A stretch of DNA of 30,218 nt from a virus: IMG/VR virus record IMGVR_UViG_3300038451_000007, positions 1-30,218 of that record. One strand, written 5' to 3'. How positions within the stretch are numbered: position 1 is the first letter of the stretch; the number at the start of each line of letters is the position of its first letter. A program made the translations under genes and the position numbers. Below the pieces are notes generated by a model. It ran no database searches, had not been told where the DNA came from, and saw nothing but the letters and a program-made list of their open reading frames with translations. This document shows, piece by piece, positions 1-30,218 of this stretch.

Positions 1-181
1 CGGCGTTGATAAGGTAATTGTCTAATTCTCGGCCAGCTTTTCCCACAAAAGGTCGTCCATCTTTATCCTCCTCTGCGCCTGGAGCTTCTCCAATCAGCAT
101 AATTCGAGAGTTGGGGTCGCCTTCTCCCCATACAACTTGCTTGGCGGTCTTACGTAAGGGGCATAGTTGGCAATCAACCAT
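1..181 (-). CDS. Family 4 uracil-DNA glycosylase (partial, N-terminal 60 residues)
   Basis: The gene reads off the left edge of the window, so only the N-terminal 60 residues are visible. They hold the Cys pair C4-x2-C7 (start MVDCQLCPLR), which in family 4 UDGs contributes two ligands of the 4Fe-4S cluster. The signature LIGEAPGAEED (about residues 29-39) follows, then GRPFVGKAGREL (about 42-53), which is the uracil-recognition and water-activating region of the family. The enzyme removes uracil from DNA in base-excision repair. The start ATG lies inside the end of the upstream ERCC4 nuclease gene with an 8-base overlap (ATGGTTGA), which suggests translational coupling. The position at the end of a replication/recombination operon fits a DNA-repair or genome-protection role. 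Family assignment is firm; whether the C-terminal half is intact cannot be seen. Confidence 0.9.
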   Translation of the reverse strand, partial: MVDCQLCPLRKTAKQVVWGEGDPNSRIMLIGEAPGAEEDKDGRPFVGKAGRELDNYLINA

Positions 182-887
182 TGATCGACTCCTTAATCCG
201 CCTTGCAAGAACCTTGCCAATCCCCGGAACTTTCTTGTAATCACTCTCGGGCGCATTGACGAACTCAGTTATGGACGAGAAGTGCTTCTCAATCTCCGCA
301 CTCCGCTCCCACCCTACTCCCGGCAGAGCGGCTAACACACTCCTAAATACTGATGGCTTCTCCATAGTAACGAGCGGTAGTGGTAAGTTATAAAATCCCA
401 AGTAACTCTTATGCTCATCCCAACTCTTATGCCACCAATAGTAACAGTTAAGTATTGCCTCAGCCGTTGCTGGTGCGTTACTTGTATATATAATAGTAAC
501 GCCCGTCATAATACTTATCGTGTTAAGTAGGTTATCCCACTGGCGCAGGGTGAAGCCACTCGGCCTCCAATCCCTCCCTTGCCATACCAGTAGCTCCTCA
601 CCCTCCCGCTTAGTCATGCCCTCCACGATAAGATAGACGAAATTGTAGGTAGCTATCAGGCCGGGTAGCTGGTGGCCGGACAAGCGCCCGCTCTTGACGG
701 AGGCCACAAGGTCCATTACATTCTTGCGCTCGAAGCCAATGAGGGTGGGGCCATTAGGACCGTTGCCCACGAAGGACGCATCCCCGAAGTCAAGACGGGT
801 TACCTCTGTCATGGCAGGGGGGAGATAGCGGGCAAGGTCCACACTTCCAACTCGATTGTCAATGGAGATCACTCTGCCCACCACCAC
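174..887 (-). CDS. ERCC4/XPF-type structure-specific nuclease with C-terminal HhH motifs
   Basis: Predicted protein of 237 residues. The N-terminal half carries an XPF/Mus81-like core: G35-D36, then E53-R54-K55 followed by D59 (FERKNVMDL), matching the family pattern GD...ERK...D that binds the catalytic metal. The last 60 or so residues contain two helix-hairpin-helix elements (LPGVGWERSAEIE and VPGIGKVLARRI) of the type that binds DNA. Such nucleases cut branched DNA or flaps, so processing of replication or recombination intermediates is likely. The start is GTG at 887; no convincing Shine-Dalgarno is seen. The start lies inside the tiny ORF 869-958, so reinitiation is likely. The 3' end overlaps the UDG start. 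Confidence 0.85.
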   Translation of the reverse strand: MVVGRVISIDNRVGSVDLARYLPPAMTEVTRLDFGDASFVGNGPNGPTLIGFERKNVMDLVASVKSGRLSGHQLPGLIATYNFVYLIVEGMTKREGEELLVWQGRDWRPSGFTLRQWDNLLNTISIMTGVTIIYTSNAPATAEAILNCYYWWHKSWDEHKSYLGFYNLPLPLVTMEKPSVFRSVLAALPGVGWERSAEIEKHFSSITEFVNAPESDYKKVPGIGKVLARRIKESING

Positions 888-958
888 ATATAACCGGCAA
901 ATATACCTGCTGCGAAAGTGATTGCGTTACCAATGAGAGCCAACCAAATTGGAATCAT
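869..958 (-). CDS. Tiny membrane protein (29 aa)
   Basis: ORF of 29 residues beginning MIPIWLALIGNAITF. It is almost entirely hydrophobic and ends with an aromatic cluster (GYMWWWAE), so it would form a single membrane helix. A strong ribosome site (TATAGGAGGGGG, 5 bases before ATG) precedes it, and its ATG overlaps the stop of the preceding tiny ORF as TAATG. Its 3' end overlaps the GTG start of the ERCC4 nuclease. The function is unknown; the strong ribosome site and hydrophobic composition argue that it is translated. It could act in coupling translation, in membrane perturbation, or as a lysis-related peptide, but nothing in the sequence decides among these. Confidence 0.5.
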   Translation of the reverse strand: MIPIWLALIGNAITFAAGIFAGYMWWWAE

Positions 959-1032
959 TAGTACCCCCTCCTATATCTGTAAAGCATTATACCTATACCC
1001 ACGGTGACTACCACATACACAATTCCCCACAT
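958..1032 (-). CDS. Tiny membrane protein (24 aa)
   Basis: ORF of 24 residues: a short hydrophobic stretch (VYVVVTVGIGIML) followed by a basic tail (YRYRRGY), the typical shape of an N-out/C-in single-pass micropeptide. The ATG overlaps the stop codon of the Sak4-like ATPase as TAATG. There is no clear Shine-Dalgarno of its own, so expression would rely on coupling. It is followed, again by TAATG, by another tiny membrane ORF. Function unknown. Confidence 0.4.
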   Translation of the reverse strand: MWGIVYVVVTVGIGIMLYRYRRGY

Positions 1033-1745
1033 TACTTCGAACCGTGGACGAGATCAAGCAGGGCCGGGAAAGAGCAATCTGCACCAGTAAGCTCTAATCC
1101 CTCGTAGGCCGGTTCGTGGGTACACTTAGTAATGAGAGCCTTGAAGTCGCCACCGGGAGTATGCTCACACATTATCCCCATCTGAACGAGAAAAGGAATG
1201 TCCTTGAAGCCCGCAAGCACCTTCTTGCCGGTAGTCTTATCATTCACATACTCGTTTTGTAACTTGTGAATGAGGATAAGGTTAATGTCCGGGCGAGCCT
1301 TGGCATCCCTAATAATCTTCCGCATCTCAGCATTAACCTTGCCGTAGAAGTGGGAAGGGACTTGTGCCAAGCGGCTGAACTCGGCCAGCCTACATAGCTC
1401 CCATATCTCCGTCCAGTTATCCCCGATGATATTCTTCACGTGAGGGTTATTGAGGGCGGCATAGAAGCCGGTGCGGAATTTCTCCCACTCGGCCTTGTAC
1501 GCATCCACTCCCAACTTCTCAAGCTCAAGTGAGGAGCCGGACTCTATCTCCATCCGCACAATGTCATTAGCCTTGAACTTGTGCAGGACACCCTCAGCAT
1601 TTATATCTGTGTCAATGTAAGCGGTGAGTCCCAACGCAGAAGAAGTGAGGGCAAAGTGTGTCTTACCACTACCCTCTAACCCGGCCACAGATGCTATCAA
1701 GCGGCGTGGGACACTGTAATCAGGCTTCTCGAATCCATCTACCAT
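1032..1745 (-). CDS. Sak4-like RecA-fold ATPase (single-strand annealing / recombination)
   Basis: Protein of 237 residues with a Walker A motif GLEGSGKT at residues 22-29 and a hydrophobic strand ending in Asp (KNIIGDNW, around 104-111) that fits Walker B. A later strand, INLILIHKLQNEY, fits a RecA-like sensor segment. Size and motif order match the phage Sak4/'AAA ATPase, nucleotide-binding' family, whose members assist ssDNA annealing or recombination and usually sit beside an SSB and a PD-(D/E)XK nuclease, as here. The ATG overlaps the stop of the upstream nuclease gene (TAATG). An alternative is a more general phage P-loop ATPase; the neighbourhood favours Sak4. Confidence 0.8.
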   Translation of the reverse strand: MVDGFEKPDYSVPRRLIASVAGLEGSGKTHFALTSSALGLTAYIDTDINAEGVLHKFKANDIVRMEIESGSSLELEKLGVDAYKAEWEKFRTGFYAALNNPHVKNIIGDNWTEIWELCRLAEFSRLAQVPSHFYGKVNAEMRKIIRDAKARPDINLILIHKLQNEYVNDKTTGKKVLAGFKDIPFLVQMGIMCEHTPGGDFKALITKCTHEPAYEGLELTGADCSFPALLDLVHGSK

Positions 1746-2296
1746 TACCCGCCCTCCTTCATTTGCCTTGCGTGATTAATGAGCATCTGCCACGTTTCCT
1801 CTATCTCATGTGGCAGAAAGGTAATCAGCCAGTGTAGGGGCTTCGCTTGCTTGGCCCCTCTATAATCTCCTAACATATGATAAACCCGCAACCTGCATTG
1901 GGTCATTCCTGTCATCTTCAAGTAACCGGCGATTTGTGTCATCCAGCGCCAGTTATCTAACGGATTAGAATTACTTGACTTCCTCGTGCATTTGTACTCC
2001 TCAAGCACCCATTCCCTAATATCTACTGCATCAGGTGTGCCAATTATGCCATCCAGTTCAAACTCGCCTAACCTTACTACGTTATATTTATCAGTGAGTA
2101 GTCTAACTACCACTTCCTCCCATACATAACCGGCGAAGAAGTTATCACTGGAGTCGGGGTCATCGGCATAGGGCTGAAGTATGCCAGAGCTAAGACCCAA
2201 GCTCTCGATGACTTGAGACAGGTGTAGGCCCGGACTACGATGTAACTCGCCTGAGCCTACGATGGGTAACTGGTCAGTTAAGAGGTCCGCTTTCAT
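1745..2296 (-). CDS. PD-(D/E)XK nuclease (Cas4/RecB-like)
   Basis: Protein of 183 residues from the ATG at 2296, chosen because AAGGAGGGC lies just upstream; the longer open frame would overlap the preceding gene. The nuclease signature is visible: D89 in IIGTPDAV, then E100-x-K102 in LEEYKC, and a downstream Q121-x3-Y125 (QIAGY) typical of RecB/Cas4-type exonucleases. The N-terminal part (YVWEEVVVRLL) resembles the helical lead-in of these enzymes. A role in resection of DNA ends or in recombination with the adjacent ATPase is inferred. No Fe-S cysteine set like that of true Cas4 is obvious, so a RecB-like exonuclease is the safer name. Confidence 0.75.
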   Translation of the reverse strand: MKADLLTDQLPIVGSGELHRSPGLHLSQVIESLGLSSGILQPYADDPDSSDNFFAGYVWEEVVVRLLTDKYNVVRLGEFELDGIIGTPDAVDIREWVLEEYKCTRKSSNSNPLDNWRWMTQIAGYLKMTGMTQCRLRVYHMLGDYRGAKQAKPLHWLITFLPHEIEETWQMLINHARQMKEGG

Positions 2297-2307
2297 TGTA
2301 GCCCTCC

Positions 2308-2348
2308 TTAAAAAGTCCTGGGGGCCAGGGACGGGTCTGACCCCCAAG
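2308..2348 (-). terminator. GC-rich hairpin plus T5, possible attenuator before the nuclease gene
   Basis: On the minus strand CTTGGGGGTC and GGCCCCCAGG can pair over 10 bases (with two G-T pairs) around a 12-base loop, at 2317-2348. A run of five T begins four bases after the stem and merges into the ribosome site of the 1745-2296 gene. It could be a weak intrinsic terminator, an attenuator, or an mRNA-processing structure between the SSB-like gene and the nuclease. Confidence 0.4.
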
Positions 2349-2363
2349 ACACGCCTTCTCCGG

Positions 2364-3044
2364 TTACAGACTAATGACTCCGTTTTGATAGGTCCAGGGG
2401 CCAGCACGAAGGAAGTCATCCGAGAAAGCCAAAGTGAGAACCTCCCTATCGCCCGGACATTCCTTAGCGATCAGGGCGGGTAACTGATTCTTCTTGACAC
2501 TCCCACCAGCCGTGCCAAGGATGCTCAACAGGGCGGCGGTAGCTTTCTCGCCTACCCCACCCGCACTACCCATACCACTCTCGCCAGGTAAGGATAACAG
2601 CGCAGACACAGTGAGGATAGTGTTATCCTTCTGTGAAGTGGCGTTGGGCATCTTCGGCAGCACCACTCTTGCGAAGTGGAATACCGCCCCCTCCATGTTA
2701 GAGTACGGAGGACGGATGAAGTCTGCCGGTGCGCCCACGTTCACCATGTCACGCATCAACATCGCCGCCTTAGAGTTCTGGTGCAGGGCAGTTCTCTTGC
2801 CCACCGCCTTGAACCCTAACCCATCTTCGGTAGGTGCGAAGGCCGCAGCATCGCCAGCCTTGTAATGCTCCACGTGCGGCTCACCATCCACGTCAAGGGT
2901 AAGCTGTAGAGCCGGGACAGCCGCCGCCGTCCCATTGTAATCAAACATGACGGTGCGAGCTTGCGTGATCTTCGCATCTACGTCGTCAAGAAGCCCACCG
3001 CCGGTAAGAAAAGTGTCAACATCAGTGCTCAAATACTCGGGCAT
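2364..3044 (-). CDS. Conserved phage protein, candidate ssDNA-binding protein
   Basis: Protein of 226 residues, with start ATG behind a clean AGGAGG site. The sequence shows no catalytic motif. The first 150 residues alternate beta-prone segments (ALQLTLDVDGEPHVEHY, GAVFHFARVVLPKM), and the C-terminal third has a Gly/Ala-rich linker (about 159-165) followed by a segment like a small helical domain (KATAALLSILGTAGGSVKKNQL). The gene lies directly upstream of the PD-(D/E)XK nuclease and the Sak4-like ATPase, the usual place of a phage SSB, so an ssDNA-binding role is inferred from position and size only. It has no acidic SSB-type C-terminal tail. The stop lies about 70 bases before the next start, across the hairpin. 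Confidence 0.45.
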   Translation of the reverse strand: MPEYLSTDVDTFLTGGGLLDDVDAKITQARTVMFDYNGTAAAVPALQLTLDVDGEPHVEHYKAGDAAAFAPTEDGLGFKAVGKRTALHQNSKAAMLMRDMVNVGAPADFIRPPYSNMEGAVFHFARVVLPKMPNATSQKDNTILTVSALLSLPGESGMGSAGGVGEKATAALLSILGTAGGSVKKNQLPALIAKECPGDREVLTLAFSDDFLRAGPWTYQNGVISL

Positions 3045-3045
3045 A

Positions 3046-3432
3046 CTATTCCTCCTTAAAGGTTATCCGCTTCTTTTTTGCCAGATGTGGACATACCCCG
3101 TAATGGTGTTTTGCAGAATTGCAGTTCCAACAGAGTATTTGGAATCCATCTGGATACCCATTTTTTCTTAACCAGTGGTATAGATGCTGTTGCCCAATGA
3201 GTTTTCGGTGTTCCTTGCCATCATTATTAATGTGATCTATGGTAAGGAACTCATAACAAGACTCACCACAACAAGCACACTTACTTCCATAGTGGTCCAG
3301 AACCTCCTTTCGTCGCCGTAAATTCCATTCACGGTTATAGGCATTTATGTGTTCCCTTCTTTTTGCTCTCCATTTAGTAGTCGCCGCATTTATCTTAGCC
3401 CTATTTTGGCGTATCCACTCTGCTCTTTCCAT
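3046..3432 (-). CDS. HNH endonuclease (freestanding)
   Basis: Protein of 128 residues. A Lys/Arg-rich helical N-terminus (residues 1-48) would contact DNA. A zinc-binding HNH core follows, with CxxC at 52-55, the catalytic segment LTIDHINNDG (H67), and a second CxxC (LCWNCN, 101-104) followed by His residues at 109-110. Such freestanding HNH proteins often act as homing endonucleases. It has its own promoter (3453-3481) and an AAGGGGGG site before the ATG, and ends two bases before the SSB-like start (TAGTATG). It interrupts an otherwise coherent replication block, which fits a mobile intruder. Confidence 0.85.
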   Translation of the reverse strand: MERAEWIRQNRAKINAATTKWRAKRREHINAYNREWNLRRRKEVLDHYGSKCACCGESCYEFLTIDHINNDGKEHRKLIGQQHLYHWLRKNGYPDGFQILCWNCNSAKHHYGVCPHLAKKKRITFKEE

Positions 3433-3452
3433 CTTCTGACCCCCCTTATTAT

Positions 3453-3481
3453 ATTATAACATATATCATCAAGGAAGTCAA
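3453..3481 (-). promoter_or_regulatory. Sigma-70 promoter for the HNH gene
   Basis: Minus strand TTGACT (3481-3476), 17-base spacer, TG-extended TATAAT (3458-3453). Unlike the other phage promoters in the window its spacer does not end in GAAATATGA and no G-tract follows, so it probably came with the HNH gene. Confidence 0.7.
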
Positions 3482-3489
3482 GAAGAAAA

Positions 3490-3681
3490 TTACTCCTTTG
3501 GAGTAGATATTCTTTTTTTTCGGGCCAGAGCGGAGGGCATATACAGCCTTGAGCCATCTACCTCCTCAATTACATATACAAGGTCACGGGGGAGAACGAA
3601 AACATCTCCCTGTGTAGTGCGAAACACTATCTGACTTATATCCTTGTGAAGTGTCTCGCCTAAGAAGCTGACCTCTCCCAT
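3490..3681 (-). CDS. Small protein of unknown function (63 aa)
   Basis: Start ATG at 3681 is set by AAAGGAGG four bases upstream; a GTG six codons earlier has no ribosome site. The 63-residue product begins MGEVSFLGETLHKDI and is predicted to be mostly beta (IVFRTTQGDVFVLP, LVYVIEEVDGSRLYM), ending in a basic tail (ARKKRISTPKE). No family is recognised. It is the first gene after promoter 3719-3747. Its stop lies next to a short palindrome and immediately upstream of the HNH promoter. Confidence 0.65.
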   Translation of the reverse strand: MGEVSFLGETLHKDISQIVFRTTQGDVFVLPRDLVYVIEEVDGSRLYMPSALARKKRISTPKE

Positions 3682-3718
3682 CGTGCCTCCTTTCCCCACG
3701 CCGATTTTTCATGCTATC

Positions 3719-3747
3719 ATTATATCACATTTCCCGCCGCTTGTCAA
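3719..3747 (-). promoter_or_regulatory. Sigma-70 promoter (leftward, early)
   Basis: Minus strand TTGACA (3747-3742), 17-base spacer ending in GTGA, TATAAT (3724-3719). The -35 box begins two bases after the stop codon of the lipoprotein gene. It would transcribe the 63-aa gene and probably the genes beyond. Confidence 0.8.
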
Positions 3748-3748
3748 G

Positions 3749-3919
3749 TTATTTTTTTAACGCCCCCTCGTACCAGAGGTCCAGGGCTTCCTTTGAGACT
3801 GGCTGCCCGTTCAGGATCGCATCATTGAGTTCCAGCCAGGTCACTGGGGGCTGCGGCGCAGGGACGGCCTCACAGCCCGTGACCAGCAGGAGCAGTATCA
3901 GGAGCCATATAACTTTCAT
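3749..3919 (-). CDS. Small predicted lipoprotein (56 aa)
   Basis: ORF of 56 residues with ribosome site AGGAGG before the ATG. It begins MKVIWLLILLLLVTGC: a basic start, a leucine-rich hydrophobic core and a lipobox (LVTGC) with the acylated Cys at 16, so it should be processed by signal peptidase II and anchored to a membrane. The mature part is about 40 residues and starts Pro-rich (EAVPAPQPP). The gene follows the helicase with one base between the stop and the ATG, so it belongs to that operon. Small proline-containing phage lipoproteins include Rz1 spanins and superinfection-exclusion proteins; either is possible, and no Rz partner is recognised nearby. Confidence 0.75.
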   Translation of the reverse strand: MKVIWLLILLLLVTGCEAVPAPQPPVTWLELNDAILNGQPVSKEALDLWYEGALKK

Positions 3920-3920
3920 A

Positions 3921-5420
3921 TTATCCTCCTATCCTCTTTGGTGGGGTAGGTATACTTTTCTCAAAACTCACCGCCTCTAAGAACCATTTAGGGCATAAGT
4001 GCTTGAATCGGTTATATAACCACAGGAAACTATCATCTACGATAAGTGTTTCGCATCTATCGCCCGGCGCTCTGCATCCCCTACCGCTTGCCTGTACAAG
4101 CTCCTGCCACGCCAGATAGAAGGGAAGCTCGGGGTCAAGCTCGCATCGCTTCTGCATAATCTTGCTCGTCATGTTAGGGAATGGCACCTTGGCGATAATC
4201 TGATACTCACACTCGGAAAAGGGGAAATCATACCCGGTTGCAACTGATGGACTTATAAGTAACGCTGGCGGCTTACTACGTTTAAACTTATGTATCATGC
4301 CAACGATACTTTTAGCGTTACTATGCGATATGAAAACATTACTTATATCAATATTATCTATTATATGCTTTGCCCTATCGTAACTTACACTGTGTAGTAT
4401 GCCTTTCCTATCCATGCGCTGCTGGATAATCTGCCGGATGCGTAAGTACCAAGTGCCCAGCGCCTCTTCTGGCATACCGTATTTCAGGCTTACGGTAGGT
4501 ATATGATAAATTCGCCGGTTGGATGCTGGAAATGGCGAGCGATATTCAATACAATGTGGCCGCAAACCAAGTAAATGAGCAGTCTTAGGCATAATGGTAG
4601 CCGATACCATGAATATATTCTTTGCTCCTTTGATAAGGTATTCATCGGTGAAGTCGGTAATATCTATCGGGTCTATGAGTATGCCACTATGATCTACTTC
4701 CTCCACCACTTCCACGCTCTTGAGCCGCCAAGCATCCTCAATACTCCTTATATATAATATTAGCTTCTTAGCTTTATCTATCGGAGTTTCTGTCGTAAGT
4801 TCCACCTTAAGTATGTCGTAAGTATTTCTAAGTCCCTCACTGTTCACTCCCATATATACTATCTCTTGCTCAAGCATCTTGCTTATCTCGACCACTGGTA
4901 TCTTGACGCTAAGGAAGTCGGATAAATGTTGGGGAGCATTATGTGACTCATCCATTACAATATTGTCAAATGGGCCGAGCGTATCTATACTATTATGTAA
5001 CCAGAACGCATAATTAGTTACAATAATGTTAGCTTTCCTTGCGTTACGTAGTGCATCATAGTAGGGGCAACCCCAACTCTTTAGACTACAATCCACGCCG
5101 AAGTTACACATACCATCTTCGGCGGTGAGGCCGTGGTTGATGCTGCAACGATAATTAGACTTGCCCCTTATTTCGGCTATACCCATGTTAGGGAAGTCGC
5201 CCATAATCTGATCAGCAAGTCCCTTAGTACTTGTAAGTATAACTGACCGGCCTCCACGCTTGAGTGTGCCAGAGATATACATTAGTGTCTTGCCCACGCC
5301 GGTAGGCACATTCTGTAATAGGCAAGGGCCAGGGAAGTCCACGAAGTCTTGTATGGCCCTACCCTGGCCTGGACGTAGCTTTTTGAACTTAGATGGGACT
5401 TCTACCACATCATCCTCCAT
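3921..5420 (-). CDS. DinG/XPD-like superfamily 2 helicase with Fe-S cysteines
   Basis: Protein of 499 residues from ATG 5420 (MEDDVVEV); a TTG 14 codons upstream is possible but lies deep in the preceding gene. Walker A is PTGVGKT (39-45), and motif II is DESH (157-160). Between them are four cysteines at 92, 105, 111 and 118, the spacing expected for the 4Fe-4S domain of the XPD/DinG helicase family. Helicase domain 2 shows MVSATI (motif III-like), ISPSVATGYDFP (motif V-like) and QASGRGCR (motif VI). These enzymes unwind DNA 5' to 3'. A role in phage replication or recombination is inferred. It overlaps the 41-aa membrane gene upstream and is followed closely by the lipoprotein gene. Confidence 0.88.
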   Translation of the reverse strand: MEDDVVEVPSKFKKLRPGQGRAIQDFVDFPGPCLLQNVPTGVGKTLMYISGTLKRGGRSVILTSTKGLADQIMGDFPNMGIAEIRGKSNYRCSINHGLTAEDGMCNFGVDCSLKSWGCPYYDALRNARKANIIVTNYAFWLHNSIDTLGPFDNIVMDESHNAPQHLSDFLSVKIPVVEISKMLEQEIVYMGVNSEGLRNTYDILKVELTTETPIDKAKKLILYIRSIEDAWRLKSVEVVEEVDHSGILIDPIDITDFTDEYLIKGAKNIFMVSATIMPKTAHLLGLRPHCIEYRSPFPASNRRIYHIPTVSLKYGMPEEALGTWYLRIRQIIQQRMDRKGILHSVSYDRAKHIIDNIDISNVFISHSNAKSIVGMIHKFKRSKPPALLISPSVATGYDFPFSECEYQIIAKVPFPNMTSKIMQKRCELDPELPFYLAWQELVQASGRGCRAPGDRCETLIVDDSFLWLYNRFKHLCPKWFLEAVSFEKSIPTPPKRIGG

Positions 5421-5527
5421 TTGATTATACCTATAACAAGGTATATAATCCCCATGATACAAAGCAGATTAGCCGGGACAGCCTGCGCCCAGAATATAGA
5501 GGCTATGGCAAACAAAAATATTGACAT
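5402..5527 (-). CDS. Small membrane protein (41 aa)
   Basis: ORF of 41 residues starting MSIFLFAIASIFWAQAV at the ATG behind AAGGTG. It has two short hydrophobic segments (about 2-17 and 21-36) and ends in KWRMMW, suggesting a helical hairpin in the membrane. It overlaps the end of the upstream 84-aa membrane gene by 26 bases, and the helicase start overlaps its own 3' end. Function unknown. Confidence 0.55.
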   Translation of the reverse strand: MSIFLFAIASIFWAQAVPANLLCIMGIIYLVIGIIKWRMMW

Positions 5528-5757
5528 TCTTTCACCTTCCTTTTTATCCAAGGCCAGATAACGTCCTGAAGGAAACCTATAAACAGTAGAAGGACTATCC
5601 AAGCTGATGCATAAAGTGCCGCACCAGCTATACCGACAAGTATCCAGAGCGGATGCTCAGGCCAGCCCCCTCCGGCCATGTAGACAACAAAAAGTATGCC
5701 CGCCAAGAGAACTATGATGCGTGCCAAGTAAACTATGATGCGTTCTATGAGCGTCAT
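5503..5757 (-). CDS. Membrane protein (84 aa)
   Basis: Product of 84 residues with ribosome site AAAGGAGG five bases before ATG. Hydrophobic segments at about 7-27 (IIVYLARIIVLLAGILFVVY) and 36-64 (PLWILVGIAGAALYASAWIVLL and following) give two or three membrane helices, followed by a short basic cytoplasmic tail (IKRKVKECQYFCLP). It is the first gene behind promoter 5792-5820. No family is recognised; holin-like size and topology are noted, but there is no endolysin next to it, so that name is not supported. Confidence 0.65.
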   Translation of the reverse strand: MTLIERIIVYLARIIVLLAGILFVVYMAGGGWPEHPLWILVGIAGAALYASAWIVLLLFIGFLQDVIWPWIKRKVKECQYFCLP

Positions 5758-5791
5758 TTTTCCTCCTTTCCATCCCGCCCGCCCTATTTAT

Positions 5792-5820
5792 ATTATATCA
5801 TATTTCAAAGCGTTTGTCAA
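5792..5820 (-). promoter_or_regulatory. Sigma-70 promoter with G-rich transcript start
   Basis: Minus strand TTGACA (5820-5815), 17-base spacer ending in GAAATATGA, TATAAT (5797-5792). After exactly seven bases comes GGGCGGGCGGGATGG (5784-5770), then AAAGGAGG and the ATG of the 84-aa membrane gene. The spacer is nearly identical to that of the rightward promoter at 10596-10624. Confidence 0.9.
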
Positions 5821-5829
5821 GCATTATTT

Positions 5830-5997
5830 TCACTCGATGCGGTTTTTTTCTTCTTCCACGTAATCCTCATCAAACTCAGGCTCGATAATCTCGTAGGTAT
5901 CCTCATCGAGATTATTCACGAGTACCTGGAACTCAGGCTCGAAGTTAGTACGGACTTCGACTTCACCATCCTCAATGGTAATGACTATCGTGGGCAT
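5830..5997 (-). CDS. Small highly acidic protein ending in Glu (55 aa)
   Basis: Start ATG at 5997 is set by AAGGAGG upstream. The 55-residue product has 19 Asp/Glu and only 3 Lys/Arg. Its first half looks beta-structured (MPTIVITIEDGEVEVRT), the second half is a run of acidic residues (YEIIEPEFDEDYVEEE), and the last residues are KNRIE, so the C-terminal residue is Glu. It is the last gene of the amidoligase cassette and overlaps the preceding gene by 13 bases. Family unknown. Small acidic proteins with a C-terminal Glu (Pup, LysW-type amino-group carriers) are known substrates of amide-forming ligases, so a carrier or substrate role is a hypothesis. It could equally be a DNA-mimic inhibitor. 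Confidence 0.65.
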   Translation of the reverse strand: MPTIVITIEDGEVEVRTNFEPEFQVLVNNLDEDTYEIIEPEFDEDYVEEEKNRIE

Positions 5998-6209
5998 GAA
6001 CCTTCCTCCTTGCATAGTGCTTCATACGCCTCTTGGCTTAGGTCACTGGACGTATCAATCTCGCCCCGTAGATATGAGTCAAGTTCTTTAACAAGCTCCC
6101 CTACCTCATAAGTATCACCGAGATCGGTTTCCTTTTCCATAGCTTCGAGGTAGAGTAAGTTATACTTAATTTCCTCAAGCAACGAGAGTGGTACTTTAAG
6201 CATCTTCAT
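5985..6209 (-). CDS. Small acidic helical protein (74 aa)
   Basis: Start ATG at 6209 follows AAGGGGG by six bases. The 74-residue product begins MKMLKVPLSLLEEIKY and is rich in Leu, Glu and Lys with heptad-like spacing (VGELVKELDSYL), so it is probably helical. It has two cysteines near the C-terminus (C66, C72). It lies between the Cys-rich gene (one base apart) and the acidic 55-aa gene (13-base overlap). No family recognised. Confidence 0.6.
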   Translation of the reverse strand: MKMLKVPLSLLEEIKYNLLYLEAMEKETDLGDTYEVGELVKELDSYLRGEIDTSSDLSQEAYEALCKEEGSCPR

Positions 6210-6210
6210 C

Positions 6211-6384
6211 TTATACCCCCTTAATAACAAGATTATGCGTATTAACAAACTTAGTATGCTTCAAATAGCGTAATGAATACCACTCCATCCACGGTATGCA
6301 ATCACAGAAGCGGATGATAGTATTGTCCATCACCCCATACTGCAACCTGCGCCCGCAGATCAGACAATGGTTACATATCGTCAT
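6211..6384 (-). CDS. Small Cys-rich (zinc-ribbon-like) protein (57 aa)
   Basis: Starting at ATG 6384 the product has 57 residues, beginning MTICNHCLICGRRLQYG. The cysteines at 4, 7, 10, 27 and 29 fit a small zinc ribbon with an aromatic C-terminal part (PWMEWYSLRY). The start overlaps the end of the amidotransferase gene by 14 bases; a second ATG one codon upstream is an equal choice. An AGGAGG lies 15-18 bases upstream within the previous gene. Its place between the amidotransferase and the acidic proteins suggests that it works in the same system. Confidence 0.55.
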   Translation of the reverse strand: MTICNHCLICGRRLQYGVMDNTIIRFCDCIPWMEWYSLRYLKHTKFVNTHNLVIKGV

Positions 6385-7321
6385 CATAATCAAAGACCTG
6401 CCCTCCTTTAATCTCGCATTTATATACAAGTCCCGTACCACGATAAGTAATGGATAGGTCGTTACATTTGCGGCAGCTATCGTGACGCTGGCAAGTCGGG
6501 TGAATAAGCAAGTCGTGATACTTGCTCTCATCGCTGTATGGGGTCTTGAGAACGCTTACTTTGGGCTTAACTACTTGGACAGCCTTGGTAGTATTATCCA
6601 CAACGGTCTTATCCCCGATCTTATCCCAAGCCTTTTGCCAATCTTCCTCATTCTCCTTAGTCCAATACGAGTTATAGTGAGTGGTGCTATACCTTCCCAC
6701 TTGCCTTGCTACATAACACTGTTTCCACTTGTAGCCGCTATTGGAGTAGAGCACACCCTTATCCTCTACCCAGTCAGTACCCAGGCGATATACACCCTCA
6801 AGTCCCATTATAAGTATCTTGCTGCCGGTAGTGGCCTTATTAAGTAACGTGATTACAGCCTCATTGGCAAGATTATTCTTAATGAGATCATGGCCTAACA
6901 CGTCCCTTATGAAGCACTGAGTATCGCTCAACGAATCAGCCATATCGCTAAATCCGCTAAGGATACCATTATGCGCCATGCCGTAAGTATTTCTCCACTT
7001 ACGAGTGGTAAGTTGTTCCTCATCGGTAGATAGGGGGAAAGGATGACAGTTAGCAGGATTAACATCGCCGTGAGTGCCAAAGCGAAAGTGAAGTACCATA
7101 TCCGGCGCAGTCGGTAATATCTCACTCAGGACATGGCTGTAAAAGCCACGCTGGTGTAATGCGCTAATGAGTGCATTAAGGGTCATGTAACCCTTGCGCC
7201 CTATAATGGCTTTATCTTCGGGGAACATAAATCCCGCTCCGTCCGCATTATTAGAGAAACAGTTAGTGAGATACTCAAGGCTAACTGTTTTACCTTTTGG
7301 CCTGTGGATTACGATGCACAT
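6371..7321 (-). CDS. Class II glutamine amidotransferase (Ntn hydrolase)
   Basis: Protein of 316 residues preceded by AGGAGGTAATA. After Met removal the N-terminal residue would be Cys2 (MCIVIHRP), the nucleophile of class II amidotransferases. Other family landmarks follow: NNADGAGFMF (24-33), HFRFGTHGDVN (78-88, the HxRxxTHG-type glutamine-binding segment), NCHPF (91-95), MAHNGI (115-120) and SDTQ (132-135). The enzyme hydrolyses glutamine to supply ammonia. Here it has no synthetase domain of its own, and the amidoligase gene lies 12 bases upstream, so the two probably work together. The C-terminal region (after about 270) has further cysteines (TCQRHDSCRKC), a possible metal-binding tail. 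Confidence 0.88.
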   Translation of the reverse strand: MCIVIHRPKGKTVSLEYLTNCFSNNADGAGFMFPEDKAIIGRKGYMTLNALISALHQRGFYSHVLSEILPTAPDMVLHFRFGTHGDVNPANCHPFPLSTDEEQLTTRKWRNTYGMAHNGILSGFSDMADSLSDTQCFIRDVLGHDLIKNNLANEAVITLLNKATTGSKILIMGLEGVYRLGTDWVEDKGVLYSNSGYKWKQCYVARQVGRYSTTHYNSYWTKENEEDWQKAWDKIGDKTVVDNTTKAVQVVKPKVSVLKTPYSDESKYHDLLIHPTCQRHDSCRKCNDLSITYRGTGLVYKCEIKGGQVFDYDDDM

Positions 7322-7333
7322 TATTACCTCCTG

Positions 7334-8719
7334 CTAAAAAGGTTCTTGCAAGTCAGATTGCTGCGGTATCGGCACCCAATGTAGTGCTGCATTCAAGATA
7401 CCCTTTTTATCCAGGTAAGTCTTGAGTGCATCAAGCGGCTTGCATGATGGCTGATTCTGAAGCCATATTGTAAAAATCGTCCACGGGTGCTGCACACAAC
7501 TTTCGTTAATCTCCACTTTCTTTAAGAACTCGACAATGTAATGGCAGAACGATACATAGCAAAGGAAAGTAACGACCCGCAACGTTCCTTTGAACACTCG
7601 AAACTCTATTGTATGTCTATTCTCAAAGTTTATACATTGGTATCGTGCTTGCTTATGGCGATCACGGAAAACCAAATCCTTAGCATGTTTCTTAGTTATC
7701 ACACCTTTAACAAAGCCAAACGACGCATAAGCTAACTCATTTCGTTGAGCTACTTTTTCTATTTGCTCTTGACACTGGCGGAAGAAGAAAAGCAACGATG
7801 AAGTCAAGTCGCTATCAATATCGCCATTCTCCCGGTGAACATGAATACCACAGGTATCCGTATTAAATGACTTACCGCCGCCAACTTGCACCGCCCCAAC
7901 GACTCTGGATAACAGCTTGAGAGTATCACCTTCAAACCAACTGTCAATAGAGCGGGGATGGAATACTATCTCTAACCCATTATGCAGGCTTCCGTCTGAT
8001 TTGGAGAAGAAGTGATCTTCGTCCGCATCTAATTCCACAAGCGCCTTGAGTCCGGCACCACGATCACGATAGACGTCCGTCTCAAGCTCCACGCCATAGT
8101 AAGGACTTCTGCCGTAGTGCTGCCAATCGGGGCGATAATCGTGCCGATGTAAGTGACCAGAGCCACAAGGGCAGTCTTCTACATCCTCACGATAGATAGT
8201 CCTGCCACAGTTACTACACTCGGTAAATGCCTCATGCCAGCAAGACTGGCAATAAACCTCCCCGTCATCCTCAGGATACCGCTCCTCCCTTGGGGCAATT
8301 ACTTCACCACAGCTACAGCATGTGTGGATGCACTCGTAGCAGGTAGACGGGCTATCCCAAGCCAAGTCATCACAATGAACGTATTCGCCGCAACTATGAC
8401 ACCTTCTTACTTTAGGCCTGCATTTGTAACAGATACTACCGCTCCAATAGTTAAAGCTAAGTTTGTGCTCACCGCATATCCGGCAAGTGAATATTGAACA
8501 ATCAGAGAAGTCGGTAGGGAATTTGCAGTAGCCCTCTACGTTAGTATAGCGTTTTCCATCAGCAGCATAAAGGCAAACACCCAGCCATCGGTGCGGCATG
8601 CTCGGGTATGTCAAAGAAGGCTCTCTCCAGTCAGCATCAAGACCACCCTCCTCTATCACCAATACAGCGGGCAAGTATTGAATACCAGCACCGAATTGAT
8701 TCAATCCCCATACTAACAT
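7334..8719 (-). CDS. Amidoligase (Amidoligase_2, COOH-NH2 ligase fold) with zinc-ribbon N-terminus
   Basis: Protein of 461 residues preceded by AGGAGGATAGT. The C-terminal half carries the amidoligase landmarks: YYGVELETD (207-215), SKSDGSL (239-245), GLEIVFHP (248-255), CGIHVH (290-295), and HTIEFRVFKGTL (369-380). These correspond to the metal- and ATP-binding acidic and His residues of the family, which shares the glutamine-synthetase/GCS fold and forms amide bonds using ATP. Residues 74-185 contain about 20 cysteines, mostly as CxxC pairs (79/82, 97/100, 107/110, 127/130, 157/160, 168/171), implying a series of zinc ribbons for protein or nucleic-acid binding. The substrate is unknown. 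First gene of the leftward cassette, behind promoter 8813-8841. Confidence 0.88.
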   Translation of the reverse strand: MLVWGLNQFGAGIQYLPAVLVIEEGGLDADWREPSLTYPSMPHRWLGVCLYAADGKRYTNVEGYCKFPTDFSDCSIFTCRICGEHKLSFNYWSGSICYKCRPKVRRCHSCGEYVHCDDLAWDSPSTCYECIHTCCSCGEVIAPREERYPEDDGEVYCQSCWHEAFTECSNCGRTIYREDVEDCPCGSGHLHRHDYRPDWQHYGRSPYYGVELETDVYRDRGAGLKALVELDADEDHFFSKSDGSLHNGLEIVFHPRSIDSWFEGDTLKLLSRVVGAVQVGGGKSFNTDTCGIHVHRENGDIDSDLTSSLLFFFRQCQEQIEKVAQRNELAYASFGFVKGVITKKHAKDLVFRDRHKQARYQCINFENRHTIEFRVFKGTLRVVTFLCYVSFCHYIVEFLKKVEINESCVQHPWTIFTIWLQNQPSCKPLDALKTYLDKKGILNAALHWVPIPQQSDLQEPF

Positions 8720-8812
8720 ACTATCCTCCTATACCGCATAAGATATGTGATTAGACTTAGCCGCTCCCGGTAATGCAGCATCCAATAAAGCGGCGATTCA
8801 ATTAATGCCCTG

Positions 8813-8841
8813 ATTATATCACGTTTCGCTTGCATTGTCAA
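8813..8841 (-). promoter_or_regulatory. Sigma-70 promoter for the amidoligase cassette
   Basis: Minus strand TTGACA (8841-8836), 17-base spacer ending in ACGTGA, TATAAT (8818-8813). The transcript would start near 8806, leaving about 90 bases before the amidoligase ATG. The G-tract seen after three sister promoters is absent here. Confidence 0.85.
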
Positions 8842-8852
8842 GCCCTCCGTTT

Positions 8853-8890
8853 GCCCTACCATCCGCCCTACCATCCTTGCCCTACCATCC
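8853..8890. repeat. Triplicated 12-base motif upstream of the leftward promoter
   Basis: GCCCTACCATCC occurs at 8853-8864, 8865-8876 and 8879-8890, ending 12 bases upstream of the -35 box. The 12- and 14-base spacing is not a full helical turn. It may be an activator or initiator-protein site, or simple slippage. Confidence 0.6.
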
Positions 8891-8925
8891 TTGCTTTGCG
8901 CTTCGGCCATTTGATATGCACGGCC

Positions 8926-9011
8926 CATGCCAACGCAAGGCAAACCAGCGGAAAGGCTGAGTTGACGTGGGTTTGCGGGGTTGGCATGAAATTTGCAGGT
9001 AAATCCTGCAA
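8926..9011. repeat. Two inverted repeats beside the operator-like repeat
   Basis: CATGCCAAC (8926-8934) is matched by GTTGGCATG (8980-8988), 45 bases apart. TTGCAGG (8993-8999) and CCTGCAA (9005-9011) form a tight hairpin with a 5-base loop that abuts the first 40-base repeat at 9012. No gene is seen in 8844-9298 on either strand; the region looks regulatory. Confidence 0.55.
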
Positions 9012-9051
9012 GTGTAAAAAATCTTTACAAAATGTAAAGAAACCCGACACC
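9012..9051. promoter_or_regulatory. Nested-dyad operator candidate, copy 1
   Basis: A 40-base element with inner dyad TCTTTACA-AAA-TGTAAAGA and outer GTGT/ACAC, each outer arm six bases from the inner dyad. It is 39/40 identical to copy 2. Placement between divergent operons suggests binding of a dimeric or tetrameric regulator, or of an initiator protein. Confidence 0.65.
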
Positions 9052-9134
9052 CCTGAAACCCGCACGGTTGCTGGGCTTTCCAAAAATAGGCCAATCAGAC
9101 TTGGCTAACTTCCCGAAATCACTCCATAAAAACG

Positions 9135-9174
9135 GTGTAAAAAATCTTTACAAAATGTAAAGAAACCTGACACC
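9135..9174. promoter_or_regulatory. Nested-dyad operator candidate, copy 2
   Basis: Same 40-base element as 9012-9051 in the same orientation, start to start 123 bases apart. Here the outer arm is 5 bases (GGTGT/ACACC, with one G at 9134 added to the repeat). It ends immediately before a weak rightward -35 candidate. Confidence 0.65.
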
Positions 9175-9204
9175 TTGCCGGGGTGCTAAAAAACATGATA
9201 TTCA
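9175..9204 (+). promoter_or_regulatory. Weak candidate rightward promoter
   Basis: TTGCCG, 18-base spacer ending in TGA, TATTCA. The match is poor, but it has a TG-extended -10 and directly abuts the second dyad repeat, as expected of a repressible promoter for the genes from 9299. Confidence 0.25.
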
Positions 9205-9298
9205 ATTAAATCAATAAGTTATGGATTTGGCACGGTTCGTGTAGTAGAATAGTCGGCGGATGAACAATCCGACTAACTCACTAAGGACGGGTAATATC

Positions 9299-9634
9299 AT
9301 GGGAAAAGGTTCTATCAGTTTGGCAGAGGGTTCGGTTCAGACCGATGCAAAAGAGTTTTTTAACCGGGTTATTCCTCTATTGCGTTCACCTGGGTATGAG
9401 GGCGTCCATTGTGTCTATGGACATCTTAACGAGACAATTGCGGCTTTCTACGGGTTTGACAAGGCACAGGTTAGGTCTTTCACAGATCAAGCTTGTGCAG
9501 ATGGTATCATTCACACTAACCCTGTCAAGGGCGGTGTCCTGGTGTTCTTAGGGCCGTCTCAGCCACGTGAAAAGACGCAAGGCATAAATCCCAAAGTCCT
9601 TCACGCTCTGAAGGCCCTGCAAGGCACGAAATAG
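9299..9634 (+). CDS. Unknown early protein, possibly winged-helix (111 aa)
   Basis: The first rightward gene after the control region. ATG 9299 (MGKGSISLAEG) is preferred because AAGGA lies upstream, although 11 bases away; an in-frame ATG at 9260 has no ribosome site. The 111-residue product has alternating helices and a strand-turn-strand near the end (GIIHTNPVKGGVLVFLG), followed by a basic C-terminus, which would fit a small winged-helix DNA-binding protein. No family is recognised. Its position next to the dyad repeats makes a regulator plausible. Confidence 0.65.
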   Translation: MGKGSISLAEGSVQTDAKEFFNRVIPLLRSPGYEGVHCVYGHLNETIAAFYGFDKAQVRSFTDQACADGIIHTNPVKGGVLVFLGPSQPREKTQGINPKVLHALKALQGTK

Positions 9635-9644
9635 CATCATAACC

Positions 9645-9677
9645 TTATGCCCCAGGCGTTGCTTGCTTGGGGCATAA
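9645..9677 (+). terminator. Perfect 10-base hairpin after the first rightward gene
   Basis: TTATGCCCCA (9645-9654) pairs fully with TGGGGCATAA (9668-9677) across a 13-base loop, followed by CTTTG. The T-tract is weak, so it is either a partial terminator or an mRNA-stabilising structure. It lies 10 bases after the stop. Confidence 0.5.
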
Positions 9678-9697
9678 CTTTGTCAAAGGGAGATGCT

Positions 9698-9772
9698 ATG
9701 CCAACAATACTGGCAATACTTATTTACCTTGCATGCGTGGCGTTACTTGGCCGTATAACTACTCATCACTAA
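9698..9772 (+). CDS. Tiny membrane protein (24 aa)
   Basis: ORF of 24 residues, MPTILAILIYLACVALL followed by GRITTHH: one membrane helix. AAAGGGAG lies five bases before the ATG. It sits between the hairpin at 9645-9677 and the 76-aa gene. Function unknown. Confidence 0.5.
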   Translation: MPTILAILIYLACVALLGRITTHH

Positions 9773-9787
9773 TAAGAGGATAATATA

Positions 9788-10018
9788 ATGCGTAACGTGG
9801 ACTATGATCTTGCCGTTAATAACGGCATTCGTGCGAAATTAGGTATGCAGCCCAATGATATACCAACCGGCCTTGATGCTCTCCTGATGTGCCACGTGGA
9901 GCGAGAGCAAATCAGGCAGGCAGGCATTGACGCTTATCTTGATATGTATGAAGAAGGCGTCGTATCCATCCACGAGCTTGGACTTAACCTTTACTCTTTA
10001 CTCAGGGAGGCGGACTGA
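9788..10018 (+). CDS. Unknown early protein (76 aa)
   Basis: Product of 76 residues with AGAGGA upstream of the ATG. Mostly helical and acidic (MRNVDYDLAVNNGIRAKLG at the start, EEGVVSIHELGLNLYSLL near the end). No motif or family is recognised. It ends just before the long noncoding region. Confidence 0.65.
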   Translation: MRNVDYDLAVNNGIRAKLGMQPNDIPTGLDALLMCHVEREQIRQAGIDAYLDMYEEGVVSIHELGLNLYSLLREAD

Positions 10019-10033
10019 TCTTAAAGTAATACA

Positions 10034-10072
10034 ACTTGTAAGTAACACTTGTAAGTAACACTTGTAAGTAAC
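10034..10072. repeat. Three tandem copies of a 13-base repeat
   Basis: ACTTGTAAGTAAC is repeated exactly at 10034, 10047 and 10060, with a decayed fourth copy running into the hairpin at 10075. Iteron-like. Confidence 0.8.
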
Positions 10073-10074
10073 AC

Positions 10075-10105
10075 TCGCCCATGTAAGCAACCCTTGCATG
10101 GGCGA
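10075..10105 (+). repeat. Inverted repeat (9-base stem)
   Basis: TCGCCCATG (10075-10083) pairs with CATGGGCGA (10097-10105) over a 13-base loop. No T-run follows, so it is not a standard terminator. Confidence 0.6.
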
Positions 10106-10204
10106 AGCTATGTCTATCATATACTCGCCTATCCGGTTATCCGGTTGCCTTATCACTATTGCGACTCATTCTCAATTGCCTAATCGCTACACATACCAAC
10201 ATGA

Positions 10205-10236
10205 GGGGGGGGGGGGAGGCCCCCACCGGCGGGGGG
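10205..10236 (+). other. G12 tract and GC-rich hairpin
   Basis: Twelve consecutive G (10205-10216), then AGG, five C and a G6 run (10231-10236) that can pair with those C residues. It could form a G-quadruplex or hairpin, and a G12 run is prone to length variation. Confidence 0.7.
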
Positions 10237-10374
10237 CGCAGCAAAAAATTCATGATCTACAAATTAGATTTCACAATTTCAAAAGCTGACCTTGCATTAT
10301 GCACGATTAGATCATCACTATCCATGCGCCTCCGCCGACCTATAAATTATTTCTCACTTACCCTCATTTTTTAC

Positions 10375-10403
10375 TTGACAAACGTCGAAAAATATGATAT
10401 AAT
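10375..10403 (+). promoter_or_regulatory. Sigma-70 promoter with G-rich transcript start
   Basis: TTGACA (10375-10380), 17-base spacer ending in AATATGA, TATAAT (10398-10403). Exactly seven bases later comes GGGTGGGCGGGTGG (10411-10424). It is upstream of the 28-aa ORF. Confidence 0.9.
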
Positions 10404-10445
10404 ATAGATAGGGTGGGCGGGTGGTAAGTAGTAAGTAGTAAGGAT

Positions 10446-10532
10446 ATGAACAAGCTCACAAGCAGGGGAAAATATTATGCACAAGCGCACAAAGATAAGG
10501 CTGCCGATGCCTGTAATTTTATGCTTGCGTAA
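10446..10532 (+). CDS. Possible small basic protein (28 aa)
   Basis: ORF of 28 residues (MNKLTSRGKYYAQAHKDKAAD at the start) directly downstream of promoter 10375-10403. AAGGA is only one to two bases from the ATG, too close for a good ribosome site, so translation is uncertain. Composition looks protein-like (basic, amphipathic). No family. Confidence 0.3.
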   Translation: MNKLTSRGKYYAQAHKDKAADACNFMLA

Positions 10533-10595
10533 GTATAAGATTATATTGAGTAAAAAAATTTATTCAAGAAAAGTGAAAATAATTGAAAATAATGC

Positions 10596-10624
10596 TTGAC
10601 AAACGGTTTGAAATATGATATAAT
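10596..10624 (+). promoter_or_regulatory. Sigma-70 promoter for the rightward operon at 10671
   Basis: TTGACA (10596-10601), 17-base spacer ending in GAAATATGA, TATAAT (10619-10624). CAAAC-G-GTTTG forms a small dyad overlapping the -35 box. The start site would be near 10631, 40 bases before the metallopeptidase ATG. Confidence 0.9.
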
Positions 10625-10670
10625 ATAGATAGTGGGTAGATGCACCTGATTCTCAATAACAGGAGGCGGG

Positions 10671-10979
10671 ATGGTTATACCCAAGGTGCTTAAGGTCGGA
10701 GGCATCCCATATGAAGTCGTCTGGACTAAGGGTCTGCGAGATCACACCGATTGCGATGGCATGGTCAAGTTCAGCGACCAGAAGATACTCATGCAGAAGA
10801 ATGTTCCTGGCTTCGTCATCGAGCGGGAAACGCAAGAGATGATCTTCTGCCATGAGATAGTGCATATAGTACTTAAGCATATTAGCGAAGATAAGTTATG
10901 TGCCGACGAAGGCTTCGTTGTGCGCTTCTCTCGTTGCTTATATGAAATCTTAATTAACAATAAAATGCTTAGGGAGTAA
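10671..10979 (+). CDS. HExxH metallopeptidase-like phage protein (102 aa)
   Basis: Preceded by AGGAGGCGGG. The 102-residue product starts with a beta-rich part (MVIPKVLKVGGIPYEVVW, then KFSDQKILMQKNV) and has a helix with H61-E62-x2-H65 (CHEIVHIVLKH), the zinc-binding motif. Glu80 in CADEGFVV is a possible third ligand. The arrangement matches short phage metallopeptidase-like proteins related to ImmA/IrrE. In temperate elements these can cleave a repressor, but no cognate repressor is identified here, so the substrate is unknown. It is the first gene behind promoter 10596-10624. Confidence 0.75.
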   Translation: MVIPKVLKVGGIPYEVVWTKGLRDHTDCDGMVKFSDQKILMQKNVPGFVIERETQEMIFCHEIVHIVLKHISEDKLCADEGFVVRFSRCLYEILINNKMLRE

Positions 10980-10986
10980 CCATGCC

Positions 10987-11196
10987 GTGTCTCCGTTAAA
11001 GAAAGGCAAGTCTAAGAAAGTAGTAAGCGAGAATATTTCTGAGATGGAAGCGTCCGGCCACCCACACGATCAGTCCGTCGCCGCTGCCTTACATACGGCG
11101 CACCCCGAGGGTGGTAAGAAGAAACGTTCTCGCAAGCCTAAAGCCGATAAGAAGAAAGAAAAGCCGAAGTCTCCCCCATTTCGGCCCCACTGGTAA
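10987..11196 (+). CDS. DUF6496-like basic small protein (69 aa)
   Basis: Start GTG at 10987 (MSPLKKGKSKKVVSENI), with GGGAG about 10 bases upstream; the ATG six bases before is out of frame and stops at once. The product matches the pattern of small phage proteins with KKGKS..VISENI..ME..GHP..QSVAAALHTA, placed in DUF6496, then has a Lys/Arg-rich tail (about 43-62) and ends PPFRPHW. Function unknown; the charge suggests nucleic-acid binding. Stop and next ATG are adjacent (TAAATG). Confidence 0.7.
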   Translation: MSPLKKGKSKKVVSENISEMEASGHPHDQSVAAALHTAHPEGGKKKRSRKPKADKKKEKPKSPPFRPHW

Positions 11197-11475
11197 ATGA
11201 CTACCTTTGCCGAGGAAATATTTCTCTCCTCCAGTGAGTTTGCGGAGATTGCTGGAGTAGCCCGGCGCACGGTTACTTACTGGATTACCACAGGCAGAAT
11301 CAAGGCCCATCGCTTCTGTAAAAAGTATCGCATCCCTTTATCTGAGTTTACCAAGGTTGTAAAGAATGTTCCGCTCGAACTTGGTATACCCGTAGCGCAA
11401 GAAGATTTATCGGGACTTCCGCCCGCTCTGCCCACGCCAGATAAGCCGTGGAGATATTATGCCCGTTTGTCCTAA
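11197..11475 (+). CDS. MerR/excisionase-like HTH protein (92 aa)
   Basis: The N-terminal 55 residues form a winged HTH of the excisionase/HTH_17 type: SSSEFAEIAGVARRTVTYWITTGRI, then KAHRFCKKYRIPLSEFTK, the usual recognition helix followed by the basic wing. The C-terminal 35 residues are Pro-rich. It starts directly after the previous stop (TAAATG). It overlaps the next gene by 17 bases. It may regulate late genes or recognise a packaging site, since it lies directly before the terminase genes. Confidence 0.75.
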   Translation: MTTFAEEIFLSSSEFAEIAGVARRTVTYWITTGRIKAHRFCKKYRIPLSEFTKVVKNVPLELGIPVAQEDLSGLPPALPTPDKPWRYYARLS

Positions 11476-11797
11476 ATGTGGTGGTAACTATAGCCTTCTC
11501 TGTATAAGATGTAGAAGGGCCAGTATTCGGGAGAGCGTTGAGTTCCTCACCGATAAACATGGCCTTGAGCTTGAGACGCTAATCAAAGCTCTCGCAGCCG
11601 GAGTTCGTGGTGAAATGCCACAAGGCGCTGCGGGTTATTTGTTCAAAGCTCTACAACTTAAGGATGCTTTTCCCTCTACTAAAGCCGAGATTACCGGCGC
11701 TGAGGGAGGGCCACTGGAGATAGCCGATGCCAAATCCCGCCTCACCGATCTCGTGGCTCGCCTCACTACCCGAATCGCAGAGAGAGAGGATAATTAA
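11459..11797 (+). CDS. Candidate small terminase subunit with N-terminal Zn ribbon (112 aa)
   Basis: GGAG lies five bases before the ATG. The 112-residue product begins MPVCPKCGGNY and CIRCRR, giving two CxxC pairs (4/7, 15/18). A helical middle (LETLIKALAAGVRG, AAGYLFKALQLKD) follows, and the C-terminal helix is SRLTDLVARLTTRIAERE. Position directly before the large terminase, size and helix-rich body suggest the DNA-recognition subunit of the packaging motor, though the zinc ribbon is unusual for that role and no sequence signature confirms it. The neighbouring HTH protein is an alternative TerS. Confidence 0.5.
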   Translation: MPVCPKCGGNYSLLCIRCRRASIRESVEFLTDKHGLELETLIKALAAGVRGEMPQGAAGYLFKALQLKDAFPSTKAEITGAEGGPLEIADAKSRLTDLVARLTTRIAEREDN

Positions 11798-12467
11798 TGA
11801 CCTCAATCCCGGCGACTTCCGAGCGGTGCTTACGAGCTTGGAAGAGATATATAAAAAAGACCCGTATCTATGGTACACATCCGAGATGTTTACCGTTGAC
11901 GAGGCATCACAACAAAAGTTACCTTTTCCTGACAAGGCTTACTTAGACGATATTATTAGTGCCCTGCGCACTACTCAAAAGTTATGTATCCCCAAGTCCC
12001 GGCGTATGTTAATGTCGTGGACGATGGCGGGCTGGGCCACTTACAATGCCAGATTCTTCCCTAACCACGCCATCTTCATTCAATCTGAGACTGAGAACAA
12101 GGCGGCGTACATAACAGATAAGAGATGTAAGTATATAGAAGAGAACTTGCGGGAGCCGCTTCTACGTAAGCCCTTCAAGACAATTCGCACCAATGAGGGT
12201 TTAGTAGGGCGCATCGTCTACAATGATACTGGCTCTTATATATGGGCGGTCCCTCAAGGCGCAGATGTAATAAGGACATATACCTTTAGTATCTTAATTC
12301 TTGATGAATCAGAATTTCAAGCGGAGGGTGAGGCGGCTTTAAGTGCATCACTTTCCATTGTCGAAGAGGGAAAGTCTAATCAAATCATTCTGTTATCCTC
12401 ATCGAATGGTCCTGTTGGCCCATTAGCCAGCATTTGCCGTGGCGCTGGATTTGATAAGTTCAGCTAA
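11727..12467 (+). CDS. terL: Terminase large subunit, ATPase part (split gene)
   Basis: Product of 246 residues; GGAG seven bases upstream supports ATG 11727, which gives a 71-base overlap with the preceding gene. It contains the packaging ATPase core: the TVDEASQQKLPFPDKAYL lead-in, the variant Walker A KSRRMLMSW (90-98), FIQSETENKAAY (117-128), Walker B ILILDESE (189-196, catalytic E194 after D193), and motif III LLSSS (222-226). The ORF stops at the linker where a whole TerL would continue into the nuclease domain, which is encoded by the next gene with a TAATG overlap. The motor powers DNA translocation into the prohead. Confidence 0.85.
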   Translation: MPNPASPISWLASLPESQRERIINDLNPGDFRAVLTSLEEIYKKDPYLWYTSEMFTVDEASQQKLPFPDKAYLDDIISALRTTQKLCIPKSRRMLMSWTMAGWATYNARFFPNHAIFIQSETENKAAYITDKRCKYIEENLREPLLRKPFKTIRTNEGLVGRIVYNDTGSYIWAVPQGADVIRTYTFSILILDESEFQAEGEAALSASLSIVEEGKSNQIILLSSSNGPVGPLASICRGAGFDKFS

Positions 12468-13321
12468 TGAAAGTACTAAATCCCATTCAATCTCCACGAG
12501 GCTTCGTTATCTTACCTGTTCATTACTCCCATGACCCTGAAAAAGACTCGGCTTGGGTGACACAAGAACAGTTAAAATACATGAAGGAATATGGAGATTG
12601 GGAGAAGGAGTGGCAGCTTGAAGAGGAAATAAACTTTCAGACGGTTCCTGGAGCGCTGGCTTATCCGGCGTTTTCATCGGTGAATATCGGAAGAACAATA
12701 TACAACAAGAGCCTACCCTTATGCTTGGACTGCGACTTTAATGTAGAGCCGATGGTTTGGGAGGTCAGTCAGCAGGTTGGCGATATTATTTGTTTCATTG
12801 ATGAGATCAAGATAAGCCCAGCGCAAATCAAAGATATGGTTACGGAGTTCCGCAACCGTTATCCAGCCCATCCGGGCGAGCTATGGATATATGGAGACGC
12901 TACAGGAAATAAGCGCACGAGTCAAACTGCTACATCGGACTACGATCTTATTAGGCTGTATTTTAGAGGGTATCCCTCCCCACGAGTGTTTAAAATCTCG
13001 TCCGTTAATCCAGCAGTTAAAGATAGAATTAATGCAGTTAATCTCAGACTACGGGCAGTTGATGGTCAACCCGGAGTACTTATTGACGAAAGCAAGTGCC
13101 CCGAACTCATCCGAGACTTCAAAGAAGTAGCGATCAAGGATGCGAAGATCGTCAAGACAAGTAAGAAAGAAGACCCTTACTTCTGGCGCACTCACGCCTC
13201 CGACGCTGCGGGCTACCACATCTTTCGTGAGTTCCCCGTCGTAAGTCAAGTATACGAACATGCCCGTAAGAAACGCAAGCCCCTCAAATATAAAAGACTC
13301 TTAGGAGTTTCGGGTTTATGA
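12467..13321 (+). CDS. terL: Terminase large subunit, nuclease part (split gene)
   Basis: Product of 284 residues; ATG 12467 overlaps the stop of the ATPase gene (TAATG). It has the RNase H-like TerL nuclease: LDCDFNVEP (87-95, first catalytic Asp), a strand with FIDEI (110-114), LWIYGDATG (139-147, third acidic residue), and a C-terminal THASDAAGYHIF segment with the last Asp. It begins RGFVILPVHYSHDPEKD, a segment that in single-chain terminases follows the ATPase motif III region, so little or nothing is lost at the split. It cuts concatemeric DNA during packaging. Whether the two products form a complex or arise from a recent mutation is unknown. Confidence 0.85.
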   Translation: MKVLNPIQSPRGFVILPVHYSHDPEKDSAWVTQEQLKYMKEYGDWEKEWQLEEEINFQTVPGALAYPAFSSVNIGRTIYNKSLPLCLDCDFNVEPMVWEVSQQVGDIICFIDEIKISPAQIKDMVTEFRNRYPAHPGELWIYGDATGNKRTSQTATSDYDLIRLYFRGYPSPRVFKISSVNPAVKDRINAVNLRLRAVDGQPGVLIDESKCPELIRDFKEVAIKDAKIVKTSKKEDPYFWRTHASDAAGYHIFREFPVVSQVYEHARKKRKPLKYKRLLGVSGL

Positions 13322-13482
13322 GACAGTGTGATTGCTTCTGGTTTAGGAAACAGGATAACACCTGTTGGATGCGTAGAGAGCTTAACGAACAGAAGTGCCC
13401 TATGCACATAGCCCGGAGCCATCCGCTTGCTGACGGAGATTGGAACCACTATGTTTCACATCGCCCTGAATGTAAAACCTGA
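13318..13482 (+). CDS. Small Cys/His-rich protein (54 aa)
   Basis: ORF of 54 residues overlapping the terminase stop (ATGA), with AGGAG ten bases upstream. It starts MRQCDCFWFRKQDNTCW and has cysteines at 4, 6, 16, 27 and 52 plus several His, so zinc binding is likely. It begins a run of Cys-rich genes between terminase and head genes. Function unknown. Confidence 0.55.
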   Translation: MRQCDCFWFRKQDNTCWMRRELNEQKCPMHIARSHPLADGDWNHYVSHRPECKT

Positions 13483-13534
13483 GGCTAATCGCCTACTTAA
13501 CCTTTGGCGTGACCAAGGGGGGAGTCTACTTTAA
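13451..13534 (+). CDS. Possible very small protein (27 aa)
   Basis: ORF MFHIALNVKPEANRLL and following (27 residues) starts inside the previous gene and ends before the next. It has only a weak ribosome site. The composition is protein-like, but evidence for translation is thin. Confidence 0.2.
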   Translation: MFHIALNVKPEANRLLNLWRDQGGSLL

Positions 13535-13569
13535 ATGAAGGGACAGCGAAAGTACTTGGGAGGGTAAAT

Positions 13570-13872
13570 ATGGCTTTATGGTGCGTAAACTGTGGCTCGT
13601 CTTCGGTGGATAGACAGCTATTTCCTATCCCCACCTACGCCGTAGAACTCGCTGCCTGTGCGACTTGCCTAATTAAGTTCGGCGCTGATGTACTGGCCGA
13701 GGAAGCTGACCGTTGGCTTGCTGAACATTTCAGCGACCTCGCTGTGGAATGTATGGATAAATTAGGCTGCTTACATTGCGGTGGCCCTATTATAATGAAT
13801 GAGGACGGCTCCCGGCCTCTGTGGTGCGGCAGATGCAATGCCGAACTTAAAAAAATAAGGGAGAAAGGATAA
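13570..13872 (+). CDS. Double zinc-ribbon protein (100 aa)
   Basis: GGGAGGG lies five bases before the ATG. The 100-residue product has four CxC or CxxC pairs: WCVNC (5/8), CATC (29/32), CLHC (67/70) and CGRC (86/89), so it could fold as two zinc ribbons joined by a helical segment (VLAEEADRWLAEHFSDLAVE). No enzymatic motif. Similar Cys spacing continues in the next two genes. Confidence 0.65.
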   Translation: MALWCVNCGSSSVDRQLFPIPTYAVELAACATCLIKFGADVLAEEADRWLAEHFSDLAVECMDKLGCLHCGGPIIMNEDGSRPLWCGRCNAELKKIREKG

Positions 13873-13875
13873 CAA

Positions 13876-14115
13876 ATGGCTACTGGAAATTTTACTGTTG
13901 GACCTGGAATCTGCGTACTGGAGGCCGTCACCCGGCAGCTTTGTATTAAGCTGGGGGATGACGCTAACGCTATCATCTGCATGGACTGCTTAGAAGGTCT
14001 TTCGAGAGCTATCGAGGACTCTCAGCGGGACAACTATCGTAGCGGCGTTGGTACTGCACCCACTTATAACATTACCACCGTGCTTAATGAGATGGGTAGC
14101 AGAGGCCACGAATAA
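13876..14115 (+). CDS. Cys-rich protein, paralogue of the next gene (79 aa)
   Basis: Start at ATG 13876 behind AAGGATAACAA. Product of 79 residues with C13, C23, C35 and C38; F6, PG (10-11), IC.xC (34-38) and a C-terminal VLNEMGSRG align without gaps, or nearly so, with the next gene. A metal-binding fold is likely. Function unknown. Confidence 0.65.
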   Translation: MATGNFTVGPGICVLEAVTRQLCIKLGDDANAIICMDCLEGLSRAIEDSQRDNYRSGVGTAPTYNITTVLNEMGSRGHE

Positions 14116-14339
14116 TGCCTTCCGATGCCTTTAACATCTCACCCGGCACTTGCTCCGTCTGTGCTTATGTTGACCCGGTATGCGTGAATCCGGCCAACAT
14201 TCCGACGGTGTATATTTGCAAGGAGTGTGTCCGAGCCTTCGCATATGCTATTGCAAAATACTTTCAGCTTAACGACTTTCATGGCCCATACTCTCAAGCA
14301 GAAGTCCTCGGAGAACATGGTGGACGAGGCACCCAATAA
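14115..14339 (+). CDS. Cys-rich protein, paralogue of the previous gene (74 aa)
   Basis: ATG overlaps the previous stop (TAATG). The 74-residue product shares F6, PG (10-11), C13, C23, C35, C38, the AI-rich helix and the C-terminal VLGEHGGRG with the 79-aa gene and has one extra Cys (C16). The pair is most simply a tandem duplication that has diverged. Confidence 0.65.
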   Translation: MPSDAFNISPGTCSVCAYVDPVCVNPANIPTVYICKECVRAFAYAIAKYFQLNDFHGPYSQAEVLGEHGGRGTQ

Positions 14340-14362
14340 AAAATAAGGAAGGTAAGTAAGAA

Positions 14363-15046
14363 ATGAGTTTGCAAAGAAGTAACGTACAATGTGACTTCGG
14401 CGGCTACTGGAATTACCAGAACGCCCCGTTCCAGTTCGGCATACCCAGCAATGCCCCTCAGACCGCTGCTATGGCTTTGGGTGGTGGAACCGCCGCTAAT
14501 CCCTTGGCTCTTCCCGTTGCTGCAACTGCTGCCGTAGCCCTCTATCTAACGTCTCCGTCTACCGCAGATGGTAACTCCGCAGTATATGCGAACATCGCTC
14601 TGTCCGGTGTAGGTGGGGGCGGTATCGCAGTTGCGGGTGTCAACCTTGGTATCGGTGGAGCTACTGGCCTCTTGAATGTGATCGGCGTTCAGGGTATTGG
14701 TGGACTTGATACTACGGCGGCTACTGAACCTGCGACTACTGGTGTGATCGCTGGTGTGCGTGGGGTATTGCAGCTTGGTGCCGCTACCCGCACTATCACT
14801 TCCGGAGCAGTTGCTTGCTGCTTGGATTTGCAGAATAACGTAGCTACTGGTAACACTCTGTCTGCGGCTTCTGCTCATATCCATATTAAGGAAACTGGTG
14901 CTGTGAAGCAGACTCTGTTATTTAACTTGGATGGTGTGGACACTGCGAGCTTATTCTATGCGGCTACCAGTACCACTATCGGCTATAAGTTAAAGATTCT
15001 GGTTAATGGTACCCCATACTGGATTGCTCTTACTGCCGCAGTCTAA
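14363..15046 (+). CDS. Probable structural protein, Gly/Ala/Thr-rich (227 aa)
   Basis: AAGGAAGG precedes the ATG by 10 bases. The 227-residue product is rich in Gly, Ala and Thr with beta-prone repeats (GVGGGGIAVAGVNLGIGG) and a C-terminal strand-rich part (KLKILVNGTPYWIALTAAV). Such composition and its position upstream of the portal suggest a head decoration or fibre-like protein. No family recognised. Confidence 0.55.
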   Translation: MSLQRSNVQCDFGGYWNYQNAPFQFGIPSNAPQTAAMALGGGTAANPLALPVAATAAVALYLTSPSTADGNSAVYANIALSGVGGGGIAVAGVNLGIGGATGLLNVIGVQGIGGLDTTAATEPATTGVIAGVRGVLQLGAATRTITSGAVACCLDLQNNVATGNTLSAASAHIHIKETGAVKQTLLFNLDGVDTASLFYAATSTTIGYKLKILVNGTPYWIALTAAV

Positions 15047-15065
15047 CCTCTAACAAGGAGGGAGT

Positions 15066-15326
15066 ATGATGGCATTTACCAAGAAAGACGTACAGACGCA
15101 ACTTGAAGGGCTTGTCGCACAGGAGAAGCAGCTTTGGGCGCAGTTGAATTACGTTCTCGGCCAGAAGTCGGTACTCGACGCTATGGCTAAGGAAATGCCT
15201 GACGACCCTACTCCTGAACCGACTGCCGAGGCTGTGGCTCCTGCTCCTGTGGAAGTCCCAGCCTCGCTTCCCTTACCCGAGCCTCCGGCTCCCGAGGCTG
15301 GCCCTCTGGATGGGATGCCCGCCTAA
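15066..15326 (+). CDS. Coiled-coil protein with Pro/Glu-rich tail (86 aa)
   Basis: AAGGAGGG lies just before two adjacent ATGs; the second may be the true start. The first 45 residues form an amphipathic helix (VQTQLEGLVAQEKQLWAQL), and the rest is Pro-, Ala- and Glu-rich. Such small coiled-coil proteins often occur next to the portal. Its stop overlaps the portal start (TAATG). Confidence 0.6.
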   Translation: MMAFTKKDVQTQLEGLVAQEKQLWAQLNYVLGQKSVLDAMAKEMPDDPTPEPTAEAVAPAPVEVPASLPLPEPPAPEAGPLDGMPA

Positions 15327-17422
15327 TGCCTGGATACTCTGGTGCCTCAGTAGCGGGAGGCGCAACAAGTCCCGCCGCTTCCTTTCAGCCGCCCCTGACT
15401 ACAAATACGGAGTCGGACAGCTATAGTGGGCCGTCCTCTAACAAAACTCCGATCACGGCTGGGGAAGATAATCCTATCCAGAAGCGTTTGCAGGAGGGGA
15501 TGCCGCTTCACGGGAAAGTGCTGGGGAGGCTCAAGGCTCGCTTGCGTCTCTCCCAGCAGTATATCAATGACAGGTACGACGAGTGGAACCGGGTGGACGA
15601 GCACGTCCGAATGTACATAGACCTTACTCGGAAAGCTCGTAATGCGGATAAGACCAGTGACCCGACGAAGTACGAAATGCCGTTCCAACGGGCCATCGTC
15701 GTACCTGTTTCCTTTGCTATCTTGCAAGTCCGGCTGGCGATGTATATGCAAATCTTCCTCTCCCGCCCGGACCTTATCGAGCTTGAGGGGAGAAGCCCAT
15801 CATCCGTAGACCCAGCTAAGAAGATGGAGGCACTGCTTGCCTATGACCTCCATCAAAGCCAGAGTTTACTTACCCTCTTCCAGCTTATTCAAGACGCTGA
15901 GAAATATAGTATGGGCGTGATATATGACTCCTGGGAAGAGGTATATGGCTACAGCCGCCCGCCTCGTATGCAGACCGGCAACCCTCTCCTTGATGCCGCC
16001 ATCAAGCTCATCATGGGGGAGCCAAAGCCACAGTGGAAGCTCCAGAAAGAGTACAACTCTTGGGAGAATGTAGACCCCTTCAACTTCTGGCCTGACCCCC
16101 GAGTTACTAAGAATCGGTTGCAGAAGGGCGAGTTCTGCGGCCACCGTATCTTCCGGGGCCAGATGTACTTGGAGGAGAACAGGAAGGAGAACGGCGGGGC
16201 ATACTTCAATATCGAACACGCTCACAAGTATGCGGGCAAGGCTACGGTAGATGAGTCTCGTGCCCGTCTCGCTGGCAGCATCACCGAGTATAATCTGCGT
16301 GAGCAAGCTGACCAGGATGACAAGGGCTATTACGCCATTGACCATATACAGGTCAAACTCATACCGAAGGAATGGGAACTTGGAGACGGAGACAAGCCGG
16401 AGATTTGGTGGTTCACTCTATGTGAGGAGAGCCTTATCATACGGGCGCATCCCTCCGCATACGAGCATGGTGAGTTTACTTACTCCGTGGCGGAAAGTAA
16501 CTACGACGCTCACTGTCTGTTCAATCCAGGCATCTGCGAGAATTTGGATGGGATACAGCGTTTCATGAACTGGCTCCTCAACTCTCATATTGAGAACTTG
16601 ATGAAGTCAATCAACGATTGCGTAGTCTACTCTCCCACGATGATTGAGGAAGTAGACCTGCTCAACCCCGGCCCCGCCAAGCATATCCGCCTGACCGCCG
16701 CTGGGGAAGAGATGCTGATGAATGGTAGCATGAGCATTGACCAGATGTACAGGCAGTTCACGGTCACTGACATTACTACCCAGCACCTTAGCGCCTTCCA
16801 AATCTTATTCGATATGGCGCAGCGTATGACCGCCGCCAATGACCCGATGATGGGGGCGCAGACGAAGAAGCGCCAAACATTAGGTGAGTTGAGTAATCTC
16901 CAGAAGCAGGGCAATATGCGAATAGGCATGACCGCCCGCCTGATAGACTGCATGGCCCTCCAGCCCCTCGCCTATCGTGCTTGCGCCAACCGCCAGCAGT
17001 TCACCACGATGGAGCAGTATGTCCGCATCGTAGGAGAGCTACAGAAGAAGCTCGGCGGGCAAGAGCGTCTGGCAATCGGCGGCAATGACATTCAAGGCGA
17101 CTTCGACTACATTCCCCATACCGGGGTTATTCCCCCCGACCCCGCCCGCAACGCTCAGGTATGGGCACAGATTATGCAAGCGGTAGGCCAGATGGGGCCG
17201 GTGCTGCTCCAGCCGGGGCAAGACGGCAAGATGATAGACTTGCGGGAGATATTCAAGGAGACGGCCCACTGTCTCGGCGTGAAGAATATCGAGAGCTTCT
17301 TCATCCCCGCCCCCCCGCCCCAGCAGCCCGGTGTCCAAACTCAGGTCATGCCCGACCATCAAGTGCAGCAAGGAGTCAAGGCGGGCAACATAGTTCCAGC
17401 AGGTACGGAGGGATTAGGCTAA
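15326..17422 (+). CDS. Portal protein (698 aa)
   Basis: The product has a disordered N-terminus (1-50) followed by a long conserved body typical of podovirus-like portals: LSQQYINDRYDEWNRVDEHV, MPFQRAIVVPVSFAILQVRLAMYMQIF, DPFNFWPDPRV, and a stem/crown region with IQRFMNWLLNSHIENLMKS and MTAANDPMMG. Twelve copies are expected to form the ring at the capsid vertex, through which DNA passes, and dock the terminase. The C-terminal tail is Pro/Gln-rich. Length is typical for this type. Start overlaps the preceding stop; it ends in TAATG with the next gene. Confidence 0.9.
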   Translation: MPGYSGASVAGGATSPAASFQPPLTTNTESDSYSGPSSNKTPITAGEDNPIQKRLQEGMPLHGKVLGRLKARLRLSQQYINDRYDEWNRVDEHVRMYIDLTRKARNADKTSDPTKYEMPFQRAIVVPVSFAILQVRLAMYMQIFLSRPDLIELEGRSPSSVDPAKKMEALLAYDLHQSQSLLTLFQLIQDAEKYSMGVIYDSWEEVYGYSRPPRMQTGNPLLDAAIKLIMGEPKPQWKLQKEYNSWENVDPFNFWPDPRVTKNRLQKGEFCGHRIFRGQMYLEENRKENGGAYFNIEHAHKYAGKATVDESRARLAGSITEYNLREQADQDDKGYYAIDHIQVKLIPKEWELGDGDKPEIWWFTLCEESLIIRAHPSAYEHGEFTYSVAESNYDAHCLFNPGICENLDGIQRFMNWLLNSHIENLMKSINDCVVYSPTMIEEVDLLNPGPAKHIRLTAAGEEMLMNGSMSIDQMYRQFTVTDITTQHLSAFQILFDMAQRMTAANDPMMGAQTKKRQTLGELSNLQKQGNMRIGMTARLIDCMALQPLAYRACANRQQFTTMEQYVRIVGELQKKLGGQERLAIGGNDIQGDFDYIPHTGVIPPDPARNAQVWAQIMQAVGQMGPVLLQPGQDGKMIDLREIFKETAHCLGVKNIESFFIPAPPPQQPGVQTQVMPDHQVQQGVKAGNIVPAGTEGLG

Positions 17423-17751
17423 TGTCCAACTTTTCCGACGGTCTGGTGCGGCGTGAGGAAGACCTTGCGAGCCTGGAGAAAGAATATCTCGCTACTAAGA
17501 ACTTTATTAATAGTGAGGATTATCATAAAGAACGTGATCGTCTCCTTACTATAGTATGTAAGACAATACTTACATATAATGGTGGTAACGCCGAGTTTCT
17601 ACTTGGGCGTTGTTATTCCCTTGTTAAAGAAGTAAATAGACCCATAGAAATCATCAGCACCTACGAGTCTAAGAAGGAAAGTTTACACGCTTACAAATCC
17701 TCTGTCGGTGGTGCCCGAAAGCAGAAGTTGCCCATTTGGGAAACGCTATAG
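17422..17751 (+). CDS. Small helical protein after portal (109 aa)
   Basis: Product of 109 residues from the ATG overlapping the portal stop (MSNFSDGLVRREEDLASLEKE). It is helical and charged, with one possible coiled coil (LASLEKEYLATKNFINSEDYHKERDRL is mostly helical). Codon use is more AT-rich than in the portal. Its place between portal and scaffold suggests a head-assembly accessory, but no family is recognised. Confidence 0.65.
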   Translation: MSNFSDGLVRREEDLASLEKEYLATKNFINSEDYHKERDRLLTIVCKTILTYNGGNAEFLLGRCYSLVKEVNRPIEIISTYESKKESLHAYKSSVGGARKQKLPIWETL

Positions 17752-17836
17752 GATTTGGCTGACCTGGAGACAGCCGGGAGCCTTAGTCAAATAACAACCT
17801 ACGCCGATCTGCAATGCGGGAGCGAAGGAGCAAACG

Positions 17837-18724
17837 ATGAGTGATCTTACCCCGGAGGAAATACAGTTTCAAGAGACGCAGCAAGCTGCGATGGATGACC
17901 TGGACTATGAGCCGAGTGAGGACGAAGGTACTACCCCCGAACCAGAAGTAAAGGGCCAAGAGCCTGAGCCTACACCCGAGACGGCCGAGCCGGAACCCGA
18001 GAAGAAAGAGGGCGAGCCAGCATCGGAACCACCTGTAGTTGACGAAGCTGCGGAGCTTCTTAAGACTTACAAGGAACAGTTAGGTCACTTCCAAAAACTG
18101 TATGAGGAACGTGACAAGGAGTTAAAAGCAGAGCGAGAGAGGGCCGCAGCCGCACAGCCGCCGCCCAAGCAAGCCGGGCCACCCCAGCTAACTCAAGCGC
18201 AGATTAGGGAACACTATATCCCCGAGGTACAGAAGACCGTAGAGCAGGGTTATATGTCTCCCGAGTTCGTGCAGAGTTTCCCCGACGAAGCTACCCAAAT
18301 GTTATATCATCGTGATATAATCTATGGGCTGGTGAAGCGGGTAACGGAAGTGGTCAACTTCCTTAATACACAGCATCAGCAAGGACAGGCCGGACAAGCA
18401 GACACTATGCTCAACGGACTGTTTGATGCGGTGGTTAAGGAGAAAGGCGAGTTCTTTAAGCCGCTTGCAACTCCAGAAGTCCGAGAGGGGTTTAAGAAAT
18501 ACCTCACCGAGTTGAACCCGTACACCGAGCAGTTGAATCCTGACTTCATCGCTCGGCAGTATTTGGCCTACAATCAGGACGCTATCCTCGAAGCCGCACG
18601 AATGGCGGCGGGTGGTAAGCCCAATCCCAACCCCAAAGCTAATGCAAGGGGTGAGGGAGGCACCGGCAACCGAGGGAAAGCGCCACAGAGTCAGTCTGAG
18701 GCAAGACCTTGGGATGACATATAA
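17837..18724 (+). CDS. Scaffolding-like protein (295 aa)
   Basis: AAGGAG precedes the ATG. The product is strongly acidic at first (residues 1-70, with PEPEVKGQEPEPTPE-type repeats), then has a helical, coiled-coil section (LKTYKEQLGHFQKLYEERDKEL), and a helical C-terminal region that ends in a basic Gly/Asn-rich tail (KPNPNPKANARGEGG). Acid-rich, coiled-coil proteins directly upstream of the capsid gene are typical scaffolds, which guide procapsid assembly and bind the capsid protein through a basic C-terminus. The last residues are ARPWDDI. Confidence 0.8.
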   Translation: MSDLTPEEIQFQETQQAAMDDLDYEPSEDEGTTPEPEVKGQEPEPTPETAEPEPEKKEGEPASEPPVVDEAAELLKTYKEQLGHFQKLYEERDKELKAERERAAAAQPPPKQAGPPQLTQAQIREHYIPEVQKTVEQGYMSPEFVQSFPDEATQMLYHRDIIYGLVKRVTEVVNFLNTQHQQGQAGQADTMLNGLFDAVVKEKGEFFKPLATPEVREGFKKYLTELNPYTEQLNPDFIARQYLAYNQDAILEAARMAAGGKPNPNPKANARGEGGTGNRGKAPQSQSEARPWDDI

Positions 18725-18734
18725 GGAATAAGTA

Positions 18735-19928
18735 ATGGCTGTTTTAGGTATGCGGGGGACCGGCTCCTGGTCCTCTGATGAACGCCCGCAAAACTGGAGA
18801 GAGAAACTTTTATACTTGTTTCCTAACTCTCCGGCAATAATGACGGCGATGGTTAGCAAACTCGCTAATGAGTTTGTTGATGACCCGTGTTTCCACTGGT
18901 TCGAGAAAGACCTGCCCGTAATGAGGATTCTCCAATCTGGAGGCGCTTTAGCAACTGACACAACTATCAACGTGGTTGGCTATGCCCAGCCCGGTGCTTC
19001 CACCACCCAACCTGCAACCAACGTGCGTAACGGCATGGTTCTTATGAACGAGCGCACCTTGGAAATCTTTTGGGTGGTGTCTGACCCGATTAGCCCCTTC
19101 ACCAGCATAAACGTGGTGCGTGGGCAAGGTAGCGCAGCCGCCGCTATGCTTGACCAGGACGGCTTGCTAATCATCGGTACTGCTCACCAGGAAGGTGCGC
19201 CGGTCCCGGTGGCTATCCAATACGCTCCCACCACTCAGTTCAACTATACTCAAATCTTCCGTACGCCTGGGTCAATCACCCGGACGGCCAAGAAGACCAA
19301 GTATCGTACTGGTGATTCGGTGAAGGAGATGAAACGGCAATGCCTGGAAATGCACGGCATCCAGATGGAGTTCGCCTTCCTATTCGGCGCTCGTTTGGAA
19401 GACCTGTCCGGTGCGGAACCTAAGCGTTCTACCGGCGGTCTGCGCCAGTACATTGCCACCAATATCCACGACTTCTCTGGAGCCGTGAATATTGACGATT
19501 GGGATGACTTCATGCAGTTGATGTTCACCTATGGCTCCAACGAGAAGTTGTGCCTGACGGGGATGACTGCTATGAACAACCTGAATAAGATGTGCCGCTC
19601 TGTGTACACCATTCAGGCGACTCCTACTACGGAAACTTACGGTATGAAGTTCCATACCTACGAGACTCCGTATGGCACCCTGCACATCAAGCATCATCCT
19701 CTGCTTACTCAGAACCCCACCTTCACGTCCTGGGGCTTCGTCGTGGACGTGAAGAACCTTAAGTATCGTTACATTGACGATACTATGTGGAAGGAGAGCA
19801 AGATCGAGGCGAGTTCTGAGAACTTGATTGATGCTCAGAACAGCGAGTTCCTGACTGAGTGCGGCCTGGAAATCTGGTTCGAGATGACGCACGGTATCTT
19901 CAAGAACGTTACTGGGTACACCCCGTAA
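18735..19928 (+). CDS. Major capsid protein, HK97 fold (SU10/DUF5309-like, 397 aa)
   Basis: Product of 397 residues, directly after the scaffold gene, with AAGGAATAAGT before the ATG. Recognisable features are a short N-terminal arm, EILKx-type core with VVDVKNLKYRYIDD, the capsid landmark STGGLRQYIATNI, IEIFxxx-like strands, and MKFHTYETPYGTLHIKHHP, which match the SU10-like major capsid family (DUF5309). It would form the icosahedral shell. No signal of a cleavable propeptide is seen. Confidence 0.85.
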   Translation: MAVLGMRGTGSWSSDERPQNWREKLLYLFPNSPAIMTAMVSKLANEFVDDPCFHWFEKDLPVMRILQSGGALATDTTINVVGYAQPGASTTQPATNVRNGMVLMNERTLEIFWVVSDPISPFTSINVVRGQGSAAAAMLDQDGLLIIGTAHQEGAPVPVAIQYAPTTQFNYTQIFRTPGSITRTAKKTKYRTGDSVKEMKRQCLEMHGIQMEFAFLFGARLEDLSGAEPKRSTGGLRQYIATNIHDFSGAVNIDDWDDFMQLMFTYGSNEKLCLTGMTAMNNLNKMCRSVYTIQATPTTETYGMKFHTYETPYGTLHIKHHPLLTQNPTFTSWGFVVDVKNLKYRYIDDTMWKESKIEASSENLIDAQNSEFLTECGLEIWFEMTHGIFKNVTGYTP

Positions 19929-19938
19929 ACAATCTGAT

Positions 19939-19967
19939 GGGGGTGGGCCAATAACTCACCCCCCTTT
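19939..19967 (+). terminator. Probable terminator after the capsid gene
   Basis: GGGGGTG (19939-19945) pairs with CACCCCC (19957-19963), loop GGCCAATAACT, followed by C and TTT. The T-run is short, so it is probably a partial terminator that raises capsid over downstream expression. Confidence 0.55.
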
Positions 19968-19982
19968 CTCAAGGAGAAATAA

Positions 19983-20309
19983 ATGACTCAGTATGTGTCT
20001 GTCGCCTATAAGCTTACTCCCGTCCGACTCAAAATCGGGCCGACTAAGTTACGCATAGTTACACTCACTTGTGGTGACTCTGACTATCCAAGCGGCGGCT
20101 ACTCTGTTACTCCGGCAATGTGTGGATTCGGGCATACCGTAACTCTATTCCCCGGTCCTGGTATTAATGGTATTATGTGGGCTTGGGACGCTACTAATGA
20201 GAAGCTCAAAGCATATACTCAGACCACAGGTAGTGCAATCGTCTTTGCCGAGGCTACCGCCGCTCAAGTTTCTGACTCGGTGGTATACTGCTTGGCTGTG
20301 GGGCACTAA
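19983..20309 (+). CDS. Small structural protein (108 aa)
   Basis: AAGGAG and a 6-base spacer precede the ATG. The 108-residue product is beta-rich (YVSVAYKLTPVRLKIGPTKL, HTVTLFPGPG, SVVYCLAVGH). It lies between capsid and adaptor genes, a position typical of head or neck accessory proteins. No family is recognised. Confidence 0.6.
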   Translation: MTQYVSVAYKLTPVRLKIGPTKLRIVTLTCGDSDYPSGGYSVTPAMCGFGHTVTLFPGPGINGIMWAWDATNEKLKAYTQTTGSAIVFAEATAAQVSDSVVYCLAVGH

Positions 20310-20311
20310 TC

Positions 20312-20668
20312 ATGGCTACCTTTCCTAAAGTCTATGTATGCAATCGCTACCCCGGACTTGGCATTGGCAACTTACAATTCAAGAATGGTATGCTCGCTGT
20401 CACTCGTATGCCCGACGCTATCAAGATCGAGAAGAACGAGTGGTATAACGTCTATATCTTCCCGCAGGACGGAGTGACACTCACAGCCCCTAAACCGGCA
20501 CCTACCCCTGTGGCCGCACCAGAAGCCCCACAAGCTCCTGTAGCAGTTACCCCTGCCCCTACCATTGCTTCGGCCCCAACTACGCCAGAAGCGGCACCTA
20601 ACCCCGCTCCAGCAGCTAAGGAAGGGGTGCTTGAGCACATCATGGAAGAGATTAAGGAAATCTTATAA
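20312..20668 (+). CDS. Structural protein with Pro/Ala-rich tail (118 aa)
   Basis: Product of 118 residues. The first 55 residues form a small beta domain (MATFPKVYVCNRYPGLGIGN, MPDAIKIEKNEWYNVYIFPQDG). A Pro/Ala-rich linker (about 58-104) follows, and the last helix is EGVLEHIMEEIKEIL. Such linker-plus-helix tails tether accessory proteins to the capsid. The stop overlaps the next start (TAATG). Confidence 0.6.
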   Translation: MATFPKVYVCNRYPGLGIGNLQFKNGMLAVTRMPDAIKIEKNEWYNVYIFPQDGVTLTAPKPAPTPVAAPEAPQAPVAVTPAPTIASAPTTPEAAPNPAPAAKEGVLEHIMEEIKEIL

Positions 20669-21066
20669 TGGCTGTCCAACCTTATACTCTACTTGTAGAT
20701 AATGTGCGGATGAAGATTGTCCAGTGGACCCTCACCAACGGCGACACTGGGCAATGGTATCCGTGGTCGGGGCTGTACCCGGAGAAGTTCTTCCAGGTAT
20801 ATGGCACCTGGGGAACGGGTGGGACGGTCATACCGGAAGGCACCAATGAAGGCTATCCTGGTGCTGTAACCAATGACTTACCCACCGTCACTCCCGCTGC
20901 TCCTGTCCAGCTACGAGATAGTACCCACTCCTTGATGAGCTTTGCGGCCAACGGTGGAGATACTCTCTTGCAGAATCCGGCTCAGATCAGGCCACATTGC
21001 ACAGCTGGGGATGGCACTACCTCCCTAACCGTACTCTTACTCCTGACGATTAACATGAGGCACTAA
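20668..21066 (+). CDS. Structural protein (132 aa)
   Basis: Product of 132 residues, starting MAVQPYTLLVDNVRMKIVQW, beta-rich with aromatic and Gly residues (TGQWYPWSGLYPEKFFQVYGTW). Position among head genes suggests a capsid or neck accessory. No family recognised. ATG overlaps the previous stop. Confidence 0.6.
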   Translation: MAVQPYTLLVDNVRMKIVQWTLTNGDTGQWYPWSGLYPEKFFQVYGTWGTGGTVIPEGTNEGYPGAVTNDLPTVTPAAPVQLRDSTHSLMSFAANGGDTLLQNPAQIRPHCTAGDGTTSLTVLLLLTINMRH

Positions 21067-21126
21067 TGGAAATAAATGAGGCCGTTGACCATCTTCAACA
21101 GTTTATAAAATAGGGGGATTACTCTA

Positions 21127-21681
21127 ATGGAAGATTTTGGAACTCACTTCACCCAGGTCCGCATAGGTAAGTTCCGTGACCCGGACGGCATGGTAGAAGC
21201 CCTGTCCAAAGCGGGTATGCCTATCTCCGGCCTGATAGAGTTCTTACCTGACCGCTTCATCGTCTTGGAGGAATGGGAGGGTAATGTACTCTGCAATCTT
21301 GGCATCCAAGTGCTGTGGTATAATACCACTACTGCTGGAGGCGGGACAGACACTACAGCAGGACTATTCTCCAACGCTCATGCCGTGATCTACACTGGCA
21401 CCGGCGCTCCTGGCGTGGCTGCGGCGAACACTTATGCAAACCTAACTGCTGGCGTAGCCCTGTCAATGGACTCCACCTATCCCAAGTTCATTAATGGTAT
21501 TTATACTCAGGTTGCTTTCCACGGTACGGCGGGGAGCGGTGTAGCCAACCAAGCTTGGGCGCAGTATGCCGTTGCCAATGCCGATGCCACTCCCGTTCTA
21601 CTCAACTACCTGGAAGCAGCGAAAGGAACGAAAGTCAGTGGCGAGACGTGGACTATTGAGATTGATATTACTATTTCGTAG
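21127..21681 (+). CDS. Structural protein (184 aa)
   Basis: Product of 184 residues from ATG 21127, with TAGGGGGAT about ten bases before. A charged N-terminus (MEDFGTHFTQVRIGKFRDP) is followed by beta strands and Gly/Ala-Thr-rich segments (AHAVIYTGTGAPGVAAANTY). It ends with ETWTIEIDITIS. Composition is typical of virion surface proteins; no family is recognised. Confidence 0.6.
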   Translation: MEDFGTHFTQVRIGKFRDPDGMVEALSKAGMPISGLIEFLPDRFIVLEEWEGNVLCNLGIQVLWYNTTTAGGGTDTTAGLFSNAHAVIYTGTGAPGVAAANTYANLTAGVALSMDSTYPKFINGIYTQVAFHGTAGSGVANQAWAQYAVANADATPVLLNYLEAAKGTKVSGETWTIEIDITIS

Positions 21682-21699
21682 AAGTGTTAGGAGGTAATC

Positions 21700-22119
21700 A
21701 TGTCTAACGGAGCCACAAATTGGTATGCGGTCTATTACACGGCCACCGGGGCGCTGTTCAGCATAGGATCGGCACCCTTGGCCGACCCCCTGCCTGCGGG
21801 GATGGCGGCTTTGACGCTAACAGCGCAACCTGATCTGAGCCAGGTCATGTGGGACCAGGCGACGCTGGCCTTCGTGGCCATCCCGGCCCCGGAGCCGGAC
21901 CCGCAGGTCACCTTGATGCAGAACTACCAGGCTGCCCTTGCGGCGCAGGCCCCGGCGGCAGCTGCCCCAGCTGCTGCCACGAACGACATGGCAGCCATAG
22001 GCACAGTAGCGGCCCCGGCTGCCTTCGACCCCACTACCTTCGATACCTCTAACTTTGTCAACAATGCGCTGTTGTATCTGGTGAGCCGGGAACTGGAGAG
22101 GGAGACGGGCAATGGCTGA
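21700..22119 (+). CDS. Structural protein, Ala/Pro-rich (139 aa)
   Basis: Ribosome site AGGAGGTAATC before the ATG. The N-terminal 65 residues resemble a small beta domain common at the ends of fibre-like proteins (WYAVYYTATGALFSIGSAPLA). The rest is Ala/Pro-rich (AALAAQAPAAAAPAAA) and then has a short helix (NNALLYLVSRELERE). The DNA is visibly more GC-rich than the neighbours, in part because of the Ala codons. Overlaps the next gene by 8 bases. Confidence 0.6.
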   Translation: MSNGATNWYAVYYTATGALFSIGSAPLADPLPAGMAALTLTAQPDLSQVMWDQATLAFVAIPAPEPDPQVTLMQNYQAALAAQAPAAAAPAAATNDMAAIGTVAAPAAFDPTTFDTSNFVNNALLYLVSRELERETGNG

Positions 22120-22936
22120 TTGGCCGATTCTGAGCGATGGCGGGGCGTGTAACACCTATGGAGCCTCCGCCTCCAAAGGAACAACTATACCCTGCGGAGC
22201 TACTCCCAACACCCTTACTTCCTGGGTGCAATTAGGCTCCTCTACAGTTGCGGGTGGGGTGCTTACTCTGTGGCTTGAATATTATGGGTCAGGCGGCACT
22301 GGCGGCGATTTCCTGGTGGATATTGGTATTGGAAGCACCGGTAATCAAGTAGTGCTGCTTTCGCAACTCTTATTTTCCAGTTTCAGCTACAATGTTAATC
22401 AGGCTTGTATCCCTATTTATGTTCCTCCTAACGTAAATATATGGGCGAGGGCACAATGCGATGTGGCAAGCAGAACTATGTACATTGTAGCCAGCCTTAC
22501 GATGCCGGGGTTCATGCCGTCATCCTTTTATCAGCGAGTTACCACTTATGGCATAAATAATGCTAATACTCCGCCCGGCACACTCGTTGACCCAGGCGGC
22601 ACAATGTACACTAAGGGTGCCTGGACGCAGATAGGCGGCTCTACAAGTAACCCTATTAAACTATTATTGCCAGCTTTTGGTGTTCCTGAATGGTCGAGTG
22701 GAGTATATTACCAGGGTTTGGTAGATATTGGTGTAGGACCATCATCTGGGAGTGTCACAGTTATAATCAGTAACATACAAATTGTTTGTAACGCAAATGC
22801 TTTTATCACACCTTTATACCCCGGTCCCTTTCCAGTAAATATTCCTGCCGGCTCTGGACTATGGGTCAGGAGCCAGTGTGGTAATAACACGGCAACAGGC
22901 AGGGAATTGCAGGTCGGTCTCTATGGGATTGATTAA
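22112..22936 (+). CDS. Virion protein with an internal domain duplication (274 aa)
   Basis: Product of 274 residues made of two homologous halves (about 14-130 and 145-273). Both contain TYG, W-x-Q-(L/I)-G (38-42; 171-175), (F/G)LVDIG(I/V)G (67-74; 202-209), and a strand ending W(A/V)R(A/S)QC (111-116; 251-256). Each half is probably a beta-sandwich. This type of tandem domain suits a head decoration or a surface-binding protein. No family recognised. Overlaps the previous gene by 8 bases. Confidence 0.6.
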   Translation: MADWPILSDGGACNTYGASASKGTTIPCGATPNTLTSWVQLGSSTVAGGVLTLWLEYYGSGGTGGDFLVDIGIGSTGNQVVLLSQLLFSSFSYNVNQACIPIYVPPNVNIWARAQCDVASRTMYIVASLTMPGFMPSSFYQRVTTYGINNANTPPGTLVDPGGTMYTKGAWTQIGGSTSNPIKLLLPAFGVPEWSSGVYYQGLVDIGVGPSSGSVTVIISNIQIVCNANAFITPLYPGPFPVNIPAGSGLWVRSQCGNNTATGRELQVGLYGID

Positions 22937-22945
22937 GGAGGATTT

Positions 22946-23275
22946 ATGCCGACAGTAGTTTCAAGCGGAACTCAGACGGCAGATGGAAGTGAAGATTATC
23001 TGTTTGCCTCTAACACGACAGCCGGTGATTATATCTTAGTGGTTGACACTACTAACTTGGTCAACGGTGAGACTGTCACCCTGAAAATTTACTCAGGGTG
23101 TAATTCCACCTCTCTCATCTTGGCTTACCAGGCCACCTATGTCAACGCCCAGACGGAGCCGCTGAAATTCAGCGTCCCGGTGCCGTCCGACCAGGCCATC
23201 CGATGTTCCCTGACGCAATCGGTCTATGTTTCGGGGTATAAGGCGTTTCCCTGGAAATTTCTGAGTCTGCCCTAA
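22946..23275 (+). CDS. Small structural protein (109 aa)
   Basis: AAGGAGG precedes the ATG. The 109-residue product is beta-rich with an Ig-like look (GDYILVVDTTNLVNGETVTLKIYSG is spread over two strands; LKFSVPVPSDQAIRCSLTQ follows). Likely virion surface protein; no family recognised. Confidence 0.6.
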   Translation: MPTVVSSGTQTADGSEDYLFASNTTAGDYILVVDTTNLVNGETVTLKIYSGCNSTSLILAYQATYVNAQTEPLKFSVPVPSDQAIRCSLTQSVYVSGYKAFPWKFLSLP

Positions 23276-23284
23276 GAGGGACAA

Positions 23285-23536
23285 ATGAGCCTTCGGAATT
23301 TTGCGCAATATCTTGGAAACTTGGGCATCATAGTTCTAACCGACTCCGGCACTGGTGCAGATGCCCTATTAGTAGGCAAGCACATATTATTAGTTGACTC
23401 TGGCGCTGGGTTAGATACTTTACTTATAGGTAAGAACATCAAACTTACTGACTTAGGCAACGGCGTTGACCTACTAACAGTAACTGGTCCACTTGGAGGG
23501 GCTGCCGATATGTATATAATTAAGAGACGGAGATAA
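23285..23536 (+). CDS. Repeat protein with three 18-residue units (83 aa)
   Basis: After 17 residues the protein has three similar units: LTDSGTGADALLVGKHI (18-34), LVDSGAGLDTLLIGKNI (36-52) and LTDLGNGVDLLTVTG (54-68). Each unit has a D-x-G-x-G turn and paired strands, as in a stacked beta-hairpin or solenoid. It ends MYIIKRRR. AGAGGGAC is upstream of the start. Function unknown; a structural element of neck or tail is likely. Confidence 0.6.
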   Translation: MSLRNFAQYLGNLGIIVLTDSGTGADALLVGKHILLVDSGAGLDTLLIGKNIKLTDLGNGVDLLTVTGPLGGAADMYIIKRRR

Positions 23537-23541
23537 AAGTA

Positions 23542-23703
23542 ATGGCTGAGAAAACCTATAGACCAGTTAAGCCCACACAGCCCCGGCTTCCTAAACAATC
23601 TCCTCATGTACCCTCGTCTAAATCCCCTCACCCCGCTACCGACCAGTTCGAGAAGCTGTGGAAGCGGCTGGGGGGCAGCAAGGGTAAGAAGCTGCCTAAA
23701 TAA
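23542..23703 (+). CDS. Small basic Pro-rich protein (53 aa)
   Basis: ORF of 53 residues starting MAEKTYRPVKPTQPRLPKQ, Pro/Ser/Lys-rich, ending KLWKRLGGSKGKKLPK. No good ribosome site is seen. Its stop overlaps the next start (TAATG). It fills the gap between the two genes, supporting that it is real. Function unknown; probably an extended or DNA-contacting peptide. Confidence 0.5.
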   Translation: MAEKTYRPVKPTQPRLPKQSPHVPSSKSPHPATDQFEKLWKRLGGSKGKKLPK

Positions 23704-24431
23704 TGGCTAAGAACTTCGGTCAGCTAAAGACCTCCTTGTATGGTTGGCTTGGGATACTCACCGCATCCGGCGTGCCTGACACTACCCGTTTGCCCGATGC
23801 AGACGCAGGTGACTTGATTAACTCGGTTAAGGCCGAGTTCATGCGGAAGTATAGCAGCCAGTTGTGGTTTGGGGAGGTAACGGATACCTTTACCACTACC
23901 CCTGGTACTTACATATACACTCTCCCTGGTGGCTTCTCAGAATCATACAGCATGTGGTATGTATATCCCAACCTTACACCACTTCGAGTAGTCTATCTTG
24001 CCCTCCGTACTAAGGAAGAGTTCGATAGTATCTATCCTGAGATCGCCGCCTTCGCCGCTACCCCTCACCACGACCCACACGATTATTGTTTATGGGGCAA
24101 TACACTGGAACTTGGCCCTGCCCCTAAAGATATACTAACTATTAATCGTAACTATTACATGATACTTCCCGACTTAAGTAACGCCACTGACCATGACGCA
24201 TTTACTGATAACGCATGGCAACTGTTACTTTATCGGGCGCTTGCAGAAACATCGAGGTATGGTATCGAGGATGCACGAATACCTGTGTGGGAGTCAAGGG
24301 CTGCCGACCTTGAGCGGGCGCTTGTAAGGGAACACTCTCGTCGTGGCAGCACAGGTCGAGTGCCCCAATCTCAAGAGCCAGGTACGTGGTGTCCGCCGAG
24401 AGATGTGAGTCGGATTTGGACGGGCGGATAA
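23703..24431 (+). CDS. Head-to-tail adaptor-like protein (242 aa)
   Basis: Product of 242 residues beginning MAKNFGQLKTSLYGWLGI. It shows the outline of podovirus adaptor/head-completion proteins (gp4/gp11-like): an N-terminal helix that bears SVKAEFMRKYSSQLWF, a beta domain (DTFTTTPGTYIYTLPGGF) and a long C-terminal helix (WQLLLYRALAETSRYG, AADLERALVREHSRR). It would sit below the portal and connect the tail. The C-terminal tail is basic/Gly-Pro. Assignment rests on fold-like pattern and position. Confidence 0.65.
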   Translation: MAKNFGQLKTSLYGWLGILTASGVPDTTRLPDADAGDLINSVKAEFMRKYSSQLWFGEVTDTFTTTPGTYIYTLPGGFSESYSMWYVYPNLTPLRVVYLALRTKEEFDSIYPEIAAFAATPHHDPHDYCLWGNTLELGPAPKDILTINRNYYMILPDLSNATDHDAFTDNAWQLLLYRALAETSRYGIEDARIPVWESRAADLERALVREHSRRGSTGRVPQSQEPGTWCPPRDVSRIWTGG

Positions 24432-24466
24432 TTTCGTTCCTTCCCACCCCCGCCGTCCCTATCTTT

Positions 24467-24495
24467 ATTATATCATATTCTCGGGCATTTGTCAA
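24467..24495 (-). promoter_or_regulatory. Early-type promoter antisense to the adaptor gene
   Basis: Minus strand TTGACA (24495-24490), 17-base spacer ending in GAATATGA, TATAAT (24472-24467), then after seven bases GGGACGGCGGGGGTGGG (24459-24443) and AAGGA. It lies in the 95-base gap between two late genes and points left into the adaptor-like gene. No convincing minus-strand gene follows. Confidence 0.8.
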
Positions 24496-24526
24496 GAGAA
24501 AAATGAAGGTTTAGGAAAAATAATTT

Positions 24527-25663
24527 ATGGCACTCCCCGAACAGCTACAGACCGCCCGTATGACCGGGGCTACGCTCGCAAGTAATATACCGGCGATTGT
24601 AGGTCAGCTTGAGCAAGCGATAGCCGATATATTAGGCGTGACTATTAATGTCAATGTCACCGCTTCGGCCCTAAGCGCTACTAATGCCGGTGTAATTGCT
24701 AAGGCTCTTATCTCTCAGCAAGCAGCACCCCCCGTCGGTATAAGGATAGCGGATAGTACTAATACTACTGAGTTCGCCCTATACCTTAATCATAACGTTA
24801 TATCATTTGCTCAGAATACAGGCACCTTCGCTGCTCCTGCTTGGACTCCACAGCTTACGATTAACCTGACGAATGGTTTGCCCACGCTTGCTGCGGCTGT
24901 GACTCCCTCTGCCGCCGGTGATTTGGTATGCCTTAGCGCATTGAATACTATGCTTGCCACTATCGCCGCTACTTCCTATACCGATAGTTTAGCCAATACA
25001 AGTGGTAATATTACCTTAGTAAACGATAGTGCATCTCCCGGCAACTCCATGTATTATGGTACAAACGGTAGTGGGGTACGGGGATGGCTTACCTTTTTTC
25101 CAGGTGCCGGTGTACCTTTAAGCACAGGCTCGGCTTGGGGTACCTCATATACCGTGGGTACGAGTGCTGGAGATTTGGTACAACTTAATGGCAGCGCCCA
25201 ACTTCCCGCCGTAGATGGTAGCTTACTTACCAATATTGGCGGACAGGGTATTCCTCATGGGATGCAGTTATTCACCAGCTCCGGCACCTGGACCAAACCC
25301 TCCGGGATAACTAAAGTGTGGGTAGCCCTGGCTGGTGGGGGGTTCGACAATAGTACCTCGCCTGTTGATGGTGGATATTCAGAAGGCATCATAGCGGTTA
25401 CCGGCAGTGTTACGGTGACGGTTGGCAATGGTTCCCAATCCGGGTCCGGTTCGGCAGGAACATCTTCCTTCGCTGGTTCAACGACCATATCTGCCACCGG
25501 GGGCGGGCAAGGCGGCGGTAGCAGCCATGGCTCTGGCAGTGGCGGCTCCATAAATTTAACGGGTGGAAGCGGCAGTGGGTGGATTGTAGGCCCAATTCCT
25601 AGCTCCGGCGCTGGCACAACTTCTGGTAACGGCAACCCCGGCGTAGTTCTGGTGCTCTGGTAA
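24527..25663 (+). CDS. Tail fibre with Gly-rich tip domain (378 aa)
   Basis: Product of 378 residues. The N-terminal 160 residues are helical to beta-mixed, typical of a fibre base and shaft. At about 242 begins the block MQLFTSSGTWTKPSGITKVWV, which is a hallmark of phage fibre tip domains with Gly-rich loops. The following 100 residues are strongly Gly/Ser-rich (GGGQGGGSSHGSGSGGS), and it ends with GVVLVLW. It probably binds the host surface. The upstream gap contains the antisense promoter; AGGAAAAATAATTT is the only ribosome-site-like sequence before the ATG. Confidence 0.75.
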   Translation: MALPEQLQTARMTGATLASNIPAIVGQLEQAIADILGVTINVNVTASALSATNAGVIAKALISQQAAPPVGIRIADSTNTTEFALYLNHNVISFAQNTGTFAAPAWTPQLTINLTNGLPTLAAAVTPSAAGDLVCLSALNTMLATIAATSYTDSLANTSGNITLVNDSASPGNSMYYGTNGSGVRGWLTFFPGAGVPLSTGSAWGTSYTVGTSAGDLVQLNGSAQLPAVDGSLLTNIGGQGIPHGMQLFTSSGTWTKPSGITKVWVALAGGGFDNSTSPVDGGYSEGIIAVTGSVTVTVGNGSQSGSGSAGTSSFAGSTTISATGGGQGGGSSHGSGSGGSINLTGGSGSGWIVGPIPSSGAGTTSGNGNPGVVLVLW

Positions 25664-25666
25664 TCT

Positions 25667-27238
25667 ATGGCAACTTCCTCCCCCAGCATTAAAATCCCCG
25701 TCTCTATCGGCGGACAACGGGCTGACCTCGACCAAGTAGATGTGCAGCCCGGCTCCCTATACCGATGCAGCAATGTATTGTATGGGGATGGAGGCTTTAC
25801 AGTTAGGCCGGGGAGCGCCCCCATCGGTCGCAGCCTGAATGACTACCCTCTTAACGTGTGGCTATACCCGCATAGTGATACATATTATAGAGCGATAGTG
25901 GGTACGCTGGGTAGCTGGTTCTCGTGGGACATAGGTGTTAAGGATTGGGTAAGTATTACTGATCCTGCCAACGTCTTACATGGAACTGTTGGAGTCCACC
26001 AGACCTTAAGAAATTTTTATAAGAGTGGGGTTTCCTACTTACTTGGGGTGAATGGCCCATCTGATAACCCTAAAGTATGGGACGGAACCTCTACTTATTA
26101 CGCTGACATGGGTGGCTCTCCCCCACGAGCCGCCTGCATGGCGTGTGGGCTAAACTATGTAATGCTCGGCAACTTATTTTATGGGGGTGTTTATCAACCC
26201 TTACAAGTAGATGTTAGTGCCTTCAATGACTTCGATAGTGGTTGGCTTTCCACACAGACCGTCAACTTATCGGAGACTCCCGGCGCTATTGTGGTTATGC
26301 AGGAGTTCGGCAACCTTAACATTATTATATATAAGACTGACTCTATCTATACCGCTATCCCCGTCGCCCAGCTTTATCCCTATACCTTCCAGCTTACTCA
26401 GACGGGTATCAGGGGTCCGGCTGGCCCTCTCTGCGTAGTGCCTACTCCTTATGGCCACTTCTATATTAGCGATGATGCTAATATATACTGGTTCAATGGT
26501 ACTTATGCAACGCCTCTCTCTAAGTCAATACAAGCGCATATTGTTAACACATATAATCCTAATTACTTAGCTAACTCTTGGGGTTATTATGATACAAAAA
26601 GGCAACTCTTATTCTTTATTTACTGTGGAATAGGTAGTGTTGTACCGAATCAGGGCCTATGTATAGACACGCTTAATAACAACGCTGTTTGGCCTATAAG
26701 TTGGACTAACTTGAGGATGACGGCGGGCCGGTATAATACTCTCGAAACGGCTACCCGGATTGGGGATATGACCCTGCCCCTTAGCTCTTACCCTGTCTCC
26801 CTCACAAGTCTAAATACTACCGGCATTGTGATGTTATGGGCCGATCAGAGCGGGCAGATATATCAAGAGGCCCCATACGCTACTACGGACGGCACCGACG
26901 CTATCCCCTTCTTATGGGAAACAGGTCTTGCTAACCTTGGTAGCGGGCGGCAATGGGTGACGCTACAGGAGATGGAGCATTACTTTGTATCCGCTCCTAA
27001 TTCTCAGCCTATCACTATCCAAGCGGGGCTTTCTAATTATGGGGAGAAGCCAGCCTATACGGCCCCTTATCTCATAGATATAGGCGCACCAGTAGGTTAT
27101 GCTCCGGCCGGCGGGCCTTACATTACTCGGTATAGAAATACTACTCGCATGGTGAGCTTACTGGCAAGTGGCGAGGCTACTCAGAATATACAATGGCGGG
27201 GCACCGTCGCTAACGGCGCTCCAAGAGGACAACGATAA
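25667..27238 (+). CDS. Tail nozzle-like / stabilisation protein (523 aa)
   Basis: Product of 523 residues with repeated beta blades: W/Y-rich strands such as NVWLYPHSDTYYRAIVG, GLNYVMLGNLFYGG, GNLNIIIYKTDSIYTAI and YGHFYISDDANIYWFNG. It resembles large propeller-like nozzle/hub proteins that close podovirus tails (gp12/gp10 type). MATSSPSIKIPVSIGGQRADL at the start is typical of this group. It starts four bases after the fibre stop. The name is based on fold-like pattern and position. Confidence 0.65.
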   Translation: MATSSPSIKIPVSIGGQRADLDQVDVQPGSLYRCSNVLYGDGGFTVRPGSAPIGRSLNDYPLNVWLYPHSDTYYRAIVGTLGSWFSWDIGVKDWVSITDPANVLHGTVGVHQTLRNFYKSGVSYLLGVNGPSDNPKVWDGTSTYYADMGGSPPRAACMACGLNYVMLGNLFYGGVYQPLQVDVSAFNDFDSGWLSTQTVNLSETPGAIVVMQEFGNLNIIIYKTDSIYTAIPVAQLYPYTFQLTQTGIRGPAGPLCVVPTPYGHFYISDDANIYWFNGTYATPLSKSIQAHIVNTYNPNYLANSWGYYDTKRQLLFFIYCGIGSVVPNQGLCIDTLNNNAVWPISWTNLRMTAGRYNTLETATRIGDMTLPLSSYPVSLTSLNTTGIVMLWADQSGQIYQEAPYATTDGTDAIPFLWETGLANLGSGRQWVTLQEMEHYFVSAPNSQPITIQAGLSNYGEKPAYTAPYLIDIGAPVGYAPAGGPYITRYRNTTRMVSLLASGEATQNIQWRGTVANGAPRGQR

Positions 27239-27241
27239 TAA

Positions 27242-27763
27242 ATGGCTCTTAGTTTTACATCAAATTGGGTAATCCCTCTTCCCGCACAAGGCGATAATGG
27301 GGCGGTAGAATTAACATTATATAATGGTGCGTGGGCTACTTTTGACACCGCTCTCACTACGGCATTGGGTCTTAAAGCCCCGCTTGCTTCCCCTGTATTT
27401 AGTGGTACTGTAGAGTCTGGTGGAGGGTTCAAGTTTGATAAGCAAGCCTATCAATCGTCTCTCGTTACCAATGGTAATAGCAGCACATCTAAAACTATTG
27501 ATTGGACACAGGGCGTTATCCAGAGCATTGTCACTACTGGAAGCTGCACACTCACTTTCACCCCACCCACAGGACCGGCAGTACTTACCCTCAAGATAAT
27601 CCATGAGGCGAGTAGCTCAGCCTACACCTATACCTGGCCTTCGGTAAAATGGCCGAGTGCAACAGCCCCATCTACTACCAATACATCGGGTGCGGTGGAT
27701 ATAGTCTCGTTGTTCTTCGATGGCACATATTATTATGGGCTATTCGGACTCAATTTTTCATAA
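27242..27763 (+). CDS. Tail fibre-related protein (173 aa)
   Basis: Product of 173 residues, with a shaft-like segment GLKAPLASPVFSGTVESGGGFKF (spread over 42-65), the 'APLASPxFSG' pattern seen in phage fibres, and a C-terminal beta domain (GSCTLTFTPPTGPAVLTLKII, ending YYGLFGLNFS). It is likely a fibre or appendage that attaches to the tail. No own enzymatic motif. Confidence 0.7.
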   Translation: MALSFTSNWVIPLPAQGDNGAVELTLYNGAWATFDTALTTALGLKAPLASPVFSGTVESGGGFKFDKQAYQSSLVTNGNSSTSKTIDWTQGVIQSIVTTGSCTLTFTPPTGPAVLTLKIIHEASSSAYTYTWPSVKWPSATAPSTTNTSGAVDIVSLFFDGTYYYGLFGLNFS

Positions 27764-27772
27764 GGTATCACT

Positions 27773-28459
27773 ATGATATATCAGGGTATATTCATGGGAA
27801 GTCAGGTGGTGGTTGGCCCCTACTGGCCCGTCCCTGGCGTGACTAAACCCCAGCACCTATGGCCCTTCTCGCAGACCGGGGATTACACCGACCACGGCAG
27901 CAGCCTAAGCCCCGTAACGCTAACGCCAGGGGGAGTTGGAAATACATTCGGGGCGGGCGGACTCATTCTATCTGGGACCGGATGGGCTTCGACTGTTCTA
28001 AACACTGACCTTACCGATATAGGGAGTGTCTATTCGCTCTTAATAGAATATACCGTAAGCCCCACCAGCGCCAATTATCCTCCCATAGTAAGTGCTGGCA
28101 CCTTAAACACAGATGGATATAGTCTATTCGGTACTGCTGGTCACAACACCGCTCTTGATTACCGTCTTAATGCCGACCAAGTTGATTATAGGACAGTAGC
28201 GGCCATACTGGACAGTGTAAGCTATCAAATCATTATAACATCAGCCGGAACCGGAGCAAACCAGATAGCGTTCTATGTAAATGGCAGCCCGGATAGCACA
28301 CATACCGGCATTGCTGTAATTGCGGGAACGGCTGGTTTTTGGGTAGGCTATGATATTTCCGGCGGTGTTTTCACCGGCACCATCAAGAAAGTCGGCATCC
28401 TCAAGGGCACGGCCTGGAGCAGCGGGGATGTGGCGGCGATTTACAGCAAGTATGCTTAA
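27773..28459 (+). CDS. Tail fibre with LamG/lectin-like domain (228 aa)
   Basis: Product of 228 residues. From about 28 the sequence fits a concanavalin-like LamG domain: HLWPFSQTGDYTDHGSS, then SLLIEYTVSP, YQIIITSAGTGANQIAFYVNG, and the closing strand GVFTGTIKKVGILKGTAWSSGDVAAIYSKY. These domains bind carbohydrate, so a receptor-binding or host-glycan role is likely. AAGGT is a weak ribosome site; an ATG seven codons downstream is possible. Confidence 0.75.
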   Translation: MIYQGIFMGSQVVVGPYWPVPGVTKPQHLWPFSQTGDYTDHGSSLSPVTLTPGGVGNTFGAGGLILSGTGWASTVLNTDLTDIGSVYSLLIEYTVSPTSANYPPIVSAGTLNTDGYSLFGTAGHNTALDYRLNADQVDYRTVAAILDSVSYQIIITSAGTGANQIAFYVNGSPDSTHTGIAVIAGTAGFWVGYDISGGVFTGTIKKVGILKGTAWSSGDVAAIYSKYA

Positions 28460-28462
28460 GAT

Positions 28463-28756
28463 ATGAGTATCCTTCCCCTCGCATATAATTTCCCCCAGCC
28501 TCCGCAAGCCGGTGTCATAACTAAGGATACCGCAGCCTCGGCATTGCAGGGGGTTATTGCCTGGGACGCTCGTCTGGTGCAGGCTCTTAGCACGATGTAT
28601 CAATCCATCGCCTCTCGCACACAGGAGATGGCAATGCAGGGAGCAGCAGCGAAGATGCCCTCGGCGGCTGGTAGGCAAGGATTCTTCTATCAAACCGATA
28701 CTAAGAAATTATATTACGATGCCGGTACTTGGATGCTGGTAGGAGTTCTTACATAA
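28463..28756 (+). CDS. Small tail/fibre-associated protein (97 aa)
   Basis: Product of 97 residues. The N-terminus is followed by a helix (DTAASALQGVIAWDARLVQAL), and the C-terminal GFFYQTDTKKLYYDAGTWMLVG is the short beta motif often seen at fibre ends ('xxDTxxLYYdxGTW'). It overlaps the GNAT start (TAATG). Confidence 0.65.
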   Translation: MSILPLAYNFPQPPQAGVITKDTAASALQGVIAWDARLVQALSTMYQSIASRTQEMAMQGAAAKMPSAAGRQGFFYQTDTKKLYYDAGTWMLVGVLT

Positions 28757-29205
28757 TGGTCGTATTCATGCACAAGCAAGACCCTCTTTCTTGGATACTC
28801 ATGCCTACTGTGCTTGACCGGATACGCAAATTCATTGAGAAATATAACTGTGATGGCCCCGCAGATAAGATGTTACCCCTCATTCAGCAACACTTCATTT
28901 CGGATAATCCACTTATACTTACATTAGCCGGAGTGGAGAATGGCGAAGTGTGGGGCCATGCGCTCGTCTGCATAGACGCTCTCTTCGACAATAGGTGGAT
29001 GACCATTCTCCAGACACAAATAGATCGCCCTATGAGTAAAGAAGTAGAGAAAGATACATGGGATAAGTTACTTGCATGGGGTAAGTCTAAGGGTGCTAAA
29101 GAAGTGCAACTACTAACTCCAAGTAACAATCGTGCGTTACTTTTCGCTAAAAAGTATGGATTCAGAACACATCGTATTCAAATGCGTCGTAGTATAGAGG
29201 GTTAA
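28756..29205 (+). CDS. GNAT-family N-acetyltransferase (149 aa)
   Basis: ATG 28756 overlaps the previous stop (TAATG), giving 149 residues. The body matches GNAT: a helix (RIRKFIEKYN), strands (LILTLAGVENGEVWGHALVCID), the central helix (DTWDKLLAWGKSKGAKEVQLLT), and the C-terminal NNRALLFAKKYGFRTH motif, the family's cofactor-side helix and strand. The acetyl-CoA loop itself is weak here (PMSKEV). Substrate unknown: it could modify a virion protein, a host protein or a small molecule. Placed between fibre and ejection genes. Confidence 0.75.
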   Translation: MVVFMHKQDPLSWILMPTVLDRIRKFIEKYNCDGPADKMLPLIQQHFISDNPLILTLAGVENGEVWGHALVCIDALFDNRWMTILQTQIDRPMSKEVEKDTWDKLLAWGKSKGAKEVQLLTPSNNRALLFAKKYGFRTHRIQMRRSIEG

Positions 29206-29207
29206 TT

Positions 29208-30035
29208 ATGGGAAGCGGAAGCTCCGGCGGTGGGGGAACCACCAATACCGGCAGTACAACTACAGCGTCTATAGCCCCGCAGCTACAGCCATTAATGACT
29301 AATGCGGCTAATGAGATGCAGGCTGCCGAGCAGCAATACTCTCTTGGTGGGGCCACTACAGGCGGGCCGGTAGGCAGCACCAACTTCTTTGCGTCTAACC
29401 CGATGCAGATAGCGCCGCAGACGGACTTGCAAACTTATGCTCAGAATCTCTCACCGTCGCTGGTCAATGCTGGTAGTGGGGCACTTAACCAAGCGCAGGA
29501 GTATGCTACCTTAGCTCCAGAAGTTGCCGGTACTATGGCCCCGGCGGTCACTGCTGATAACCCGATGATGCAAGCAACACAAGCCGCCTTCAATCAGACG
29601 ATGGCCCCAACGATTGAGAACCAGTTAAGTCTTGCTGGCCTGGGTGATTCAAGCACTCTTGGCAACTCACTTGCATTAGCCGACATATCCCAGCTTGTAC
29701 CTACTCAGCAATATGAGCAGAGTCAGGAACAAGGTGTCATAGAAGGCGCTGCTTCCATGCTGGGGCAGATGACCCCGCAGCTTACTAACATAGGTAACTC
29801 ACAAGCATCTAATCTTAATACCGCTATTGGTACGATGGCGACCCAGGGCGCTGCTCAGCAATCCGCAGCCCAAGCCCCACTTACCTCTGCATATGAGGAC
29901 TTCTTACGTCAGCAAGCCCTGGCGGAAGAAACCTTATTTGTACCGTTCGGTGATACCACTGCTGGCCTTGTTGGTAGCACCACTACGGGGGAGACGGCCT
30001 CTAACCCTTCTGGCTCAGGTGGATTATTTAAATAA
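29208..30035 (+). CDS. Candidate internal virion/ejection protein (275 aa)
   Basis: Product of 275 residues starting MGSGSSGGGGTTNTGSTTT. It is low in charge and rich in Ala, Gln, Thr, Ser and Gly, with long amphipathic stretches (NQLSLAGLGDSSTLGNSLAL, AQQSAAQAPLTSAYEDFLRQQA). Such composition late in the tail module is typical of podovirus ejection proteins. No enzymatic motif. The stop overlaps the next start (TAATG). Confidence 0.6.
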   Translation: MGSGSSGGGGTTNTGSTTTASIAPQLQPLMTNAANEMQAAEQQYSLGGATTGGPVGSTNFFASNPMQIAPQTDLQTYAQNLSPSLVNAGSGALNQAQEYATLAPEVAGTMAPAVTADNPMMQATQAAFNQTMAPTIENQLSLAGLGDSSTLGNSLALADISQLVPTQQYEQSQEQGVIEGAASMLGQMTPQLTNIGNSQASNLNTAIGTMATQGAAQQSAAQAPLTSAYEDFLRQQALAEETLFVPFGDTTAGLVGSTTTGETASNPSGSGGLFK

Positions 30036-30218
30036 TGGACCCTGTAACCCTTGGTCTTGCTGGTGCTGGTATAGCTGATGCGGCTCCGACGGCTGGTGCT
30101 GCTGGTGCTGGAGCAACTGCGGCAGGTGCGGGCGCTGGCGCTGCTGGTGCTGCTGGTGCTGGAGCAACTGCGGCAGGTGCGGGCGCTGGCGCTGCTGGTG
30201 CTGCTGCCGGTGGAAGCT
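30035..30218 (+). CDS. Gly/Ala-repeat protein (partial, N-terminal 61 aa)
   Basis: The gene begins in TAATG with the previous stop and runs off the window. The visible part, MDPVTLGLAGAGIAD then (G/A/T)-only repeats, contains a 17-residue unit encoded by an exact 51-base duplication. Probably the next ejection or internal virion protein. The rest is not visible. Confidence 0.65.
   Translation, partial: MDPVTLGLAGAGIADAAPTAGAAGAGATAAGAGAGAAGAAGAGATAAGAGAGAAGAAAGGS
30095..30196 (+). repeat. Exact 51-base in-frame tandem repeat
   Basis: 30095-30145 and 30146-30196 are identical and in frame (17 codons: Gly, Ala, Thr). A third copy begins with GGTGCTGCTG and then diverges. The lack of synonymous change points to recent slippage or duplication. 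Confidence 0.85.

Follow-up and report, generated by a model that had tools for sequence, protein, structure and literature searches.

The window, by which the whole analysed stretch of DNA is meant, was a virus record of 30,218 bases in which capsid, portal and terminase genes were present. Five leftward genes lay in it between two sigma-70 promoters, as an earlier note on this DNA had claimed. All five open reading frames (7334-8719 to 5830-5997, minus strand) were recovered, and both promoters proved to be exact matches to TTGACA-N17-TATAAT with an extended -10 TG. The features are listed below from right to left.

8813..8841, minus strand: perfect extended -10 sigma-70 promoter of the amidoligase unit (exact TTGACA-N17-TATAAT)
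7334..8719, minus strand: predicted Amidoligase_2 family enzyme, 461 aa, 28 Cys (PF12224, fold model, invariant residues)
6371..7321, minus strand: predicted stand-alone class II (Ntn, N-terminal Cys) glutamine amidotransferase/glutaminase (GATase), 316 aa, starting MC (fold model, invariant residues, tblastn partners beside phage amidoligases)
6211..6387, minus strand: small Cys-rich basic protein, 57-58 aa, orphan; Shine-Dalgarno-like AAAGGAGGG about 13 nt upstream; overlaps the 3' end of the GATase gene
5985..6209, minus strand: small acidic protein, 74 aa, pI 4.3, orphan; Shine-Dalgarno-like sequence at the start
5830..5997, minus strand: small acidic protein, 55 aa, pI 4.05, orphan; Shine-Dalgarno-like sequence at the start
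5792..5820, minus strand: perfect extended -10 sigma-70 promoter of the next leftward unit (exact TTGACA-N17-TATAAT)
5503-5757, minus strand: membrane protein, next leftward unit
3921-5462, minus strand: DinG/Rad3-like helicase, next leftward unit

A Shine-Dalgarno-like sequence preceded the start of each of the five genes. The Cys-rich protein (pI 9.0) would have 58 aa from the ATG at 6387 and 57 aa from the second ATG, and the 55-aa acidic protein would reach 61 aa if read from an upstream ATG. The junctions from the ligase to the last small gene were 12, -17, +1 and -13 nt, so the description of the ends as mostly overlapping held for two of the four junctions and failed for the rest, one of which is a gap of 1 nt. 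Ten promoter sites with at most two mismatches were found in the window against 2.65 expected, and six of them were perfect. Replication genes and further early genes, and no wall genes, surrounded the ligase and GATase genes, and no RNA family and no tRNA was found in the window.

The amidoligase was matched by PF12224 (Amidoligase_2) with 27.4 bits, above the curated cut-off of 22. In the predicted structure (mean pLDDT 78, with the first 67 residues unreliable), zinc-ribbon/LIM-like Cys modules occupied about residues 75-190, followed by a C-terminal GS/GCS-like catalytic domain at residues 204-442. The closest solved fold to this domain was YbdK (Z 12.6, rmsd 3.7, 220 residues), and plant GCL (Z 11.7), Dop/PafA (Z 10-11) and glutamine synthetases were also matched. 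When PDB profiles were searched with the catalytic domain, the scores for YbdK were weak and the alignment was collinear at GIELE, GxHVH and TxExR. Ten residues (G209, E211, E213, D242, E250, H293, R326, N364, E372 and R374) were invariant in the homologues, with 64-69 aligned, and the motifs GxExE, HxH and TxExR were invariant or near-invariant. The ExE, His and ExR elements among them are those of metal and ATP sites of the glutamine-synthetase type. At least two CxxC motifs preceded the catalytic domain in 63 of 80 representatives. The assignment as a zinc-ribbon amidoligase thus stands on the PF12224 score, the GS/GCS-like model and the intact motifs. The protein is predicted to be an Amidoligase_2 enzyme of GS/GCS-like fold with an intact active site, and it should form amide bonds using ATP.

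For the GATase, an Ntn domain was modelled with high confidence at about residues 2-200, and a C-terminal extension carrying a Cys cluster was modelled at low confidence. The model could be superposed on the GlmS glutaminase (Z 13.8, 169 residues, rmsd 3.4) and on EgtC (Z 13.6). M1, Cys2, R80, T83, N118, G119 and D133 were invariant among the homologues; Cys2, Arg80, Thr83, Asn118, Gly119 and Asp133 correspond to the nucleophile and to the glutamine-binding and oxyanion positions known from class II enzymes. The Pfam family GATase_4 (PF13230), which takes in EgtC-like gamma-glutamyl hydrolases, gave only 17.8 bits with the window protein, below its cut-off of 23, and was matched by 35 of 62 GATase homologues at E ≤0.01 (best 7e-10). 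The fold and the invariant glutamine-site residues agree with the earlier assignment as a stand-alone Ntn amidotransferase, and the GATase is, as modelled, a class II Ntn glutaminase whose active site appears intact. The catalytic residues that had been named beforehand, E211 and E213 of the ligase and Cys2 of the GATase, were all invariant across 60-70 homologues.

The two enzymes were encoded side by side almost without exception, as expected of the functional pair that had been proposed. With the ligase as seed, a GATase was found downstream in 79 of 80 viral loci; with the GATase as an independent seed, a ligase was found upstream in 78 of 80 viral loci; and the pair was present in 72 of 80 bacterial loci. 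The ligase came first in all paired loci, with a gap mostly of -10 to +36 nt in the viral ones and of at most 210 bp in 220 of the 240 loci. Of the 11 loci without the pair, seven lay within about 0.4 kb of the end of a contig, which leaves four (L035, L166, L241 and L252) without this explanation. The ligases fell into 82 clusters at 60% identity, so these loci are not one phage sampled repeatedly. The pairwise distances of ligase and GATase were correlated (r 0.50, permutation maximum 0.17), a value uncorrected for the shared history of the genomes. The matches in viral contigs came from alignment-based searches, and scans of viral contigs with a single ligase or GATase protein gave no matches. 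In plasmid searches the GATase retrieved mainly GlmS/PurF paralogues, and the amidoligase retrieved a few mycobacterial and C. difficile amidoligases. Separation of the two enzymes in related phages had been named in advance as evidence against a common cassette, and near-constant co-occurrence was found instead. Two kin of the window phage were recognised by their portal proteins (L172, 47% identity; L174, 37%); neither enzyme was found in these records, which may be incomplete, and it is only suggested that the pair was lost or gained within this lineage.

The neighbour scan of the pair loci revealed no universal third partner, with gamma-glutamyl cyclotransferase (GGCT) and ATP-grasp genes beside the pair in a minority of loci. 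Conservation of the whole five-gene block, which the earlier note had suggested looking for, was limited to the amidoligase and the GATase, and the three small genes could not be sustained as conserved partners, since no homologue of theirs was detectable beside any of the roughly 230 further pairs, nor in the phage or viral collections. This covers all three small proteins in the phage collection and two of them in the viral contigs. The Cys-rich protein (6211..6387) had no family match, and the 74-aa acidic protein had only a weak one (phrog_6501, E 0.0036). In 18 of 80 families, most of them from one WhiB-bearing lineage, the 0.7 kb after the GATase contained a small ORF with at least two CxxC motifs, and these CxxC-rich ORFs were not homologous to the Cys-rich protein of the window. 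The small proteins were also considered as Pup-like tags and rejected, for the acidic ones end in NRIE and SCPR instead of a C-terminal Gly-Gly-Glu/Gln and none is conserved with the ligase. The three genes look real and peculiar to the window phage, and they are not demonstrable members of a cassette. A single promoter, near-zero spacing and translational overlap would suit one functional unit of five genes with the small proteins as essential partners, but these proteins have no homologue beside the pair elsewhere or in the searched collections, and unrelated small genes are frequent in phage operons, which makes such a unit improbable. What is conserved is the pair of genes and not the block of five.

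The pair had been called known in outline, and it has indeed been described in phages. In phiEco32, LUZ24 and RIO-1, cassettes of this type were proposed to modify peptidoglycan against superinfection (PMC5498523), a proposal also cited in PMC10580990 and PMC11318856, with PMC3890496 as a further source on the cassette. A wall role or a nitrogen role has been proposed in the literature on these phage cassettes, and no substrate or altered peptidoglycan was demonstrated there. Profile comparison (25-43 bits) revealed an amidoligase and a GATase homologous to those of the window in LUZ24, phiEco32 and RIO-1, and in LUZ24 and phiEco32 the two genes are likewise adjacent and lie among replication genes. 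The cassettes of the three phages are larger, with a COOH-NH2 ligase, an ATP-grasp/RimK-like enzyme and a gamma-glutamyl cyclotransferase in addition, whereas no ORF of the window, a record which may be incomplete, matched any of these proteins. Zinc ribbons are present in the window ligase and absent from the three phage ligases. Mycobacteriophage Marvin (gp105/gp106) and its like and the Methylophilales phages MEP401/402 resemble the window in layout, both families being adjacent with the ligase first and an ATP-grasp gene being absent from the regions examined, but their ligases share about 19-27% identity with that of the window and their small neighbours are different. The window pair is a reduced, two-enzyme form of the known phage cassette.

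GGCT recurred beside the pair in several lineages, and in phage C75C1 the GATase and a gamma-glutamyl cyclotransferase domain form one fused protein, which gives the best hint that the bonds involved are gamma-glutamyl amides. In ergothioneine synthesis, EgtC strips the gamma-glutamyl group after the ligase step of EgtA. The window pair may be likened to EgtA/EgtC, in that both would combine a GCS-type ligase with a stand-alone Ntn class II enzyme; unlike that system, the window had no recognised ergothioneine genes.

In Clostridia, the pair was observed in a compact, multi-copy chromosomal cassette in the order DUF960, amidoligase, GATase, recombinase (loci L175-L254). Of 72 loci, 43 had DUF960 (PF06124) upstream of the pair, 46 had a serine recombinase (PF00239) within 1.5 kb downstream, and nine had a tyrosine integrase. 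Copies in one genome reached 96% identity. Over 11 kb, the only stretch shared by L207 and L225, both of one genome, was 3.1 kb that spanned the cassette; L215 and L228 had 2.5 kb in common. The flanks of 10 sampled loci were mostly ordinary chromosomal genes. Together these observations are taken as strong evidence that the cassette is a mobile unit. The pair and its order are the same as in the window, whereas DUF960 and the serine recombinase had no match there. The literature search retrieved no paper naming both DUF960 and amidoligase.

The reading preferred here, with a probability a little below one half (about 0.45), is that the pair is a two-enzyme amide-chemistry module behind its own early-type promoter. 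The module would act early, and its target would be a macromolecule of the host, with a peptidoglycan precursor as the likeliest candidate. The ligase would activate a carboxyl, most likely gamma-glutamyl, with ATP and join it to an amine, while its zinc-ribbon part may bind a macromolecule as partner or substrate. The Ntn enzyme would cleave glutamine or a gamma-glutamyl amide, and it could either feed ammonia to the ligase for carboxyl amidation or trim and edit the product, as EgtC does after EgtA. Both enzymes would act on the same target; we infer the direction and the coupling of these reactions. The likeliest target would be a peptidoglycan precursor of the cytoplasm, with its many gamma-Glu and free carboxyl groups, and the altered precursor could shield an infected cell, or the host of a prophage, against competing phages or lytic enzymes. 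This target was guessed from context and literature, being preferred since it is common to the bacterial hosts seen, offers the right groups and was proposed earlier. Such a precursor, or another macromolecule, fits the pair better than DNA does. The absence of a COOH-NH2 ligase, ATP-grasp and GGCT from the window counts against peptidoglycan, as the phiEco32/RIO-1 proposal rests on them, and so do the early and replication neighbours in place of wall genes. The score of the GATase below the PF13230 cut-off also counts against the preferred explanation.

The same chemistry could be directed at proteins, the ligase attaching a small tag or an amino acid to proteins of the host or the phage and the Ntn enzyme removing or processing it in the manner of PafA/Dop and Pup. 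The GS-fold matches to PafA and Dop (Z 10-11) point this way. The zinc ribbons would select the protein, and such an N-terminus in 63 of the 80 representatives suggests macromolecule binding; the two small acidic proteins within the unit could be tag or target. They are, however, neither conserved with the pair nor Pup-like at the C-terminus, and elsewhere no consistent small gene lies beside the pair, so protein tagging seems unlikely. A related gene set has been treated as nitrogen-metabolism genes (PMC10945688), and as auxiliary metabolic genes the pair would supply the infection with amino acids or gamma-glutamyl compounds built from ammonia and glutamate. This role in nitrogen or thiol metabolism is very doubtful: the reported growth effect is that of the whole phage, the link to the genes is termed speculation by that paper itself, and zinc ribbons and a broad spread on small mobile cassettes are ill-suited to a bulk metabolic enzyme.

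Both phages and recombinase-linked chromosomal cassettes, several of them in a genome, carry the pair, and phage copies sit among early replication genes. This would also agree with a conflict module of mobile DNA that modifies a nucleic acid, a nucleotide or a defence component and serves counter-defence in phages and defence or competition in chromosomes. Yet PADLOC gave one weak, partial match only and no DNA-modification partner genes recurred beside the pair, and we regard this role as quite unlikely. Since the pair also turns up in mobile cassettes of chromosomes with no recognisable phage around them, superinfection exclusion by lytic phages cannot be the whole story. Somewhat less unlikely than protein tagging is a reading in which the pair serves mobile DNA as the cargo of a general module for conflict or for the cell surface. 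The pair is found both in phages with widely differing hosts and in the Clostridial cassettes of about 2.5-3.1 kb, and it would gamma-glutamylate or amidate one conserved host target; the window would then hold the minimal form, with the zinc ribbon as its specificity part. A peptidoglycan precursor remains the first choice, and protein tagging, metabolic supply and nucleic-acid or defence roles rank behind it.

The pair is real and well conserved, and it is ordinary in kind. It is abundant, with at least 500 confirmed relatives in one viral scan, and its phage carriers include those of actinobacteria, proteobacteria and clostridia. With two genes sufficing and their constant residues and parts mapped, the search for the substrate could start directly in a small system.

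The six perfect promoters of the window, which matched TTGACA-N17-TATAAT with an extended -10 TG, are given below; most of them had a longer consensus, TTGACAAACGNNNNGAAATATGATATAAT, in common.

Perfect extended -10 promoters in the window
3719-3747, minus strand
5792-5820, minus strand
8813-8841, minus strand (cassette promoter, ahead of the amidoligase unit)
10375-10403, plus strand
10596-10624, plus strand
24467-24495, minus strand, leftward inside the late region, which runs rightward

Immediately upstream of the cassette promoter, a TTGCCCTACCATCC-like 14-mer was repeated three times in tandem (8851-8890). Also upstream of this promoter, between the divergent units, were two 40-bp direct repeats with 98% identity (9012-9051 and 9135-9174), each containing the near-palindrome CTTTACAAAATGTAAAG, and no further copy was found across the window. 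These repeats are likely operator or replication-origin sites. The terminase large subunit was encoded by two successive ORFs (11727-12467 and 12467-13321). Since the ORF pair had the same appearance (4076-4849 and 4884-5738) in L172, a relative with a portal 47% identical to that of the window, the split appears from these sequences to be conserved rather than a sequencing error.

Among the sampled loci, one lineage with WhiB-like genes (L014, L023, L028, L036, L043, L051, L056, L065, L077 and L086) had, directly after the class II amidotransferase (GATase) gene, a gene for a Cys-rich product some 50 aa long, which matched the window Cys-rich gene (6211-6387, minus strand) in position but not in homology. 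In phage C75C1 (L009, 4001-4897), the class II GATase was fused to a gamma-glutamyl cyclotransferase domain, while the annotation named the latter alone. Two nearby amidoligase genes were found at L012, L025, L072, L140, L187, L230 and L245, with a single GATase sometimes common to both.

In Clostridia (loci L175-L254), the amidoligase-GATase pair was arranged in the order DUF960-amidoligase-GATase-serine recombinase, for example at L225 (4593-7575) and L207 (4586-7671). Multiple copies, with identity up to 96%, occurred within a single genome, and the stretch common to such copies was only about 2.5-3.1 kb, which strongly indicates that this cassette is a mobile unit. In two Ruminococcus genomes (L186, 1040-7928 and L196, 1-7921) the cassette occupied the same site. 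Upstream of it the two were 98% identical, whereas identity over the cassette itself was just 80%, a sequence pattern that looks as if the cassette had been swapped in place.
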